A stretch of DNA of 64,000 nucleotides, from assembly GCF_943373825.1 (NCBI RefSeq), contig NZ_CALSBP010000002.1, positions 2,097,501 to 2,161,500 on the forward strand. The letters are read 5' to 3'. The translations under genes and the position numbers were made by a program. Positions 1-64,000 of the stretch are shown here, in pieces. Below the pieces are notes generated by a model. That model did no database searches. It worked only from the letters and a program-made list of their open reading frames with translations, and had not been told where the DNA came from. Every line of letters starts with the position of its first letter. The first letter of the stretch is position 1. The stretch comes from Aquimarina spinulae (GTDB lineage Bacteria; Bacteroidota; Bacteroidia; Flavobacteriales; Flavobacteriaceae).

Positions 1-1128
1 GCAATTGTTGCCCGTAGAGTGGGTGAAAAAGATATTAGTGGTGCCTCACAGACAGCAATACAATCTATACTTTTAGGAATCGTAATTGCTATAATAATTA
101 GTGCTATAGGTATCGTTTTTCCGAAAGAAATACTTGGACTCATGGGAGCCGAACCAGATCTTATTGCAGACGGATATGGCTATACTCAAGTATTATTAGG
201 CGGAAACGTGACCATAATGTTGCTGTTTTTAATCAATGCAGTATTTAGAGGTGCAGGTGATGCTTCTGTAGCAATGCGAGTATTAATCTTTTCTAATTTA
301 TTAAATATCATTCTGGATCCGATTTTTATTTTCGGATTTGGTCCTGTTCCTGCTTTTGGTGTTCAGGGAGCGGCGATTGCTACAACTATAGGTAGAGGTA
401 GTGCTGTGATATTTCAGCTATTAATTCTTTTTTATGGCTGGAGTAAGATCAAGGTTGCTTTTAAAGATATTGTTTTTAGAGCCGAAATTATGCTTAATCT
501 TGTTAAGGTCTCTTTGGGAGGGATTGGACAATTTATTATTGGAACATCTAGCTGGGTATTCTTGATGCGAATTATGGCTGAATTTGGTAGTGAAGTATTG
601 GCAGGCTATACAATAGCTATTAGAGTATTAATGTTTACACTTATGCCTTCTTGGGGAATGAGTAATGCTGCGGCTACGTTAGTAGGTCAAAATCTAGGTG
701 CTGCAAAGCCAGAACGTGCTGAGCAATCGGTTTGGAAAACAGGAAAATACAATGCATATTTCATGGCTATTGTATCTATATTTTACCTATTATTCGCAGA
801 AGCAATTATAAGGATCTTTAGTGATGAAGCATTAATCATTGAATATGGAGCCTTAAGTTTACGTGTAATTGCTGCAGGATATGTATTCTATGCGTATGGA
901 ATGGTGATCATACAATCTTTTAACGGAGCAGGTGATACCAAGACTCCTACTGTCATTAATTTCTTTTGCTTCTGGGTATTTCAGTTACCTTTTGCATACC
1001 TGGCAGCCTTGGTTCTGGATTGGGGCGCAATGGGAGTATTTCTTGCCATTACCTTTGCCGAAGTTTTAATCGCGGTGATTGGAATTATCTGGTTTAAAAA
1101 AGGAAAATGGAAAGAAGTAAAAGTATAG
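1..1128 (+). CDS. MATE family multidrug/Na+ efflux transporter (5' end outside window)
   Basis: The reading frame is open from base 1 (Ala-Ile-Val-Ala-Arg-Arg...), so the gene begins upstream of the window; the GTG at 19 is an internal Val codon. About 375 residues are visible, against about 450-460 for the family, so roughly the first 80 residues are missing. The protein is a chain of hydrophobic helices with the MATE-like stretches FRGAGDASVAM and FNGAGDTKTPT in equivalent positions of the two halves, and a conserved PSWGMSNAAATLVGQNLGA segment. By family it is an inner-membrane antiporter exporting cationic drugs using Na+ or H+. It ends in a lysine-rich tail and is followed 14 bp later by a strong terminator. 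Its last 123 bp recur at 2529-2651. Family call is secure; substrate unknown. Confidence 0.93.
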   Translation, partial: AIVARRVGEKDISGASQTAIQSILLGIVIAIIISAIGIVFPKEILGLMGAEPDLIADGYGYTQVLLGGNVTIMLLFLINAVFRGAGDASVAMRVLIFSNLLNIILDPIFIFGFGPVPAFGVQGAAIATTIGRGSAVIFQLLILFYGWSKIKVAFKDIVFRAEIMLNLVKVSLGGIGQFIIGTSSWVFLMRIMAEFGSEVLAGYTIAIRVLMFTLMPSWGMSNAAATLVGQNLGAAKPERAEQSVWKTGKYNAYFMAIVSIFYLLFAEAIIRIFSDEALIIEYGALSLRVIAAGYVFYAYGMVIIQSFNGAGDTKTPTVINFFCFWVFQLPFAYLAALVLDWGAMGVFLAITFAEVLIAVIGIIWFKKGKWKEVKV

Positions 1129-1141
1129 TTAATTATAGAAT

Positions 1142-1174
1142 AAGCCCCGTAAAACAAATTTTACGGGGCTTTAT
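1142..1174 (+). terminator. Rho-independent terminator after MATE gene
   Basis: A 13-bp perfect inverted repeat (AAGCCCCGTAAAA at 1142-1154, its complement at 1159-1171) with a 4-nt loop. It lies between the ends of the convergent MATE and 1194-2366 genes and can serve both strands. Confidence 0.85.
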
Positions 1175-1193
1175 CTGTTAGTAAATCTGGAAG

Positions 1194-2366
1194 TTATTTG
1201 ACTACCTTATAGGTTTCTGTACCATTTTTAATGATATAAAAACCTTTTGGTAATCGATTTGTAATTTCTTTTTCTTCAAATTCATTCTTTATATTATGTC
1301 TAGAGTAAAAAGTTCCATCAAATTTATAAATTTGAATCAAGTAAGGTAAACGTTGAGAGTTTTCTACTGCTAAATTTGTTCTATTTGGACATGAATAAGA
1401 AATTTTTGCTGCAGGCTTTGATCCTCTAGTTAATTCCTCAATTGTTTTATGGGAAGTTACTTCTGAAATTATTTGGTCATATCTTCTAAAACTCTGACCA
1501 GATATACTTGTTACTGTATATTGCATAGTGCCAATTTCTAAAGGATGTCTACTTCTATTGCTTAAAGTACTTGGGTTTGATATACCATTACAAATTGAAG
1601 CTGTAGCTTCTGATCTATCATCACCAAGAAGATTTGTTCTATATATTCTATATCTGTTTGAGGCTACTCTTTTAATCCCTCTATATTCTAAAATAAGAAA
1701 CAAATGATTATTTAAATTCACGCCACTTTGTTTATGTACTGAACTCCAAAAATTTATAGTTACCCAACTAGGATAATTAACTATATCATCTTCAGAGTTA
1801 ATTCTTCCTGATGTTACCAAATTTTGTGGAGATTCTGAGTTTTCATATAATCTATAATAAATTCTTTCCGTGAAGTTACCCCTTAAATCAAAATCAAAAT
1901 AAATTCTGTCATGTTTATTAAGCGAATTACCACTTGATATAATGGATAATTTTTTTAGGTCAAATTGAGAATTAGTCGGAGGTCCAATAGGGCAACGTTC
2001 TATTGTTTTTATCTTTGCTACATCTTCTGGTTTATATAAAGAATAATAATCATCTCCATCATTTGGCCATTGACGTACACGTTTCAAGTAATAATAATTA
2101 AAACCTAGACCAAAATCCATATAGTAAAATTTACCAACTACTAATGGCTGATCTATGGTTATATTAACTATATGCTCATTAGAAATTCTAGTGCTCAAAT
2201 TTTGATTACAAGTTTGATTGATGATACTTGAAGTAATCTTTTTTCCATCGATATGAGAGTATAAACGGTAATCCATTTCTTTTCTTGTCGCTATTTCCGC
2301 ATTAGAAAAAGCACTAAACGTCATTAATGATAATAATAACTGTAAAATGTAATATTTAGTTTTCAT
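1194..2366 (-). CDS. Secreted protein of unknown function with a type IX-like C-terminal tail
   Basis: 390 residues. Residues 1-23 form a signal peptide (Lys-rich start, LLLSLMTFSAFSNA core). The body has no domain I recognise; it is rich in Tyr, Asn and Ser and has several Cys (NQTCNQN, IERCPIG, ASICNG, SYSCPN), consistent with an extracytoplasmic beta-rich fold. The last about 45 residues (IQIYKFDGTFYSRHNIKN ... LPKGFYIIKNGTETYKVVK) resemble a short type A type IX secretion sorting domain, so export across the outer membrane is likely but inferred. The gene lies convergent to the MATE gene and is bracketed by the MATE 3' end and its duplicate at 2529-2651, suggesting it was brought in as cargo. 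Confidence 0.75.
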   Translation of the reverse strand: MKTKYYILQLLLSLMTFSAFSNAEIATRKEMDYRLYSHIDGKKITSSIINQTCNQNLSTRISNEHIVNITIDQPLVVGKFYYMDFGLGFNYYYLKRVRQWPNDGDDYYSLYKPEDVAKIKTIERCPIGPPTNSQFDLKKLSIISSGNSLNKHDRIYFDFDLRGNFTERIYYRLYENSESPQNLVTSGRINSEDDIVNYPSWVTINFWSSVHKQSGVNLNNHLFLILEYRGIKRVASNRYRIYRTNLLGDDRSEATASICNGISNPSTLSNRSRHPLEIGTMQYTVTSISGQSFRRYDQIISEVTSHKTIEELTRGSKPAAKISYSCPNRTNLAVENSQRLPYLIQIYKFDGTFYSRHNIKNEFEEKEITNRLPKGFYIIKNGTETYKVVK

Positions 2367-2528
2367 TGTTACTTAGGTTTAAGATTTATGTTCAACGAAA
2401 TTTAGGCAATAAAGCATGTAGTTGTATTATGGTTTCGCCGTAGGCCAGAGTTAAATAACGAAACCTTAAAACCATTAATATTTTCATGATAATTAGTGAT
2501 AAAATATTAACTCACAGGTAATATTACT

Positions 2529-2651
2529 GCCTTAGTGTTGAATTGGGGGGCAATGGGAGTATTTCTTGCCATTACCTTTGCCGAAGTTTTAATCGCGGTG
2601 ATTGGAATTATCTGGTTTAAAAAAGGGAAATGGAAAGAAGTGAAAGTGTAG
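2529..2651 (+). pseudogene. Duplicated 3' end of the MATE transporter gene
   Basis: Bases 2529-2651 match 1006-1128 at 115 of 123 positions, including an unbroken identical run of 77 bases (1027-1103 against 2550-2626). The differences fall almost all in third codon positions; one changes Asp to Asn. The similarity begins at an Ala codon and stops exactly at the stop codon; the upstream sequence here is unrelated to the MATE gene, so this is a headless fragment. The synonymous drift suggests a copy from a related gene or strain rather than a very recent tandem copy. The rest of the gap 2367-2733 holds only this fragment and the terminator at 2679-2705. Confidence 0.85.
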
Positions 2652-2678
2652 TATTCTTCCTTAATGATAATAATAAAA

Positions 2679-2705
2679 AAACACCCTCATGTTTTGAGGG
2701 TGTTT
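2679..2705. terminator. Bidirectional terminator
   Basis: 11-bp stem AAACACCCTCA / TGAGGGTGTTT with a short loop. On the minus strand it is followed by a T-rich run, so it can end the transcript of the 2734-6853 receptor/lipoprotein pair; on the plus strand it follows the MATE fragment. Confidence 0.8.
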
Positions 2706-2733
2706 CTATAATGTGGCTAATCTATTGTAATTA

Positions 2734-3951
2734 TTATTCTTTTACAGTATAGTTGGTCCAGGCAAATTTTGAGAAATCTGCACCAACTCCAGCTTTTACT
2801 GTTACAGTACCATCGGCAGCTACAGTAATAGCATCGTTATCTGTAGTAAAAGTACCCGTAATCGTACCTCCAACTTTATCGTCACCTACATCACCTTGTT
2901 GTATAGCATTTGTAAAAGTAACTGAACCATTTCCTTTCTTATCATCTGTATCTACTCTGTTTCCAAAAGAAGCTTTACCCACTGTTCCAAAGAAAGCATT
3001 ATTAATAGTAGCTTCTGTACCTCTTCTTATTTCTGCTCCAGCTTTTAATGGAGTTATTTCAGAAAGGTTTAACACAGTAACTTTTTCGAAAGTAGGTTTA
3101 GAAACCGGAGTTGCAGCATTGTTAGAACCATTACTATCAAATTCTATACCTCTTGGATCTTCGGTAGCATCATTAAATCCGTTTTCTCTAACTCCAAATA
3201 GATTAGTTAAAGTACCAGTGTATCCTTCTGTACCATCAAACATATCATCTTTGATATTCACACAAAGAACATTTTCTACACTTACAGTTCCGCCAAAGAA
3301 CTCAATACCATCATCTGCACCATTGAAAATAGCAATGTTATTGATTGTTGTTCCGGTACCTACAGTATATAAAGAAATTCCATTAAACTCCTGATCTCCA
3401 TTAATTTTGGCTCCTGTATATTCTGCAATTACATAAGTAAGAGTACCAGAGTTATCTGCGTTATCAGTACCTCCGTAATTAAGTCCTGCAACTTCAGATT
3501 CTGCAGTTGCTCCTTTGTTAGTTGGAGTTTTTCCTGCAATTACTATTCCTCCCCAGTCACCCGGTCTTGGATTAGCTGCATCTGAAGTAAATTTTATAGG
3601 AGCAGCCGCAGTACCTTTGGCTTCAATTTTTGCTCCTTGCTCAACAGCTAAGTATACATCAGTACCTCCGGCTTTTGCTTTTACAGTTGTTCCTGCTTCT
3701 ATAGTTAAAGTCTGCCCTGATTTTACGGTTAATGGACCCGAAAGAACCCAAGATTTACTTGCTGCCAGAGTAATATCACCTGTAATATTACCTTTTAAGT
3801 CTGCTTCATCTAAATCTGGATCATCCTGAGAAGCTATCGTACCATCTTTTGTGGGTTCAGAAGGAGTTGGTGCAGGAGAATCATCATCGCTAGAACAAGA
3901 AAATATTGTTGCTGCTATTACTAATATTGGTAAAAACCTTAATTTTTTCAT
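2734..3951 (-). CDS. Predicted surface lipoprotein with parallel beta-helix repeats, partner of TonB receptor
   Basis: 405 residues. A lipoprotein signal (LVIAATIFSC, Cys at about residue 19) is followed by SSDDDS, matching the acidic export signal known for surface lipoproteins of Flavobacterium and Capnocytophaga. After a Pro/Asp-rich linker comes a domain with GDWGGIVIAG, LNYGGTDNADNSG and NGADDGIEFFGGTV stretches, typical of the hypothetical lipoproteins found beside TonB receptors in this class; the spaced Gly/Asn/Asp turns suggest a right-handed beta-helix. It is paralogous to 7372-8700. It starts 136 bp after the stop of the TonB receptor 4088-6853 and is probably cotranscribed. Likely a substrate-binding accessory of that receptor; ligand unknown. 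No Pho-type boxes lie before this pair. Confidence 0.8.
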   Translation of the reverse strand: MKKLRFLPILVIAATIFSCSSDDDSPAPTPSEPTKDGTIASQDDPDLDEADLKGNITGDITLAASKSWVLSGPLTVKSGQTLTIEAGTTVKAKAGGTDVYLAVEQGAKIEAKGTAAAPIKFTSDAANPRPGDWGGIVIAGKTPTNKGATAESEVAGLNYGGTDNADNSGTLTYVIAEYTGAKINGDQEFNGISLYTVGTGTTINNIAIFNGADDGIEFFGGTVSVENVLCVNIKDDMFDGTEGYTGTLTNLFGVRENGFNDATEDPRGIEFDSNGSNNAATPVSKPTFEKVTVLNLSEITPLKAGAEIRRGTEATINNAFFGTVGKASFGNRVDTDDKKGNGSVTFTNAIQQGDVGDDKVGGTITGTFTTDNDAITVAADGTVTVKAGVGADFSKFAWTNYTVKE

Positions 3952-4087
3952 TTTGTTTGTTTTTTGAGTTATTATTTCATTCTTGACAAAGAACCCTATA
4001 GAATCTAAATTCAGAGTAAAGGATTCATTATGTATGTGTTATATATTTTACTTTAATTTTATCTTAAGGTAAAATGCTTTTTATATG

Positions 4088-6853
4088 TTAAAATTTATAG
4101 TTAAGTCCTAGTGAAAAATTTATTCCTCTTTGATAAGATCTCATAACAAATTCTTGAGGCACATCCCTTATTTGTTCAATTTTGGGATTTAAGAGGTTAG
4201 TGGCTTTGAATTTAATTCCTATTTGATCATTAAACTTTCGTTCCATAATAAAGTCGAGATTTGCTACAGCTTTTTGAACAATATTATTATTGAAGTTTGA
4301 CCCAATACTAAATACTTTATCGGTTTGATATGCAAATACCAAGGTTGCCAAAAACTCTTTCTTGTCATTAACACTTCTATACGTGATATCACTATTGATT
4401 AAAAGCGGTGCCGCTCCTTCTAATTCAGAGTCTTTACCGGTAATAAGAATCCCCTGATCTTCAAGCTTATCTGTGTCTTTGAATTCTAAATTCGTATACA
4501 TATATGTTGCATTTCCTCCAACACTTAATTTTTGAGATTTATCATCATCTGTTTCATTTTTATATACGTTCTTTTTAACCTCAATTTCAATTCCTGCTAT
4601 GGTAGCGTCTCCTAAATTAGCATATGTGAAGTTCCTGTCGGCTGCAGATATTCGTTCTATTCTGTTGATTGCATCGTTAACCTGTTTGCCAAATACTGAG
4701 GCTGATATCAACTCATCACTTTGTGGGTATATTTCCCATTTTAAATCGATATTATAGTTGTCTGATGGTTTTAACTCTGGGTTTCCAGATTCTAAATAAT
4801 CAATCCCTTCATATACAAATGGTGCTACTTCCTTAAATTGAGGATATGTATAGGTCTGACTTGCTGAGAGACGAAGTATATTTTTTTCGTTGATGTTATA
4901 TTTTAGGTTAAGAGAAGGAAGAAAATAGGTTTTATCTATATCTAATGGCCCTCCATTATCTCTATCAGAATTTGTAAGATTGGTAAACCATTCTACCTCC
5001 ATTTTTATATCTTCAAATCTTCCTCCTACACTGGCGTAAAACTTTTCAGAAAACTTATAATCTACACCTAAAGCAGCAATGTTCGTTGCCTTATTAGCCT
5101 TATATGTAAAAGGGTCAAGAGCATTTTCTCCAAAACCAAAACCGGTTGTAAACCTAAAGACATCATTATCTAGCGCTGCCTGATTTAAAGTAGCTTCAAG
5201 ATTATTAGGATCAATAACTATGGTACTGGGTAAATTATAATCAAAATAAATGGCTTCAAAATCCCTTGTTGTATTTCTAAAATTATATGCAAGAGTTATT
5301 TTTCCTTTATTTTCATCCTTCGCTCTTCCTCCAAAATACCTTGTTATTGTTGCTTTGGCATTAAGATCATCTTCCTTAAGATTATGATAATAACGACTAT
5401 TATTTCTCGGTGTACCAGACGCCAAACGAGTTATATCCTCATCTGTATTAATGATAAAAATATTTCTCTTTCTATTAGGTTCATCATTCTTTACCAAGTT
5501 ATAAGACACTCCCAAATCAATATCAAAAGATCTTCCTATTTCATGTTTTGAAATAAGTTGATTAACATACAATAGGTTTTGATTCTGAGTTTGCTGTACT
5601 ACTCGTGCAAGTTCGCCATCGGTATCTGCAACATCTGGTTTTGTTCCTAAATAATCCTGAACTTTTTGACTATTTGAGTGTACCAAAAAGGTATTGTAAG
5701 ATATATCATTGGATAAATTTATTTTATATTTAAAATTACCCATTGCCACCTTGGTATTAGAGTAGTCAAATTCTTCGGCACTTGTATAACTACTTCCAAA
5801 AGTACCATCGTTATTAAAGTTTATTGAACTACCATCTTTATAGTTATATCCATTACTAAAAGAACCTACTAAGAACATGGATAGCGAGCTTTCGTCTCCA
5901 AAATTATATTTCTTTCCCCAATCTAAAGAAACACCAAGGTTTAAGGGCACAATTCCTGATTGATTTGGTGCTAAGTTATCATCAAAAGCATATACTGTTA
6001 AGTCTGTTATTTTTGGATCTGTATGATCAGCTATTCCAATCCAATTAGCACCATCTATTGTTTTAAAGTCTTTATTTTCTACTGCTTGAGAATTTACTCC
6101 GCTGGATACACTTACTTTAAAACCGCTTTTACCTTCAAAAATCTTACTGTTAATATTTATATTCGCACCTCCAACATCTCCATTCTGGTTATTAGAAAAG
6201 GCCTTACTTACCCCTAAATTTTGTATAATATCTGTAGGAAATAAGTCTAAAGAAATATTTTTATATCTAGGATCGTTTGATGGTAACGGAAGATTATTTA
6301 AGGTTGTACTATTATATCTGTCGCCAAGTCCTCTAACATAAACTTTATTAGAACCTTCTTGTTTTGCTACTCCTGATATTTTGGCAGCTGCAGCTGTTGC
6401 ATCGCTCACTCCTTTTCGCGAAAGCTCTTCAGCACCAATTTTTTGTTCAATTTGAACAGCATTTTTCTGCTCTATTAAAAGGGCTTCTTCGCGTTCACGA
6501 TTGGTAACTACTTTTATCACAACTTCTTCTAATGCTGCTGCTGTAGCTCCCATAGTAGCATCTACCACGGCTACTTTATCTGCTTCTACTACTACATTAG
6601 GTATTTCTACCGTTTGATATCCTGTAAAACTAAACAATAGCGTATATGTCCCTACAGGAACTCCTGTAATCTCATATAACCCATCAAAATCTGTAGACGC
6701 TCCTTTGGCAGTACCTCCTACAATTACATTAGCAAAAGGAAGAGGTTGATTGTTTGATTCTTTATCTAATAATTTTCCGGCAATAGTCCCGGTTTCTTGT
6801 GCAAAAATAGCTCCTATAAAAAATAGTGCCAGTACTGTAAATGTTTTTCTCAT
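4088..6853 (-). CDS. TonB-dependent outer membrane receptor with carboxypeptidase-like N-terminal domain
   Basis: 921 residues. Signal peptide 1-18 (ALFFIGAIFAQ), then a carboxypeptidase-regulatory-like beta sandwich (about 20-105; GTIAGKLLDKESNNQPLPFANV, FDGLYEITGVPVGTYTL, FSFTGYQT), a plug domain with the VYVRGLGDRYN motif (about 170-180) and a long beta-barrel ending in an aromatic residue (SLGLNYKF). By family it imports a ligand across the outer membrane with TonB-ExbBD energy. It is strongly similar to 8742-11552 through the N-terminal and plug regions. It is the upstream gene of a pair with lipoprotein 2734-3951. The upstream region 6854-7090 lacks the 11-bp TAACA array seen before the paralogue, so regulation probably differs. 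Confidence 0.92.
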   Translation of the reverse strand: MRKTFTVLALFFIGAIFAQETGTIAGKLLDKESNNQPLPFANVIVGGTAKGASTDFDGLYEITGVPVGTYTLLFSFTGYQTVEIPNVVVEADKVAVVDATMGATAAALEEVVIKVVTNREREEALLIEQKNAVQIEQKIGAEELSRKGVSDATAAAAKISGVAKQEGSNKVYVRGLGDRYNSTTLNNLPLPSNDPRYKNISLDLFPTDIIQNLGVSKAFSNNQNGDVGGANININSKIFEGKSGFKVSVSSGVNSQAVENKDFKTIDGANWIGIADHTDPKITDLTVYAFDDNLAPNQSGIVPLNLGVSLDWGKKYNFGDESSLSMFLVGSFSNGYNYKDGSSINFNNDGTFGSSYTSAEEFDYSNTKVAMGNFKYKINLSNDISYNTFLVHSNSQKVQDYLGTKPDVADTDGELARVVQQTQNQNLLYVNQLISKHEIGRSFDIDLGVSYNLVKNDEPNRKRNIFIINTDEDITRLASGTPRNNSRYYHNLKEDDLNAKATITRYFGGRAKDENKGKITLAYNFRNTTRDFEAIYFDYNLPSTIVIDPNNLEATLNQAALDNDVFRFTTGFGFGENALDPFTYKANKATNIAALGVDYKFSEKFYASVGGRFEDIKMEVEWFTNLTNSDRDNGGPLDIDKTYFLPSLNLKYNINEKNILRLSASQTYTYPQFKEVAPFVYEGIDYLESGNPELKPSDNYNIDLKWEIYPQSDELISASVFGKQVNDAINRIERISAADRNFTYANLGDATIAGIEIEVKKNVYKNETDDDKSQKLSVGGNATYMYTNLEFKDTDKLEDQGILITGKDSELEGAAPLLINSDITYRSVNDKKEFLATLVFAYQTDKVFSIGSNFNNNIVQKAVANLDFIMERKFNDQIGIKFKATNLLNPKIEQIRDVPQEFVMRSYQRGINFSLGLNYKF

Positions 6854-7090
6854 TATGTATTTTCAAAATCTGATACAAATAAATACGGTTTTACAGTAAT
6901 TGTCTTTACCCCACTATTATGGTTAGTTTAAGGGATTGTGATGTAGGAAAAATGAATAAAAAGGTAAGATCTGTAGGATTTTTAGGGGATTTTGCACCTA
7001 AAATTCTATACTATTAAATTACTAATAAACCACTGAATTATAAGGTTTACCCACATCAATCGAGAACTATTTAGCTATACCATTTTTTGA

Positions 7091-7201
7091 ATCTCGAATA
7101 TCGACGATTATACAAAATCTGTTTTTTATAAATTATTAGAGAATTGTTATGAAGATGTTAAACCAGATAAATTCATAGAATCTGCCTTAACAATAAGATA
7201 A
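7091..7201 (+). pseudogene. Possible decayed coding remnant
   Basis: In the 518-bp gap 6854-7371 one plus-strand frame is open for 36 codons after a TGA and reads as ordinary protein (includes SVFYKLLENCYEDVKPDKF) before a TAA at 7199-7201. It has no start of its own and I recognise no family. It may be the tail of a lost gene, or chance in AT-rich DNA. The rest of the gap holds the promoter region of 6853 and the terminator at 7313-7339. Confidence 0.2.
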
Positions 7202-7312
7202 AATACGGTAACAGAATATAAGATAACAACGTAAGTTTTCTTTATGCTTTTAATCTTTTAATTTGATTATTAATAATTTACAAATAATCTATTCTGAAAT
7301 AAACTAAAAAAA

Positions 7313-7339
7313 AGAAGCTTGGCGATTAGCCAAGCTTCT
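7313..7339 (-). terminator. Terminator after the 7372-11552 operon
   Basis: 11-bp perfect stem AGAAGCTTGGC / GCCAAGCTTCT with a 5-nt loop; read on the minus strand it is followed by eight T residues. It lies 33 bp downstream of the lipoprotein stop codon. Confidence 0.88.
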
Positions 7340-7371
7340 ACAATTCAAATACTTAAATATGGGATATTATA

Positions 7372-8700
7372 TTATTGACGAGTCCAATCTGATGTCCAGG
7401 TATCACTCTCTTGTAATGCTCCTGCATAGTTAGCAGCGTCAAAAAATGCTCCTAGTGTAGAAGGATCAAAATTATCTACACCATCTACCGCAGTAGTATA
7501 CGAATAAGTTCCTCTAAAACCAGTAATTTCAAAACCAGATGGTATAGCAGTACCTGCACTATTAAAAGGAGCACCAGAACCATCTACAGTAAAATTATTA
7601 AAGGTTGCAAAATCTGCGAGATCAACAGTTGCACCACCATGATCTAAATCAAATGACTTTGCATTATCGATAATAGAATTTCTAACAATTACTTCATTAT
7701 TATTAAGGTTGATCAATGTTTGGTCATCATCAACTTCAATTCCTTTTCCTGGGAAAGCTTTGATAATAGCATTGTACATCGTTACTTTGGTTCCTGCTCT
7801 AAATTCGATTCCTTTATTTTCTCCATCACCATCTTCTGCACCGATTAGCGTGATATTAGATAAGGTAGGATTAGAGAATGGTGCTGCATCTGGCGTAGAA
7901 GATAAATTATCTGCTTCGATTCCTTTATCTCCAGCTGCAGAAGTTTGCTGTGCGATCCAGAATTGTCCATTTCCAATCCATCCATCTGTCCAGTCAAAAG
8001 AATCATCCCCAGCACCAGTTACAATGGCATACTTTAAGTTTACAGTTCCGCCAAAAAACTCTATTCCGTCATCATTTCCATTAAAAGCCTGGATATATTC
8101 TAAAGTAGTTCCATTACCAACACCGTATAATGAAAGTCCGTTATATTCTGCATCGTCATTAATTTTTCCTCCTGTATATTCTAAACGTACATAACGTAAT
8201 ATTCCTGAGTTATCTGCCGGATCGGTTCCTCCATAGGTAAGATTTGCAACTTCTGTAGTTGCTGTAGTACCTCTGTTGATAGGGGCTTTACCTGCTAATA
8301 ATAATCCTCCCCAATCTCCAGGATTAGGAGTAGATTTATTAGACGTAAATACGATAGGTTGCGCTGCAGTACCTTCTGCGATAATTTTTGCTCCTTGCTC
8401 GATCGCTAAATATGAGAATACTCCTCCTACATCACCTGCGATAATTTTTGTACCTGCTTCGATCGTTAATGTAACTCCATCTACTACAGATACACCTCCT
8501 CTTAGCTCGTATACCTCACTAGATTCTAATGTAACATTTTGTGTAATCTGGCCCTCTAATATTTTGGTTCCAGAAGTGTCACCACCAGAACCTCCCTGGT
8601 TGATTGTGATATCTCCGATATTATCTTCCTGTATGGTACAAGCACTAAATAAAACTGCTGTTCCGATTACTATTCCCGTAAGTAAATTTTTAGTTTTCAT
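7372..8700 (-). CDS. Predicted surface lipoprotein with parallel beta-helix repeats, partner of Pho-controlled TonB receptor
   Basis: 442 residues. Lipoprotein signal peptide ending VLFSAC (Cys 21) followed by TIQEDNIGD, an acidic stretch suited to surface export. The body matches 2734-3951 motif by motif (IEAGTKIIAGDVGG, YLAIEQGAKI, PGDWGGLLLAGKAPIN, LTYGGTDPADNSG, NGNDDGIEFFGGTV) with an extra C-terminal segment ending DTWTSDWTRQ. Repeated short strands with Gly/Asn turns suggest a beta-helix. It starts 41 bp after the stop of receptor 8742-11552 and has no promoter-like sequence of its own, so the two form one operon that carries the 11-bp box array. I infer it binds or presents a phosphorus-containing or phosphate-linked nutrient to the receptor; the ligand is not visible in the sequence. 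Confidence 0.8.
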   Translation of the reverse strand: MKTKNLLTGIVIGTAVLFSACTIQEDNIGDITINQGGSGGDTSGTKILEGQITQNVTLESSEVYELRGGVSVVDGVTLTIEAGTKIIAGDVGGVFSYLAIEQGAKIIAEGTAAQPIVFTSNKSTPNPGDWGGLLLAGKAPINRGTTATTEVANLTYGGTDPADNSGILRYVRLEYTGGKINDDAEYNGLSLYGVGNGTTLEYIQAFNGNDDGIEFFGGTVNLKYAIVTGAGDDSFDWTDGWIGNGQFWIAQQTSAAGDKGIEADNLSSTPDAAPFSNPTLSNITLIGAEDGDGENKGIEFRAGTKVTMYNAIIKAFPGKGIEVDDDQTLINLNNNEVIVRNSIIDNAKSFDLDHGGATVDLADFATFNNFTVDGSGAPFNSAGTAIPSGFEITGFRGTYSYTTAVDGVDNFDPSTLGAFFDAANYAGALQESDTWTSDWTRQ

Positions 8701-8741
8701 TTTATATAATGATTAATTTTAGTTGTGTTTTCCGTTTATAA

Positions 8742-11552
8742 TTAAAGTTTAAAAGTAACCCCAAGACTAAAGTTGATTCCGTTATCAAATTTATAGGTGG
8801 TAAACTCCTGACCTAAGTCTTCCTGATCCTGGTATCGTTCTATAGATGGGTTTAATAAATTTTTAGCTTTAAGGCTTATTTCAACATGCTTTCCGATCTC
8901 ATCTTTGAAATTAAAGTTTAGTACTCCAAATCCTTTTTCAAAAATATCTCCTACTCCATTTCCACCAGCAGAATACACTCTATCTCCGAAAATGTTAAAA
9001 TCTAAAGTTGAAGTAATTTTATGATTACCAAATTCTTTGGCATATACAACATCTGCATTTACCAGAAAAGGAGAAGCTCCTTGTAATTGTCTTTCTACAT
9101 TAGTTGGTGCAATATTAGAACCATTAAATGTGGTAATGGTTGGGTCAATCTCTACCTTTGTATACATTATTGTAGTATTAACACCAAAGTTTAGGTTGTT
9201 CCAGATTGTTTCTTCTGTGTTAAAAAGATTACCCAGGTTCTTTCTATATTCTAATTCTGCTCCAAAGATTACAGCATTATCAGAATTGATAAATGTGTTT
9301 ACATTTGAAGCTGATGCTACATATACTTTTTCGATTGGGTTTTCGATATATTTACCAAATAATGTAGCCGCTACCAATTCACCTGTCTGCTCAGGAAAGT
9401 GTTCCCATTTGATATCTACATTATAGTTATCAGAATTATTAAGAATAGTATTTCCCAGAGTAGCTTCGGTAACATCTTCATCTAAGAAAGGTGCTATTTC
9501 TGTGAATTTTGGCAGTGTAACCGTTTTACTAGCTGCAAAACGAAGGTTTGATGTTGAGTTTAACTCATATTTCAAACTTATACTAGGGAGAATAAAAGTT
9601 TCGTCTATCTTTTGTGTTTTGAAAGGAGACGTTTCTAAGTCTTGTTGTTCTCTATAAAACACATTTTGCTCAAACAATTCTGCGCGAATACCTCCATTGA
9701 AGGTTAGTTTTTCTGTTAATGCATATTGCAAATTTGCATACCCAGCAATGGTTAATAAATCTGCCTCATAAATTCTTGTCGGATTAAGGTTTTCTAAAAC
9801 AATATATTCTCCATTAAGGAAATTAGTTTCATTTAATAATGCATCCGGATTATTAAAATCTACATTTTGATTTACAAGACTGTTAAGGTTGTAGTTTAAC
9901 TGATTAGATTCAAAATCTCTATCTTTTGATCTTCCTGCTAATCCAATCGTAAGTGCATTTTTAAAGTTATCATCTTCATCCTTTCCAAAATTAATATCAA
10001 AATCAATCTTCCCAGAATAATCATTTTCATTCAATTCCTGATAAAAACGTTGGTTGTTTGCTAAATCCGGACTTGTACGGTTTCCTAAAACAAGGTTTCC
10101 ATTTTGCAATTCTGTAAACACCAATTGACGTCTGTCGGGTATTAAGCCCTTTGCTTTATTATATGCAAATCCCCAATTTAACTGATACTTTCTTTCGCTA
10201 AATCTATGTTCTCCGGTAAGTTGTTGTGTAAACAGGTTATTTTGCTCATAGGTTCCTCTTCTTAAACGAATACCTACATCTGTATCTTCACTACTTACAC
10301 CATCTGTAAACTCTCTAAGCTCATCTTCGGTATCATTAACAAATAATGTAGTAGCAAGAATCTTATTGTTATTGTTCCATCGGTATCCAATACTTCCTAA
10401 TACTGTAGTATTCGTAAAATACTCATATCGATCTACATTCTTAAAATTTCCTATTCCAGTAATACTTTCTCCCTGAGAGTTAAAAGCAGCCTGATTACCT
10501 CCCAAAGCGGTTCTATGGTTTTGATCAAATGATGCGGTAACCAATACATCTAATTTCTGATCTTCTGCAACTGTAAAGGTTTTTCCACCGGTTATACTCA
10601 TACCTCCATCGGGAGCATTAAATCTTTTTACAGGATTAAAAGAAGTATCAAAAGGGTAGTACTCTATTTCTGTACTATTATAATTGTAATTCGGAATGTC
10701 TAAGAAAACAGGAACTCTTCGTGACCCATCGTCTAATCCCCATTCATCATATTGCCCACCATTAAGTAAGAAAAAATCATTACTAACAGCATTAGAGTTT
10801 ACTCCCGAACTAAAACCAACTTCTAAAAAACCTTTTCCGGGACGGTCTTTGGTATCAATATTTACACTTGCTCCGGCAAAATCACCATATATATCTGGAG
10901 CATACGTTTTATAAATCCCTAAATTCTCAACTATATCGGTCGGAAAAATCCCAAGATCAATAAGTTTTAACTTTGGGTTTAATGACGGAATAGGTAGTCC
11001 ATTTAAATAAGCATTGTTATAACGATCTCCTAATCCACGAACATATAGTTTATCACTCTGTCTAGAAATACCAGTTGCTTTAGTTAAACCTGTAGCAACA
11101 TCACTTACTCCTTTTTTAGAAAGTTCTTGCGCTCCTATCTTTTGCTGAATAGTCACCGCATTTTTTTGTTCTAATAAAATAGCTGCTTCAGATTCCTTTT
11201 TGGTCGTAGTTTTAATTACAACCTCATCTAATGCAGCCGCGCTTGCTGCCATTGCAGTATTAACTGTAGTGGTTTCGTTTGACTTTACGATTACATCTTT
11301 AATGTCTAAAGTTTCATACCCTACAAAACTAAACTCTAGTACATATGTCCCTGGCTCCAGATTTTCAATAGTATATAAACCATCAAAATCTGTAGTCGTT
11401 CCTTTTGTTGTTCCTTTAATTAATACATTAGCAAAAGGTAAAGGCTGATTATTAGATTCCTTGTCTAATAATGTTCCGGTAATCGAACCGGTTTCTTGCG
11501 CGAAGAGTATTCCTACAAAAAATAACGCAAAAAGTGTAACAATTTTTCTCAT
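8742..11552 (-). CDS. TonB-dependent receptor, predicted member of the Pho regulon
   Basis: 936 residues. Signal peptide 1-18 (ALFFVGILFAQ), carboxypeptidase-like domain (about 20-105; GSITGTLLDKESNNQPLPFANV, FDGLYTIENLEPGTYVLEFSFVGYE), plug domain with LYVRGLGDRYNNAYLNGLP (about 165-185), then a large barrel ending SLGVTFKL. Paralogue of 4088-6853. It heads a two-gene operon with lipoprotein 7372-8700. Its upstream region carries six in-phase 11-bp repeats (11593-11652), five of them TAACA or TGACA on this strand, ending 14 bp before the TTTG of a GTTCTTTGC element that also occurs in the porin promoter at 13945-13953. Role in phosphate or organophosphate uptake is inferred from that promoter and from the adjoining phosphate genes. 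Confidence 0.92.
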   Translation of the reverse strand: MRKIVTLFALFFVGILFAQETGSITGTLLDKESNNQPLPFANVLIKGTTKGTTTDFDGLYTIENLEPGTYVLEFSFVGYETLDIKDVIVKSNETTTVNTAMAASAAALDEVVIKTTTKKESEAAILLEQKNAVTIQQKIGAQELSKKGVSDVATGLTKATGISRQSDKLYVRGLGDRYNNAYLNGLPIPSLNPKLKLIDLGIFPTDIVENLGIYKTYAPDIYGDFAGASVNIDTKDRPGKGFLEVGFSSGVNSNAVSNDFFLLNGGQYDEWGLDDGSRRVPVFLDIPNYNYNSTEIEYYPFDTSFNPVKRFNAPDGGMSITGGKTFTVAEDQKLDVLVTASFDQNHRTALGGNQAAFNSQGESITGIGNFKNVDRYEYFTNTTVLGSIGYRWNNNNKILATTLFVNDTEDELREFTDGVSSEDTDVGIRLRRGTYEQNNLFTQQLTGEHRFSERKYQLNWGFAYNKAKGLIPDRRQLVFTELQNGNLVLGNRTSPDLANNQRFYQELNENDYSGKIDFDINFGKDEDDNFKNALTIGLAGRSKDRDFESNQLNYNLNSLVNQNVDFNNPDALLNETNFLNGEYIVLENLNPTRIYEADLLTIAGYANLQYALTEKLTFNGGIRAELFEQNVFYREQQDLETSPFKTQKIDETFILPSISLKYELNSTSNLRFAASKTVTLPKFTEIAPFLDEDVTEATLGNTILNNSDNYNVDIKWEHFPEQTGELVAATLFGKYIENPIEKVYVASASNVNTFINSDNAVIFGAELEYRKNLGNLFNTEETIWNNLNFGVNTTIMYTKVEIDPTITTFNGSNIAPTNVERQLQGASPFLVNADVVYAKEFGNHKITSTLDFNIFGDRVYSAGGNGVGDIFEKGFGVLNFNFKDEIGKHVEISLKAKNLLNPSIERYQDQEDLGQEFTTYKFDNGINFSLGVTFKL

Positions 11553-11575
11553 TTAACTTGTTCTGAAATTCCCGG

Positions 11576-11652
11576 CAAAGAACGACAGGCAGTGTTAAAT
11601 GTGTGTTATTCAAAAATTAATTATGTGTCATATTAATGTTAGAAAATTGTTA
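11576..11652 (-). promoter_or_regulatory. Predicted Pho box array and -7 element of the TonB receptor operon
   Basis: On the minus strand TAACA occurs at 11652-11648, 11641-11637, 11608-11604 and 11597-11593, TGACA at 11630-11626, and a weak TAATT at 11619-11615: six positions at exact 11-bp spacing. The last box ends 14 bp before the TTTG of GTTCTTTGC (TTTG at 11579-11576), about 25 bp before the ATG. The layout fits binding of an OmpR/PhoB-type dimer row on one DNA face. The remainder of the 383-bp gap 11553-11935 holds only the terminator at 11883-11913. Confidence 0.75.
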
Positions 11653-11882
11653 CCTCTCATTGTTTATAGAATGTTTTCTCAATATTAATCCAGTGTTAGA
11701 TCTATACATAAACTACTGTAAATAAGAAATTAACCCAGATAAAAATCTTCTTAAAAAAGATCCATTGTATTGTTAAGAAAACAAACAACAAATTAGTAAT
11801 GTAAAAAAAAATTAAACCTTTCTTAGATTAAAAAATCAAATCATAGAAGGGATATCATTCTTTTTTGAGAGTTTTGGAAAAC

Positions 11883-11913
11883 AAAAAAGACTTCCAATAT
11901 GGAAGTCTTTTTT
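11883..11913. terminator. Terminator after the MORN-like gene
   Basis: 13-bp perfect stem AAAAAAGACTTCC / GGAAGTCTTTTTT with AATAT loop. On the minus strand the stem ends in six T residues; it lies 23 bp beyond the stop of 11936-12295. Confidence 0.85.
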
Positions 11914-11935
11914 GTTTATTTTTTTGTAGTAAAAT

Positions 11936-12295
11936 CTAGTTTTTATAATTCACAACCACATTGTCTTTACCTGACCAAGTTGTTACATCAGCGATTTGAT
12001 TTTTATTATAATTTACTTCTGATAACTTATCTGCATTCCAGAAAAACCATTTCCCTGTTTTTACTCCATTATCATATTGCCCCATGGCAATTTTCTTTCC
12101 TGTAGCATCATACGATTTCCATTCTCCATGAAGCTTACCTTCTTTATTATAGAAACCTTGTTGTCTTACTGTTCCATCTTCAAAATAAAATGTACCTTTA
12201 ATCTGATCTCCTTGCTTTTCAAAAGTCGGCTTTACATCCTGAGCCATTGCGGTTGCAGAAAATAAAATGGCCATTGCTACTATTATCTTTTTCAT
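11936..12295 (-). CDS. Small secreted MORN-repeat-like protein
   Basis: 119 residues. Signal peptide 1-18 (ILFSATAMAQ). The mature part contains repeats of the YwqK/MORN type: GTVRQQGFYNKEGKLHGEW, GKKIAMGQYDNGVKTGKWFFW and a third degenerate unit (KLSEVNYNKNQI). Such proteins are common periplasmic or surface proteins in flavobacteria; no catalytic residues are expected and the function is unknown. It is transcribed divergently from the ChrA-type gene, and the plus-strand TAACA array at 12355-12393 lies between them, 60-98 bp before its start codon but pointing away from it. A role in the phosphate-starvation block is possible by position only. Confidence 0.8.
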   Translation of the reverse strand: MKKIIVAMAILFSATAMAQDVKPTFEKQGDQIKGTFYFEDGTVRQQGFYNKEGKLHGEWKSYDATGKKIAMGQYDNGVKTGKWFFWNADKLSEVNYNKNQIADVTTWSGKDNVVVNYKN

Positions 12296-12354
12296 GATTT
12301 TAAATATTTTAGATTATTTGGGATGTCGACTTATATTATAAAAGTAATATTTAT

Positions 12355-12393
12355 TTTACATTTAAACAACATTTCGGTAACATTAAATTAACA
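12355..12393 (+). promoter_or_regulatory. Predicted Pho box array between the MORN-like and ChrA-type genes
   Basis: Plus-strand hexamers TTTACA (12355), ACAACA (12366), GTAACA (12377) and TTAACA (12388) stand at exact 11-bp spacing, the same unit as at 11593-11652 and 13909-13935. No clear TTTG lies 14 bp beyond the last box; the best -7-like sequence is AACCTTTG at 12443-12450. The distance to the ChrA-type ATG (172 bp) is much longer than at the other promoters (about 35-43 bp). Confidence 0.6.
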
Positions 12394-12564
12394 TTAATTC
12401 CATAATTACCTTATTATCATTCATTTAATACATTAAAAATTGAACCTTTGTAATGTTCAAAATCATCAATCCTATCTCACTTTTGTCATCATGAACAGTA
12501 TTATATTTATACTTTTGATGACGTTAAATTATTCTGTGTCATTTCATAGATTTATTATATTTAA

Positions 12565-13695
12565 ATGAATAACAAGAAAAGACTTATTGAGGTTGCTATT
12601 GTTTTTTTTAAGCTAGGTTGTTTTGCTTTTGGTGGTCCGGCAGCACATATTGCCATGATGGAAAATGAAGTAGTTGATAAAAGGAAATGGATGGACAAAC
12701 AACATTTTCTGGATCTTATCGGAGCCACCAACTTAATTCCTGGTCCCAATTCTACCGAGATGACCATGCATTGTGGTCATGAGCGTGCCGGAACTGCTGG
12801 TCTATTTGTTGCCGGAGCTTGTTTTATTTTTCCTGCAGTAGTCATTACAGGAGCGTTGGCTTGGTTTTATACTTCTTATGGACAGTTACCCGAAGTAACT
12901 CCTTTTATTTCTGGTATCAAACCCGCTGTACTTGCTATTATTTTATCGGCAATTCTAAAATTAGGAAAAAAAGCATTAAAAAACTGGGAGCTAGGTATAA
13001 TAGGAATTTTAGTACTAATTATTAGCTTATTGGGAGTAAATGAAGTTATTGCATTGTTAAGTGCAGGGCTTTTTGGAACACTATATTTTTATTTTAAATC
13101 TAAACTAAATACCTCACCTAAATCCATTGCCCCATTCTTCATATTTAAAATTTCTACATTTACTTTTATTAAACTTTCTTCTATAAAAGTTCTTTGGACA
13201 TTTTTTAAAGTTGGTGCTATATTATATGGTAGTGGTTATGTTTTGTTTGCATATCTTGATGCAGAATTAGTTACAAAAGGCTGGTTAACCAGATCAGAAT
13301 TGATAGATGCCATTGCAGTTGGTCAATTTACACCAGGTCCTGTTTTATCTACTGCAACCTTTATTGGTTATCAATTAGCTGGATTTTGGGGAGCCATAGC
13401 GGCTACACTAGGAATCTTTCTCCCTTCTTTTCTTTTTGTATTACTTCTTAATCCATTAGTGCCCAAAATGAGAAAATCCAAAACACTTAGCTATTTTCTT
13501 GATACTGTTAATATTGCGGCGGTCGCTATCATGTTATCGGTATTGTTTGTAATGTCTTTAGATACCTTAATCGACTGGAAAGCAATAAGTATTGCTTTGG
13601 TGGGTGTTATTATGATTTTTGGGTTTAAGAAAGTAAATCCTATGTGGATTGTACTTGGAGGATCACTTTTGGGATACGTGCTAAGTCTTGTATAG
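12565..13695 (+). CDS. CHR-family (ChrA-type) anion transporter
   Basis: 376 residues, the usual length for a two-domain CHR transporter. The N-terminal half has the family signature FFKLGCFAFGGPAAHIAMM and ATNLIPGPNSTEM; the C-terminal half repeats it as FFKVGAILYGSGYVLFAYL and VGQFTPGPVLSTATFIG. About ten hydrophobic helices place it in the inner membrane. Characterised relatives expel chromate; here it sits beside phosphate genes and downstream of a TAACA array, so a broader oxyanion role is possible but speculative. Start ATG chosen because the family's N-terminal KLGCFAFGG segment follows within 15 residues. It is followed by two stem-loops (13737-13765 and 13834-13855). Confidence 0.9.
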   Translation: MNNKKRLIEVAIVFFKLGCFAFGGPAAHIAMMENEVVDKRKWMDKQHFLDLIGATNLIPGPNSTEMTMHCGHERAGTAGLFVAGACFIFPAVVITGALAWFYTSYGQLPEVTPFISGIKPAVLAIILSAILKLGKKALKNWELGIIGILVLIISLLGVNEVIALLSAGLFGTLYFYFKSKLNTSPKSIAPFFIFKISTFTFIKLSSIKVLWTFFKVGAILYGSGYVLFAYLDAELVTKGWLTRSELIDAIAVGQFTPGPVLSTATFIGYQLAGFWGAIAATLGIFLPSFLFVLLLNPLVPKMRKSKTLSYFLDTVNIAAVAIMLSVLFVMSLDTLIDWKAISIALVGVIMIFGFKKVNPMWIVLGGSLLGYVLSLV

Positions 13696-13736
13696 TGCCA
13701 CTTTTAACGATAGCTTAAAGTTTTGGTAACATAAAA

Positions 13737-13765
13737 ACTCGCCAAATAAAATATTTTTGGCGAGT
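13737..13765. terminator. Terminator after the ChrA-type gene
   Basis: 10-bp perfect outer stem ACTCGCCAAA / TTTGGCGAGT about 40 bp after the stop codon; the T-run is stronger when read on the minus strand. Confidence 0.65.
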
Positions 13766-13833
13766 CGTAAGACGACATTTGTAGTTTCAAAAAATCATAT
13801 TAGTTTTTGTCGACTTAGATTTTTGAAATACAG

Positions 13834-13860
13834 GGCTAACCGAAAACGGTTAGCCTTTTT
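13834..13860 (+). terminator. Second, orphan terminator before the porin gene
   Basis: 9-bp perfect stem GGCTAACCG / CGGTTAGCC with AAAA loop, followed by five T residues: a textbook terminator on the plus strand. No coding region lies between it and the previous stem-loop, so it either backs up the ChrA-type transcript or ends a small RNA. Confidence 0.8.
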
Positions 13861-13908
13861 CATTTCTGCATAAATACTCAAAAAAAACATTTTAATATAA
13901 TCATTATA

Positions 13909-13953
13909 AAACATTAAGTTAACATTAACTTAACATAGATACAAGTTCTTTGC
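13909..13953 (+). promoter_or_regulatory. Predicted Pho box and -7 element of the phosphate porin gene
   Basis: AAACA (13909), TAACA (13920) and TAACA (13931) at 11-bp spacing; the last box ends at 13935, 14 bp before TTTG (13949-13952) within GTTCTTTGC, the same nine bases as in the TonB receptor promoter. The start codon follows at 13978. Confidence 0.75.
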
Positions 13954-13977
13954 AAGCGACAAAAACTAGTATCGATT

Positions 13978-15177
13978 ATGAAATTAAAGAATACACTAAC
14001 AGCGTTAGTTCTATTTACGCTTTGTTTTGTAAATGCTCAGGAAACTACTGAGACTAAATTTGGAAAAGGAATCTTAAATGTTGTTGCCAAAGACAGCTCA
14101 TGGAGCATGAAATTTGCAACCAGATTTCAATTACTTTCTACTACCGGTTGGGATATTAACGATAATAATTATAGTAAACCAGAAACCAATTTTCTCGTAA
14201 GAAGAGCACGTTTAAAATTTAGCGGTTTTGCTTATAGTCCAAAAATTAAATATAAAATAGAATTGGGGGTATCTAATAGAGATATTTCTGGAGCTTCAGA
14301 ATTCACTAGCAATGCTCCACGTTATATTCTAGATGCTGTTATAAAGTGGAATTTCTATAAAAACTTTACACTTTGGGCGGGGCAAACTAAACTACCAGGC
14401 AATGTAGAACGTGTTATTTCTTCAGCAAACTTACAATTAGTAGATCGTTCTAGGTTAAATAGTCGTTTTAATATAGACCGTGATTTAGGAATACAGTTAA
14501 GACATCACTTTAAATTATCAGATAAATTTATCGTTAGAGAAGCTTTTGCAATTTCCCAGGGAGAAGGAAGAAATATTACCAGCGGGAATTTAGGTGGCCA
14601 TCAATACACAGGAAGATTAGAATTATTACCTTTTGGGAAATTTAAAAGTAAAGGAGATTATAAAGGAGGAGATCTTAAGAGAGAACAAACTCCCAAATTA
14701 ATGCTGGCGGCAACTTATGACTTTAATGCAGATGCTGTAAAAAACAGAAGTAATCAAGGGTCTTACATGCAAACCGGTACTGGTTTTTATGAAACCAATA
14801 TTTCTACCATATTTGTAGATGCTATGTTTAAGTATAAAGGCTTTTCTTTTATGGGAGAATTTGCCGATAGAGAAGCTGATGAAGCAATTGCAGTAGAAGA
14901 AGACGGGACACCAACCGGAGATATAGTTCAGGTGGGTAATGCGATAAATCTTCAAGCTGGATATTTGTTTAAAAGTAATTGGGAAATAGCAGGACGCTAT
15001 ACTAATCTTAATTATGATGCAATTGTTGGAAAAAATCTTGAAGAACAATATACCCTTGGGGTATCTAAATATGTAGCTGGTCATAACTTAAAAGTTCAAT
15101 CCGATATAAGTTATACCACTGAAGATGGTAATGGTAGTGGGTTAATGTATAGATTACAATTTGATATACATTTCTAA
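13978..15177 (+). CDS. Phosphate-selective porin (OprO/OprP family)
   Basis: 399 residues. Signal peptide 1-20 (ALVLFTLCFVNAQ). The body shows OprO/OprP-type segments: SWSMKFATRFQLLS, NFLVRRARLKFSGFAYSP, KYKIELGVSNRD, FTLWAGQTKLPGNVERVISSANLQLVDRS and a C-terminal LQFDIHF ending in Phe, as outer-membrane barrels do. The family forms trimeric channels that take up phosphate or polyphosphate, mostly under phosphate limitation. It is followed after 77 bp by the Pit-type phosphate transporter gene, each with its own predicted Pho box. Outer-membrane location and phosphate role are family knowledge backed by context. Confidence 0.92.
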   Translation: MKLKNTLTALVLFTLCFVNAQETTETKFGKGILNVVAKDSSWSMKFATRFQLLSTTGWDINDNNYSKPETNFLVRRARLKFSGFAYSPKIKYKIELGVSNRDISGASEFTSNAPRYILDAVIKWNFYKNFTLWAGQTKLPGNVERVISSANLQLVDRSRLNSRFNIDRDLGIQLRHHFKLSDKFIVREAFAISQGEGRNITSGNLGGHQYTGRLELLPFGKFKSKGDYKGGDLKREQTPKLMLAATYDFNADAVKNRSNQGSYMQTGTGFYETNISTIFVDAMFKYKGFSFMGEFADREADEAIAVEEDGTPTGDIVQVGNAINLQAGYLFKSNWEIAGRYTNLNYDAIVGKNLEEQYTLGVSKYVAGHNLKVQSDISYTTEDGNGSGLMYRLQFDIHF

Positions 15178-15193
15178 ATCACAAGCTAATACA

Positions 15194-15237
15194 TAACAGT
15201 TTGGTAACATTAAGCTGAGAATTGATTATAATATTTG
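15194..15237 (+). promoter_or_regulatory. Predicted Pho box and -7 element of the Pit-type gene
   Basis: TAACA (15194), TAACA (15205) and TGAGA (15216) at 11-bp spacing; the third box ends 14 bp before TTTG (15234-15237) of TAATATTTG. ATG follows at 15255. Confidence 0.68.
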
Positions 15238-15254
15238 CACCTTAAACAAAAAGT

Positions 15255-17642
15255 ATGGATAATATTTATTTATTAATGGTAGTCGCGCTAGCAATATTAG
15301 CGGTTGCCGACCTTATTGTGGGAGTTAGTAATGATGCTGTTAACTTCTTAAATTCTGCTATTGGTTCTAAAGCAGTTTCTTTTAGAACAATAATGATTGT
15401 TGCCAGTATTGGTATTGCAGCTGGAGCCGTTTTCTCTAGTGGATTAATGGAAGTAGCAAGGAAAGGAATTTTTAATCCTGGTGAATTCTATTTTGATGAA
15501 ATCATGATCATTTTTATGGCAGTTATGATTACCGACATTCTCCTTCTCGACTTTTTTAATACACTGGGGATGCCAACTTCGACAACGGTATCTATTGTAT
15601 TTAATCTTTTGGGAGCAGCAGTATCTATTGCACTAATTAAAATTGGAGCAGATCAAGGGTTAGCTTTTTCTGATTTAGGAAATTACATTAACACCAAGAC
15701 AGCAACAAAAATTATTAGTGGTATTTTGCTCTCGGTAGTGATAGCATTCTCGGTAGGTGCTATTGTACAATTTATAACTCGTTTATTACTATCCTATAAT
15801 TTTGAAAAGAAAGCTAAATGGGTTGGTGCTTTATTCGGAGGAATTGCATTAACTGCATTATTGTATTTCATTTTCATGAAAGGAATTAAAGGAACCAATT
15901 ACGCCAAAGCTATAGTTGATATTCTATACAATGGCGGTCCTGAAGGGCTATTAGATTGGGCTAATAATTATTTTGGTAGTACGTATGAAAATGTAAAGGA
16001 ACTGGCAAAAGCTCAGAAAAACCTTTTCAAGATAGATGGTGATGCAGGAACAATCAAAATGACCTTAAGAGGATATTTAGAAACCTATGTGTTTCAGATC
16101 GTAGCTGCCGGTTTTGTATTGTGGTCAGTATTATCATATATACTTATTAATTTCTTTAAAGTAAATATTTATAAGCTTATTATTATTGTAGGTACATTTG
16201 GATTAGCATTAGCTTTTTCGGGTAATGATTTGGTAAACTTTATTGGTGTACCTATAGCGGGCTGGCAATCTTATGAAGCCTGGGTAGCTTCTGGTATTCC
16301 TGCTACTGAGTTTTCTATGGATGTTTTAGCCAAAAAAGTAGACACTCCTACCTTACTACTATTTGGTTCAGGAATAATAATGGTACTTACATTATGGTTT
16401 TCAAAAAAAGCTCGATATGTTGCCGATACCGAAATTAACCTTTCTAGAGAAGGAGAAGCTAAAGAACGTTTTAAACCAAATTTTCTATCAAGAGGTGTTG
16501 TAAGAAGTACTGTTTTGATATCTCAAGGACTTGGTGCAATTACACCAAAACCTGCAATGGAGTTTATAGAAAACAGATTTTCTAAACCTGTTATAGACTT
16601 ACCAAAGAACAAGACTTATGAAATGCCTGCATTTGATATGGTAAGAGCTGCAGTAAACCTTATGGTTGCCGGAGTCTTAATTTCTATTGCAACTTCTATG
16701 GGATTACCACTTTCTACAACCTATGTTACTTTTATGGTAGCAATGGGTACCTCATTAGCAGATAGAGCGTGGGGAACAGAGAGTGCAGTATATCGTGTAG
16801 CAGGAGTACTTAACGTAATTGGCGGATGGTTCTTTACTGCTATAAGCGCATTCGTTGCAGCTGCAACAGTAGCGTTTTTGATTAATCTTGGTGGCCCTAT
16901 AATGGTTGCAGTCTTATTACTTATTGCTGTATTACTTTTGGCAAGAAATACCATTAATTATAGAAAGAGAGTTAAAGCAGAGAAAGCAGAAGATAGTCTT
17001 AAAAATTCTGAGAGTAGCTCTGTTCAAGGAGTTATCGAAGAAAGTGCAGATAATATCAAATCCTTTGTAAATAGAGGAAATAAAATTTACACAAGCACGA
17101 TAGAAAGCCTTGTGAAATATGATTTAATCGCCTTAAAGAAAAGTAAAAAAGGAATTGCTAAACTAGATGAAGAAGTTGAAGAACTAAGAGATAATATTTT
17201 CTACTTTATCAAGAATCTGGATGAGTCTAGTGTAGGTGCCAGTAATTTTTATATTAATATTTTAGGGTATCTGCAAGATATGTCTCAGTCTTTAGAATAT
17301 ATCACCAAAGCAAGTCACAAGCATGTAAACAACAATCATAAAAAACTTCGATTTAATCAGATTAAAGATTTAAAAGAAATCGAAGAACAATTAAATGAGT
17401 TGTTCAGGCAAATCAAAAAAGCATTTAGTGATAGAGATTTTGATCATATTGATACCATTATTAATGAAAAACAAGAACTCTTTAATAAGGTAAATCAAAA
17501 AATAGATAAACAAGTTGCCAGAACGAGAACTGAAGAAAATAGTCCAAAAAACACCACCTTGTATTTTGGATTACTATTAGAAACCAAAGATCTTATTACC
17601 GCAACAATGAATTTGTTAGAGACCTATAGAGAACACAAATAG
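15255..17642 (+). CDS. Pit-family inorganic phosphate transporter fused to a PhoU-like domain
   Basis: 795 residues. Residues about 1-570 are a PHO4/Pit permease with duplicated signature segments: VGVSNDAVNFLNSAIGSKAVS with MPTSTTVSIVFNLLGAAVS in the first half, FSGNDLVNFIGVPIAGWQS with MGLPLSTTYVTFMVAMGTSLADRAW in the second. After about residue 580 the protein changes to a hydrophilic helical domain of about 200 residues (KSFVNRGNKIYTSTIESLVKY ... TATMNLLETYREHK) resembling PhoU/DUF47, which elsewhere is a separate protein regulating phosphate uptake. The permease should import phosphate with H+ or Na+ at the inner membrane, the tail acting as built-in control. It lies between the porin and phoB and carries its own Pho-type box. 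Confidence 0.93.
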   Translation: MDNIYLLMVVALAILAVADLIVGVSNDAVNFLNSAIGSKAVSFRTIMIVASIGIAAGAVFSSGLMEVARKGIFNPGEFYFDEIMIIFMAVMITDILLLDFFNTLGMPTSTTVSIVFNLLGAAVSIALIKIGADQGLAFSDLGNYINTKTATKIISGILLSVVIAFSVGAIVQFITRLLLSYNFEKKAKWVGALFGGIALTALLYFIFMKGIKGTNYAKAIVDILYNGGPEGLLDWANNYFGSTYENVKELAKAQKNLFKIDGDAGTIKMTLRGYLETYVFQIVAAGFVLWSVLSYILINFFKVNIYKLIIIVGTFGLALAFSGNDLVNFIGVPIAGWQSYEAWVASGIPATEFSMDVLAKKVDTPTLLLFGSGIIMVLTLWFSKKARYVADTEINLSREGEAKERFKPNFLSRGVVRSTVLISQGLGAITPKPAMEFIENRFSKPVIDLPKNKTYEMPAFDMVRAAVNLMVAGVLISIATSMGLPLSTTYVTFMVAMGTSLADRAWGTESAVYRVAGVLNVIGGWFFTAISAFVAAATVAFLINLGGPIMVAVLLLIAVLLLARNTINYRKRVKAEKAEDSLKNSESSSVQGVIEESADNIKSFVNRGNKIYTSTIESLVKYDLIALKKSKKGIAKLDEEVEELRDNIFYFIKNLDESSVGASNFYINILGYLQDMSQSLEYITKASHKHVNNNHKKLRFNQIKDLKEIEEQLNELFRQIKKAFSDRDFDHIDTIINEKQELFNKVNQKIDKQVARTRTEENSPKNTTLYFGLLLETKDLITATMNLLETYREHK

Positions 17643-17670
17643 TAGATCTAACTACTAATAAAAATTGCAA

Positions 17671-17705
17671 AAAAAGGCTAAATATATTGATGTTTAGCCT
17701 TTTTT
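17671..17705. terminator. Terminator after the Pit-type gene
   Basis: Stem AAAAAGGCTAAA / TTTAGCCTTTTT with a roughly 10-nt loop, ending in T residues, about 30 bp after the stop codon. Confidence 0.85.
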
Positions 17706-17759
17706 ATTTTTAACTTTCACTATACGAATTTGGCACAAAAAACCATCACGTTAAGCAAA

Positions 17760-17797
17760 TGTTATCTACTCACACAACTAATGTTAGCTTATCGTTA
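17760..17797 (-). promoter_or_regulatory. Inverted Pho-type boxes upstream of phoB
   Basis: Minus-strand TAACG (17797-17793), TAACA (17786-17782) and TAACA (17764-17760), i.e. 11- and 22-bp spacing in the phase seen at the other arrays, but pointing away from phoB. The proximal box is 74 bp before the phoB ATG. No -7 element fits leftward transcription. Autoregulation of the two-component operon is the likely role, by inference. Confidence 0.5.
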
Positions 17798-17870
17798 CCA
17801 AATCTATATAAATATGTATACTTCGTATTAAGTGGTATATTTATCCAATGTTATGTAATGCTATACTATA

Positions 17871-18554
17871 ATGAACAAAAAAGATATTTCGATACTATTA
17901 GTTGATGATGAACCCGATATTTTAGAAATTGTCGGGTATAACCTTACTGCAGAAGGATATACAGTAATAACTGCAGAAAATGGTGTTGAAGCTGTAAAAG
18001 CTGCAAAAAAGAAAAAACCACATCTAATTATTCTAGATGTAATGATGCCAGAGATGGATGGTATAGAAGCCTGTGAGCATATAAGAAAGTTACCAGACTT
18101 ACAAAATACAATCATTACCTTCCTTACAGCACGTGGTGAAGACTATTCTCAAGTTGCCGGATTTGATGCCGGTGCAGATGATTATATTACAAAACCCATT
18201 CGTCCAAAAGTTTTAGTAAGTAAAGTAAAAGCCCTATTGAGAAGACTTAAAGAAGAAGAGTCTTCAGACAATGTTGTTAAAATAGGAAATTTGGTCATTA
18301 ACAGAGATGAATACAAAATTGTTAAAGACAAAAAAGAAATTGTATTACCAAGAAAAGAATTCGAATTACTATCTTTATTGGCCTCTAAGCCTGGCAAAGT
18401 TTTTAAGCGAGAAGATATTCTTGATAAGGTTTGGGGTAATGAGGTCATTGTAGGCGGTCGTACAATTGATGTGCACATTAGAAAATTAAGAGAGAAAATC
18501 GGCGATAATAGTTTTAAAACTATTAAAGGAGTAGGATATAAGTTTGTAGTTTAA
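17871..18554 (+). CDS. phoB: PhoB-like OmpR-family response regulator
   Basis: 227 residues. Receiver domain 1-125 with the acidic pocket DDE (12-14), phosphoacceptor Asp56 (LIILDVMMPEMDG) and Lys in DDYITKPIRP; C-terminal winged helix about 135-227 with REDILDKVWGNEV, GGRTIDVHIRKLREKIG and FKTIKGVGYKF, typical of OmpR/PhoB DNA recognition. Flavobacterial PhoB-type regulators have this arrangement. The stop codon overlaps the kinase start by one base (TAATG), so the two are cotranslated. Position next to porin and Pit genes with matching promoter boxes supports phosphate starvation control; the name PhoB rests on context more than on unique residues. Confidence 0.88.
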   Translation: MNKKDISILLVDDEPDILEIVGYNLTAEGYTVITAENGVEAVKAAKKKKPHLIILDVMMPEMDGIEACEHIRKLPDLQNTIITFLTARGEDYSQVAGFDAGADDYITKPIRPKVLVSKVKALLRRLKEEESSDNVVKIGNLVINRDEYKIVKDKKEIVLPRKEFELLSLLASKPGKVFKREDILDKVWGNEVIVGGRTIDVHIRKLREKIGDNSFKTIKGVGYKFVV

Positions 18555-19633
18555 TGGCAGAAAACTTTAAAAAGTCGTATAGATTTGCATATCTATCTTC
18601 TTTATATATAACCATATTATTAACGCTCGCATTGAGCGTTTTTTTATACATTCAATCACTGTTTAATCCATTTATTATATTTGGTTTTATAGTGACTTGT
18701 TATCTGATTTGTTTTCTCATTATTCAATATAGAGTAGAAAAATTTATTTATCGTAGAGTACGAAAAATCTATGATGATATCGAAATGCTGGAAGTAGATT
18801 CTATCGGAGAAGGCCCCGTGACTACAGATATGAGAACTCTTATTAAAGAAGTTGAAAAGTTTGCTCAACAAAGAAAAACAGAGATCGAAACTCTAAAAAT
18901 CAGAGAAGCCTATCGTAAAGAATTTATGGGTAACGTTTCTCATGAGTTAAAAACACCCCTGTTTACTGTTCAGGGATATATTCTTACCCTCCTGGATGGA
19001 GCAATGGATGATCCCGAAATTCTTGACAAATATTTAAATCGAGCAAACAAAGGAGTTGAACGCTTGATTTATATTGTAAATGATCTGGATATGATTACCA
19101 AACTTGAAGTAGGTGATCTTAATCTTAATTATACCAATTTTGATATTGTAGAATTAGTACAAAGTGTGTTTGATTTATATGAAATGAAAGCTGCAAAAAA
19201 GAATATTGCTCTTACGTTTGATATGAATTATGAAGAACCTGTACTTGTACATGCCGATAAAGAGCGCATACAACAAGTACTTTCTAATTTGATTGTAAAC
19301 TCAATAAAATACGGAAAAGAAGATGGTACTACAGAAGTAAGCATCGAAGATTTAATCCGAAATAAAACCATTGTTAGAATTACAGATAATGGTGAAGGAA
19401 TTGCACAAGCCCATATTCCACGATTGTTTGAGCGTTTTTATCGCGTAGACAAAAGTGGATCGCGTAAAGAAGGTGGGTCCGGTCTTGGGCTAGCTATTGT
19501 AAAACACATTATCGAGGCACATCATGAGCGCATTTATGTAGAAAGCGATTATCGAGTGGGAAGTGAATTTTCATTTACTATGGAAAAAGTGAAAAAGTTC
19601 CCTATAGTCAATATCAGTACTAAAACTACTTAG
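18554..19633 (+). CDS. phoR: PhoR-like sensor histidine kinase
   Basis: 359 residues. Two membrane helices (about 13-33 and 39-58) separated by only a few residues, so there is essentially no periplasmic sensor domain; a linker follows, then HisKA with NVSHELKTPLFTVQGY (phosphorylated His130), an N box VLSNLIVNSIKYGKEDG, G1 DNGEGIAQ, F box FERFYRVDKSGSR and G2 GGSGLGLAIVKHI. Such short-loop kinases sense through other membrane partners, which fits PhoR of the Pst/PhoU type. It pairs with the response regulator just upstream (1-bp overlap). The last 63 bp overlap the convergent glycosyltransferase gene. Confidence 0.9.
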   Translation: MAENFKKSYRFAYLSSLYITILLTLALSVFLYIQSLFNPFIIFGFIVTCYLICFLIIQYRVEKFIYRRVRKIYDDIEMLEVDSIGEGPVTTDMRTLIKEVEKFAQQRKTEIETLKIREAYRKEFMGNVSHELKTPLFTVQGYILTLLDGAMDDPEILDKYLNRANKGVERLIYIVNDLDMITKLEVGDLNLNYTNFDIVELVQSVFDLYEMKAAKKNIALTFDMNYEEPVLVHADKERIQQVLSNLIVNSIKYGKEDGTTEVSIEDLIRNKTIVRITDNGEGIAQAHIPRLFERFYRVDKSGSRKEGGSGLGLAIVKHIIEAHHERIYVESDYRVGSEFSFTMEKVKKFPIVNISTKTT

Positions 19634-20626
19634 CCCTCTGTATGCATTTAAATCCCTTAGTTTTGTTAATGTAAACTCGTTCTGGTTACAACTAGGAACT
19701 AACTTATTAACCGTTAAACGCTCTGCAAGATATTCTTGCTCAAACTGTCCGGGAGTTGGGATAAAGAAAGCTTTTTTCTTCAGTTTTGCAAGATCCATTA
19801 CTGTTGTATATCCAGATCTAGAAATAATCAGGTTACTACTATTAATAGTATCTTCCAGATCTTTTCCGGTTAAATAATTATGAATAGTAATATTATTTTT
19901 TACAAACGTCTGTTGGGTTTCTTCAATAAGTCCACGTACAAATACAATCCTCTTATCACTTTGTTCAAATTCATAAAACAGTTTTTGTTCTAGTAAAGTA
20001 CGTTGTGGTTCTGGCCCAGAAAGCAATACCATAATATCGTATTTTTTAGGTACAATTTGATATTCAAATCTACTTAGTGGCCCAAGATAAGTCACGGGAA
20101 TATTGTTTCTCTTAGGATGCCCTAACTCACCACTAAGATTAGGATCATCTGCCATATCAGGAACCCAACACACATCAAATTTTTTAATATACTTATTATG
20201 TAGTTTAGTACTTATAGAAGTAGTTTTTCCGCTTAATACAGTAAGTTGATGTGTAATAAATACCGAAGGAATACTCTTATGTCGTACTCCCATTCTGTTA
20301 TCAGAGATAATACCACAAAAATTTTCCTCTTCAATGATTTTTTTTATTGCTTTTTTTTCAGCACTAATTGCATGAGCAATTTTAGGACTGTTTAACAACA
20401 TCTTTAATTTGAAATTACTCCCTTTTTTAGAATACTCTATATTATAAGAAGGGAGTTCTTTGGTAAGTAGCATAGGAAACTCCTTCTTTAATAACGATAA
20501 GGCAACCCCATCAGAAGCAATAACAGGCTCCAGACCTTCTGCCAGTAATGCATTGATAATAGGAATACATCGGGTTGCATGACCTAGTCCCCAATTAAGA
20601 GGAGCAACAAGTACTTTTTTATTCAA
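19571..20626 (-). CDS. Glycosyltransferase family 28-like protein
   Basis: 351 residues. N-terminal Rossmann-type segment LVAPLNWGLGHATRCIPIINAL, with the Gly-rich loop and His of MurG-like (GT-B) enzymes, and a C-terminal nucleotide-sugar site RSGYTTVMDLAKLKKKAFFIPTPGQFEQEYLAERL, which matches the MurG/UDP-glycosyltransferase pattern. It therefore probably transfers a sugar from a nucleotide sugar to a lipid or surface glycan acceptor at the inner face of the membrane; acceptor unknown. It is convergent to the PhoR-like gene and overlaps its 3' end by 63 bp, so neither has a separate terminator. The gap to trmB (20627-20952, 326 bp) is AT-rich with no gene I can support; it must contain the promoters of both divergent genes. 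Confidence 0.82.
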   Translation of the reverse strand: MNKKVLVAPLNWGLGHATRCIPIINALLAEGLEPVIASDGVALSLLKKEFPMLLTKELPSYNIEYSKKGSNFKLKMLLNSPKIAHAISAEKKAIKKIIEEENFCGIISDNRMGVRHKSIPSVFITHQLTVLSGKTTSISTKLHNKYIKKFDVCWVPDMADDPNLSGELGHPKRNNIPVTYLGPLSRFEYQIVPKKYDIMVLLSGPEPQRTLLEQKLFYEFEQSDKRIVFVRGLIEETQQTFVKNNITIHNYLTGKDLEDTINSSNLIISRSGYTTVMDLAKLKKKAFFIPTPGQFEQEYLAERLTVNKLVPSCNQNEFTLTKLRDLNAYRGLSSFSTDIDYRELFHFFHSK

Positions 20627-20952
20627 ACGTTCTAGTATTTAAGTTGTTATAGTAACTATCAATTTGATTCTTAATAATAAAAGTAATCCTATTTTCTTAT
20701 GCATATATTTCCTTAATTTTACCAAAAAATTATCTTAAGTGAAATTTTATATTCAAAAACAAGAGTGTATTGATTATTAATTGAATCTGAATGATAACAA
20801 ATACAGGTATTTCTCGTAGTAAAATGAGGTATAATACAGATATTAGATATAAAAAATTACATCAACCGTATTGAAAAAGACAATATAGAAAAGAGTTGGT
20901 GTAACACAAATCGAATTTAAAAGACAAGTAAGTAAAGAAATTAAGAGGAGCA

Positions 20953-21627
20953 GTGGGTAGTAAGAATAAATTAAAACGATTTAACGAAAACAAAACCTTT
21001 CATAATGTAGTAGAACCTACTAGAGAGGATGTAATCAATAATACATTAGGATATAAAGGAAAATGGAATGATAATTTTTTCAAAAACCAAAATCCAATCG
21101 TTCTAGAGTTAGGTTGCGGTAAAGGAGAGTATACCGTGGGGCTTGCAGAAAAATATCCTGATAAAAATTTTATTGGTATTGATATTAAAGGAGCACGTTT
21201 TTGGCGAGGAGCGAAAACCGCAATAGAAAATGGGATGTCTAACGTAGGGTTTATAAGAACTCAAATAGAATTAATCGATCATATTTTTGAAGAACAAGAG
21301 ATTGATGAAATATGGATTACCTTCCCAGATCCACAAATCAAATATAAACGTACAAAACATCGATTAACCAATCATGATTTTTTACAACGTTATAAAAAAA
21401 TTCTAAAACCAAATGGCATTGTACACCTTAAAACAGATAGCGAATTTATGCATGGATACACATTAGGACTACTGCATGGTAAAGGACATAATGTACTCTA
21501 TTCTAATCATAATGTATATCATAATGAAGGATCTCCAGAGGTTGTAACTGAGATTCAAACTTTTTATGAAAAACAATATTTACAACAAAATAAACCTATA
21601 ACTTACATCCAGTTTAGGATCACGTAA
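20953..21627 (+). CDS. trmB: tRNA (guanine-N7-)-methyltransferase
   Basis: 224 residues. Starts at GTG, supported by the AAGAGGAG Shine-Dalgarno-like stretch just before it (20943-20950) and by the family-typical N-terminus MGSKNKLKRF. S-adenosylmethionine site VLELGCGKGEYTVGLAEKYP (about 50-70) and IGIDIKGARFWRGAKTA, then the TrmB signature DEIWITFPDPQIKYKRTKHRLT. It methylates G46 of tRNA to m7G. It leads a compact run of four or five plus-strand genes (LysE-type exporter, ATL, then mrp and nfu). Confidence 0.95.
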   Translation: MGSKNKLKRFNENKTFHNVVEPTREDVINNTLGYKGKWNDNFFKNQNPIVLELGCGKGEYTVGLAEKYPDKNFIGIDIKGARFWRGAKTAIENGMSNVGFIRTQIELIDHIFEEQEIDEIWITFPDPQIKYKRTKHRLTNHDFLQRYKKILKPNGIVHLKTDSEFMHGYTLGLLHGKGHNVLYSNHNVYHNEGSPEVVTEIQTFYEKQYLQQNKPITYIQFRIT

Positions 21628-21641
21628 TTACCTCAGTAATT

Positions 21642-22271
21642 TTGGAAACTGCCAAACTATTTTTAGTTACATTTTTTGCATCACTAGTTGGAGTAATTCC
21701 TCCTGGACTGGTAAATATGACTGTAGCCAGAACTTGCCTGGAGAGAGGTAAAAATAACGGAATCTTAGTTGCAATTGGCGCATCAATAGTTGTAATATTT
21801 CAGGCATTGATAGCTATTCTTTTGGCTAAGTATATTTTCTTCAATCCGTATGTTAAAAATATATTACTTCGTACAGGAGCAGTCATCTTTTTTTTCATGG
21901 CCATCTATTTTTTTGCAAAAGCAAAACAAAAAAGCACAAAAATAAAAGTATATCGAAATAATGACACCAGAAGTTTTTTTAAAGGTGTTATGATGTCTGC
22001 AATTAATGTATTACCCATACCCTATTTCTGCGCTATTGCAGCGGGAATGAGTGTTAGTGGAAAAATAGAATACGATACTCTGCGAATTACTGCCTTTATT
22101 ATAGCAGCTGGAGCAGGAACCTTTGTAACGCTCTATTTTTATGTGTTTTCTTTCCTCAAAATCGAAAAGAAAACTGCATCTATCGCCAAATATTCTAATT
22201 ATTTTATGGGAATATTAATGTTGATTCTAGTAGTGATAACCTTAGCAAGAATTATATATACATGGGAGTAA
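21642..22271 (+). CDS. LysE-family translocator
   Basis: 209 residues, about six hydrophobic helices. N-terminal FFASLVGVIPPGLVNMTVARTCLERG has the Pro-Pro-Gly of LysE/RhtB-type exporters, which expel amino acids or their derivatives across the inner membrane; substrate unknown. The start appears to be TTG at 21642, 14 bp after the trmB stop; no ATG precedes the first helix, so a non-ATG start is needed. The 3' end overlaps the next gene by 10 bp. Confidence 0.78.
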   Translation: METAKLFLVTFFASLVGVIPPGLVNMTVARTCLERGKNNGILVAIGASIVVIFQALIAILLAKYIFFNPYVKNILLRTGAVIFFFMAIYFFAKAKQKSTKIKVYRNNDTRSFFKGVMMSAINVLPIPYFCAIAAGMSVSGKIEYDTLRITAFIIAAGAGTFVTLYFYVFSFLKIEKKTASIAKYSNYFMGILMLILVVITLARIIYTWE

Positions 22272-22624
22272 AGAAAAATGATATAGATACCGGATCAGAA
22301 TCTGACACAAATTTTTTTGAAAGAGTATATGAAGTTGCCAAACTTATTCCATACGGTAGAGTCACTTCTTATGGAGCTATTGCAAAATGTTTGGGTGCCG
22401 CACGTAGTGCCCGGATGGTAGGATGGGCTATGAATGCCTGTGGAGGTCGTGAAGATATCCCTGCCCATCGTGTTGTAAATAGAAAAGGAATTCTTACAGG
22501 AAAACATCATTTTCAAGGTACTAATCTAATGCAACAGTTACTAGAAAATGAAGGTGTTGAAGTTGTAGATAACCAAATCATAGATTTTGAAAAATTGTTT
22601 TGGGATCCTATGAAAGAGTTGTAA
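22262..22624 (+). CDS. Alkyltransferase-like protein (ATL, MGMT fold without the acceptor cysteine)
   Basis: 120 residues. The C-terminal MGMT-type DNA-binding domain is clear: FFERVYEVAKLIPYGRVTSYGAIAKCLG (helix-turn-helix), then ARMVGWAMNACGG. The active-site box that reads PCHRV in O6-alkylguanine-DNA alkyltransferases is here PAHRVVN, i.e. Cys replaced by Ala. ATL proteins of this kind bind O6-alkylguanine lesions, cannot remove the alkyl group, and hand the damage to nucleotide excision repair. Overlaps the exporter gene by 10 bp, suggesting translational coupling. Confidence 0.9.
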   Translation: MGVKKNDIDTGSESDTNFFERVYEVAKLIPYGRVTSYGAIAKCLGAARSARMVGWAMNACGGREDIPAHRVVNRKGILTGKHHFQGTNLMQQLLENEGVEVVDNQIIDFEKLFWDPMKEL

Positions 22625-22797
22625 TCCTTCTAATCTCCTAATTTTTGAAAAATTTACAAATATTAGGATATAATCAATAGCGATACTACTATAAATCATT
22701 TCAATTTATAGGCTTTATAATCTTAACTTTTCGACCTATCTTTGTGCTTAGGATCAATCTGAATTGATCAAATTAGTTAGAAAAAGAAATAATACTC

Positions 22798-23937
22798 ATG
22801 AAGTTAGAGAAATCGGATATCTTAAAAGCATTAGAGACTATCACTGTGGCTGGCGAAGGTAAGAACATGGTAGAAAGTGGTGCTGTAAAAAATGTAATTA
22901 CTTTTGGTGACGAGGTCATTGTAGATTTAGTTTTAACCACCCCGGCCTTGCATATTCGTAAACGTGCAGAAGTAGATGTAATGAAAGTTATTCATGAGAA
23001 AGTATATGAAAAAGCAAAAGTAAAAGTTAATCTTAAAGTTGAAGCTCCTGCAGCTCAACCTCAAAACAACGAGATTAAAGGAAAATCTATCCCAGGAATT
23101 ACTAATATTATTGCGGTAGCTTCTGGTAAAGGAGGTGTAGGTAAATCTACTGTAACCTCTAATATTGCAGTAACTTTGGCTAAAATGGGATTTAAAGTTG
23201 GGGTATTGGATGCAGATATTTATGGCCCTTCTGTTCCTATAATGTTTGATGTAGAACGAGAACGACCTCTTTCTGTAAAAGAGGATGGAAAATCCAAAAT
23301 GAAGCCCATAGAAAATTATGGCGTTAAGATCTTATCTATTGGGTTTTTTACACAACCAAATCAGGCAGTGGTCTGGAGAGGACCAATGGCGGCAAAAGCA
23401 CTAAATCAAATGATTTTTGATGCGGCATGGGGTGAGCTTGATTTTATGTTAATCGATTTACCACCGGGTACTGGAGATATACATCTTTCTATTATGCAAT
23501 CGCTGCCCATAACTGGAGCTGTGGTAGTTAGTACTCCTCAAAACGTAGCATTAGCAGATGCCAGAAAAGGAGTAGCTATGTTTCAACAAGACAGTATTAA
23601 TGTACCTGTCCTAGGAATTATAGAAAATATGGCATATTTTACACCAGAAGAGCTTCCTAACAATAAATATTATATCTTTGGTAAAGAAGGAGCTAAATAC
23701 CTTGCAGAGGATCTCGATGTTCCATTTTTGGGAGAGATTCCATTAGTGCAAAGTATACGTGAAGCTGGAGATGCAGGTAGACCTGCAGCATTACAGACAG
23801 CAACACCAATAGAAAAGGCCTTTGAAGAATTGACAAAAAATGTGGTTCAGGAAGTAGTAAACAGAAATGATAATCTACCTCCAACCGAAGCAATTAAAAT
23901 AACAACAATGGCAGGCTGTTCTGCTGTAAAAAAATAG
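22798..23937 (+). CDS. mrp: Mrp/ApbC-type Fe-S cluster carrier ATPase
   Basis: 379 residues. N-terminal MIP18/DUF59 domain (about 1-80), a linker rich in Ala/Pro/Gln, then the P-loop domain: deviant Walker A SGKGGVGKST (about 109-118), GVLDADIYGPSVP and the switch LIDLPPGTGDIHLS. By family it carries and transfers Fe-S clusters in the cytosol. The CxxC usually found near the C-terminal third in other bacteria is absent (the segment reads NMAYFTPEELPNNKYY), as I recall for Bacteroidota Mrp. It is followed after 3 bp by the nfu gene, a partner in Fe-S assembly. Confidence 0.93.
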   Translation: MKLEKSDILKALETITVAGEGKNMVESGAVKNVITFGDEVIVDLVLTTPALHIRKRAEVDVMKVIHEKVYEKAKVKVNLKVEAPAAQPQNNEIKGKSIPGITNIIAVASGKGGVGKSTVTSNIAVTLAKMGFKVGVLDADIYGPSVPIMFDVERERPLSVKEDGKSKMKPIENYGVKILSIGFFTQPNQAVVWRGPMAAKALNQMIFDAAWGELDFMLIDLPPGTGDIHLSIMQSLPITGAVVVSTPQNVALADARKGVAMFQQDSINVPVLGIIENMAYFTPEELPNNKYYIFGKEGAKYLAEDLDVPFLGEIPLVQSIREAGDAGRPAALQTATPIEKAFEELTKNVVQEVVNRNDNLPPTEAIKITTMAGCSAVKK

Positions 23938-23940
23938 AAA

Positions 23941-24180
23941 ATGACTTCTGAAGAATTAAAAATTAATGTAGAAAAGGCCCTAGATGAAATAAGGCCGTTT
24001 TTGGAAAGTGATGGAGGAAACATTTCTTTAATTTCTATTGAAGATGGTAAGATCGTTAAGGTTCAATTAGAAGGCGCATGTGTAGGGTGTAGCGTAAATC
24101 AAATGACTCTTAAATCTGGAGTAGAAATGACAATTAAAAAATATGCTCCTCAAATCGAATCGGTACTTAATATAGAATAA
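23941..24180 (+). CDS. nfu: NifU-like (Nfu) Fe-S scaffold protein
   Basis: 79 residues, a lone Nfu domain: ALDEIRPFLESDGGNISLISIEDG, then the cluster-binding ACVGCSVNQMTLKSGVE with CxxC. Binds a [4Fe-4S] cluster between two monomers and passes it to targets. Three bases after mrp, so cotranscribed; ends at a strong bidirectional terminator. Confidence 0.94.
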   Translation: MTSEELKINVEKALDEIRPFLESDGGNISLISIEDGKIVKVQLEGACVGCSVNQMTLKSGVEMTIKKYAPQIESVLNIE

Positions 24181-24199
24181 GTATATTACTTAATAATAC

Positions 24200-24245
24200 A
24201 AAAACCCTATACTTAAGGAGTAAACTCCTTAAGTATAGGGTTTTT
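24200..24245. terminator. Bidirectional terminator between nfu and the acyltransferase gene
   Basis: 21-bp perfect stem from AAAAACCCTATACTTAAGGAG with TAAA loop and T-runs on both strands. The last codons and stop of the minus-strand acyltransferase gene (24229 onward) lie inside the right arm, so one element ends both convergent genes. Confidence 0.93.
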
Positions 24246-25356
24246 TTAGTCCAAAAAATGGGTGTAAAACAGGTATTCTTAAAATGATTAAATGATAAAC
24301 CATCCAACTCCCTAAAAATGTGCCCAAAATTAATACCGAGAACTTAGATAAAAATCCCCAATCGAGATTCATTACATAATACCCTATTGCAATCATAATT
24401 GTTTGATGTAGAATATAAAATGGATACACTGCACGGTTACAGTATGCTAATTTTTTACTCTTCCTATTTAAGAATTTTGCTCCATACCCAAATAGTACCA
24501 AAATCCAGGACCACAAATTAATTACTTTAACTAATGCTTCAGAGAAATGTACAAATGTGCTATCTTCTAATCGTAACCATATCCATATTTGCGTACTAAA
24601 TGTAATAACCCCTATGGTTAATGCTTTAGATTTTATTCGATCTATACTATTCCAGAATTCTTTTCCAGATGCGATGAGAACAAATCCAAAGAAAAATAAA
24701 ATGAGGCTATTGATAAAATTGAACCAATCATCGATCAAGGCGTGAGTGACAGGAAAAAAAGGTTCTAAAAATGCTTCAGTTAAATATAATGGTATAATAA
24801 AAAGATATAGTCCATACTTTTTTTGCACATTTTTCCTGACCCAAATAATTAGTTTGGTCGGATTTTTTTTGATCCAGATAAATACTGGTGAAAGCACTAA
24901 TGAAAATATTAAAAGATAAGGTAAAAACCAGAGGTGATGCCAACTAAAATTTCCTTCTGGATATATCCCTGTATATGCTATAGTAGTAAAATATTCTACT
25001 AGTGAACCAGAAAACTGATGGTTTGCCATACGTTCAAAATATACCTGTGGAGGAACAATAAACAACATTCCAAAAAGTAATGGAATTGCCAACCTTTTAA
25101 TACGTTCTAAATTGAATTGCCATAAATTTCGGGAAGAAAGCGCATAATAAGTTCCCATACCCGATATTACAAATAAAATAGGTAAACGCCACTGATTTAA
25201 AAAAAGCATAGGCCAGCGAAGCCAATCATAAATTATATTGTTTTTAATATGAAACCCCCAGGGCACAAAAAACATTCCTACATGATAAAAAATCAATAAC
25301 CCAAATACAATAACTCGCAACCAGTCGAGGTCATATCGACGAATTTGTTTCTCCAT
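24229..25356 (-). CDS. Acyltransferase family 3 membrane protein
   Basis: 375 residues with about ten hydrophobic helices. The N-terminus RRYDLDWLRVIVFGLLIFYHVGMF has the Arg and His of the acyltransferase-3 (OpgC/OafA-like) family, and LPILFVISGMGTYYALSSR follows as usual. These inner-membrane enzymes transfer acyl groups such as acetyl or succinyl to surface sugars or glucans; the substrate here is not identifiable. The C-terminal codons form part of the terminator stem. A start at 25356 places the membrane-entry motif about ten residues in. Confidence 0.85.
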   Translation of the reverse strand: MEKQIRRYDLDWLRVIVFGLLIFYHVGMFFVPWGFHIKNNIIYDWLRWPMLFLNQWRLPILFVISGMGTYYALSSRNLWQFNLERIKRLAIPLLFGMLFIVPPQVYFERMANHQFSGSLVEYFTTIAYTGIYPEGNFSWHHLWFLPYLLIFSLVLSPVFIWIKKNPTKLIIWVRKNVQKKYGLYLFIIPLYLTEAFLEPFFPVTHALIDDWFNFINSLILFFFGFVLIASGKEFWNSIDRIKSKALTIGVITFSTQIWIWLRLEDSTFVHFSEALVKVINLWSWILVLFGYGAKFLNRKSKKLAYCNRAVYPFYILHQTIMIAIGYYVMNLDWGFLSKFSVLILGTFLGSWMVYHLIILRIPVLHPFFGLKKPYT

Positions 25357-25472
25357 AATACTTATAAAATTTGTTTTACCAAAAGTGAAGTATTTTGCTC
25401 ATAACCAGTCCTTAAAAAAAGGGTATTGCGTCTAGAATTATAATTTTAGACACTTTTTACTGGTGTTTAGTC

Positions 25473-26654
25473 TTAAGAAACAGATTTTTGAAATTTCACA
25501 AATGCTTTTGGAGACATTTCTACATGTTTTTTAAAAGCGTTATAGAATGTGGCTTTTGATTTAAAACCAACAGAATTACCAATAGCTTCAATGGTGAGAT
25601 GATCATAATTTTTATCTAATAACCTTTTTTTCGATTCTTCAATTCGATATTGATTTATAAAATCATTAAAATTCAGATTGGTATTTGCATTTATAATTTG
25701 AGAAATATAATTAGAATTAGACCCTAAGCTTTTTGCCAAATCTTTTAATGAAGCTGTAGGCAACAAATAATATGCCTCGTCTTTGATATACGATTTTATT
25801 TCTTTTATAGAATTTTGATCATTCTTAATTTTTGAAGTCTCATACTTGTCAGCTATCCACGAATTTTCAAAGAATCTCGATTCTGAAAGCAACACAAAAG
25901 TTGTAATTAAAATAAGTGAGGTAAGAAAGATAAAAATATAATGATCACCTGCATCATCCTCAAAATTTAGAAATACTAAAAACACAAGGATAAATGTTGC
26001 CAAAAATCCAATAATCGTATTTCTAGAAAAATCATATTTATTAACTTTTATACTATTTGCATTTTTAGTTTTACTAGCATAAAAATGTCTTACTATAAGC
26101 CGTATAGATAGTATGATATAAATGATAAAACTGGATAAGACGAGCCATCTAAATTCATCTTTTATCCATAGGTAAGAATAATGGGTATCATCCGGAACAG
26201 GGATTCTTTGTATTTCTGAAAAATATGCTCCCAAATATGCATTAATCTTTACAGAAACAGGCTGTATATAATATGTTATCTGAGACAAAAAATATACTGC
26301 AGATGGCAAAACATGAATCCAATACTTCTTAAAAGTAATTGAATTTCGTTCGAGAAGCGCATAAATAAACAAATATATCGATGGTCCCAAAAGCAATACC
26401 AGTGGCTCGGTACTGTCATTTACATGAGGTACATACTTTAACAGCCCGGTATAACACAAAAAAACATCAATTGCGATAATAGATTGCAGCAATAAAGACC
26501 ACCCATATATTCTAAAAGCAGTATTTTTTGACGTTCTAAAAAGAATTACCAAACTTAGTAGTATTCCTAAAAACACACCTAAAAACATAAAATATGATAC
26601 TGGATTATGACGTATCGGGATTTTATCAATTATGTATTGAATACTTTCCATCAA
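25473..26654 (-). CDS. Membrane-anchored AraC-family transcription regulator
   Basis: 393 residues. Residues about 15-265 hold roughly seven hydrophobic helices (FLGVFLGILLSLVILF, YGWSLLLQSIIAIDVFL and others). The C-terminal about 110 residues are an AraC-type double helix-turn-helix: SLKDLAKSLGSNSNYISQIINANTNLNFNDFINQYRIEESKKRLL and LTIEAIGNSVGFKSKATFYNAFKKHVEMSPKAF. Membrane-anchored AraC regulators are frequent in Bacteroidota and probably respond to a signal at the inner membrane. It starts 10 bp after the stop of the phosphoesterase gene 26665-27567, so the two may be cotranscribed. Target genes are unknown; the acyltransferase gene just downstream is a candidate by position only. Confidence 0.87.
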   Translation of the reverse strand: MMESIQYIIDKIPIRHNPVSYFMFLGVFLGILLSLVILFRTSKNTAFRIYGWSLLLQSIIAIDVFLCYTGLLKYVPHVNDSTEPLVLLLGPSIYLFIYALLERNSITFKKYWIHVLPSAVYFLSQITYYIQPVSVKINAYLGAYFSEIQRIPVPDDTHYSYLWIKDEFRWLVLSSFIIYIILSIRLIVRHFYASKTKNANSIKVNKYDFSRNTIIGFLATFILVFLVFLNFEDDAGDHYIFIFLTSLILITTFVLLSESRFFENSWIADKYETSKIKNDQNSIKEIKSYIKDEAYYLLPTASLKDLAKSLGSNSNYISQIINANTNLNFNDFINQYRIEESKKRLLDKNYDHLTIEAIGNSVGFKSKATFYNAFKKHVEMSPKAFVKFQKSVS

Positions 26655-26664
26655 ATAAGATCAT

Positions 26665-27567
26665 CTATTCTGTAATAAACTCAGTAAGTTTTTGAGGCCC
26701 TTCTAGGGGGACTCTAATGATTTTTAATGTCCCGTCTTCGGTAGTCGAAATTTGCCACTTCATTAAGGTGATACTACCATTTTCGATTTCTATTCCTGTA
26801 ATAGATCTGGGGTGAACACAACTCCCATCATTAAATAGAGCTAGTTCTCCCGCTTCTGGAAATCGAGGTCTGTGAGTATGACCAATAATAGTTAACAAAT
26901 TCTTGTTATTGGCAATCCATTTTTTGATTCTACGTTCTATTCGTATAGTTTCTTTGTAGTTTTTTGCAGGACTGGTTGGGTCTGCAATTCCTACTACCTG
27001 AAGAGGTTTCCATAAAACCCGTACAAGAAATCTATTTATTCTCCAGCCTATATAATTCATAAAATCTGCCTGGTGGCCATGAATCAGGAAAACTTCCTGC
27101 TCTGTATTCTTATGTTTCAATACAATAGCTTCATGGTATTTTATATCAGGAAACAAAGGAACTTCTTTATCTGTATCTGTTTTTTGATCAAAATAAGAAC
27201 TAAGATGTTTTTTTACATATTTGGGATCTCGATACACCATATCATGATTACCCCAAATCAAATTCAATCTATAGTCTTCGTGAAATAATTGTAATAACTC
27301 GTATATATCTTTATGTGCTCTAAATATGGTTTCGAAACTTAAATTCTCCCAAAGTTCATCTCCATCACCTAATTCACAATAGGTAAATCCTTCGGTATAA
27401 TAATGTTTTAAAGCATGGAAATAAATATTGCGATTATTAGCAAACTCATCTGCAAAACTATTATCTCCCCGGTGACAATCACTAAAAAAGATAAACTTAG
27501 ATGTATCATCAAACGGAATTACTTTGGCATTTTTATAAGCACGATCCAAACGGGATTGAGAAGACAT
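26665..27567 (-). CDS. Calcineurin-like metallophosphoesterase
   Basis: 300 residues. Metal-binding blocks in order: FFSDCHRGD (Asp, His; about 28-36), ELGDGDELWE, LIWGNHDMVY (GNHD) and TIIGHTHRPRF (GHTH) near residue 230. The set matches dimetal phosphoesterases; the GDGDELW variant of GDxxD resembles LpxH-like lipid phosphohydrolases, but the basic linker and the missing hydrophobic cap make the substrate uncertain. No signal peptide, so cytoplasmic or peripheral on the membrane. Confidence 0.85.
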   Translation of the reverse strand: MSSQSRLDRAYKNAKVIPFDDTSKFIFFSDCHRGDNSFADEFANNRNIYFHALKHYYTEGFTYCELGDGDELWENLSFETIFRAHKDIYELLQLFHEDYRLNLIWGNHDMVYRDPKYVKKHLSSYFDQKTDTDKEVPLFPDIKYHEAIVLKHKNTEQEVFLIHGHQADFMNYIGWRINRFLVRVLWKPLQVVGIADPTSPAKNYKETIRIERRIKKWIANNKNLLTIIGHTHRPRFPEAGELALFNDGSCVHPRSITGIEIENGSITLMKWQISTTEDGTLKIIRVPLEGPQKLTEFITE

Positions 27568-27799
27568 ACACTACGTTTTTAGTAAATATACAATACTATA
27601 TATTTTATTTGTGCTCGACTACCTAAAAAACATATAGTATTTTAATATTGGTTTGTATTTGATTTTTATTTTAGTTGTCGTGAATACATAGAGTTCTTTA
27701 CGTATATCTTCAAGCATTTAGGCCCAGGATACCTGATTTATGTCATTTTTATTAGCAAATACTACTCCTATCTTTGAGTAACCTTGAAGCAGATTATTT

Positions 27800-28582
27800 A
27801 TGACACGATCACTTCGCATAGTAGAAAGGACCAAAGCTTTTTTTACAGAGATAGGCGATTTGTCATATTTCTCAGGTCGTTTTTTTAAAGAAGTATTTAC
27901 CAGGCCATTCGAGTTTCAGGAACTATTACGACAGTGCTATAATATGGGTAATCGTTCTTTACTTTTAGTTGGAGTAACCGGGTTTATTTTAGGGCTGGTT
28001 TTTACACTTCAGTCTCGACCTACTTTAATGGAATTTGGTGCAGAATCCTGGATGCCTTCTATGGTAGGGATTTCTATTGTAAGAGAAATCGGACCTGTAA
28101 TTACCGCTCTTATTTGCGCAGGACGCATTGGTTCTGGAATCGGCGCCGAACTTGGATCTATGCGAGTAACAGAGCAAATTGATGCGATGGAGGTATCAGG
28201 AACAAACCCTTTTAAGTACCTTGTTGTTACTCGTATTACAGCAACAACCTTGATGCTTCCTATATTAATTATTTTTGGAGATGCAATTGCTTTATTTGGT
28301 TCTGCCATTGTCGAAAATTTAAAAGGAGCTGTCTCTTATCAATTATATTTTAATCAAGTATTTGATGCGATAAAGTATAGTGATATCATTCCTGCTACAG
28401 TAAAATCATTCTTTTTTGGATATGCCATAGGGTTGGTAGGATGTTACAAAGGATATTACTGCAAAAAAGGAACCGCAGGTGTTGGTGAGGCGTCAAACTC
28501 GGCCGTAGTATATACTTCAATGTTATTGTTTGTGATTGATTTCGTAGCAGTATTTCTGGCAGATATATTTTTTGAAATTTAA
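27800..28582 (+). CDS. mlaE: MlaE-like ABC transporter permease
   Basis: 260 residues, about five to six helices. Family segments: LLLVGVTGFILGLVFTLQSRPTLMEFGAESW, VREIGPVITALICAGRIGSGIGAELGSMRVTEQIDAMEVSGTNP, TRITATTLMLPIL and FFGYAIGLVGCYKGYYCKKG. MlaE with MlaF and MlaD forms the inner-membrane complex moving phospholipids between the membranes, mostly to keep the outer leaflet free of them. Its TAA overlaps the start of mlaF by one base. Confidence 0.94.
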   Translation: MTRSLRIVERTKAFFTEIGDLSYFSGRFFKEVFTRPFEFQELLRQCYNMGNRSLLLVGVTGFILGLVFTLQSRPTLMEFGAESWMPSMVGISIVREIGPVITALICAGRIGSGIGAELGSMRVTEQIDAMEVSGTNPFKYLVVTRITATTLMLPILIIFGDAIALFGSAIVENLKGAVSYQLYFNQVFDAIKYSDIIPATVKSFFFGYAIGLVGCYKGYYCKKGTAGVGEASNSAVVYTSMLLFVIDFVAVFLADIFFEI

Positions 28583-29334
28583 TGAAACCTAAAAAAAACA
28601 TAACCTCTGTTCTTGAGATCAAAGATCTAAGAAAAAACTTTGGCGATAATCACGTGCTCAACGGATTTAGTCTGCAATTATTTGAAGGAGAAAACCTGGT
28701 GGTCATGGGTAAATCGGGTTCTGGTAAATCGGTAATGATCAAATGTCTCGTAGGGTTAATGCAAGCAGATAGTGGTAGTATACGAATAAAAGGGCAGGAC
28801 ATTACTATTTTGGGGCAGATAGAACTGGATCTGCTTCGCACCGAAATTGGTTTTTTGTTTCAGGGTAGTGCTCTATATGATTCTATGACTGTTCGTGAGA
28901 ATCTAGAGTTTCCTTTACGCAGGCATAAAGATAAATTAAATATGACCGGGCATACCGAAGCATTAGTTATAGAAGCACTAGAAAATGTAGGTTTAGCACA
29001 TGCAATAGATTTAATGCCATCAGAACTCTCAGGAGGGATGCAACGCAGAGTAGCACTAGCGAGAGCCTTGATTCTAAAACCTAAAATTATTCTTTATGAT
29101 GAACCTACAACTGGATTAGACCCAATAACTTCTAAAGAAATTATCGAGTTAATGCGTAGTATTCAAAAAAAATACGGAACCTCATCATTAATCATTACAC
29201 ATGATGTGGATTGTGCCAGAGTAATTTCTAACAGAATTATTTTGCTCGTAGACGGAATTAATTATGCAGAGGGAACATATCAGGAATTATCCCAATCAAA
29301 TAATCCCCAGGTAAAAGCCTTTTTTAAGCATTAG
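28582..29334 (+). CDS. mlaF: MlaF-like ABC transporter ATPase
   Basis: 250 residues. Walker A GKSGSGKSV (about 44-52), Q loop FLFQGSALYDSMTV, signature ELSGGMQRRVALARAL, Walker B PKIILYDEPTTGLDP and the switch His in IITHDVD. Partner of the upstream MlaE permease; powers lipid transfer. ATG overlaps the mlaE stop (TAATG). Confidence 0.95.
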   Translation: MKPKKNITSVLEIKDLRKNFGDNHVLNGFSLQLFEGENLVVMGKSGSGKSVMIKCLVGLMQADSGSIRIKGQDITILGQIELDLLRTEIGFLFQGSALYDSMTVRENLEFPLRRHKDKLNMTGHTEALVIEALENVGLAHAIDLMPSELSGGMQRRVALARALILKPKIILYDEPTTGLDPITSKEIIELMRSIQKKYGTSSLIITHDVDCARVISNRIILLVDGINYAEGTYQELSQSNNPQVKAFFKH

Positions 29335-29362
29335 AGGATAGATAAAACTAAAGTGAAACGTT

Positions 29363-30364
29363 ATGAAAAAAACAGCATCCCAAAAGTTGAAACTTGGTGT
29401 CTTTGTCGTGATCGGCACAGCATTGCTTATCGCTGCACTATACTCTATCGGAAATCGGCAAAATCTCTTTGGTAGCAATATTAGAATCATGACTCAGTTT
29501 ACGAATGTCAATGGTCTCGAATTAGGAAATAATGTTCGGTATTCTGGAATTAATGTAGGAACAGTAAGTAAAATTAAGATGATAGACGATACTCAAATTA
29601 TAGTCGAAATGCTTATTCGAGAAAATATAGGAAAACATATTAAAAAAGATGCCGTAGCAACTATAGGATCAGATGGTTTGGTCGGTAATATGATCGTAAA
29701 CATTATTCCCAGAGAAAGTAAAAAACTTCCTGTGATTTCGGGGGATACCATACAATCTTACAGTAAAATAGGAACAGATGATATGCTCACCACTCTTAAT
29801 GTAACTAATGAAAATGCCGCCTTACTTACAGCAGATTTACTAAAAATAACAACAAAAATCATTGAAGGTAATGGGACTATAGGATTATTGATCAATGATT
29901 CTATAATGGCAAAAGACCTGAAACAAACTATTTTTCAATTAAAAAATACAAGTACGGGAGCATCACAAGCTATTACCGAACTTAAAGACATCATCTCTTT
30001 GGTTAAACAGGGCCAAAGCGTAGCAGGCGTTTTGTTGCAGGATAGCCTATCTGGTCAGAAAATGAAAACCATAGTGAATAACCTAGAGCAATCCAGTGTT
30101 GATATCAGTCAGATAACTACAAATCTAGATATAGTATTAAAAGATATAAAAGAAGGAAAAGGAGCACTGCATTATCTAACCGCAGACCCAACTCTGGTTA
30201 AAAATATTGATTCTACCATGAATAGTATTAAAGAAGGAACATATCGTTTTAACGAGAATATGGAAGCTCTAAAACATAATTTTTTATTTAGAGGGTACTT
30301 TAAAAAACTAGAAAAAGAAAAGAAAAAGGAAGAATCTTCTAATAAAAATAACCATGAAAATTGA
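29363..30364 (+). CDS. mlaD: MlaD-like MCE-domain lipid-binding protein
   Basis: 333 residues. One N-terminal membrane helix (LGVFVVIGTALLIAALYSI) followed by an MCE domain about 40-115 (FTNVNGLELGNNVRYSGINVGTVSKIKMID, IGSDGLVGNMIVNIIP). The C-terminal half is helical, and ends in a Lys/Glu-rich tail. By family it forms the hexameric ring holding phospholipid at the periplasmic side of MlaEF. It is 28 bp after mlaF and overlaps the next gene by 11 bp. Confidence 0.92.
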   Translation: MKKTASQKLKLGVFVVIGTALLIAALYSIGNRQNLFGSNIRIMTQFTNVNGLELGNNVRYSGINVGTVSKIKMIDDTQIIVEMLIRENIGKHIKKDAVATIGSDGLVGNMIVNIIPRESKKLPVISGDTIQSYSKIGTDDMLTTLNVTNENAALLTADLLKITTKIIEGNGTIGLLINDSIMAKDLKQTIFQLKNTSTGASQAITELKDIISLVKQGQSVAGVLLQDSLSGQKMKTIVNNLEQSSVDISQITTNLDIVLKDIKEGKGALHYLTADPTLVKNIDSTMNSIKEGTYRFNENMEALKHNFLFRGYFKKLEKEKKKEESSNKNNHEN

Positions 30365-30842
30365 ACATCTTGAAGAACGAGTTAATGAGTATAGAAATTC
30401 TATAAAAACAGTTGTAGATAAAAGAATGCTTTGGAAGAATAAAACCAAAGATATTCTTCTTAAAACCTTACAGGGAATTGTACAACACTATGATATTGGA
30501 TGGAAAGTTCAGGAATTAAGCTGGATTCATAATAACGAAGCTATAAATATTACTTTTGATTCTTTTCCGCAAGAACTAATAGATTGTACAAACCTAATAC
30601 CTGCATATCAATTTTTACCTGGAGGAGCCTTGATTTTTTCGCAATCCTACAATGGTGACATTTATGTTTTTATGTTATTCCCCGAGATCGAAAATAAACC
30701 TCAAGAAAATAACATGATAGAATTAGGGGTGTATACTCCAGAATCGATAACTCAAAAATTTATTGCTGAGAAAGTAGATGAATTTCTAAAAGAGATTATT
30801 AAATGGGAAGTCCCTTCTCTAAAGAATAAAGTAGGGTATTGA
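30354..30842 (+). CDS. Conserved protein of unknown function, fourth gene of the Mla-like operon
   Basis: 162 residues, no signal peptide, no membrane helix. The start overlaps mlaD by 11 bp, so translation is coupled. N-terminal half helical and charged (LEERVNEYRNSIKTVVDKRMLWKN), then a mixed alpha/beta part with FLPGGALIFSQSYNGDIYVFMLFPEI. I do not recognise the family. Its place in the operon suggests a cytoplasmic partner of the MlaEFD complex, in the position where other bacteria have mlaB or mlaC, but it shows neither the STAS fold of MlaB nor an MlaC signal peptide. Confidence 0.75.
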   Translation: MKIEHLEERVNEYRNSIKTVVDKRMLWKNKTKDILLKTLQGIVQHYDIGWKVQELSWIHNNEAINITFDSFPQELIDCTNLIPAYQFLPGGALIFSQSYNGDIYVFMLFPEIENKPQENNMIELGVYTPESITQKFIAEKVDEFLKEIIKWEVPSLKNKVGY

Positions 30843-30876
30843 TACAATTCTGGATAGTTTGTTTCGATATGTGTTC

Positions 30877-31674
30877 CTAGCTCATTAATTTGTAATCAAG
30901 AATAGTAGCTTTAAAATACTTCTGCTTCCCTTTTTTAAGATCCCAGATTGCAGTCATCGTACTCGGAATCAACAATCCATTATAATCTTTATATTCTCCT
31001 ACTTCTCCAATAAAATCTTCGAGTTCTGTATCTCTATATCTTTTGGTTTTAAAATGATCTATCATCCCGTTTTGGTTAAATATAAAAAAGCCTTCAAGAG
31101 CATGATTCTCGTTTACGACAGTAGCCTTTATCGTTCTATAATCTATGGCTTCCCAGGAAATATCAGAGTTTAAAAAACCTATCGGAAACCAGATAAGTTC
31201 TCCCAAATACCGTCCTAATGAACTTTGATCTACTTTTTGACCTGTAAACAGAACTATATTTTTTAATCCCAATACACTCACTTTTACTTCACCTTTACCA
31301 TTAGTATATTTATCTCTGATTAGCATTGGTAATGCTTTTGCTTTCCATATAAATCCAAAATTGTTCGAAGACATGTATTGCGTAGCAGAAAATGGTAACC
31401 ACTTTTTTTCTGGACTCGTTCTGATCTCTCCTTTTTGCATAAAAATAGCATTGCAATATTTTGGTTTCCCTACAATGTTGACTTTACTAAGGTAGTTTTT
31501 CATCAGATCAGGAAAATCATCCAAGTCTTTCTCAGTGATTTTTGCATCTATTTCTCTACTTGTATTGAACAATAGTACTCTTTCTTGTTTTACAGAAACA
31601 TTAAACGATACTATCCCTACTATAGATATCACAATTAATAGTATTAGTATACTTCCGATTATAACCAATATCAT
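30877..31674 (-). CDS. Membrane-anchored protein of unknown function (DUF6544-like)
   Basis: 265 residues. One N-terminal helix (ILVIIGSILILLIVISIVGIVSF) then a soluble domain with LPDLMKNYLSKVNIVGKPK-like, GEIRTSPEKKWLPFSATQYMS and LGRYLGELIWFPIGFL stretches, which resemble a conserved family I believe is DUF6544; function unknown. It is the last gene of the minus-strand exporter operon, 31 bp after the ATPase gene. It probably faces the periplasm. A role in handling the exported lipid or compound is possible from context only. Confidence 0.7.
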   Translation of the reverse strand: MILVIIGSILILLIVISIVGIVSFNVSVKQERVLLFNTSREIDAKITEKDLDDFPDLMKNYLSKVNIVGKPKYCNAIFMQKGEIRTSPEKKWLPFSATQYMSSNNFGFIWKAKALPMLIRDKYTNGKGEVKVSVLGLKNIVLFTGQKVDQSSLGRYLGELIWFPIGFLNSDISWEAIDYRTIKATVVNENHALEGFFIFNQNGMIDHFKTKRYRDTELEDFIGEVGEYKDYNGLLIPSTMTAIWDLKKGKQKYFKATILDYKLMS

Positions 31675-31705
31675 TTTTAAAATTGTTTTTTTATTAAAAA
31701 AATAT

Positions 31706-32380
31706 TCAACCTATAATTCTACCATCGCCCATTTCTATAATTCGATCGGTTTTATTTGCAAAATCTATATCATGGGTAACAACCAGAAGTGACAACCCTT
31801 CTTCATCACTTAATTGCTTAAAAACATTGAACACATTTTCAGAATTATAACTATCCAGGTTTCCTGTGGGTTCGTCCCCCATAATGATAGCAGGATCATT
31901 TATTAGTGCCCTCGCAATGGCAACTCGTTGTTTTTCTCCACCAGAGATGCGTGAAGCTCTTTTTTTGGCAAGATGATCAATTTTAAGGATACGAAGCTTA
32001 TTCATCGCATCATGCTCAATTTCTTCTATAGATTTTTCGGCTAGTTTTTTGGCAGGAAGCATTACATTTTCTAATACCGAAAATTCGGATAACAGATAAT
32101 GAAACTGAAATACAAAACCTATATGTTTGTTTCGTATATAAGAGAGCTTCTCTCTTTCTTGTCCTGTGACAAGCTCATTATTAAGGTATAAACCCCCTTC
32201 ATAATCTGTATCCATAGTTGATAAGATATACAACAAAGTAGATTTACCACACCCAGATTTTCCCATAATAGAGGCAAATTCTCCTTGGCTTACCTTAAAA
32301 GAAATATCTTTTAATACATGAAAAAGTACTGGTTTTCTAAAATACTTGTTGATATTTTTGGCTTCGAGAACTGTTTTCAT
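31706..32380 (-). CDS. ABC exporter ATPase (LolD/MacB/DevA type)
   Basis: 224 residues. Walker A GKSGCGKSTLL (about 40-50), Q loop FQFHYLLSEFS, signature RISGGEKQRVAIARAL, Walker B AIIMGDEPTGNLDS and switch His VVTHDID. The LolD/MacB subgroup serves FtsX-like permeases that do not transport through the membrane core but drive periplasmic partners. Seven bases after the permease gene. Confidence 0.92.
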   Translation of the reverse strand: MKTVLEAKNINKYFRKPVLFHVLKDISFKVSQGEFASIMGKSGCGKSTLLYILSTMDTDYEGGLYLNNELVTGQEREKLSYIRNKHIGFVFQFHYLLSEFSVLENVMLPAKKLAEKSIEEIEHDAMNKLRILKIDHLAKKRASRISGGEKQRVAIARALINDPAIIMGDEPTGNLDSYNSENVFNVFKQLSDEEGLSLLVVTHDIDFANKTDRIIEMGDGRIIG

Positions 32381-32387
32381 AGTATAA

Positions 32388-33650
32388 TTATTGCCCCCTA
32401 ATAATACGCACGGGGTCTATTTTTTTTGCTTTCTGAGAAGGTAAATACCCTGCCAAAAAAGTTGAAATCATAGCGAAGGTTATGCCAATGCCATAAAACC
32501 AGAGATTATGATTAATAGGATAAGTAGTAATCGTTGGCAGTGCCTCTGTTTCAAAAGGTAACTGATCGATAAGATGAGATAGACCAAATCCAATTAACAA
32601 TCCTAAAACTCCGCCAACAACACCAATGATTATAGCTTGACTCATAAAAATCAACTGCACATCTTTTCCCGAAAAACCAGTTGCCTTTAGAATAGCAATA
32701 TCATTCATTTTTTCATAAATAAGCATATTTAGAATATTGTAAATACCAAACCCGGCCACAATCAATAACGTTATAGAAACAGCATAGGTAATTAGATTCC
32801 TAATTGTGGTTCCTGTTTCAAATTGTGCATTAGCAGTATTAATATCAATCGCTTTGAGCTTAAACTGTTGCTCTACTTTTTCTGCTAATGTAATGGCTTG
32901 TTCAATATGGTGAAGTTTTACATTGATATCTGTGATATAATTTTCTGCTTCTCCCAAAATACGCTGTACAGTTTTAATAGTAGCAAAACTCTGAATGTTA
33001 TCAATATCGGCAATCCCACTTTGATATATTCCTACAATTTTTAATGGAAAGACATCTCCTTTTATGGTACTGATCTGCACTCTATCGCCAATAGTAAGAG
33101 ACATTTTTTTTGCGACACCCGCACCTAATAAAATCCCATTATCATTATGCTGCAATGCCTGGGGAGTTCCTTTAACAATATAATCTTTGAAATTAAAAAA
33201 CTCTACTTCTTTCATAATATCAACACCGGTTAGATTACCTCCCAATTCAATAGATCCTGAGATATAAAATATTTGTGATTTAATCTGTGGTATTGCTCCC
33301 CTAACCTTAGGATCTTTATTAAGGTAATTAATAATAGGAAGTGCATTGTGAATTCTTTTCTGACTTTGTTTTGGTTTAATCGAATGCACTACATTAAATG
33401 TATTTTGAAGTTCACCATATAAGTCTACAGGTTGTTTTTTTGAAGGTTCAATCTCATTAAAAATATGAATATGTGGTGTCTGATTAAGAATTAAATCATC
33501 TAGCATCTTATTCAGCCCAGTCATAAAACAAACCAAAGTAATATATGCACCAATACCAAAAGTCACACCCAAAGCTGCTGTTGCAGTTTGTTTGATTTTG
33601 GTCACCAGATGTGTTCTGGCAATGTTTAATATGACTTTCCAATTGGTCAT
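32388..33650 (-). CDS. FtsX/MacB-type ABC permease (DevC-like)
   Basis: 420 residues. Four helices in the FtsX pattern: one near residue 30 (AALGVTFGIGAYITLVCFM), a periplasmic domain about 50-290, then three C-terminal helices (LITYAVSITLLIVAGFGIYNIL, IIGVVGGVLGLLIGFGL, WFYGIGITFAMISTFLAGYLP) with the conserved AILKATGFSGKDVQLIF coupling region and a PVRIIRG end. ATG overlaps the adaptor stop by one base. With the adaptor and ATPase it forms a DevBCA-like exporter; no outer-membrane factor gene is in the operon. Confidence 0.9.
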   Translation of the reverse strand: MTNWKVILNIARTHLVTKIKQTATAALGVTFGIGAYITLVCFMTGLNKMLDDLILNQTPHIHIFNEIEPSKKQPVDLYGELQNTFNVVHSIKPKQSQKRIHNALPIINYLNKDPKVRGAIPQIKSQIFYISGSIELGGNLTGVDIMKEVEFFNFKDYIVKGTPQALQHNDNGILLGAGVAKKMSLTIGDRVQISTIKGDVFPLKIVGIYQSGIADIDNIQSFATIKTVQRILGEAENYITDINVKLHHIEQAITLAEKVEQQFKLKAIDINTANAQFETGTTIRNLITYAVSITLLIVAGFGIYNILNMLIYEKMNDIAILKATGFSGKDVQLIFMSQAIIIGVVGGVLGLLIGFGLSHLIDQLPFETEALPTITTYPINHNLWFYGIGITFAMISTFLAGYLPSQKAKKIDPVRIIRGQ

Positions 33651-34732
33651 TATTCGGGTTTATAAATCCAGGTATCTTTGGTAATTCCTGATAAGATTTC
33701 TACAGTATCCATACTCTGAAGCCCAATAACAATTTCTACTGTTCCTTTTTCAGTTTTCACCTTAGTACCATCAATCAGATATTCTTTTGGTATTGTTAGC
33801 ACTTCTTTTTTCTGAGCTATGATAATATTTGCCTCTCCAGATAACCCAGGGTATAATACCTCTGGACTTTTATCAAAAAGAGCTTCAACCATAAAGGTCT
33901 GATTACGCCCATCTTTTTTAGGGTATATTTTACTCACTTTTGCAGTAAATACCTCTCCATTATATGCATCCAGAGTTATTATAGCTTTCTGGTTTTTTTT
34001 AATTTTCACAATATCCACTTCATCAACGAGCATCTCGACAACAAAAACAGTAGCACTACCCACTGCTGCTATGGGTTCTATAGTATTTATAATCTCTCCA
34101 AGATTCTTATATAGACCATATACCTTACCATTAATCTTGCTACTAATAGTAAAATCTTTGGTGGTTATTACCGACGTTTTATAATTGTTTTTTGCTTGTT
34201 GTAACCGGGTCTTGAGTTCTTCTCGGGTTCTATCGTACTTGTTTTTTAACAGGCTCAAAGAATTTGTAGAAAGTTCATAGGCAAGTTTTTTAGTATCATA
34301 CTCTATTTTAGAACCTATCTGTTGACTCCACAGGTTTTTCTGACGACAATAATTTATAGAATCATTAGTCATTTTAAGAGTTGCCGATTTAATTTCTTCT
34401 TCTATACTACTTAGAATTGCGGCATTACCATTATAGTTTTTTTGAGCAAGTTCAAACGACAACTTAGCATTTTCTGTATTTAACTTAGGGTTACTGTTTA
34501 TAATCTGAAGTAATGGAGTTCCTTTTTTAACCTCATCTCCTTCTTCTACAAGGTTTTTATCCAAAATACCATGTACCGAAGCATACACTTGATACAAGCT
34601 ATCTGGCTGGATCGTAACCGATGAGTATACCAATTCTGTAATGCCTGTTACCGCAGGAAGAATTTTTTCTTCTTTATCTGCACAGGATATAAGAACAGTA
34701 GTAAAAAACATCCATAATACATGTTTAGACAT
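33650..34732 (-). CDS. HlyD/MacA-type periplasmic adaptor lipoprotein (DevB-like)
   Basis: 360 residues. Lipoprotein signal FFTTVLISC (Cys 17) followed by ADKEEK. A lipoyl-like half (YASVHGILDKNLVEEGDEVKKGTPLLQI), a coiled-coil hairpin about 75-170, the second lipoyl half (TISSKINGKVYGLYKNLGEIIN) and beta-barrel segments (VEMLVDEVDIVKIKKNQKAIITLDAY, VLYPGLSGEANIII). This is the standard adaptor layout bridging an inner-membrane ABC pump to an outer-membrane channel. First gene of the four-gene minus-strand operon. Confidence 0.88.
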   Translation of the reverse strand: MSKHVLWMFFTTVLISCADKEEKILPAVTGITELVYSSVTIQPDSLYQVYASVHGILDKNLVEEGDEVKKGTPLLQIINSNPKLNTENAKLSFELAQKNYNGNAAILSSIEEEIKSATLKMTNDSINYCRQKNLWSQQIGSKIEYDTKKLAYELSTNSLSLLKNKYDRTREELKTRLQQAKNNYKTSVITTKDFTISSKINGKVYGLYKNLGEIINTIEPIAAVGSATVFVVEMLVDEVDIVKIKKNQKAIITLDAYNGEVFTAKVSKIYPKKDGRNQTFMVEALFDKSPEVLYPGLSGEANIIIAQKKEVLTIPKEYLIDGTKVKTEKGTVEIVIGLQSMDTVEILSGITKDTWIYKPE

Positions 34733-34934
34733 ATATACATATTTTTATCTAATTTCGTTGAAAAGACTGGTTTTCGGAATGATATTTGTCATATTTAAAA
34801 AAGATGATAGTCTTTATTTTAGCATAGAGATTAGATCAAAACACCAGCTCTAATGAAGCTCAGAAACTATGTGAATTTTATACTAATACAGAGTAGTATA
34901 GATCTAACAATTAAGAACCATAAAATATAAAAAA

Positions 34935-35238
34935 ATGCAAATCAATATTCAATTTGTGCAAATGCCAACTAGTGAAACTATGGAAGGTTATGTACATGAA
35001 AAACTAAATAAATTATTCAAAAAATATGACTGGATAATTAAATCAGATGTGTTTTTTTAAAAAAGAAAATGACCCAAAAGGAAAAGGTAAAATCTGTGAT
35101 GTAGAGTTAAGTTTACCAGGACCAAAACTATACGCTACATCTAATGAGAAAAATTTTGAATTTGCTTTTAAAGAAACGCTTAGTGATCTAGAAAGACAGC
35201 TCAAAAAACGAAAACAAGAAATGAAGCCATATATCTAG
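34935..35238 (+). CDS. Ribosome hibernation promoting factor family protein, interrupted by a +1 frameshift
   Basis: From ATG 34935 the frame reads MQINIQFVQMPTSETMEGYV... up to SDVFF and hits TAA at 35058-35060 inside a T7 run (35052-35058). Dropping one T continues without gap as FFKKENDPKGKGKICDVEL ... KKRKQEMKPYI to 35238, giving about 100 residues, the usual length of the short HPF/YfiA proteins of flavobacteria, with the family segments VFFKxENDPxGKGKICxxELSLPGP. So the gene is real and split in the data. Three readings are open: a one-base sequencing error, a recent null mutation, or a +1 shift at TTT TTT TAA. The protein would bind the ribosomal decoding centre in stationary phase. 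Confidence 0.85.
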
Positions 35239-35526
35239 GCGCTACATTTCTGAAATGAATCAAAAATTTAACAGTCTAAAGTTCAAAAACTGATATTTGT
35301 CATGTTTTATGAATCCTAAGAGAATTACTTTAGCTCATGGTTAACAAATGATTTCTTTAAATTTTTAGTTAAAAAGAAATGGGTTTTGTTGTAGAAATGT
35401 AACAAAGCCATAACAAAGAAATTAACTCTATTTCTAGGTGAATAGTCCATAAATTATATTTAGCAATAAATTAAATTGAACATTAGGAACTAGTATACCA
35501 ATTAATAAAATTAATTTCTTTGAAGA

Positions 35527-35554
35527 AAACAGGTAGGCGAATGCTTACCTGTTT
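35527..35554 (+). terminator. Orphan stem-loop in the 35239-35809 gap
   Basis: 9-bp perfect stem AAACAGGTA / TACCTGTTT with further pairing in the loop, followed by CTATTTTATT. It is 290 bp after the HPF gene and 255 bp before the protease gene, with no coding region between, so it may end a long HPF transcript or a small RNA. The rest of the gap is AT-rich without a supported gene. Confidence 0.55.
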
Positions 35555-35809
35555 CTATTTTATTAATATATTTAATCATTATTCTATTTACTGGTGTAGT
35601 ATTATCTACTAATTCTTCTAAGACATGAAATAACGTTATTTTAACAATAACAAAAGTTAATCTAAGTTATTTTTTTATACAAGACCTGCCGGTTCATAAC
35701 TGAAAAACAACACTTTACGCAACAAAACAACCCATTCGTGTAAGATCGTTTAATCCTTCAAAGTGTCGATTATATATTTAAGGATTATTAATTTTTTAAC
35801 ACAAACTTA

Positions 35810-36661
35810 ATGAAACTTAACAAGTTATTAGGCTTAATAGCCTTAGGGGTTGCGGTAACCATGTTTACCAGCTGTCAAACAGAAGATGAATCTGTAACTA
35901 CAGAAATTAATCAGGAGCCTTCTAAATCAGAAGCTTCTGCAGAAGTTTATCCTTTAAATGGGAATGAAAAAATTATAACAAAAGACTTTTTTGGTGTCAA
36001 AACAGAGTTTAAAAAAGTAGATGGTAATCTTATCCTTGGAGATATGATATTATCTCCCGAACAGGTAGACGAGACCAATGCTCTAGAAAAGGGAGTGATT
36101 CGAAGAAATAGGCATTGGCCTAAATCAGGAAGTTATTACTACATTCCTTATACTATTGACAGTAATTTACCAAATAAAAGTCGTGTAACTAATGCGATTA
36201 ATCATTGGGAAAGCAGAACAAAAATACGATTTGTTAGAAGAACAAACCAAAGAGCCTATATTCGTTTTAGATCAGGATCAGGATGCTCTTCTGCTATAGG
36301 AAGAACAGGTGGTCGCCAAAATATCACTTTAGGATCTAGTTGTACCACAGGAAATACTATTCATGAAATCGGACATGCAGTAGGAATGTATCATGAGCAA
36401 CAACATCCTAGTCGTAATAATTATGTTACTATTAATTTTGATAACATCCGAAGTGGGTATGCATCTAACTTTTATAGAAGATCTTCTTCTTCGGTTAGAA
36501 CCACAACATTTGATATTGGATCTATCATGATGTATGGTTCTTACTTTTTTAGTAAAAATGGGAGACCAACAATTGTAAGAAAAAATGGAAGTACTTTTAA
36601 TGTACAACGTCGTGCATTAAGTAGTAGAGATCTAAGTGTGATAAGACGATACTATAACTAA
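35810..36661 (+). CDS. Astacin-like (M12A) zinc metalloprotease lipoprotein
   Basis: 283 residues. Lipoprotein signal AVTMFTSC (Cys 22) followed by QTEDES. A propeptide-like region to about residue 100 precedes the catalytic domain, which begins at WPKSGSYYYIPYTID. Active site HEIGHAVGMYHE at 185-196 (zinc ligands His185, His189, His195; catalytic Glu186), and the Met-turn Tyr in SIMMYGSYFFS (Tyr242) that is the fifth ligand in astacins. It should be an exported, lipid-anchored endopeptidase, possibly surface exposed. Monocistronic, closed by a terminator at 36682-36712. Confidence 0.92.
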   Translation: MKLNKLLGLIALGVAVTMFTSCQTEDESVTTEINQEPSKSEASAEVYPLNGNEKIITKDFFGVKTEFKKVDGNLILGDMILSPEQVDETNALEKGVIRRNRHWPKSGSYYYIPYTIDSNLPNKSRVTNAINHWESRTKIRFVRRTNQRAYIRFRSGSGCSSAIGRTGGRQNITLGSSCTTGNTIHEIGHAVGMYHEQQHPSRNNYVTINFDNIRSGYASNFYRRSSSSVRTTTFDIGSIMMYGSYFFSKNGRPTIVRKNGSTFNVQRRALSSRDLSVIRRYYN

Positions 36662-36681
36662 AAAAATCATCAAATTTAGAA

Positions 36682-36712
36682 AAGGAGAGAAATATCAAAT
36701 ATTTCTCTCCTT
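36682..36712. terminator. Terminator after the astacin-like gene
   Basis: 14-bp perfect stem AAGGAGAGAAATAT with a 3-nt loop (CAA) and a following T-rich stretch. Confidence 0.88.
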
Positions 36713-36772
36713 ATTTTTAATATTCTATTTTTAAACCAATTTGATGTAGTATCCTTAAATAGATTCTGCTCT

Positions 36773-38083
36773 CTATACTACCCTGATCACAAAATAGTTT
36801 TTCTTACCACGTTGTAATAAAACAAATTGATCGTTGATCAAGTCATTATTTGATATCGAGTAAGTATCATTAACCTTTTCTTTGTTTACCGAAATAGAAT
36901 TTTCTTTCAGTGCTCTTCTAGCTTCTCCATTTGATTTAAGAAATCCTGTATGTTCTGCCAGGGCACCAATCATATCCATACCATTAGCTATCTTATCCTT
37001 TGTAATCTCGGCTTGCGGCACACCATCAAAAACATCTAAAAAAGTAGCTTCATCCAAACCTTTTAGATCTTCAGATGTAGATTTTCCGAAGAGAATTGCA
37101 GATGCTTTAATCGCATTATCAAGATCTTCCTGAGAATGCACAATAACAGTAACCTCATCTGCCAATTTTTTCTGTAAAACTCGTTGATGTGGAGCTTCTT
37201 TATGAGCAGCCACCAGGGTTTTTATTTCCTCTTCGGTTAAAAACGTAAAAATCTTAATGTATTTTTCGGCATCTTCATCACTGGTGTTTAACCAATATTG
37301 ATAGAATTTATAAGGCGATGTTCGTTTAGCATCAAGCCATACATTTCCGCCTTCAGACTTACCAAATTTAGACCCATCAGATTTTGTAATCAACGGACAG
37401 GTCAAGGCATATCCTTTTCCGCCGGCTATTCTTCTAATGAGTTCGGTTCCTGTAGTGATATTACCCCACTGATCGCTACCTCCCATTTGTAAAGTACATG
37501 CATGTGCTCTATACAAATGCAAAAAGTCATATCCCTGTACCAGTTGGTATGTAAATTCTGTAAATGACATCCCTTCTGATGATTCTGACGAAATTCGATT
37601 CTTAACAGAATCCTTGGCCATCATATAATTTACTGTAATATGCTTACCTACATCTCTAATAAACTCCAGAAATGAGAATTCTTTCATCCAATCGTAGTTA
37701 TTGACCAATACAGCTGCATTGGGAACATCACTTTCAAAATCCAAAAATCTGCTGAGTTGTGATTTTATAGCCTCCTGATTATGACGAAGTGTTTTTTCAT
37801 CCAGTAGATTACGCTCTGCCGATTTCCCCGAAGGATCACCGATCATACCTGTGGCACCACCAACCAATGCAAAAGGCTTATGCCCCGCTCTCTGATAATG
37901 CGCCAGTAACATAATAGGAACCAGGTTACCGATATGCAATGAATCTGCTGTAGGATCAAACCCTACATAGGCAGATCTCATTTGCTCCATGAGGTATTCG
38001 TCGGTCCCAGGCATGGCATCGTGCAACATTCCTCTCCAACGTAATTCTTCTATAAAATTTGTAGTCATTGTACTATAATTCAA
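36773..38083 (-). CDS. tyrS: Tyrosyl-tRNA synthetase
   Basis: 436 residues as drawn; the second Met (38068, [15 protein letters not shown]) is the more usual family start and would give 431. Class I signature HIGN in [14 protein letters not shown] (about 45-60), tyrosine-binding [13 protein letters not shown] and [10 protein letters not shown], and the KMSKS equivalent KFGKSEGG, followed by a C-terminal S4 RNA-binding domain (about 365-436). Charges tRNA-Tyr in the cytoplasm. Confidence 0.95.
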
Positions 38084-38290
38084 TTAAGAGCGACAAAGAT
38101 AAAAATATGGATAATATGCAGCTATGAATATGGTAGAAATTGAATGGTATTGATTTATTGCCCTCACCAATTGTAAAATTTATTCCAACAGGTTTAGCAT
38201 AACATGTACTGTATATATCAAATCATATTTTCACCTCACAAACAACAAATAAAGTAACATTTTTGCGTTCTTTGTTATTAACATTACACA

Positions 38291-41200
38291 ATGTCATCTA
38301 TGAAAAAAATACGACCTATTTCTCTAGTTTCTTTAGCCTCTTTTGTCTTTTTTATAACATCAACATATACTACCTATGCACAGGTAGAAAAAGATACTGC
38401 ATTGGCAGCACAACACTATAGAAAAGCGGATTCTTTGTTAAGGAACAAAAAACGAGATAGCTCTATAATTTATTTTCAAAAAGCTTTACCTATATATGAG
38501 AAAAACAAACTCTGGGAAAAGGTAGCAAGTTGTTATAATAAAATCTCAGAAGGTTACAGGCGTACTCGTAAATTAGAAAAATCTTTACAAAACTCTAAAA
38601 ATGCTTTAGAAATAAGTAACAAGTATCTCACGAATGAGAATGAGCAAGAAGCTCGTGCTTATAGTAATATGGGTAAATATTATGAAAGTATTCCTGATTA
38701 TGACAAAGCATTATTACACCACCAAAAGGCATTAAATATCCAACAAAAAATATTTCCAGAACAACATATTGATATTGCAACATCTCATATTTATTTAGGT
38801 TTAATTTATTATTATACTTCTAATTACCAAAAGGCTCTGCAACATCTAAAAATTGCCTTAGCTATTAACATAAAAAAATTAGGTCCTTACCATCCAAAAA
38901 CAGGAAAAGCTTATAGTTATATTGGACTTGTATATATACATCTATCAAAACATGAAAAAGCTTTAAATTATTTAAAAAAAGATTTGGAAATAATTTTAAA
39001 AAAACCAAAAGAAAACGAATCTTCCTTAGGGCCTTCCTATTTGAACATAGGCATCTGTCATTATTACCTTATGAGATATGACAATGCCTTAAATTATTAT
39101 CAAAAAGTAGTTCCAATATTTACTACGAGAAATGATTTGTTTGGATTAGCTATGACATATAATAATATAGGTGTTGTTTATTATAAGAAAGGTGAAGATG
39201 ACAAAGCATTACAATATTATAAAAAAAGTATTGAAATAAACCTTAAAATCAATAATGGACTAAGTCACAAAAAAATTGCTGGCAATTATATGAATAGTGG
39301 CATCATTTTCAAAAATAAAAAGGATTACAAAAAGGCATTACTCTATTATAAAAAAGCTTTACCAATTTACAAAACCATATATGGAGAAAATAGTGATGAT
39401 ATGGGAAGTCTATATAGGAATATTGGAGAAGTTTATATGTATGAAAAAAAATATGAGCTCGCATTGACTTATTACGAAAAGGTTTTAAAAATAAGAAAAA
39501 AAATCTTTAATAAAGAGAATTTAAAAATTTCAGATATATATCTAAGTATTGCACAGCTGTATCTTGAAAAAGAAATACATACTAGTGCATTACAATATTC
39601 TAAAAAAAGTTTAACTATTTTACAAAATTTATATGGAAAAAACCACTTTCATACTATCCAATCCCAAAATCAAATTGCAACTATTCATAAAAGGCAACAG
39701 GTTTATAAAAAAGCTATTAACCATTTTGATAATGCTTTACTTGCTAATACCATAAATAAAGGTTCAAAAAAGCACGATAACACCTTCAACCCAAATCGTT
39801 ACTACGATTTGCATAAGTTATTGGAAACATTAAAAGGGAAAGCCAAAACACTGCAATTACAATACCTAGAAGATCAAGATTTAAAACATCTTGATCAGAG
39901 TATCGCTATTTATAAAAATATAGATATGATTATCGATCAAATTAGGCAATCCTACCAAAACTATCAGGATAAAGTAAACTTTGCCAAACAAGTAAAAGAG
40001 GTATCTCAAGACGCAATAGCAGCGCACTTATTATTATACGCTTCCAAAAAAAACGAACAATTGTTGGAGAAAGCTCTTTATTATGCTGAAAAAAGTAAGG
40101 CTAATACCTTAAAAGAATTACTTAATGATACTAATGCCAAAAATTTCGCAGGATTACCTTCAGAAATAATTGAAATGGGAAAAACGATTAAAACAGATAA
40201 AGCATTTTACCAATCTAAAATTACTGAAGAGCATTCAGAAAAAAATATAGACACAACAAAAATCACTCACTATGAAGACAGATTATTTGATATTAATAGG
40301 CGACAAGATTCATTAACCCAGGTCTTAGAAAAAAATTACCCCAAATACCATCAATTAAAGTATAAAAACGATATTGTAAGTGTATTAGATATCCAACAAC
40401 AACTGGATAACACAACTACGTTGTTAGAGTTTTTTACAGGAGATAGTATCACCTATGCTTTTACGATTTCTAAACATGATATTAGTGTACAAGAACTATC
40501 TACTCCAAAACTGACTGAGCAAATCGAGATATTTCATAAAAGTATTATTGCCAAAAATACAGGAGCATATAAACAACAAGCATATGCTTTGTATAATACA
40601 CTTATAGCACCGATTAAAGATAAATTGGTTGGGGATCAACTCATCATGATCCCTGATGGGCCACTATGGCATCTTAATTTTGATCTACTGTTAACTCAGA
40701 ATGACGATTCTAATAATCCAGCCCTCTTGTCTTATTTGCTTGCCGAATATGCCGTTACCTATGCCAATGCTGCAAACCTGTTGTTTAACACTTTTAAAAG
40801 TGATCCAGAAACTAAACCATTACAAGAATGCCTGGCATTTTCTTTTTCAGATAGCACTCAAACTACAGAGACGCGTACAATGAGTATGGCCACTCTAAGA
40901 GATGCTGGTGATGATCTACCAGGAACCCGTAAAGAGATCAAGGCCATTTCTGATATTATCGATGGGCAATACTATTTTGGATCACAAGCTATAGAAGCTA
41001 ATTTTAAGAGCAATGCAGGTCAATACAACATTCTACACCTTGCACTACATGGTGAAGTAGATAACGAACGCCCAGAGAATTCTAAACTCTATTTTACCAA
41101 GAGTAAAGACACCATAGAGGATAATCTACTCTATAGTCATGAGCTGTTTGCTTTGGATATCCCTGCAGAACTTACTGTACTTAGTGCCTGTAATACGGGT

Positions 41201-41578
41201 AGTGGTAAGATTGCCAAAGGAGAAGGGATTATGAGTTTGGGTACTGCTTTTCGGTATGCGGGAACCAAAAGTTTGTTACTCACCAGCTGGGAGGTATCGG
41301 ATCAAACCACACCAGAGTTAATGAAATATTTCTACACCAATCTTAAGGCAGGAATGCATAAAGGTAAAGCCTTACAGCAAGCTAAACTACAATACCTAAG
41401 CACTGCTAATATCAATCGTACAGATCCTTTTTATTGGGGAGGATTTTACCTGGTAGGAGATACTACTGCAATGCAGTTTAATAACAATACCCAACTGTAT
41501 TGGATTTTAGGATTGGGAGCTGTAGCAGCTATACTCTTGGTGGTGTTTTTGTATAGGAGGAGAATTAAGAAACAATAG
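38291..41578 (+). CDS. Secreted or membrane-anchored TPR-CHAT protein (caspase-like protease candidate)
   Basis: 1095 residues; a start at Met4 (38300) is equally possible. Signal peptide about 4-30 (SLVSLASFVFFITSTYTTYAQ). Residues about 40-480 are roughly eleven tetratricopeptide repeats (for example ALLHHQKALNIQQKIFPEQH, ALQYYKKSIEINLKI). A linker with helices follows, then a CHAT domain about 680-1060 with the His-Cys dyad of the caspase/separase clan: LHLALHGEVDNE (His920) and LTVLSACNTGSGKIAKGEG (Cys967), and the YAGTKSLLLTSWEVSD block. A C-terminal helix (1069-1089) with RRRIKKQ behind it anchors it, so the protease faces the periplasm. CHAT domains cleave partner proteins. Two peptide precursor genes follow within 180 bp. 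The frame stays open for 17 more codons after the TAG. Confidence 0.9.
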   Translation: MSSMKKIRPISLVSLASFVFFITSTYTTYAQVEKDTALAAQHYRKADSLLRNKKRDSSIIYFQKALPIYEKNKLWEKVASCYNKISEGYRRTRKLEKSLQNSKNALEISNKYLTNENEQEARAYSNMGKYYESIPDYDKALLHHQKALNIQQKIFPEQHIDIATSHIYLGLIYYYTSNYQKALQHLKIALAINIKKLGPYHPKTGKAYSYIGLVYIHLSKHEKALNYLKKDLEIILKKPKENESSLGPSYLNIGICHYYLMRYDNALNYYQKVVPIFTTRNDLFGLAMTYNNIGVVYYKKGEDDKALQYYKKSIEINLKINNGLSHKKIAGNYMNSGIIFKNKKDYKKALLYYKKALPIYKTIYGENSDDMGSLYRNIGEVYMYEKKYELALTYYEKVLKIRKKIFNKENLKISDIYLSIAQLYLEKEIHTSALQYSKKSLTILQNLYGKNHFHTIQSQNQIATIHKRQQVYKKAINHFDNALLANTINKGSKKHDNTFNPNRYYDLHKLLETLKGKAKTLQLQYLEDQDLKHLDQSIAIYKNIDMIIDQIRQSYQNYQDKVNFAKQVKEVSQDAIAAHLLLYASKKNEQLLEKALYYAEKSKANTLKELLNDTNAKNFAGLPSEIIEMGKTIKTDKAFYQSKITEEHSEKNIDTTKITHYEDRLFDINRRQDSLTQVLEKNYPKYHQLKYKNDIVSVLDIQQQLDNTTTLLEFFTGDSITYAFTISKHDISVQELSTPKLTEQIEIFHKSIIAKNTGAYKQQAYALYNTLIAPIKDKLVGDQLIMIPDGPLWHLNFDLLLTQNDDSNNPALLSYLLAEYAVTYANAANLLFNTFKSDPETKPLQECLAFSFSDSTQTTETRTMSMATLRDAGDDLPGTRKEIKAISDIIDGQYYFGSQAIEANFKSNAGQYNILHLALHGEVDNERPENSKLYFTKSKDTIEDNLLYSHELFALDIPAELTVLSACNTGSGKIAKGEGIMSLGTAFRYAGTKSLLLTSWEVSDQTTPELMKYFYTNLKAGMHKGKALQQAKLQYLSTANINRTDPFYWGGFYLVGDTTAMQFNNNTQLYWILGLGAVAAILLVVFLYRRRIKKQ

Positions 41579-41675
41579 ATCATTAAATCCATCGCCCTAA
41601 ATGATTTTTATAACGAAGTGAAAAAGAAGTAATCTACCCTCAATCTGATTACGACTATTCTAATTACACGTTTCT

Positions 41676-41825
41676 GGCTTTTCACTGAAAACAGGGGGAA
41701 TGCAGTCTTCAAATAATAATAATTTTCATTTCTATTAATTAAAAATCAATTTATATCATGAAAAAACAAGCAAGTAATTCAAAAAAATTGAATCTTAAAA
41801 AATTAGAAATCACAAAATTAAATGG
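41676..41825 (+). repeat. 150-bp perfect direct repeat, copy 1 (5' UTR and leader of peptide gene 1)
   Basis: Identical base for base to 42048-42197 (offset 372). Covers 82 bp before the ATG plus the first 68 bp of the coding region; similarity continues at a lower level to the GGAP codons. Confidence 0.93.
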
Positions 41826-41970
41826 CTTAAACACTATTTATGGAGGGGCACCGCACCATGGAAAAAGTGAAGGAAAAGCACCTACTACAGGTGGCGATCC
41901 TGAAGATTCATGTCAACATCAAGGCAGTGTTGCCGGCTGTAAATCTAGAACATTAACAACCATACCCTAA
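41758..41970 (+). CDS. RiPP-like precursor peptide 1 (class I lanthipeptide-type leader)
   Basis: 70 residues. A Lys/Asn/Leu-rich leader (MKKQASNSKKLNLKKLEITK...) ends at a double-glycine site, TIYGGAP (GG at 29-30). This matches the leader type found in the Bacteroidota natural-product precursors annotated as class I lanthipeptides. The 40-residue core is polar, with two Cys (DSCQHQ, AGCKSR), several Ser/Thr and His, and is unlike the core of the next gene although the leaders are identical. No LanB/LanC, radical SAM or peptidase-exporter gene is in the window; the only neighbour with a plausible processing role is the TPR-CHAT protein upstream. Expression and modification are unproven. Confidence 0.75.
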   Translation: MKKQASNSKKLNLKKLEITKLNGLNTIYGGAPHHGKSEGKAPTTGGDPEDSCQHQGSVAGCKSRTLTTIP

Positions 41971-42047
41971 TCTCCAATAATATTAGGTGAATTCCTGTTT
42001 TAACTAAACCACCTTGTACTTCTAGTGCATTGTGAGTACCAAAAACA

Positions 42048-42197
42048 GGCTTTTCACTGAAAACAGGGGGAATGCAGTCTTCAAATAATAATAATTTTCA
42101 TTTCTATTAATTAAAAATCAATTTATATCATGAAAAAACAAGCAAGTAATTCAAAAAAATTGAATCTTAAAAAATTAGAAATCACAAAATTAAATGG
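42048..42197 (+). repeat. 150-bp perfect direct repeat, copy 2 (5' UTR and leader of peptide gene 2)
   Basis: Second copy of the element at 41676-41825. The perfect non-coding part shows that promoter or UTR and leader were duplicated as a unit recently, or are kept identical by gene conversion. Confidence 0.93.
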
Positions 42198-42312
42198 TCT
42201 AAATACTATTTATGGAGGAGCACCAACTCTAGGAAAAAGTGATAATCAAACACCAACCACTACCGAAGAACCTGATCTTGCAACATGTAGATGTACTGAT
42301 TATTGCGATTAA
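42130..42312 (+). CDS. RiPP-like precursor peptide 2 (class I lanthipeptide-type leader)
   Basis: 60 residues. The leader is identical to that of peptide 1 through GG at 29-30 (TIYGGAP). The core is different: Thr-rich (NQTPTTTEEPD) followed by a Cys-dense end, ATCRCTDYCD, with three Cys in nine residues, suited to thioether or disulfide crosslinks. The pattern of constant leader and variable core is what precursor peptides show. It lies 159 bp after peptide 1 and is closed by a terminator at 42320-42356. Confidence 0.75.
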   Translation: MKKQASNSKKLNLKKLEITKLNGLNTIYGGAPTLGKSDNQTPTTTEEPDLATCRCTDYCD

Positions 42313-42319
42313 GAATATA

Positions 42320-42356
42320 AAAGACCTCAATAAATTTTTTAAATATTGGGGTCTTT
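42320..42356 (+). terminator. Terminator after the peptide genes
   Basis: Stem AAAGACCTCAATA / TATTGGGGTCTTT (one G-T pair) with AT-rich loop, 8 bp after the second peptide's stop codon. Confidence 0.8.
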
Positions 42357-42415
42357 ATTATTTAATCAAAAAATGTGCATTATTTGTTTACTTTAGTATC
42401 GTAGAATAATATACT

Positions 42416-43432
42416 ATGATATTAGTTACAGGAGCAACAGGTTTAGTAGGAACACATCTACTGGTTAGACTCATACAGGAAAAACAACAAGTACGTGCCT
42501 TATACAGAACCGAGGCCAAAAAAGAACAGGCCAAAAAAGTGTTTTCTTCTTATTTCACAAGTGAGGAAAAACACTTGTTTGATACCATAGAATGGGTAAA
42601 TACCGATATCAATAATATTCCTGTTTTAACTCAAGCTTTTGAAGGAATTACTCATGTATATCATTGCGCTGCCAAAATTAGCTTTAATCCATCTCATTAT
42701 AAAAAATTAAGAAAAGCTAATATACATGGTACTGCAAATATTGTAAACCTTTGTTTACTCAAAAAGGTAACCAAGCTCTGCTATGTAAGTTCAATTGCAA
42801 CACTTGGAGAAAATTTATCCAGTTCTCATATTGATGAAAAAGCCGAATGGAATCCTGAAACTCCCAATTCTGTGTATTCAATTACCAAATACGGTGCAGA
42901 AATGGAAGTCTGGAGAGGAATACATGAGGGGCTTACCGCAGTAATTGTAAACCCTGGTATCATTATCGGTCCGGGTTTTTTTGATAATGGTAGTGGATAT
43001 CTCTTTAAAAGAATATATAAAGGAATGAAATATTATACGACCGGAACCACCGGTTATGTAGCCATAGGCGATATTATCGATATTATGTATAAACTTACTA
43101 CGGGTCCTTATAACAATCAACGTTATATTCTGGTTGGTGAGAATTTGAGTTACAAAAATGCTTTTGGCATGATTGCCAAGGCACTGCACAAACCATTACC
43201 TAAAAAGAAAATTTCTCCCTTTTTGATGAAAATTGCCTATAATGTACAACGTGTTAGCCATATTTTGTTTAGAACAAACAGATCCATATTTAGATCATCT
43301 ATACGAAGTGCATTTTCTACAAGATACTATGAGAATGACAAAATAAAAAAAGAGCTTATCTATAGTTTTACTCCGATTGAAAGAAGCATTAAAGAAACTG
43401 CTACTGTTTTTTTGAAGGAGGAGGAGCATTAG
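42416..43432 (+). CDS. NAD(P)-dependent epimerase/dehydratase (extended SDR)
   Basis: 338 residues. N-terminal GATGLVGTHLLVRL is the GxxGxxG dinucleotide site; VYHCAAKISF and the catalytic YSITKYGAE (Tyr-xxx-Lys) follow, with NPGIIIGPGF near residue 180. The family acts on nucleotide sugars or related alcohols such as dihydroflavonol-type substrates; the exact substrate cannot be read. Cytoplasmic. The 3' end overlaps the convergent DUF4296 gene by 32 bp. Confidence 0.88.
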   Translation: MILVTGATGLVGTHLLVRLIQEKQQVRALYRTEAKKEQAKKVFSSYFTSEEKHLFDTIEWVNTDINNIPVLTQAFEGITHVYHCAAKISFNPSHYKKLRKANIHGTANIVNLCLLKKVTKLCYVSSIATLGENLSSSHIDEKAEWNPETPNSVYSITKYGAEMEVWRGIHEGLTAVIVNPGIIIGPGFFDNGSGYLFKRIYKGMKYYTTGTTGYVAIGDIIDIMYKLTTGPYNNQRYILVGENLSYKNAFGMIAKALHKPLPKKKISPFLMKIAYNVQRVSHILFRTNRSIFRSSIRSAFSTRYYENDKIKKELIYSFTPIERSIKETATVFLKEEEH

Positions 43433-43907
43433 TCCTTTTTTTCTTAGCCTCTTCTATCTTTTCCTCGATTACATCTTCTGTAATAACAGGTAGATCCTTA
43501 AGCTTAAGCGTATCTTTACTTTTTGCAATAGAATCTTCAATCTTTTTAATAGAATCTTCTTCCTTTTTCAGCTTCTCGTATTTTGCTGTTTCTTTATCCA
43601 GATTAGCCTTTACACGAATAAGAATCGCTTCATATTTTTCTATCTGACCAGAATACCAGGCATTATTTTTTGCAAAAATAATACTATCTACACCATGTTT
43701 TTTCAGAATAAAATCTTCAGGATTAATACTTTTTTCCTCAAAAATTTTTCTGTTAGAGCTTTTTGCTGCTCTTACAAAAGCAATATCAGTTAGAATTTCA
43801 ACCATACGGTCTTCTTCTATAAATGATTCTGGTTTAGGGCTTTTATCTATACTCTGGCAAGAAATAATAGTCAGAAAAGCTACAGTATATATTACATTTC
43901 TAATCAT
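43401..43907 (-). CDS. DUF4296 lipoprotein
   Basis: 168 residues. Lipoprotein signal YTVAFLTIISC (Cys 17) followed by QSIDKSP. The DUF4296 core is seen in FIEEDRMVEILTDIAFVRAAKSS and KHGVDSIIFAKNNAWYSGQIEKYEAIL; the last 70 residues are a charged coiled coil with a Pro-rich end. Function unknown; conserved in Bacteroidota, often near pyrC as here. Its ATG overlaps the dihydroorotase stop (4 bp), so it belongs to the same operon. Confidence 0.88.
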   Translation of the reverse strand: MIRNVIYTVAFLTIISCQSIDKSPKPESFIEEDRMVEILTDIAFVRAAKSSNRKIFEEKSINPEDFILKKHGVDSIIFAKNNAWYSGQIEKYEAILIRVKANLDKETAKYEKLKKEEDSIKKIEDSIAKSKDTLKLKDLPVITEDVIEEKIEEAKKKRTNAPPPSKKQ

Positions 43908-45250
43908 CTGTCAAAAGTTAATCGTTGTGCGTGTCGCACATCATAGAATTTAAAATTCTTATATACTAAACTTCCATTAACAAAAGTATGCGTAATCCTC
44001 GATCTAAAGGTAGTTCCTTCAAAAGGTGACCATCCACATTTATATGAAATATTATCTTTATTTACTGTCCAAGGTGCATTTATATCAACCAAAACAGCAT
44101 CTGCATAATATCCTTCTTTTATAAAACCTCTTTTCTCGATCTGAAACAATATCGCCGGATTATGACACATTTTTTCAACGATCTTTTCTAAGCTTATTTT
44201 ATCCTGGTGGTAAAATTCTAACATAGCAGGAAGTGCATGCTGTACCAATGGACCTCCAGATGGTGCTTTGGTATACACATTATCTTTTTCCTCTTTAGTA
44301 TGTGGAGCATGATCTGTAGCAATTACATCTATTTTATCCTTTAGCAATGCTTTAAACAGAGCATCCCTGTCCTTTGCTGTTTTTACAGCAGGATTCCATT
44401 TAATCAATGTCCCTTTTTCTTCATAATCTGTATCAGAAAACCACAAGTGGTGAATACAAACTTCGGCTGTTATTTTCTTTTCCTTAAGCGGAATTTTATT
44501 AGTGAACAATTCTAATTCCTTTGCTGTCGAAAGATGAAAAACATGTAATCGCGCTCCCGTTTTTTTAGCCAGTGCTATCGCTTGTGATGAAGATAAATAA
44601 CACGCTTCTTCACTCCTTATAATTGGATGAAATTTTACAGGGATATCATCACCATACTCTGCCTTATATTTTGCAGTATTATTCTTAATCGTTTCTTCAT
44701 CTTCACAGTGCACCGCGATTAACAAGTCTGTAGATGAAAATATTTTTTCTAATACTTCTGGATTATCGACCAACATATTTCCTGTAGATGATCCCAGAAA
44801 GAGTTTAAGTGCTGCCACTTTTTTAGGGTCTACTTTTAGAATTTCTTCTAAGTTATCGTTTGTGCCTCCAAACATAAAAGAATAATTCGCATAGCTCGTT
44901 TTTGCAGCGATTTCAAACTTTTCTTCGAGTTTTTCTATTGTTGTGGTTTGCGGTACAGTATTAGGCATTTCTATAAAAGAAGTAATACCACCGGCTATAG
45001 CAGCCCTGGACTCAGTTTCTATAGTTGCTTTATGCGTTAATCCAGGTTCTCTAAAATGCACCTGATCATCAATGACCCCAGGCAATAAGTATTTGCCTTC
45101 GGCATCAAAAATGTGCACATCTGGTGATTTTGCACTTATCTGCGGTGCAATTTCTTTAAAAATACCATTTTCTATATATACATCTCCATTAAAAATCTGC
45201 CCTTCATTAACGATGTTAGCATTTTTAATAAGCACATTATCCATAATCAT
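43904..45250 (-). CDS. pyrC: Dihydroorotase
   Basis: 448 residues. Zinc-site block DDQVHFREPGLTHKATIETES (about 61-80), carbamate-region stretches, HCEDEETI, LHVFHLSTAKE, and the catalytic IATDHAPHTKEEK. Closes N-carbamoyl-aspartate to dihydroorotate in pyrimidine synthesis. The start drawn (MIMDNVL) overlaps the GT2 gene by 4 bp; Met3 is an alternative. Middle gene of a three-gene overlapping operon. Confidence 0.95.
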   Translation of the reverse strand: MIMDNVLIKNANIVNEGQIFNGDVYIENGIFKEIAPQISAKSPDVHIFDAEGKYLLPGVIDDQVHFREPGLTHKATIETESRAAIAGGITSFIEMPNTVPQTTTIEKLEEKFEIAAKTSYANYSFMFGGTNDNLEEILKVDPKKVAALKLFLGSSTGNMLVDNPEVLEKIFSSTDLLIAVHCEDEETIKNNTAKYKAEYGDDIPVKFHPIIRSEEACYLSSSQAIALAKKTGARLHVFHLSTAKELELFTNKIPLKEKKITAEVCIHHLWFSDTDYEEKGTLIKWNPAVKTAKDRDALFKALLKDKIDVIATDHAPHTKEEKDNVYTKAPSGGPLVQHALPAMLEFYHQDKISLEKIVEKMCHNPAILFQIEKRGFIKEGYYADAVLVDINAPWTVNKDNISYKCGWSPFEGTTFRSRITHTFVNGSLVYKNFKFYDVRHAQRLTFDR

Positions 45251-45978
45251 ATTTCGTAGCGATTAAATAAGCTGTTAAATTTCATTTTTATAACACCAAA
45301 AACAGCTTCAGAAATAATTCCTTTGCTCATTTTTGATGTTCCCCTGGTTCTATCGGTAAAGATTACAGGGATTTCTTTTATTTTAAATTTTAATAAATAT
45401 GCCTTAAATTTCATTTCTATTTGAAAGGCATATCCTACAAATCGAATTTTTTTAAGGTTTATTTTTTCTAATACCTCTCTTTTATAACAGACAAATCCTG
45501 CGGTTGTGTCATGAATATCCATTCCTGTTATAAATCGAACATATTTTGAAGCTCCCCAGGATAATAAAACTCTACTCATTGGCCAGTTTACTACATTTAC
45601 CCCGGTCACATATCTAGACCCAATAGCAACCTGAGAAGATCCTTTTGCACAAGCATTATACAACCGTATAAGATCATTAGGATTATGAGAGAAATCTGCA
45701 TCCATTTCAAAAATATACTCGTAAGATCGTTCTAGCGCCCATTCGAAACCAGTAATATATGCGGTGCCTAAACCTAATTTCCCTGCTCGTTCTATTAAGA
45801 AAAGAGACTCTGGGTGTTCTAACTGTAACTCCTTTATCTTATCTGCAGTTCCATCTTGAGAATTATCATCTACAATAAGAATATGGAAATCACGCTGAAG
45901 CGAAAGCACATTTTTAATGATACGCTCCACATTTTCAATTTCATTATAGGTAGGGATTATAACTAAGGCATCCACCAT
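45247..45978 (-). CDS. Polyprenol/dolichol-phosphate mannose synthase-like GT2 glycosyltransferase
   Basis: 243 residues. GT2 fold: VIIPTYNEIENVERIIKNVL, ILIVDDNSQDGTADKI, EMDADFSHNPNDL (DxD) and a VNWPMSRVLLSWGASKYVRF to TSKMSKGIISEA C-terminal part as in DPM1. No membrane helices, so a soluble DPM1-type enzyme making polyprenyl-phosphate-mannose (or another hexose) for surface glycans or protein O-glycosylation. First gene of the operon with pyrC and the DUF4296 lipoprotein. Confidence 0.92.
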   Translation of the reverse strand: MVDALVIIPTYNEIENVERIIKNVLSLQRDFHILIVDDNSQDGTADKIKELQLEHPESLFLIERAGKLGLGTAYITGFEWALERSYEYIFEMDADFSHNPNDLIRLYNACAKGSSQVAIGSRYVTGVNVVNWPMSRVLLSWGASKYVRFITGMDIHDTTAGFVCYKREVLEKINLKKIRFVGYAFQIEMKFKAYLLKFKIKEIPVIFTDRTRGTSKMSKGIISEAVFGVIKMKFNSLFNRYEI

Positions 45979-46074
45979 CTAGGCTATTTTTCAGGCAAAT
46001 ATAACTAAATAATTACTAGTTATTTTCTTGTTTTTATGAGTTAATTGATCGTAATTTTGATCCAAGAACAGAAT

Positions 46075-46728
46075 ATGGAATTTATTTTACGAGAAATAAC
46101 ATCAACAAATTGGCTAACTATCATAATCACAGTATGCCTGATGCTGCTAGCTACAGCCAAAGGAGTGAATATGCTTCGCTTTACTGATTTCATGATGCTT
46201 TTTAGTAACAGTAAATATATTATATCCTATCAAAAGTTAAATAAGCTTTCTTCTTTATTTAATGCGATCTTACTATTGTTTCAGGTCGTTTCGGTATCGT
46301 TGTTCCTATATTTATGCTTTGGTGTATTCGAGTGGCAAGTGGTACCCAATCAAATTACATTGTATTTTAAGATTGCAATCATATATACCGTTATCGTTAT
46401 TTGTAAATTACTTATAGAAAAAATAGTTGCAACTATTTTTTCTATTGACTCTATAATTGATGAATATTTATTTTACAAAGTATCTTATCGTAATTTTATG
46501 GGAGTCATATTGTTACCCATTAATATTATATTTATTTATGCTTTACAACCCTCTAAAATTGCGTTCATAATACTCCTAATTTTACTAATTATTCTCAATA
46601 CAATCATGCTTGTTTCTTTTTACAAGAAAAACGAAAATATTATTTTGAACCACTTATTTTATTTTATTTTGTATCTTTGCGCACTTGAAATCGCACCCTA
46701 TTTTATACTGTATAAGCTTATTAGTTAA
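46075..46728 (+). CDS. DUF4271 membrane protein
   Basis: 217 residues from ATG 46075 (MEFILREITSTNWLT); the frame is open to a TTG at 46045 but the ATG fits the family better. About six helices with the DUF4271 features AKGVNMLRFTDFMMLFSNSKYI near the N-terminus and KLLIEKIVATIFSID in the middle. Function unknown; in Flavobacteriia it nearly always precedes the uroporphyrinogen-III synthase gene, 34 bp downstream here. Confidence 0.88.
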   Translation: MEFILREITSTNWLTIIITVCLMLLATAKGVNMLRFTDFMMLFSNSKYIISYQKLNKLSSLFNAILLLFQVVSVSLFLYLCFGVFEWQVVPNQITLYFKIAIIYTVIVICKLLIEKIVATIFSIDSIIDEYLFYKVSYRNFMGVILLPINIIFIYALQPSKIAFIILLILLIILNTIMLVSFYKKNENIILNHLFYFILYLCALEIAPYFILYKLIS

Positions 46729-46762
46729 TTAGTAAGATCTTTACAAAAAAGAAAGAAAATAT

Positions 46763-47509
46763 ATGAAAGTGAAGACAATTTTGGTTTCACAGCCGGAGCC
46801 TAAAGTGGAAAATTCACCTTATTTTGATTTAGAAGAAAAGGAAAAAGTAAAAATTGACTTTATCCCCTTCATTCATGTAGAGGGAGTTGACTCAAAAGAA
46901 GTAAGGTTACAAAAAGTAGATTTATCATTATATACTGCTATTATCCTTACTAGCCGTAACTCTGTTGATCATTTCTTTAGAATAGCAGATGAAATGCGTT
47001 ATAAAGTACCTGACACACTCAAGTATTTTTGTCAAAGTGAAGCCGTAGCATATTATTTACAGAAGTATGTTGTATATCGAAAAAGAAAGATATATGTTGG
47101 AAAGCGTACATTTCAGGAACTATCTCCTTTGATCAAGAAATATAAAAATGAGAAGTTTTTATTACCTTCTTCAGACAAGTTAAAGCCACTAATTCCTGAA
47201 ACATTGGATAGTCTAAAAGTAGAATGGAAACAAGCTGTTTTTTACAGAACTGTGGTAAGTGACCTTTCTGACTTAAGAGATGTATTTTATGATATTTTGG
47301 TGTTTTTTAGTCCATCTGGAATACAATCTTTATTCGAGAATTTTCCTGATTTCAAACAAAACGATACCAGAATTGCTGTATTTGGAAACTCAACAGTTAA
47401 AGCAGCCGAAGAGCACAACCTAATTGTTAACATTCAGGCACCGACTCCAGAGACACCATCAATGACAATGGCGCTTCAAAAATATATTAAAGAAGCAAAT
47501 AAGAAATAG
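46763..47509 (+). CDS. hemD: Uroporphyrinogen-III synthase
   Basis: 248 residues. TILVSQPEPKVENSPYFDL at the start, IILTSRNSVDHFFRIADEM, FLLPSSDKLKPLIPETL and VFFSPSGIQSLFENFP are the conserved blocks of the HemD fold (two Rossmann-like lobes). Cyclises hydroxymethylbilane with D-ring inversion in tetrapyrrole synthesis. Sequence of this family is loosely conserved, but the SPSGIQSL block and the DUF4271 neighbour make the call firm. Confidence 0.92.
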   Translation: MKVKTILVSQPEPKVENSPYFDLEEKEKVKIDFIPFIHVEGVDSKEVRLQKVDLSLYTAIILTSRNSVDHFFRIADEMRYKVPDTLKYFCQSEAVAYYLQKYVVYRKRKIYVGKRTFQELSPLIKKYKNEKFLLPSSDKLKPLIPETLDSLKVEWKQAVFYRTVVSDLSDLRDVFYDILVFFSPSGIQSLFENFPDFKQNDTRIAVFGNSTVKAAEEHNLIVNIQAPTPETPSMTMALQKYIKEANKK

Positions 47510-47534
47510 ATAGTTTTATTTATTTTCAATGTAT

Positions 47535-47566
47535 AAAAAAAGGGATCGAATATCGATCCCTTTTTT
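47535..47566. terminator. Bidirectional terminator between hemD and pckA
   Basis: Stem AAAAAAAGGGATCGA / TCGATCCCTTTTTT with a 3-nt loop, about 25 bp from hemD and 20 bp from the pckA stop; T-runs on both strands. Confidence 0.9.
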
Positions 47567-47585
47567 AGTATTGCAGTGAAAAATC

Positions 47586-49142
47586 TTATTCAAATTGTTT
47601 AAAATTCTTTTTGAAAGAATTTACCAGTTCTTCGGCCTTAGCATCATAAGCTTCTTTATCTGCCCATGTATTTCTTGGATTCAGAATATCTGAAGGTACA
47701 TCAGGACAGCTTTCTGGCATACTAAGATCAAAATGATTATCAGTAACATAATTTACATCATCAAGTTTACCTTCTAAAGCTGCATTGATCATTGCCCGGG
47801 TATATTTCAATTTCATTCGGCTCCCTGTACCGTATGCTCCACCGGTCCATCCCGTATTTACCAACCAGACATTAGCTCCTGTTTTTTCGATCTTATCCAT
47901 TAGCATATCTCCATATTCTTTAGGATGTAGTGGCATAAAAGGAGCACCAAAACAAGCAGAAAAACTTGGTAACGGCTCATTAACTCCAGCTTCGGTTCCT
48001 GCAACCTTAGCTGTATATCCACTAATAAAATGATAAGAAGCTTGCTCTTTGGTTAACATAGAGATAGGAGGTAATACTCCAAAAGCATCTGCAGTAAGGA
48101 AAAAGATATTGGTTACCGTTTTACCTCTACTAGGCACCTTGATATTTTCAATATGATCAATCGGATAACTTACTCTTGTATTTTGAGTAATACTAGAGTC
48201 TGTATAATCTACAACTCCGTTATCATCTATAATTATATTTTCTAATAATGCTCCTTTTTTAATAGCATTATAAATTTCAGGTTCTTTTTCTGAAGAAAGA
48301 TCTATTACTTTAGCATAGCATCCTCCTTCAAAATTAAATACTGTATCTTCTTCTGTCCAGGCATGTTCATCATCTCCTATTAATTTTCTCTTAGGATCTG
48401 TAGATAAAGTAGTTTTACCAGTTCCTGATAATCCAAAAAACAGAGCTGTTTTACCATCTTCTCCTTCATTTGCAGAGCAATGCATAGGTAAACAATTACG
48501 TTCTACCGGAAGAATGAAATTTAAAGCAGAGAAAATCCCTTTCTTAATCTCACCTGTATATCCGGTTCCTCCTATTAAAGCTATCTTTTTAGAAAAATTA
48601 AGGATTGCAAAATTATGCTGTCGTGTACCATCTACTTCTGGATCTGCCATAAAGCCGGGCGCATTAACGATCAACCAATCGGGATCAAAAGATTCTAATT
48701 CTTTTTTTTCTGGCCTTAAAAACATGTTATATGCAAACATATTAGACCATGGATATTCATTAAGTACCCGAATATTTAATTTATATTCTGGGTCGGCGCA
48801 TGCATAGCTATCACGCACAAATACTTCTTTTCCTGAAAGGTAATTCGTTACTTTATCATACAATGCATCAAATGCATCTTGATCAAAAGGAATATTAATA
48901 TCTCCCCACCAGACTTTATCTTGTGTGATATGATCTTTAACAATAAAACGATCCATAGGGGATCGTCCAGTAAATTCGCCTGTATTAATTGTTAATGCAC
49001 CTGATTTGGTTATTTTCCCTTGACCTTTTCGCACTACTTCTTCTTGAAGATTTTCAGAAGGTAATTGGTAGCGCATTGTAGCATTTTCAATACCGTAATT
49101 CTTTAACGAAAACGTTTTCGTAGTTGGATACAGTGGTTCCAT
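47586..49142 (-). CDS. pckA: Phosphoenolpyruvate carboxykinase (ATP)
   Basis: 518 residues from Met at 49142; the frame opens further to 49175, but the extra residues MHVHNKHNILY are not family-like. Blocks: NTGEFTGRSPMDRFIVKD, the kinase loop GLSGTGKTTLS, IGDDEHAW, NFEGGCYAK and WLVNTGWTGGAYGTGSRM. Converts oxaloacetate to phosphoenolpyruvate in gluconeogenesis, fitting an amino-acid- and polysaccharide-consuming marine bacterium. Confidence 0.95.
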   Translation of the reverse strand: MEPLYPTTKTFSLKNYGIENATMRYQLPSENLQEEVVRKGQGKITKSGALTINTGEFTGRSPMDRFIVKDHITQDKVWWGDINIPFDQDAFDALYDKVTNYLSGKEVFVRDSYACADPEYKLNIRVLNEYPWSNMFAYNMFLRPEKKELESFDPDWLIVNAPGFMADPEVDGTRQHNFAILNFSKKIALIGGTGYTGEIKKGIFSALNFILPVERNCLPMHCSANEGEDGKTALFFGLSGTGKTTLSTDPKRKLIGDDEHAWTEEDTVFNFEGGCYAKVIDLSSEKEPEIYNAIKKGALLENIIIDDNGVVDYTDSSITQNTRVSYPIDHIENIKVPSRGKTVTNIFFLTADAFGVLPPISMLTKEQASYHFISGYTAKVAGTEAGVNEPLPSFSACFGAPFMPLHPKEYGDMLMDKIEKTGANVWLVNTGWTGGAYGTGSRMKLKYTRAMINAALEGKLDDVNYVTDNHFDLSMPESCPDVPSDILNPRNTWADKEAYDAKAEELVNSFKKNFKQFE

Positions 49143-49211
49143 ATATAATATGTTGTGTTTGTTATGTACGTGCAAAATTATAAATAATAATTACACCATC
49201 CGATAAAAAAA

Positions 49212-49610
49212 TCACTTAATCTTTACTAATGAAATTACGAAAAAAACCCATCCAAGTATCAGTAAAAGACCTCCCAAAGGGGTAATAAAACCAATGCTTG
49301 ACAGAGAAACCCCTAAAACTTCATCGATCACCAAAAGGTATATTGACCCAGAAAAAAGGGTTATTCCCCCCATAAAAAAATAAAAAATACGCTTTCTGGT
49401 AACCTCTTGTAAAACAGACATATTCCCCAAAATAATACAAACGATAGCATGATACATTTGATATCGCACCCCGGTAGTAAAAGAATTAATACTTTCTGGA
49501 TCTACTAACTTCTCTAATCCATGAGCTCCGAAGGCTCCTAATATTACCGCAAGTAATCCCGTCACGGCACCGGTAATCAAAATTGTTTTGTTTGCTGATA
49601 TTTTATTCAT
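49212..49610 (-). CDS. DUF423 membrane protein (YwdK/YgdD family)
   Basis: 132 residues with four helices: TILITGAVTGLLAVILGAFGAHGLE at the start (the AFGAHGLE motif of DUF423), YHAIVCIILGN, FFMGGITLFSGSIYLLVI and ITPLGGLLLILGWVFF. Inner-membrane protein of unknown function. Separated by 69 bp from pckA. Confidence 0.9.
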   Translation of the reverse strand: MNKISANKTILITGAVTGLLAVILGAFGAHGLEKLVDPESINSFTTGVRYQMYHAIVCIILGNMSVLQEVTRKRIFYFFMGGITLFSGSIYLLVIDEVLGVSLSSIGFITPLGGLLLILGWVFFVISLVKIK

Positions 49611-49747
49611 AATTGACTATAACAAGTATTAAATTTTAAACTTTAGACAAAAATTCTTCAAAAATATAATTAATCCGCAGTTATAGAGAACCTAATCTTT
49701 ACGGTATTTATTACATTCGTATCAAAGTTATCAAAATATCAGAAGGT

Positions 49748-51118
49748 ATGCGAAAGATCTTAGTTATTGGTGCAGGTAAATCTACTGCAGTTCTCATTAA
49801 ATATTTTCAGGATAAATCTAGTTCAGAAAATTTATATATCACTATTGGTGATATTTCTATTGAAAATGCAAAAAAACTAGCTAGTGATCATCCCAATACA
49901 GAAGCAGTACTTCTGGATGTTTTTGATCAGGACTCACGAGAAAAAGCTATTCAAAATGCAGATATTGTAGTATCAATGCTTCCTGCACGGTTTCATATCG
50001 AAGTAGCTAAAGATTGCTTACAGTATGGTAAATGCATGGTTACTGCATCATATGTTAGTCCAGAAATGCAAGAACTCGATGCAAAAGTTCGTGAAAAAGG
50101 GCTCGTCTTTATGAATGAGATTGGCCTAGACCCCGGTATTGATCATATGAGTGCAATGCAGGTCATTGACAGGATTAGAAATCAAGGCGGTAAAATAATT
50201 TTGTTTGAGTCTTTTACAGGTGGCCTGGTCGCTCCCGAGAGTGACACTAACTTATGGAATTATAAATTTACCTGGAATCCTCGTAATGTGGTTATTGCCG
50301 GACAAGGTGGTGCCGCAGAGTTTCTACAGGAAGGAACATATAAATATATTCCTTATCATAAATTATTTAGAAGAACAGAATTTTTAGAAGTCGAAGATTA
50401 TGGTCGTTTTGAAGCCTATGCAAATCGAAATTCTTTAAAATACCAAAGTATTTATGGATTAGATGACATCTTAACCCTATATAGAGGAACCATAAGAAGA
50501 GTAGGGTTTTCTAGAGCCTGGAATACTTTTGTACAACTAGGAATGACTGCAGATGATTATACCCTTGCAAATTCGGAAGACATGAGTTATCGTGATTTCA
50601 CAAATAGTTTTCTTGCCTATTCTCCTTCAGATTCGGTAGAGTTGAAACTTCGTCACTATCTTAAGATTGATCAAGATGATATTATGTGGGATAAACTTCT
50701 CGAGCTTGATCTTTTTAACCCAGATAAAAAAGTAGGTATCCCTAATGCTACTCCAGCACAGATTCTTCAGAAAATATTGATGGACAAATGGACTTTGGAT
50801 GAAGGAGATAAGGATATGATCGTGATGTATCATAAGTTTGGTTATGAGATTAATGGCAAACACAAACAGATAGATGCTACTATGGTAAGTATTGGCAAAG
50901 ATCAAACATACACGGCAATGGCAAGAACTGTAGGGTTGCCAGTCGCAATGGCTACATTACGAATTCTAAACAAACAAATCACTACTCCAGGAGTACAGAT
51001 TCCTATTCAGGAAGAGGTATATACTCCTATTCTCAAAGAACTTGAAGAGTATGGTATCGTATTTAAGGAAAGAGAATGCAATTATCTTGGTTATAACCCA
51101 GATGGTGTAAAAGGATAG
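49748..51118 (+). CDS. Saccharopine dehydrogenase family protein
   Basis: 456 residues. Rossmann start ILVIGAGKSTAVLIKYF, then VVSMLPARFHIEVAKDCL, MTASYVSPEMQELD and MNEIGLDPGIDHMSAMQVID, followed by the large catalytic domain (LFESFTGGLVAPESDTNLWNYKFTWNPRNVVIAG). These are the marks of LYS9-type saccharopine reductase/dehydrogenase, which handles saccharopine in lysine metabolism. Lysine degradation is more likely than synthesis in this group. An Lrp-type regulator follows 145 bp downstream, consistent with amino-acid control. Confidence 0.9.
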   Translation: MRKILVIGAGKSTAVLIKYFQDKSSSENLYITIGDISIENAKKLASDHPNTEAVLLDVFDQDSREKAIQNADIVVSMLPARFHIEVAKDCLQYGKCMVTASYVSPEMQELDAKVREKGLVFMNEIGLDPGIDHMSAMQVIDRIRNQGGKIILFESFTGGLVAPESDTNLWNYKFTWNPRNVVIAGQGGAAEFLQEGTYKYIPYHKLFRRTEFLEVEDYGRFEAYANRNSLKYQSIYGLDDILTLYRGTIRRVGFSRAWNTFVQLGMTADDYTLANSEDMSYRDFTNSFLAYSPSDSVELKLRHYLKIDQDDIMWDKLLELDLFNPDKKVGIPNATPAQILQKILMDKWTLDEGDKDMIVMYHKFGYEINGKHKQIDATMVSIGKDQTYTAMARTVGLPVAMATLRILNKQITTPGVQIPIQEEVYTPILKELEEYGIVFKERECNYLGYNPDGVKG

Positions 51119-51263
51119 ATAAATTAAAAAGCCAGTGCTTCTTAATTCAATCTAAAATCTATTGAATGATTAATTGATTTAATTTTTTAATAATTTCTAT
51201 TTTTACATTTCAATTATAAACCATTAATTGTATTTTTAGTTGACAATTGTAATTTCAATCCTT

Positions 51264-51734
51264 ATGAAAGGTCAAAACAATACCTTAAAAATTGATGGTA
51301 TCGATAAAGAGATTTTACGTAATCTCATGGAAGATGCCCGAAGGCCAATTCTTGAAATCGCCAGAAAAGTAGGAATATCTGGCGCTGCAATCCATCAAAG
51401 ACTTCGTAAGTTAGAAGCTTCGGGTCTTATTGCCGGATCAAAGTTTATTATCGATCCCAAAGTATTAGGATATAAAACAATGGCTTTTGTAGGTGTACAT
51501 CTGGACAAAGCCGTAAGTAACCCAAAAGCTGTAAAACAATTACGAGACATCCCAGAAGTAATTGAATGTCATTACACTACAGGGAATTGGTCTATTTTTA
51601 TTAAAATACTATGTAGAGATAATGAACATTTAATGGTTGTATTAAATAAAAACATTCAAGCTATTGAAGGCGTATCCCGTACAGAGACTTTTATATCATT
51701 AGACCAGCAAATTGATCGGCAGATTAAGATATAG
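51264..51734 (+). CDS. Lrp/AsnC-family transcription regulator
   Basis: 156 residues from ATG 51264; the frame is open to TTG 51240. N-terminal helix-turn-helix KIDGIDKEILRNLMEDARRPILEIARKVGISGAAIHQRLRKLEASGLI and a C-terminal RAM domain (MAFVGVHLDKA, VIECHYTTGNWSIFIKI). Binds DNA as octamer-forming dimers in response to an amino acid. Lies downstream of the saccharopine dehydrogenase gene, a possible target. Confidence 0.93.
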   Translation: MKGQNNTLKIDGIDKEILRNLMEDARRPILEIARKVGISGAAIHQRLRKLEASGLIAGSKFIIDPKVLGYKTMAFVGVHLDKAVSNPKAVKQLRDIPEVIECHYTTGNWSIFIKILCRDNEHLMVVLNKNIQAIEGVSRTETFISLDQQIDRQIKI

Positions 51735-51806
51735 TATGCTTAACAAGAAATATACTCGGCTATACATCCTAATCTGAATATCCCAAAAAATACAACCTAA
51801 ACTCTT

Positions 51807-52499
51807 TTAATCCCTTCTACCCATAAAGATAGAGATAAAGTACAGTAAGGTTGCCAAAGAACCTAAAGCTGCTACTACGTAGGTACGTGCAGCCCATTTC
51901 AATGCATCTTTTGCCCCTGCATGCTCCTGGGTAGTAAGCATATTATTATTTTCTAACCATGCTAATGCTCTATTACTAGCATCATATTCTACAGGAAGTG
52001 TAATAAATGCAAATAATGTAGTTACTCCGAATAATATAATCCCAATCAGGAAAATAGTATTCCCAAAGATCATTCCTGATGCTGAAAGAACAAGCCCTCC
52101 CATAATCACAAAATTAGAGAGTTTACTTGCGATTCCTACAGCAGGTACAATCTTCGATCTCATGGTTAACCAACTATACGACGTAGCATGTTGTACGGCA
52201 TGGCCACATTCATGAGCAGCAACTGCCGCTGCGGCTGCATTACGCTGATTATATACTCCTTCACTTAAGTTTACTGTCTTATTTAATGGATTATAATGAT
52301 CGGTAAGCATTCCGGCCGTAGAAACCACCTGCACATCACGAATTCCGTTATCTTGTAGCATTTTTGTGGCAATTTCTGCACCGCTCATGCCGTTTTGTAA
52401 ACTGATATTAGAATACTTTTTGAATTTACTTTTAAGTTTATTGCTTACATAGGTACTCACCAAGAATATGACACCCGCAATAATATAATACCCCATCAT
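51807..52499 (-). CDS. Zinc membrane metallopeptidase (YugP family)
   Basis: 230 residues. Helix 1 at the N-terminus, then NGMSGAEIATKMLQDNGI, the zinc motif AAHECGHAVQHA (HExxH, about residues 95-99), and three helices, with the DALKWAARTYVVAALGS tail typical of YugP. A membrane protease of unknown substrate. Located 111 bp downstream of ald on the same strand, with a terminator in between. Confidence 0.92.
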   Translation of the reverse strand: MMGYYIIAGVIFLVSTYVSNKLKSKFKKYSNISLQNGMSGAEIATKMLQDNGIRDVQVVSTAGMLTDHYNPLNKTVNLSEGVYNQRNAAAAAVAAHECGHAVQHATSYSWLTMRSKIVPAVGIASKLSNFVIMGGLVLSASGMIFGNTIFLIGIILFGVTTLFAFITLPVEYDASNRALAWLENNNMLTTQEHAGAKDALKWAARTYVVAALGSLATLLYFISIFMGRRD

Positions 52500-52546
52500 A
52501 ACTATTCACTTTTTTTTATTGTAATTAAACTTGGTATATAAAATAC

Positions 52547-52575
52547 AAAAACCTCGCCATAATAACGAGGTTTTT
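52547..52575 (-). terminator. Terminator after ald
   Basis: 10-bp stem AAAAACCTCG / CGAGGTTTTT with a 9-nt loop, about 35 bp beyond the ald stop on the minus strand. Confidence 0.8.
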
Positions 52576-52610
52576 GATTAAATAAACTTGAGTTAGCCAA
52601 TAAATCGAGT

Positions 52611-53726
52611 TTAATTCAAATATGCATTTACATCTTTTAAAGGAAGATTAAAAGCCTCGGATATCGCAGGATATACGACATCACCGTTAATCACATTTAG
52701 TCCTTTTTTAAGTGGTATATTTTCATTACAAGCTTTTTTCCAGCCTTTATTTGCCAATTGTACTGCATATGGCAAAGTGACATTAGTTAATGCCAAAGTT
52801 GACGTATATGGTACTGCACCTGGCATATTTGCAACAGAATAATGTACAACATCATCAATAATATATACTGGATCCTGATGCGTTGTTGGTTTTGTTGTTT
52901 CAAAACAACCTCCCTGATCTACTGCTACATCTACTACCACAGTTCCTGGACGCATCTCTTTAAGCATATCGCGAGTGATCAATTTTGGTGCTTTTGCACC
53001 TGGTATTAATACTCCTCCGATAATTAAATCAGAATCTTTTATATGCTTACGAATATTATACTCGTTAGAATATTCTGTCTTAACATTTGCAGCCATTACA
53101 TCATCTAAGTAACGTAATCTCTTCATACTAATATCCAAAATCGTTACATCAGCTCCCATTCCTGCAGCCATCTTAGCGGCTTGAGTTCCTACTACACCTC
53201 CACCAAGTACTAATACTTTTGCTGGTGGAACACCAGGAACACCACCTAGAAGAACTCCTCTTCCTTTTAATGGTTTTTCTAAAAACTTAGCTCCTTGCTG
53301 GATAGACATACGTCCTGCTACTTCACTCATCGGAGTTAATAATGGTAGACTTCGATCTGGATCTTCAACCGTTTCATACGAAACACAAACCGAACCACTT
53401 GCAATCATTGCATTCGTTAATGCTTCTCCCGAGGCAAAATGAAAGTATGTAAACACTAATTGATCCTTTTTGATCAATTTATATTCTGGTTCAATAGGCT
53501 CCTTGACCTTAATAATCATTTCAGCAGTACTGTATACCTCTTCTATAGTAGGTAAAATTTTAGCACCTGCCTTGATATATTCTTCGTCTTCAAAACCACT
53601 TTGAAGACCAGCATTCTGCTGTATGAAAACAGTATGACCATGTCTAACAAGCTCCATAGTCCCGGCAGGCGTAACGCCTACTCTGTTCTCGTTATTTTTG
53701 ATTTCTTTGGGAACACCAATTACCAT
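52611..53726 (-). CDS. ald: Alanine dehydrogenase
   Basis: 371 residues from ATG 53726 (MVIGVPKEIKNNENRVGVTPAGTMEL), the family's standard start; the frame opens 16 codons further up without family similarity. QNAGLQSGFEDEEY, IKVKEPIEPEY, the NAD site VLVLGGGVVGTQAAKMAAGMGA and YIIDDVVHYSVANMPGAVPYTST are all present. Oxidises L-alanine to pyruvate and ammonium with NAD+. The gap 53775-54072 to leuS is AT-rich with no supported gene. Confidence 0.95.
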   Translation of the reverse strand: MVIGVPKEIKNNENRVGVTPAGTMELVRHGHTVFIQQNAGLQSGFEDEEYIKAGAKILPTIEEVYSTAEMIIKVKEPIEPEYKLIKKDQLVFTYFHFASGEALTNAMIASGSVCVSYETVEDPDRSLPLLTPMSEVAGRMSIQQGAKFLEKPLKGRGVLLGGVPGVPPAKVLVLGGGVVGTQAAKMAAGMGADVTILDISMKRLRYLDDVMAANVKTEYSNEYNIRKHIKDSDLIIGGVLIPGAKAPKLITRDMLKEMRPGTVVVDVAVDQGGCFETTKPTTHQDPVYIIDDVVHYSVANMPGAVPYTSTLALTNVTLPYAVQLANKGWKKACNENIPLKKGLNVINGDVVYPAISEAFNLPLKDVNAYLN

Positions 53727-54072
53727 ATCTTTAATTTTTGTGCCGAAAATATATGTTTTTCGCAAAATACACAATTAAAAAACTCCAAAAAATATAATCT
53801 TAATAATTTTGAAGAATCATTGATTTTTCCTAAAAAAATTAGATTTTCAATAGTTTATTTCATTTTTATTGAAATTTTTATAGCAAAAATCAAAAATCAC
53901 TTACAGATCAATATTTTCTGTTTTTATATTGTTACTCATTTTTTTGAATAAAAAGTAATTAAAACAATAAATTAACATCAAATAACAGTGAAATCATCAC
54001 ATAAAGTGAGGTTGACAATTACACTTTACCTCTTACACATTTTAAGGAACCAACACACTTACAATCAAACTT

Positions 54073-57000
54073 CTAACCCACTACATTCACAATTTTACCA
54101 GGTACTACGATTACCTTTTTAGGTTCTCGACCGGCAAGTTGTTCTTGTGTTTTTTCATGAGCCATCACCGCTGCTTCAATCTCATCTTTGCTTAGGTCTA
54201 ATGATAACTCCATCGTAAAACGCATTTTACCATTAAATGAAATCGGGTATTGTTTGGTACTTTCTACCAGGTGTTTCTCTTCAAATACAGGAAATGCAGT
54301 TATAGATACAGATTCATTATGTCCTAATTTTTGCCATAATTCTTCAGCAATATGTGGTGCATAAGGAGAAATTAATACAATTAGAGGTTCTAGAACTGCT
54401 CTAGAAGTACATTTCTGAGCTGTTAATTCATTTACTGCAATCATAAAGGTACTTACCGAAGTGTTAAACGAGAAGTTCTCGATATCTTCTTCTACCTTTT
54501 TGATGGTTTTATGTAATGTTTTTAAATTCTCTTTGGTAGGTTCGGTATCGGTTACACCAAACGTCTCTCCATCATGATATAATTTCCATAATCTTTTAAG
54601 GAAAGAATGTACTCCCGTAATCCCGGCAGTATTCCAGGGTTTTGCCTGTTCTAATGGCCCCAGGAACATCTCGTACAATCGTAAACTATCTGCTCCATAC
54701 TGCTCGCAAATACCATCTGGATTAACCACATTGTACTTGGATTTTGACATCTTTTCTACCTCACGACCTACTTTACAGGAACCATCACCTTCAGTAATAA
54801 AAATAGCATCTTTAAAATCTGGTCTCCAGTTTTTAAATGCTTCCATATCTAACTCATCAGATGAATTGATCATCGAAACATCTGCATGAATAGGAGTAAA
54901 TCGAAAAGCATGATAAATTTCTTCAAATGGAAGATCTTTATTTCCATCGTCTATAAAAGCTTCTAATCCCTCCCTTATCTCTTTTTCATAATGACTATTC
55001 ATGCGAGCCTGAATTTCTTCACCTTGAATGTCATCTAATTTTGATTTCGAAATAAAAATCGGTTTTACCTTTAAATCAAATTTTAAATCATCATCATTTC
55101 TAAAATTATCTGTAAGAGCTCTACTAGGTTCATATTCCAACCTATACACAAAAGCACTCGTTCCTAAAATCATCCCCTGATTGATTAGTTTTTTAAACGG
55201 CTCATCAACGGTAATGTATGCTCTGTCTTTTAAGAATTTTGTCCAGAAACGAGAATATAATAAGTGACCGGTAGCATGTTCGTTTCCGCCTATATACAAA
55301 TCTACATTTTGCCAGTACTGCATCGCTTCCGCGGAAGCGAATTCAGTATCATTACCAGCATCCATATATCGAAACGGGTACCATGAGCTCCCTGCCCAAC
55401 CAGGCATCGTATTTAACTCTAAAGGAAAGACTGTTTCATGATCAATTTTATCATTAGACACCACCTCATTCTTCTCTGCGTCCCATGCCCAAACATCGGC
55501 ACGACCTAATGGTGGCTCTCCTGTTTCTGTAGGGAGATATTTTTCTACTTCGGGTAGTGCTAATGGTAAATGTGCTACATCGATCATCTGCGGCATCCCA
55601 TCTATATAATATACCGGAAACGGTTCTCCCCAATATCGTTGACGGCTAAATACCGCATCACGCAATCTGTAATTGGTTTTACCTTGCCCCTGACCTAGTT
55701 TTTCTAACTCATAAATAGCAGTCTTGGTCGCTTTTTTATAGTTTAAACCATTAAGAAAATCAGAATTTCCAATTATGGTCTTTTCTTTATCGGCAAACGC
55801 TTCTTCAGAGATATCTACCCCTTCAAAAATATTAGTAATAGGGATATCAAAATGTTTTGCAAAATCATAATCTCTCTGATCTCCACATGGCACTGCCATT
55901 ACAGCTCCGGTACCATATCCTGCCAATACATAATCTCCGATCCAGATGGGTATGGGCGCTTTGGTAAATGGGTGCTCTGCATATGCTCCTGTAAACACCC
56001 CACTAATGGTTTTTACGTCTGCCATACGCTCACGTTCGCTACGTTTGGCCGTTGCTTCGATATAGGCTTCTACAGCTGCTTTCTGTTCGGGAGTTGTTAT
56101 CTTAGCAACCAATTCATGTTCTGGAGCTAATGTCATAAATGTAGCACCAAAAATAGTATCAGGACGTGTGGTAAACACTTCGATTATCTCATTATCATGT
56201 TCTTTTACAGTAAAGGTTACACTAGCTCCTACAGATTTTCCGATCCAGTTACGTTGTGATTCTTTTAGAGAATCTGTCCAATCGATGGTTTCTAATCCTT
56301 GTAATAATCGCTCTGCATAGGCAGAGATACGCATGCTCCACTGTGTCATTTTTTTACGAATCACAGGATATCCTCCTCGCTCAGAAACTCCGTTTACAAT
56401 TTCATCATTTGCCAGTACGGTTCCTAATTGCGGACACCAGTTTACTTCGGTCTCTGCCAAATAGGTTAATCTGTATTTTAATAGTACTTCCTGCTTTTCT
56501 TTTGAGGAAAAATTATTCCAATCCCCTGCAGTGAATGGTGTTATATTTTCATCACAAACCGCATTTACTTTTGCATTTCCTTCTGAAGCAAAAACAGTTT
56601 CAAGATCATCAATCCCTCTCGCTTTATCTGCATCGTTATCGTACCACGAATTAAAAAGCTCTATAAATATCCATTGCGTCCATTTATAAAAATTAGGATC
56701 GCTAGTTTTTACTTCGCGACTCCAGTCAAAAGAGAATCCAATTTTATCTAATTGCTCACGATAACGAGCTATATTTTCTTTGGTAGTTATTGCGGGATGC
56801 TGCCCTGTCTGGATCGCATACTGTTCTGCCGGTAATCCAAAAGAATCATATCCTTGCGGATGTAATACATTAAATCCTTTATGGCGTTTATATCTTGCAT
56901 AGATATCACTGGCAATATATCCTAGTGGATGCCCAACGTGTAATCCTGCACCCGATGGATATGGAAACATATCCAATACATAATATTTAGGTTTATCACT

Positions 57001-57081
57001 GTTGTTTTCTGCTTTAAAAGTACCTTTTTCTGCCCAATATTTTTGCCATCTGGCTTCAATAGTATTAAAATCGTAGCTCAT
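54073..57081 (-). CDS. leuS: Leucyl-tRNA synthetase
   Basis: 1002 residues, longer than the about 860 of E. coli. Start [26 protein letters not shown] motif as [13 protein letters not shown] (about 46-58), editing domain about 250-440 ([21 protein letters not shown]), [23 protein letters not shown], and [14 protein letters not shown] near residue 755. A roughly 120-residue acidic insertion (about 635-750) before KMSKS accounts for the extra length; a similar insert is, as I recall, general in Bacteroidota LeuRS. Charges and proofreads tRNA-Leu. Confidence 0.96.
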
Positions 57082-57185
57082 TACGTTTATTTCTGTATTA
57101 CCATTTTTATGAGAAGTGCAAAAATATGGTATATACTAATATTATTGTGTCTAATTTGAAGAAATGTAATAATATTAGAGGTCTT

Positions 57186-58121
57186 TTATTTATTTTTTAA
57201 AGTTCTGGCTTTAGCCTCCATGGGTAACAAACAACTATATATAAACGTATTTGCAGGTGTTGAAATATCTAATTTTGCTCCTTGTTTTACGATAAAGCCA
57301 TTAAAATTATCTAATTCTGAAGGTCTGCCTTGCATAATATCACGTTGCATAGAAGCTGTAGAATCATAGGGTTGTTTACCAATAAAAGCCAGGATTCGAT
57401 GTACAATATCCTCTGGTAATGACACTCCTTTGGCGATACCTACATTATAAATCTCTGCAGCGGTTTGTTTTAAAATACGATAGGTTTCTGGATTTTCATA
57501 TACCTCTCCGATTGTAGCACGAGTAAGTGCACCAATACCACTAACAGTAGTAATAAACATAAATTTGCTCCAGATATCTACTTCAATATCTTCAGAAATT
57601 GTATTAGTAAACCCTGCTTTGTCAAACACTTCTTTCACTACCTCCAGTCGATTCGTTTTGCTTTTGTCTAATTCACCAAAAACAACTTCAGGTTGATGGC
57701 CAAAATGAGAAATGATGCCCGGAGCCTCTATCTTACTATAGATTTTACATAATCCTCCCAAAACATGTTTTGCATCTACTACAGAACATACTTTTTCTGC
57801 ATTATCTGCTCCATTTTGTAATGGAATAACGATAGTATCTTCTTTTAAAATAGGCTGAATTGATTTTGCAGCTTCTGCCACCTGCCAGGATTTTGTACAT
57901 ATCAGTACTACATCTGCTTTTTCTACAGTATCAATCTGATTAGTTGCACAAAATGGGTGAGTTACAAAATCCCCGTTGATACTTTTAACTTGCAGTCCAT
58001 TCTTTTTAATAGCTGCGAGATGTTTTCCTCTGGCGACCAAAGTTACTTTCTGACCAGAATTAGCTATTTTCCCTCCAAAATACCCGCCGACTCCGCCGAC
58101 TCCTATAATGACTATATGCAT
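57186..58121 (-). CDS. panE: 2-dehydropantoate 2-reductase
   Basis: 311 residues. N-terminal IVIIGVGGVGGYFGGKIANSG (NADPH site), LICTKSWQVAEAAK, IPLQNGADNAEKV and a C-terminal domain with SKFMFITTVSGIGALTRATIGE and PYDSTASMQRDIMQGRPSELDNFNG, the family block holding the substrate Ser/Asp. Reduces ketopantoate for pantothenate and CoA synthesis; some members are misnamed relatives, so activity is probable rather than certain. It lies 104 bp upstream, by coordinate, of leuS on the same strand. Confidence 0.9.
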   Translation of the reverse strand: MHIVIIGVGGVGGYFGGKIANSGQKVTLVARGKHLAAIKKNGLQVKSINGDFVTHPFCATNQIDTVEKADVVLICTKSWQVAEAAKSIQPILKEDTIVIPLQNGADNAEKVCSVVDAKHVLGGLCKIYSKIEAPGIISHFGHQPEVVFGELDKSKTNRLEVVKEVFDKAGFTNTISEDIEVDIWSKFMFITTVSGIGALTRATIGEVYENPETYRILKQTAAEIYNVGIAKGVSLPEDIVHRILAFIGKQPYDSTASMQRDIMQGRPSELDNFNGFIVKQGAKLDISTPANTFIYSCLLPMEAKARTLKNK

Positions 58122-58217
58122 ATTAGATTATTCTTTTTAATAGGATTTATGGATTAACTATATACGCTCAAATTTAATAAATTCTTTAAGCTTCATAGCC
58201 TTTTGGATCAAAACAAA

Positions 58218-58248
58218 AAGGGAGTGTCTTTTGTAACAACACTCCCTT
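58218..58248 (-). terminator. Terminator after the cytolysin-like gene
   Basis: 10-bp perfect stem AAGGGAGTGT / ACACTCCCTT; on the minus strand it runs into TTTTTGTTTTG. It lies 28 bp beyond the stop codon. Confidence 0.85.
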
Positions 58249-58275
58249 GACTGATATAATTATTAAAACGGTATC

Positions 58276-60045
58276 TTATTTTTTTATAACATATGACAAA
58301 TAATCGACATATGCTACAATCCCATCATTAGCTTTAGATCTAGCTCCATTCCAGGTTCTTTGGTTAAAGGATGTACCTATGGTATAATTTGAAACAGCCT
58401 TATTGTGTTTTTTGTAATCTACCCATTTCTTTGATGTAGTATTATATTGATACACAATATATCTTCTCCCTCCTGATGCTGTATCGCTCCATGGATAACA
58501 ACTGGCATCACATTCTCCTATTTCTGAGACAACTCTAAAACGCTGATTGCTTCCTGTTTTTACTTTAAAATCGATCACTTGTCCTTTTCCTATTTCTTTT
58601 TTTCTCTTATTTATATGACCTTTTGTCGGGAAATGATTGGTATTTTGGTGGTCTATAGTATAACCCCAATGTATTTTTTGGTCTACCAAATACCATCTGC
58701 GATTTTTTCTATCATATTTCTCCACATATAATCTTCCAAAAAGCTCGGCTCCACCAGTTTTGTGATCACTACCTTCATGTACAGCAGCATCGAGAGGATC
58801 TATTCTAATTGTCTCATAATTTACAAGATCACAATTTGTAACTTCATATTTTATATTCTGAGATACCTTAAACGCTCTATTATTCTTAACATAATTAACT
58901 TTATAGGAGATTGGATATCCTGGATTTTGACGGGATACATTTGCTCCTTTTGCCAAAAAATTCACAACCCCATCTAAGTTATTAGCTAATCCAGACAATG
59001 ATGATGCAATACCATCTGCAGGATTTCCTCCTAATTGCTTAACCCTTACATTGGCATTTCTAAAAACCTTTTTATAACGAGTTTCCAACTCAGAATCAGC
59101 ATTACCAATTCCTTTATAAGCAAATTTCAAAGCAGCTTCTACATTTAATGCTTTTTCCTTAGACTCGTATATCAAAGTATATAATCTTCCATAGGTTACC
59201 GATTCTATGTAAGAAGATGGATTTTTCTTATCATTAGAAACATTTTGATAATCAGTCACATAATCATTTAGGTCTTGTGGAGAAACCCTGTTGTTAAACC
59301 AACCATTTTTTCCTATAATCTTATTTTTCGGGGACACAGAAGTAGTAAAAAAACGTTGCTGAAGTGTAACTGCATATCTGGTCTTTTTTTGATTAAAGTT
59401 AATCCCCAACTGTCCAGACACATCGACGCTTGGTCCTGAGTATCCTGCTTTTAACGCAACTTGTAATTGTTGTTCGTTGTGTATTCTTTCTATAGATATT
59501 TGAAAACTTGCAGGGAAATTTGCACCACTATCATAGTAATTATTTAAAATAGCATTTAGACTATCCTGTACTTTTCCTGCTGTTGGAGCATTGATAGTTC
59601 TAGATGTAAAAGAAGGTGTACCAGACAACACATTTATTCTTACTTCTATAGGATTTCGATATTCTCCATCAATCGGAATAGACGAAGGGGATCCTTCTTG
59701 TATCGTTCTGGAAGCTAATAAATTACCAGGCCAAAGCAAAGAACCATTAGGGTCTAATAGAAAAAAATTAGAGTCGTTTTGATCAAAAGAAATAGTTTTT
59801 GTAATACAGTTTTCTTCTTCTAACCATTTCCCATTAAGATCTTTACCATAATCTTCTGTTATAACCAAATTACTAATACCATCAGGAAGATCTTCATTAA
59901 GATATTGTTCTCTTGTTTCTAGATTTTGAGTTATGGTATCCTCTATAATATCATCGTTCTGACAAGATAGTAGTACTCCTAAAAAAAGCCCTGTAAAGGC
60001 AATGGCTCTATACCTTAATAATAAACTAGGTTTGTTTGTTTTCAT
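58276..60045 (-). CDS. Cholesterol-dependent-cytolysin-like (CDCL) lipoprotein
   Basis: 589 residues. Lipoprotein signal FLGVLLSC (Cys 28) followed by QNDDIIED, the acidic type linked to surface export. Thiol-activated-cytolysin features in the usual order: LLDPNGSLLWPGNLL (97-110, the CDC xxYPGALL box), IPIDGEYRNPIEVRINV, RYAVTLQQRFFTTSVSP (223-239), the YGR block IESVTYGRLYTLIYES (280-295), VRVKQLGGNP, and NPGYPISYKVNYVKNN (374-389). The pore-forming domains 1-3 are thus present. The C-terminal 170 residues keep no ECTGLAWEWWR undecapeptide; a GECDASCYPW stretch stands near residue 515. So membrane pore formation is likely, and receptor binding differs from Gram-positive CDCs. A PI-PLC gene lies directly upstream, with the same promoter element. 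Confidence 0.85.
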   Translation of the reverse strand: MKTNKPSLLLRYRAIAFTGLFLGVLLSCQNDDIIEDTITQNLETREQYLNEDLPDGISNLVITEDYGKDLNGKWLEEENCITKTISFDQNDSNFFLLDPNGSLLWPGNLLASRTIQEGSPSSIPIDGEYRNPIEVRINVLSGTPSFTSRTINAPTAGKVQDSLNAILNNYYDSGANFPASFQISIERIHNEQQLQVALKAGYSGPSVDVSGQLGINFNQKKTRYAVTLQQRFFTTSVSPKNKIIGKNGWFNNRVSPQDLNDYVTDYQNVSNDKKNPSSYIESVTYGRLYTLIYESKEKALNVEAALKFAYKGIGNADSELETRYKKVFRNANVRVKQLGGNPADGIASSLSGLANNLDGVVNFLAKGANVSRQNPGYPISYKVNYVKNNRAFKVSQNIKYEVTNCDLVNYETIRIDPLDAAVHEGSDHKTGGAELFGRLYVEKYDRKNRRWYLVDQKIHWGYTIDHQNTNHFPTKGHINKRKKEIGKGQVIDFKVKTGSNQRFRVVSEIGECDASCYPWSDTASGGRRYIVYQYNTTSKKWVDYKKHNKAVSNYTIGTSFNQRTWNGARSKANDGIVAYVDYLSYVIKK

Positions 60046-60107
60046 AATTAATTGTGTTTTTGTTAATAAATTGGATTTACGTTAATAAAATTTAGTTTTC
60101 ATTGAAT

Positions 60108-60165
60108 CAAACCTAATTATTAACCAGTGGAGGGCAAAAAAAGACAAGGGGACAAAAAGTGGACA
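60108..60165 (-). promoter_or_regulatory. Promoter and shared direct-repeat element of the cytolysin-like gene
   Basis: On the minus strand: TGTCCAC (60165-60159) and TGTCCCC (60154-60148) as an 11-bp-spaced direct repeat, then TAGGTTTG (60115-60108), a perfect match to the Bacteroidota -7 TAnnTTTG. A TTG lies 19 bp before the -7. The same arrangement stands at 61355-61413 before the PI-PLC gene. It lies downstream of the terminator of that gene, so each has its own transcript. Confidence 0.7.
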
Positions 60166-60242
60166 CGGCTTGATAATCAGCAAATTATAAAAGACATAGA
60201 ATCTTAATTGTTGTTTATACACTATAGCTAATACAATTGACA

Positions 60243-60290
60243 GTAAAACAAGAAAAATCCCGTTGTACAACGGGATTTTTCTTGTTTTAC
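60243..60290. terminator. Strong terminator after the PI-PLC gene
   Basis: A 23-bp perfect inverted repeat centred on TA (arm contains CAAGAAAAATCCCGTTG), about 30 bp beyond the stop of 60321-61307, T-rich on both strands. Confidence 0.88.
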
Positions 60291-60320
60291 TGATACTAGT
60301 AGTAGTATTGGGTTTACGGA

Positions 60321-61307
60321 CTAAAAATTAGTTTTAATAAGTAATTTATTCCTACTAGCAGTGGCAAAATCCATCATAATAGATCCGTAACGGCCAGAAG
60401 TATTGTTTCTAAAATAACTACTTATTTTAGGGTTAATATAGTTAGAAATCTCGGGTATTCTAGGTATACCAAACCAATTTGGTTTGTAACCACTCGCAAA
60501 ATTAATGTACATCGTATTACTATTTCCGTTTTTGGCAGCTCTCAATAAACTAGTTATACTATTCCATTTATTATTCTTGTCAGAAATTTTGTATTTATCT
60601 TGTATCTGTAAAGTTGCATTTGTATTATTTATAGTAAAGGTGGTGTTATCTTTCCAATTGGTAGCATTTATACCTTTGGGTGTACTACTTCTTGTATTAA
60701 ATCTTCTTAATAATACAATTTTCCCTCTTACGTTATTCAATCTAGGAATATTTTCTCCCAAATACCATTTACTGCGATTTTGGTTAATATAACTGGTTAA
60801 AGTAGCTTCAAATGAACGTCTATTATTACTTGGATCATGCTCTTCTTTTACCGACATGATAATGGTTTCTGTAGGATTGCTATTTAAAAAATTAAGGCAA
60901 TCGTTTAGCACATCATTAAAATTAAGTTTTTGATATACCGATCCATGGTGTATCGTAAAAATGTTATTAATATGCCTGCATCTGATATCCAAAAAGCGAG
61001 TGCCGCTATTTAGTTGTTCTCTAATGGTTAAATTTTGGGTTTTTGCTGTACCCGAAAAAAAAGGGTGATCATACCTTGCTCCAGAATCATGTGTCCCAGG
61101 AATGCTCAATTCTGAAAGGCTTACATTTTTATTAATTGCCCCCATCCAATTAGATAAGGAATAACTAGGCACGGCTTTTTTAATGTTGCTAGCATCTAAT
61201 GTGATTTGAGAAACAGTATGTCCAAAATTATCATCCTTTTCGCAAGATTGAAAAAATAAAATTACCGCTACGGCTAAAATGAATTTAGTAATACAATTGA
61301 TTTTCAT
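60321..61307 (-). CDS. Phosphatidylinositol-specific phospholipase C lipoprotein
   Basis: 328 residues. Lipoprotein signal AVAVILFFQSC (Cys 22) followed by EKDDN, an acidic surface-export-type stretch. The PI-PLC X domain spans about 50-325 and follows the Bacillus/Listeria enzymes closely: SIPGTHDSG with catalytic His73, GTRFLDIRCRHI, FTIHHGSVY with catalytic His121, LNSNPTETIIMSVKEEHDPS, VRGKIVLLRRF and the IQDKYKIS and YINFASGYKPN blocks. It cleaves phosphatidylinositol (and possibly GPI anchors) to inositol cyclic phosphate and diacylglycerol. Bacteria of this class have little PI, so the target is probably a eukaryotic membrane. Upstream neighbour and regulatory twin of the CDC-like gene. 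Confidence 0.93.
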   Translation of the reverse strand: MKINCITKFILAVAVILFFQSCEKDDNFGHTVSQITLDASNIKKAVPSYSLSNWMGAINKNVSLSELSIPGTHDSGARYDHPFFSGTAKTQNLTIREQLNSGTRFLDIRCRHINNIFTIHHGSVYQKLNFNDVLNDCLNFLNSNPTETIIMSVKEEHDPSNNRRSFEATLTSYINQNRSKWYLGENIPRLNNVRGKIVLLRRFNTRSSTPKGINATNWKDNTTFTINNTNATLQIQDKYKISDKNNKWNSITSLLRAAKNGNSNTMYINFASGYKPNWFGIPRIPEISNYINPKISSYFRNNTSGRYGSIMMDFATASRNKLLIKTNF

Positions 61308-61354
61308 AATTATAAATTTTTGGTTTTTGTTAGAGAGTTAAGTTCATAGTCTCT

Positions 61355-61413
61355 CAAACTTAATTACTGATTAGTGAAGAATAGAAAAAACCAAGGGGAC
61401 AAAAGGTAGACAG
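61355..61413 (-). promoter_or_regulatory. Promoter and shared direct-repeat element of the PI-PLC gene
   Basis: On the minus strand: TGTCTAC (61413-61407) and TGTCCCC (61402-61396), 11 bp apart, then a T-run and TAAGTTTG (61362-61355), a perfect TAnnTTTG. The distance from the TGTCCCC box to the -7 (34 bp) is within one base of that at 60108-60165 (33 bp). The rest of the gap to ftsX (61414-61710) shows only AT-rich sequence containing the ftsX promoter. Confidence 0.7.
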
Positions 61414-61710
61414 ATCTGTAGTACTATTGAAAATAAAGAAGATACACTTCTTTAATTCTCATTTTTTGTATTTATCATTTTGATATAATACTACTTTTTC
61501 CTAAAGTATCGTAATCATAAACTTAAAAATACTTTATTGATATACCGAAGTTAATGAAATTGAGAAATCTGTTTTTAAAATTGATAACAAAGTAAAACAG
61601 ATCCCGTTCTGTAATAGGGTTAACTTGAGTAATTTATTCTAAAATGAGATGCGTTTTAGAATAAAAAGTCTCCTTAACTTTATTATTTTTACGCACAAAT
61701 CAATTTATTT

Positions 61711-62589
61711 ATGAGCTCATCTTTTGAAAAATACCAAAAACGACGACTAATCTCTTCTTATTTTTCTGTTGTTATTAGTATTTCTTTGGTATTATTTTTA
61801 TTGGGCTTATTAGGCTTATTGGTATTAAATACTAAAAAAGTAGCGGATCATTTTAAAGAAAAAATTGCACTTACCATTTATTTAAAAGATACCGCCAAAG
61901 ATGTTGAAATCAAACAACTGGAAAAAACTCTGGCATTGGCAGAATATACTAAATCGACTGCTTTTATTTCTAAGGATGAAGCTGCCGAGGAACACAGTAA
62001 AGATATAGGAGAAAATTTTATGGATTTTCTTGGGTATAATCCACTTCAGAATTCTATCGACGTTTACTTAAAAGCTGATTTTGTAGATCAGGCAAAAATT
62101 GAAGAAATAAATGCTTCTATCATCAAAAAAGATTTTGTAGATGAAGTGATTTACGATAAGCCTTTGATCTCATTATTAAACGATAATATAAAGCGTATTA
62201 GTTTTTGGGTACTTCTCATTAGTGGTATTTTTACTTTTATTGCTGTATTGCTTATTAATAGTTCTATCCGTTTATCGGTGTATTCAAAAAGATTTATCAT
62301 TAAAACCATGCAAATGGTTGGTGCTACAAAAAAATTTATTCGCAAGCCTTTTGTATGGAAAAGTGTGCGATTAGGCATGATAGGAGCAATTGTAGCCTTA
62401 ATTGGTGTTGGGATTGTATTATATTATCTTAATAAAACATTCCCAGAACTGGCATTGCTTGATGATGAAATCTTACTTATTATTTTATTTGCAGGTATTT
62501 TTGGAATTGGAGTACTCATCACCTGGATCAGTACATTCTTTGCTACGCAACGGTTCTTAAATCTAAGAACTGATGAATTGTATTATTAA
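61711..62589 (+). CDS. ftsX: Cell division protein FtsX
   Basis: 292 residues. One N-terminal helix (VVISISLVLFLLGLLGLLVLN), an extracytoplasmic domain about 50-165 (KEKIALTIYLKDTAKD, SKDEAAEEHSKDIGENFMDFLGYNPL typical of FtsX), then three helices with TMQMVGATKKFIRKPF between. With FtsE it forms an ABC-type complex controlling septal peptidoglycan hydrolases; ftsE is not adjacent here. The gene is followed by lgt after 8 bp. Confidence 0.92.
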   Translation: MSSSFEKYQKRRLISSYFSVVISISLVLFLLGLLGLLVLNTKKVADHFKEKIALTIYLKDTAKDVEIKQLEKTLALAEYTKSTAFISKDEAAEEHSKDIGENFMDFLGYNPLQNSIDVYLKADFVDQAKIEEINASIIKKDFVDEVIYDKPLISLLNDNIKRISFWVLLISGIFTFIAVLLINSSIRLSVYSKRFIIKTMQMVGATKKFIRKPFVWKSVRLGMIGAIVALIGVGIVLYYLNKTFPELALLDDEILLIILFAGIFGIGVLITWISTFFATQRFLNLRTDELYY

Positions 62590-62597
62590 TCTGTTTT

Positions 62598-63419
62598 ATG
62601 GGACCTCTAGAGTGGAATATTGATCCAGAAATCATAAAACTATTTGGAGTATTTCCTCTTAAATACTACGGTCTTCTTTTTGTTTTGGGCATTATATTGG
62701 CTTACAGAGTTGCCAAACATATTTATACATTTGAGAATGTTCCTTTAGAAAGACTAGAGAAACTATCTGCCTTTCTTATGATAGGCATATTAACTGGTAT
62801 GCGACTAGGCCATTGTCTTTTTTATGATTTTGAATATTACTCAGAACATATTCTTGAAATTTTCCTGCCTTTTAAGATTACAAACGATGGTTGGCATTTT
62901 ACAGGGTTTACAGGACTAGCCAGTCACGGGGGTAGTCTTGGAGCTATTCTTGCCATTATTATATATTCTCAAAAATATAAAACCCCTGTCTTATGGATAA
63001 TGGATCGCATAGCAATTGTAACCCCTATTTTAGGTGCATTTATACGATTTGGAAACTTTATGAATTCTGAAATCTATGGAAAACCTACTAATGGTAATTA
63101 TGGAGTTATATTTGTGCGGGATGATATGATCCCAAGACACCCAACACAGTTATACGAAGCTTTTTCATATTTACTGATATTTGGTTTATTATGGTATCTC
63201 TATAAAAAGACTAGTGTAGTACAAAAACAAGGGTTTTTATTAGGGATATTATTAGCTGTACTATTTACAGCAAGATTAATCATCGAGTTTTTCAAAGAAA
63301 ATCAAGTTGCTTTTGAAGATGGTATGATTTTAAATATGGGACAACTTTTAAGTATTCCATTTATACTTGCCGGAATACTTTTGTTAGTCTTTAGCAAAAA
63401 ACAAACACTATACAAATAA
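62598..63419 (+). CDS. lgt: Prolipoprotein diacylglyceryl transferase
   Basis: 273 residues, about seven helices. Key segments YYGLLFVLGIILAYRVAKHI, MIGILTGMRLGHCLFYDFEYY, GFTGLASHGGSLGAIL (the HGG block), IRFGNFMNSEIYGKPT (the RxGNxxNxE signature) and HPTQLYEAFSYL. Attaches diacylglycerol to the lipobox Cys of prolipoproteins, the step needed by the many lipoproteins encoded in this window. Confidence 0.95.
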   Translation: MGPLEWNIDPEIIKLFGVFPLKYYGLLFVLGIILAYRVAKHIYTFENVPLERLEKLSAFLMIGILTGMRLGHCLFYDFEYYSEHILEIFLPFKITNDGWHFTGFTGLASHGGSLGAILAIIIYSQKYKTPVLWIMDRIAIVTPILGAFIRFGNFMNSEIYGKPTNGNYGVIFVRDDMIPRHPTQLYEAFSYLLIFGLLWYLYKKTSVVQKQGFLLGILLAVLFTARLIIEFFKENQVAFEDGMILNMGQLLSIPFILAGILLLVFSKKQTLYK

Positions 63420-63447
63420 ATCAGGCCCTTAAAACAAGGACCTGATT
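63419..63447. terminator. Terminator between lgt and the CAP-domain gene
   Basis: AATCAGG / CCTGATT outer stem with CCTT / AAGG inner pairing; it begins at the lgt stop and serves the convergent gene pair. Confidence 0.65.
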
Positions 63448-63487
63448 ATATTATAAAGGCTATAGTGATACTATTCTTTTTCTGATC

Positions 63488-64000
63488 TTATTTTTTTACT
63501 AATCGTTTAGTGATGGTTTTTCCATCCATAACGAAATTGATCAAGTACATTCCCGGTGATAAATTTACTTCCAAAGTATTGCCATTTATTTTTCCTTGAT
63601 ACATTATCCTACCTGTCATGTTATGTACTTTATATATAGTATTGGCATTGTGTCCCACTATATTAACTTGATTTTGACCACCTAATAACAAGTTAGGATA
63701 CATCTTTAATTGTTGACTCACTTTGCTTACAGCTACAGAATTATCATGTGATAACGCAGAGGATAATGGTCTTGCAAATACCTGAACCCAAAGATTAGCT
63801 ACCCTAGCCATTCCTATCTCTGTATAATTAGCACTTAAGATATTTCTTCTATGCCCAGAGCTATTCATCCAGGTATCGTGTACTTCCTGTACGGTGCGCT
63901 GTCCATTTGCTATGTTTTCTGCTACTCTGCTCCATGAATACCCTTGATCTTGAACTCTATTACTCACACTTGATCCATTAGAACCTGTATGTGAGAAAAA
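63488..64000 (-). CDS. CAP/SCP-domain secreted protein with type IX sorting domain (5' end outside window)
   Basis: 171 residues visible; the frame runs open to the window edge, so the N-terminus is missing. The first part (FSHTGSNGSSVSNRVQDQGYSWSRVAENIANGQ, VHDTWMNSSGHRRNILSANYTEIGMARV) is the C-terminal half of a bacterial CAP domain with its ENI and GHRxNIL motifs. After residue about 105 comes a type A type IX secretion domain: MYPNLLLGGQNQVNIVG, VHNMTGRIMYQGKIN, LSPGMYLINFVMDGKTITKRLVKK. It is thus secreted by PorSS/T9SS and probably attached to the surface. Function of bacterial CAP proteins is mostly unknown. Confidence 0.9.
   Translation of the reverse strand, partial: FFSHTGSNGSSVSNRVQDQGYSWSRVAENIANGQRTVQEVHDTWMNSSGHRRNILSANYTEIGMARVANLWVQVFARPLSSALSHDNSVAVSKVSQQLKMYPNLLLGGQNQVNIVGHNANTIYKVHNMTGRIMYQGKINGNTLEVNLSPGMYLINFVMDGKTITKRLVKK

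Follow-up and report, generated by a model that had tools for sequence, protein, structure and literature searches.

Control by phosphate is a textbook case of gene regulation in Proteobacteria and Bacillus. The Pho box of Escherichia coli sits near the -10 element, the PhoP box of Bacillus subtilis is built of TT(A/T)ACA-like repeats with a period of roughly 11 bp, which are reversed at some promoters, and 11-bp direct repeats are widespread in the OmpR/PhoB family. The arrays described here have a core and period nearly identical to those of the B. subtilis box, although they belong to another phylum and another promoter type. The E. coli Pho box is described as a set of 11-nt direct repeats, with seven conserved and four less conserved positions, bound in tandem and head to tail (PMC4415409). 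Our arrays resemble it in being 11-nt direct repeats but have the core TAACA(T) in place of CTGTCAT (PMC4415409), and they differ from it in the Bacteroidota-type -7 element with TTTG, the number of boxes (two to six) and the occurrence of reversed arrays on the same grid.

Within the Bacteroidota, PhoB of Bacteroides fragilis binds the pst promoter, and pst and a phosphate/sulphate permease are down in the mutant; the fragment shifted was 512 bp long and the relevant part of the report gives no box sequence (PMC3547664). The PhoBR cluster of Flavobacterium johnsoniae (Fjoh_0541-0549) encodes PhoB, PhoR, OprP, a TonB receptor and a lipoprotein; several of its genes are described as Pi-induced, with the phoBR-linked TonB receptor and phoB up in low phosphate and no Pi induction of OprP, and the main text holds no word beginning with "motif" or "promoter" (PMC8115612). 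For PhoP of Riemerella anatipestifer, DAP-seq yielded a TTTAACA motif with peaks upstream of 764 genes, and the protein binds upstream of its own operon and is reported to be raised in phosphate starvation (PMC9603813). The motif was judged ArcA-like, "pst" and "direct repeat" are absent from the main text, and the passages concerned do not present TTTAACA as a phosphate operator and mention neither phosphate genes nor phasing (PMC9603813). In a phoPR mutant of the same flavobacterium pstS was 8-fold higher (PMC5399024). In marine bacteria, perhaps including flavobacterial ones, plcP clusters have been marked with computed Pho boxes (PMC4796936). Searches of open-licence papers turned up no defined Pho box for Bacteroidota.

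The window analysed here, a 64-kb stretch of Aquimarina spinulae DNA, contains a cluster that matches the F. johnsoniae one in PhoB, PhoR, OprP, TonB receptor and lipoprotein; there OprP is uninduced. It comprises a predicted lipoprotein of 442 aa (7372-8700, minus strand) with no match in Pfam and NCBIfam, a TonB-dependent receptor with a carboxypeptidase-like N-terminal domain (8742-11552, minus), a 119-aa protein (11936-12295, minus) with one MORN_2 match at 28.5 bits (cut-off 29.6), an OprP/OprO-type porin (13978-15177, plus; Porin_O_P), a Pit-type phosphate transporter (15255-17642, plus; PHO4), a PhoB-like response regulator (17871-18554, plus), which is the proposed ligand of the boxes, and a PhoR-like histidine kinase (18554-19633, plus).

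Arrays of TAACA-type boxes lie upstream of most of these genes. The TonB-receptor array (11593-11652, minus) has six positions at 11 bp (11652, 11641, 11630, 11619, 11608 and 11597) that score 5, 5, 4, 3, 5 and 5 of 5 against TAACA; the porin array (13909-13935, plus) has three boxes at 13909, 13920 and 13931 (scores 4, 5, 5), and the Pit array (15194-15220, plus) has positions 15194, 15205 and 15216 (scores 5, 5, 3). The 11-bp phasing over six, three and three positions claimed in the preliminary description is thereby confirmed, with the qualification that only two of the three Pit boxes are exact, the third position (TGAGA) being a poor, decayed box. Its further claim of a fixed distance of 14 bases to the TTTG of the presumed -7 element holds as to constancy but not as to length: the gap between the last box position and TTTG is 13 bases in the TonB, porin and Pit promoters alike, the earlier figure counting one base more, and for Pit the last good box is 24 bases (13 + 11) upstream of TTTG. 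The presumed -7 regions are GTTCTTTGC at 11575-11583 (minus; TTTG start 11579) for TonB, GTTCTTTGC at 13945-13953 (plus; TTTG start 13949) for the porin, and TTTGC at 15234-15238 (plus; TTTG start 15234) for Pit. The nine bases noted earlier as common to the TonB and porin promoters are indeed shared, and the window holds one further copy, at 59744 (minus).

Other arrays, absent from the preliminary description, were also found. A second TonB array of four boxes (11661-11698, minus) is shifted in phase by 2 bp relative to the first. Upstream of the MORN gene, four boxes (TTACA, CAACA, TAACA and TAACA; 12356-12393, plus) are reversed relative to the gene, and the TTTA of its presumed -7 element, TACTTTTA (12339-12346, minus), begins 13 bases past the last reversed box position, as judged by eye. 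The phoB upstream array (17749-17797, minus) reads TAACG (17797-17793), TAACA (17786-17782), TAACA (17764-17760) and TAACG (17753-17749), at phases 0, 11, 33 and 44 and reversed relative to phoB; the presumed -7 of this gene, TATATTTA (17836-17843, plus), is separated from the last box by 42 bases, as it is in the relatives' logo (counted by eye). A weaker array (7134-7160, minus) lies 280 bp upstream of another TonB receptor gene, and by eye TTTG is absent at both 13 and 24 bases from it. No separate array precedes the gene for the 442-aa protein (2 of 17 cases), as would be expected if it follows TonB in one operon.

Box triples scoring at least 13 of 15 against TAACA at period 11, overlapping triples included, number eight in the 64-kb window, all inside 7134-15220, against 0-3 for each of the other periods from 6 to 22. 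Dinucleotide shuffles gave a mean of 0.10 triples (maximum 2; 300 shuffles) for region 6901-17900 and of 0.04 (maximum 2; 500 shuffles) for six intergenic regions. Over the whole A. spinulae genome, the triple pattern with one mismatch has nine matches, four of them in the window, which is about 1% of the genome; with two mismatches there is no excess (67 versus 62 for the reversed control). A search for a wider regulon in this genome was made on two patterns and both were set aside: of the five triple matches outside the window four were examined, and these are at no phosphate genes, and the 13-base composite with at most one mismatch gave 15 matches versus 10 in the control, of which only the TonB and porin sites of the window are at phosphate genes, so that this composite revealed no further clear regulon member.

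Conservation was examined upstream of the corresponding genes in relatives. A three-box TTAACA test found almost nothing at Pit, since most Pit promoters retain two boxes of the ATAACA/GTAACA type; the two-box test was chosen once those sequences had been inspected. With it, period-11 pairs occur in 59 of 79 Pit promoters of the same family (one locus with a truncated Pit left out), against a shuffle mean of 3.1, 1-28 for other periods and 1 on the reverse strand, and in 83 of 119 when 40 more genomes are added (other periods 4-37; loci that had been retrieved with the composite pattern excluded). One locus without an N-terminal Pit match was dropped from another Pit comparison. Same-family porins have pairs in 34 of 42 promoters, with 0-2 at other periods except for 17 at period 22. 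Reversed period-11 pairs lie upstream of MORN in 46 of 50 relatives' regions and upstream of phoB in 25 of 29 loci, the A. spinulae locus counted, whereas other genes of the same loci carry pairs in 9 of 178 cases forward and 11 of 178 reverse. Boxes are also enriched upstream of the few pstS genes (3 of 13 loci dropped beforehand).

Within the family, box composites fall almost exclusively upstream of Pit and porin: the exact composite has 41 sites in 149 genomes, every one upstream of Pit (reversed control, 1), and one family composite count gave 14 matches, seven of them at relatives' porins. In the all-genome exact scan, 25 of 50 next genes carry domains characteristic of phosphate uptake (of 66 loci, 16 lacked an ORF and were dropped before counting, and 16 of 66 control ORFs were left out of the alignment). 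Na/Pi cotransporters show no enrichment (2 of 21). Generality outside the family was tried and found no footing: a close Pit occurs in 7 of 119 class genomes, A. spinulae included, and one period-11 pair was seen by eye in the six Pit promoters outside the family (for this and the Na/Pi comparison nine loci were dropped, eight for want of a recognised ORF and one for lying too close to the edge). The enrichment before phosphate genes that the preliminary description proposed to look for is thus present at Pit, at the porin, at a few pstS genes and in the all-genome scan, and fails at the Na/Pi cotransporters. Its view that a Pho box in Flavobacteriia is plausible is supported by this conservation, and its remark that it knew of no published consensus is nearly right, the exception being the TTTAACA printed for a flavobacterial PhoP (PMC9603813).

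Boxes are also locked to the presumed core promoter. Relative to TTTG, 95 of 110 exact Pit boxes fall on one 11-bp grid (composite-drawn loci again excluded), and residue 2 modulo 11 is occupied by 34 of 35 exact porin boxes and 85 of 90 exact MORN boxes; phoB boxes are off this residue-2 grid. These data bear on the explanation that the arrays are phased AT-rich DNA that bends or assists RNA polymerase, or chance in AT-rich intergenic DNA. The arrays are indeed AT-rich and phased close to the helical repeat, and the loose triple pattern is genome-wide no commoner than its control, but we regard this explanation as very improbable, since the C of TAACA carries more information than any other base of the Pit boxes and the controls for period, strand, shuffling and upstream region, together with the grid, exclude chance.

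The sequences themselves thus establish the phasing, its conservation in the family at four genes (Pit, porin, MORN and phoB) and the fixed register between boxes and presumed -7 element. Direct repeats of 11-bp period in the window and in relatives, placed upstream of phosphate-uptake genes in many genomes (Pit, porin and pstS; Na/Pi cotransporters excepted) and at a fixed 13 or 13 + 11 bases from TTTG, are read here with good confidence as putative Pho boxes, that is, operators of a PhoB/PhoP-family regulator with the core TAACA(T). The reading is also favoured by the TTTAACA motif of a flavobacterial PhoP that binds upstream of its own operon (PMC9603813) and by the rise of the phoBR-linked TonB receptor and phoB of F. 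johnsoniae in low phosphate (PMC8115612). Against it stand the lack of Pi induction of OprP in F. johnsoniae, the rise of pstS in the phoPR mutant, the Na/Pi result, the want of a further clear member in the A. spinulae genome, the single pair outside the family, the position of the phoB boxes off the grid and the scores of the regulator below the PhoB cut-offs. Published results from other species on a phosphate response are thus mixed.

The best candidate for a ligand is the regulator encoded next to the arrays. It is the top match of its genome to the PhoB model (211.7 bits versus 188.6 for the next) and is linked to a PhoR-like kinase; it is called PhoB-like because in its two best families it misses the curated PhoB equivalog cut-offs (217 versus 296.2 bits for TIGR02154; 212.3 versus 270 for NF053854). 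A close orthologue occurs in 141 of 149 genomes. In counts that ignore shared descent, boxes are retained in 74 of 91 genomes with a regulator identity of at least 78%, in 4 of 8 at 70-77%, in 4 of 14 at 56-69% and in 1 of 6 without the regulator.

It is rather unlikely, though worth serious consideration, that the arrays serve another OmpR-family regulator, or that they serve this one but its principal signal is not phosphate (a global, ArcA-like or envelope regulator), phosphate genes being only part of the targets. The genome encodes at least four further full-length OmpR-type regulators, a family that shares 11-bp direct repeats (for PhoB, as described in PMC4415409); among the relatives listed, 104 of 140 have the regulator at 78-89% identity, which is high for a nutrient regulator; and the Riemerella PhoP, also flavobacterial and of PhoB/PhoP type and likened here by type, not as an established orthologue, has the TTTAACA core rated ArcA-like, the 764-gene reach (PMC9603813) and the pstS effect (PMC5399024) already mentioned. 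On the other side, the family composites lie nearly all upstream of Pit and porin, the regulator gene lies inside the cluster with an array of its own, box retention drops as the regulator diverges, and among four of five regulators parsed it alone has an upstream score of 9 at period 11, a score it also reaches at period 10.

If the arrays are Pho boxes, phosphorylated PhoB (17871-18554) would occupy each box with a single subunit, the subunits lining up head to tail along one helix face. In the TonB, porin and Pit promoters the boxes are aimed at the gene and lie in the place of a -33 element; as they end 13 (or 13 + 11) bases upstream of TTTG, the nearest subunit could touch the sigma factor and so activate the gene in low phosphate, and the arrayed genes would be expected to respond to phosphate. 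At phoB the boxes oppose the gene, probably for autoregulation. At MORN a reversed box overlaps the -33 element, the promoter being good in other respects, and would probably act in repression or modulation, the weakest step of the scheme. It is conceivable, though we are doubtful, that flavobacterial PhoB uses one 11-bp grid, anchored on the -7 in either direction, and that whether it activates or represses depends only on how the boxes point: forward boxes would turn phosphate uptake on, and backward boxes in the same register, lying across a strong promoter's -33, would turn off the conserved MORN-repeat gene of the cluster.

With a sharp consensus that holds across the family at a set distance from the -7 element, phosphate regulons could be predicted in Bacteroidota, and the unusual promoters of this phylum would offer a clean case of activation. 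Such a consensus would also suggest that the published "ArcA-like" motif could be re-read as a Pho box.

The Aquimarina spinulae genome (6.24 Mb, three contigs) that contains the window carries, between 7.4 and 19.6 kb of the window, minus-strand genes for a TonB receptor, a predicted 442-aa lipoprotein (7372–8700) and a small 119-aa protein with a weak MORN match (11936–12295); the remaining genes encode a ChrA-type transporter, an OprP-type porin, a PHO4/Pit transporter, a PhoB-like response regulator (17871–18554, plus strand) and a PhoR-like kinase (18554–19633, plus strand). The ChrA-type gene (12565–13695) lies between the MORN and porin genes, and this type of transporter also occurs near Pit in 6 of 80 relatives (loci L140, L146, L149, L178, L190, and L198). 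As the preliminary description held, TAACA-type boxes recur in exact 11-bp steps upstream of the TonB receptor and the porin, at six and three positions respectively; of the three positions proposed before Pit, two are good boxes at this step but the third has decayed. At all three promoters 13 bases separate the last box position from TTTG, the presumed -7 element. Two additional arrays point backwards, one upstream of the MORN gene (12356–12393) and one upstream of phoB (17749–17797), and the MORN promoter of the window has TACTTTTA at the same 13-base distance. A second TonB array (11661–11698, minus strand) is 2 bp out of phase with the first. A weaker array (7134–7160, minus strand; box scores 5, 5, and 4 out of 5) lies far upstream of a second TonB receptor gene, with no TTTG at 13 or 24 bases.

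The window holds eight period-11 triples with at least 13 of 15 matches, against 0–3 at the other periods from 6 to 22. In dinucleotide shuffles the mean count was 0.10 when the region was taken whole and 0.04 when only its six intergenic parts were, with 2 as the highest value in either case. Several motif thresholds of the analysis were set after inspection of the sequences. Genome-wide, triples with up to two mismatches are not enriched over the reversed control (67 vs. 62), four of nine one-mismatch matches fall inside the window, and a scan of this genome found no further clear regulon members.

In the same family, the TonB, 442-aa protein, MORN, porin and Pit genes co-occur recurrently, though not in all genomes, at 80 Pit loci sampled one per genus. 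Paired boxes with period 11 (9 of 10 matches) precede Pit in 59 of 79 promoters (other periods from 6 to 30, 1–28; reverse strand, 1; sequences read backwards, 9; 100 shuffles, mean 3.1 and maximum 10), and in 83 of 119 (other periods, 4–37) when 40 genomes are added. They are also found in 34 of 42 porin promoters (other periods 0–2, except 17 at period 22), in 5 of 7 TonB promoters and upstream of the 442-aa protein gene in 2 of 17 cases, and in reversed orientation in 46 of 50 MORN promoters (other reversed periods 2–29, period 22 giving 46) and 25 of 29 phoB promoters including that of the window (other periods 0–17). Of 178 upstream regions belonging to other genes of these loci, 9 have such a pair forward and 11 in reverse (2–5 and 0–6, respectively, at periods 9, 10, 12, and 13); by eye, two of the nine forward matches precede Na/Pi cotransporter-like and three porin-like genes. 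Na/Pi cotransporters as a group showed no enrichment (2/21), and outside the family the picture for Pit is thin (1/6). Four of the 11 reverse matches lie upstream of dGTPase-like genes near Pit (L146, L164, L168, and L200), and a further such gene (L242) is preceded by a forward composite of boxes, 13-base spacer and TTTG.

In 48 of the 59 Pit promoters, 24 bases lie between the second box and TTTG, equal to 13 plus an empty repeat; porin promoters have 13 bases there in 28 cases and 24 in three. When distances of exact boxes to TTTG are taken modulo 11, residue 2 holds 95 of 110 Pit boxes (anchor TTTGC present in 76/119 promoters), 34 of 35 porin boxes (anchor in 35/42) and 85 of 90 reversed MORN boxes (anchor in 41/50); since these boxes share a residue, whole repeats fix their place relative to the promoter, and the forward arrays keep one common register with the reversed MORN arrays. 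The phoB boxes fall mostly on residues 9 and 0 (21/55 and 15/55). The MORN logo was built with TAnnTTTG as its anchor; by eye, its third reversed box (TGTTG) overlaps the position of a -33 TTG.

Among 149 family genomes the exact composite (two boxes, 24 bases, TTTG) occurs at 41 sites (reversed control, 1), all preceding Pit (of 30 loci read, tblastn identified 29 and inspection by eye one; the other 11 were assigned from coordinates beside PHO4 matches), only 13 of the 41 genomes being independent because the pattern was built from the 79 Pit promoters. The 13-base composite gave 14 sites (reversed control, 6), namely seven relatives' porins, the porin and TonB receptor of the window and five others, and a less strict three-box pattern allowing one mismatch was present in 8 of the 149 genomes (control, 1). 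Across the whole genome collection, exact three-box TTAACATT occurs at 66 loci in several phyla, and in 25 of the 50 with a downstream ORF, that ORF encodes a domain characteristic of phosphate uptake (PBP_like_2, 9; PHO4, 5; BPD_transp_1, 5, read by eye as Pst permeases; Na_Pi, 3; Porin_O_P, 2; DUF47, 1), assuming that each protein is counted once. Among 50 control ORFs from these loci, PBP_like_2, PHO4, Na_Pi and Porin_O_P are absent from the 25 families listed of 99 and thus have at most one member each; PhoU (3) and BPD_transp_1 (4) occur there because they are neighbours. In Sporomusa and Ktedonobacter-type genomes, too, the pattern stands upstream of pstS or Na/Pi genes, and the same box thus seems common to other phyla.

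PstS is rare (12/149 genomes) and absent from A. spinulae. Where the regulator is at least 70% identical, the Pit pair is kept in 2 of 7 genomes with PstS vs. 76 of 92 without (Fisher p 0.004). A period-11 pair lies upstream of 4 of 10 readable pstS genes (periods 8 to 15 otherwise 0–1), one of them by eye 13 bases from TTTG, and three of the ten genes start at most 20 bases after a porin-like ORF. This pattern fits a site that accompanies the leading gene of phosphate uptake.

A close orthologue of the regulator (E ≤1e-70) is present once per genome in 141 of 149 genomes, and the A. spinulae protein is its genome's top match to the Bacteroidota PhoB model, though below the cut-off. Ignoring shared descent, the Pit pair is retained in 74 of 91 genomes whose regulator is at least 78% identical, 4 of 8 at 70–77%, 4 of 14 at 56–69% and, where the regulator was not found, 1 of 6, that one being 82% complete. 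Identity spans 56–89% across 140 relatives (at least 78% in 104), and the RTIDVHIRKLREK stretch is identical in all 30 loci read, A. spinulae included. Such conservation (17871–18554; L245–L274 in relatives) is unusually high for a nutrient regulator, and the protein may have a more general role.

No defined Pho box for Bacteroidota was found in the open-licence literature. A flavobacterial PhoP with a DAP-seq motif of core TTTAACA, likened by the authors to ArcA, binds upstream of its own operon (PMC9603813), and an earlier study of the same system describes 8-fold higher pstS in the mutant (PMC5399024). Flavobacterium johnsoniae in low phosphate is described as raising phoB (listed FC 3.06), the TonB receptor linked to it (8.02) and a lipoprotein (9.91), but not OprP (PMC8115612). 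Bacteroides fragilis PhoB is reported to bind the pst promoter, and pst to require it (PMC3547664).

Most likely, phosphorylated PhoB would bind the boxes head to tail, the forward arrays would occupy the place of the -33 element, and their last PhoB subunit, one or two repeats short of the -7 element, would face the sigma factor. We infer that this PhoB-like regulator binds the arrays and that phosphate is probably the signal, with the reversed arrays presumably acting with a different sign.
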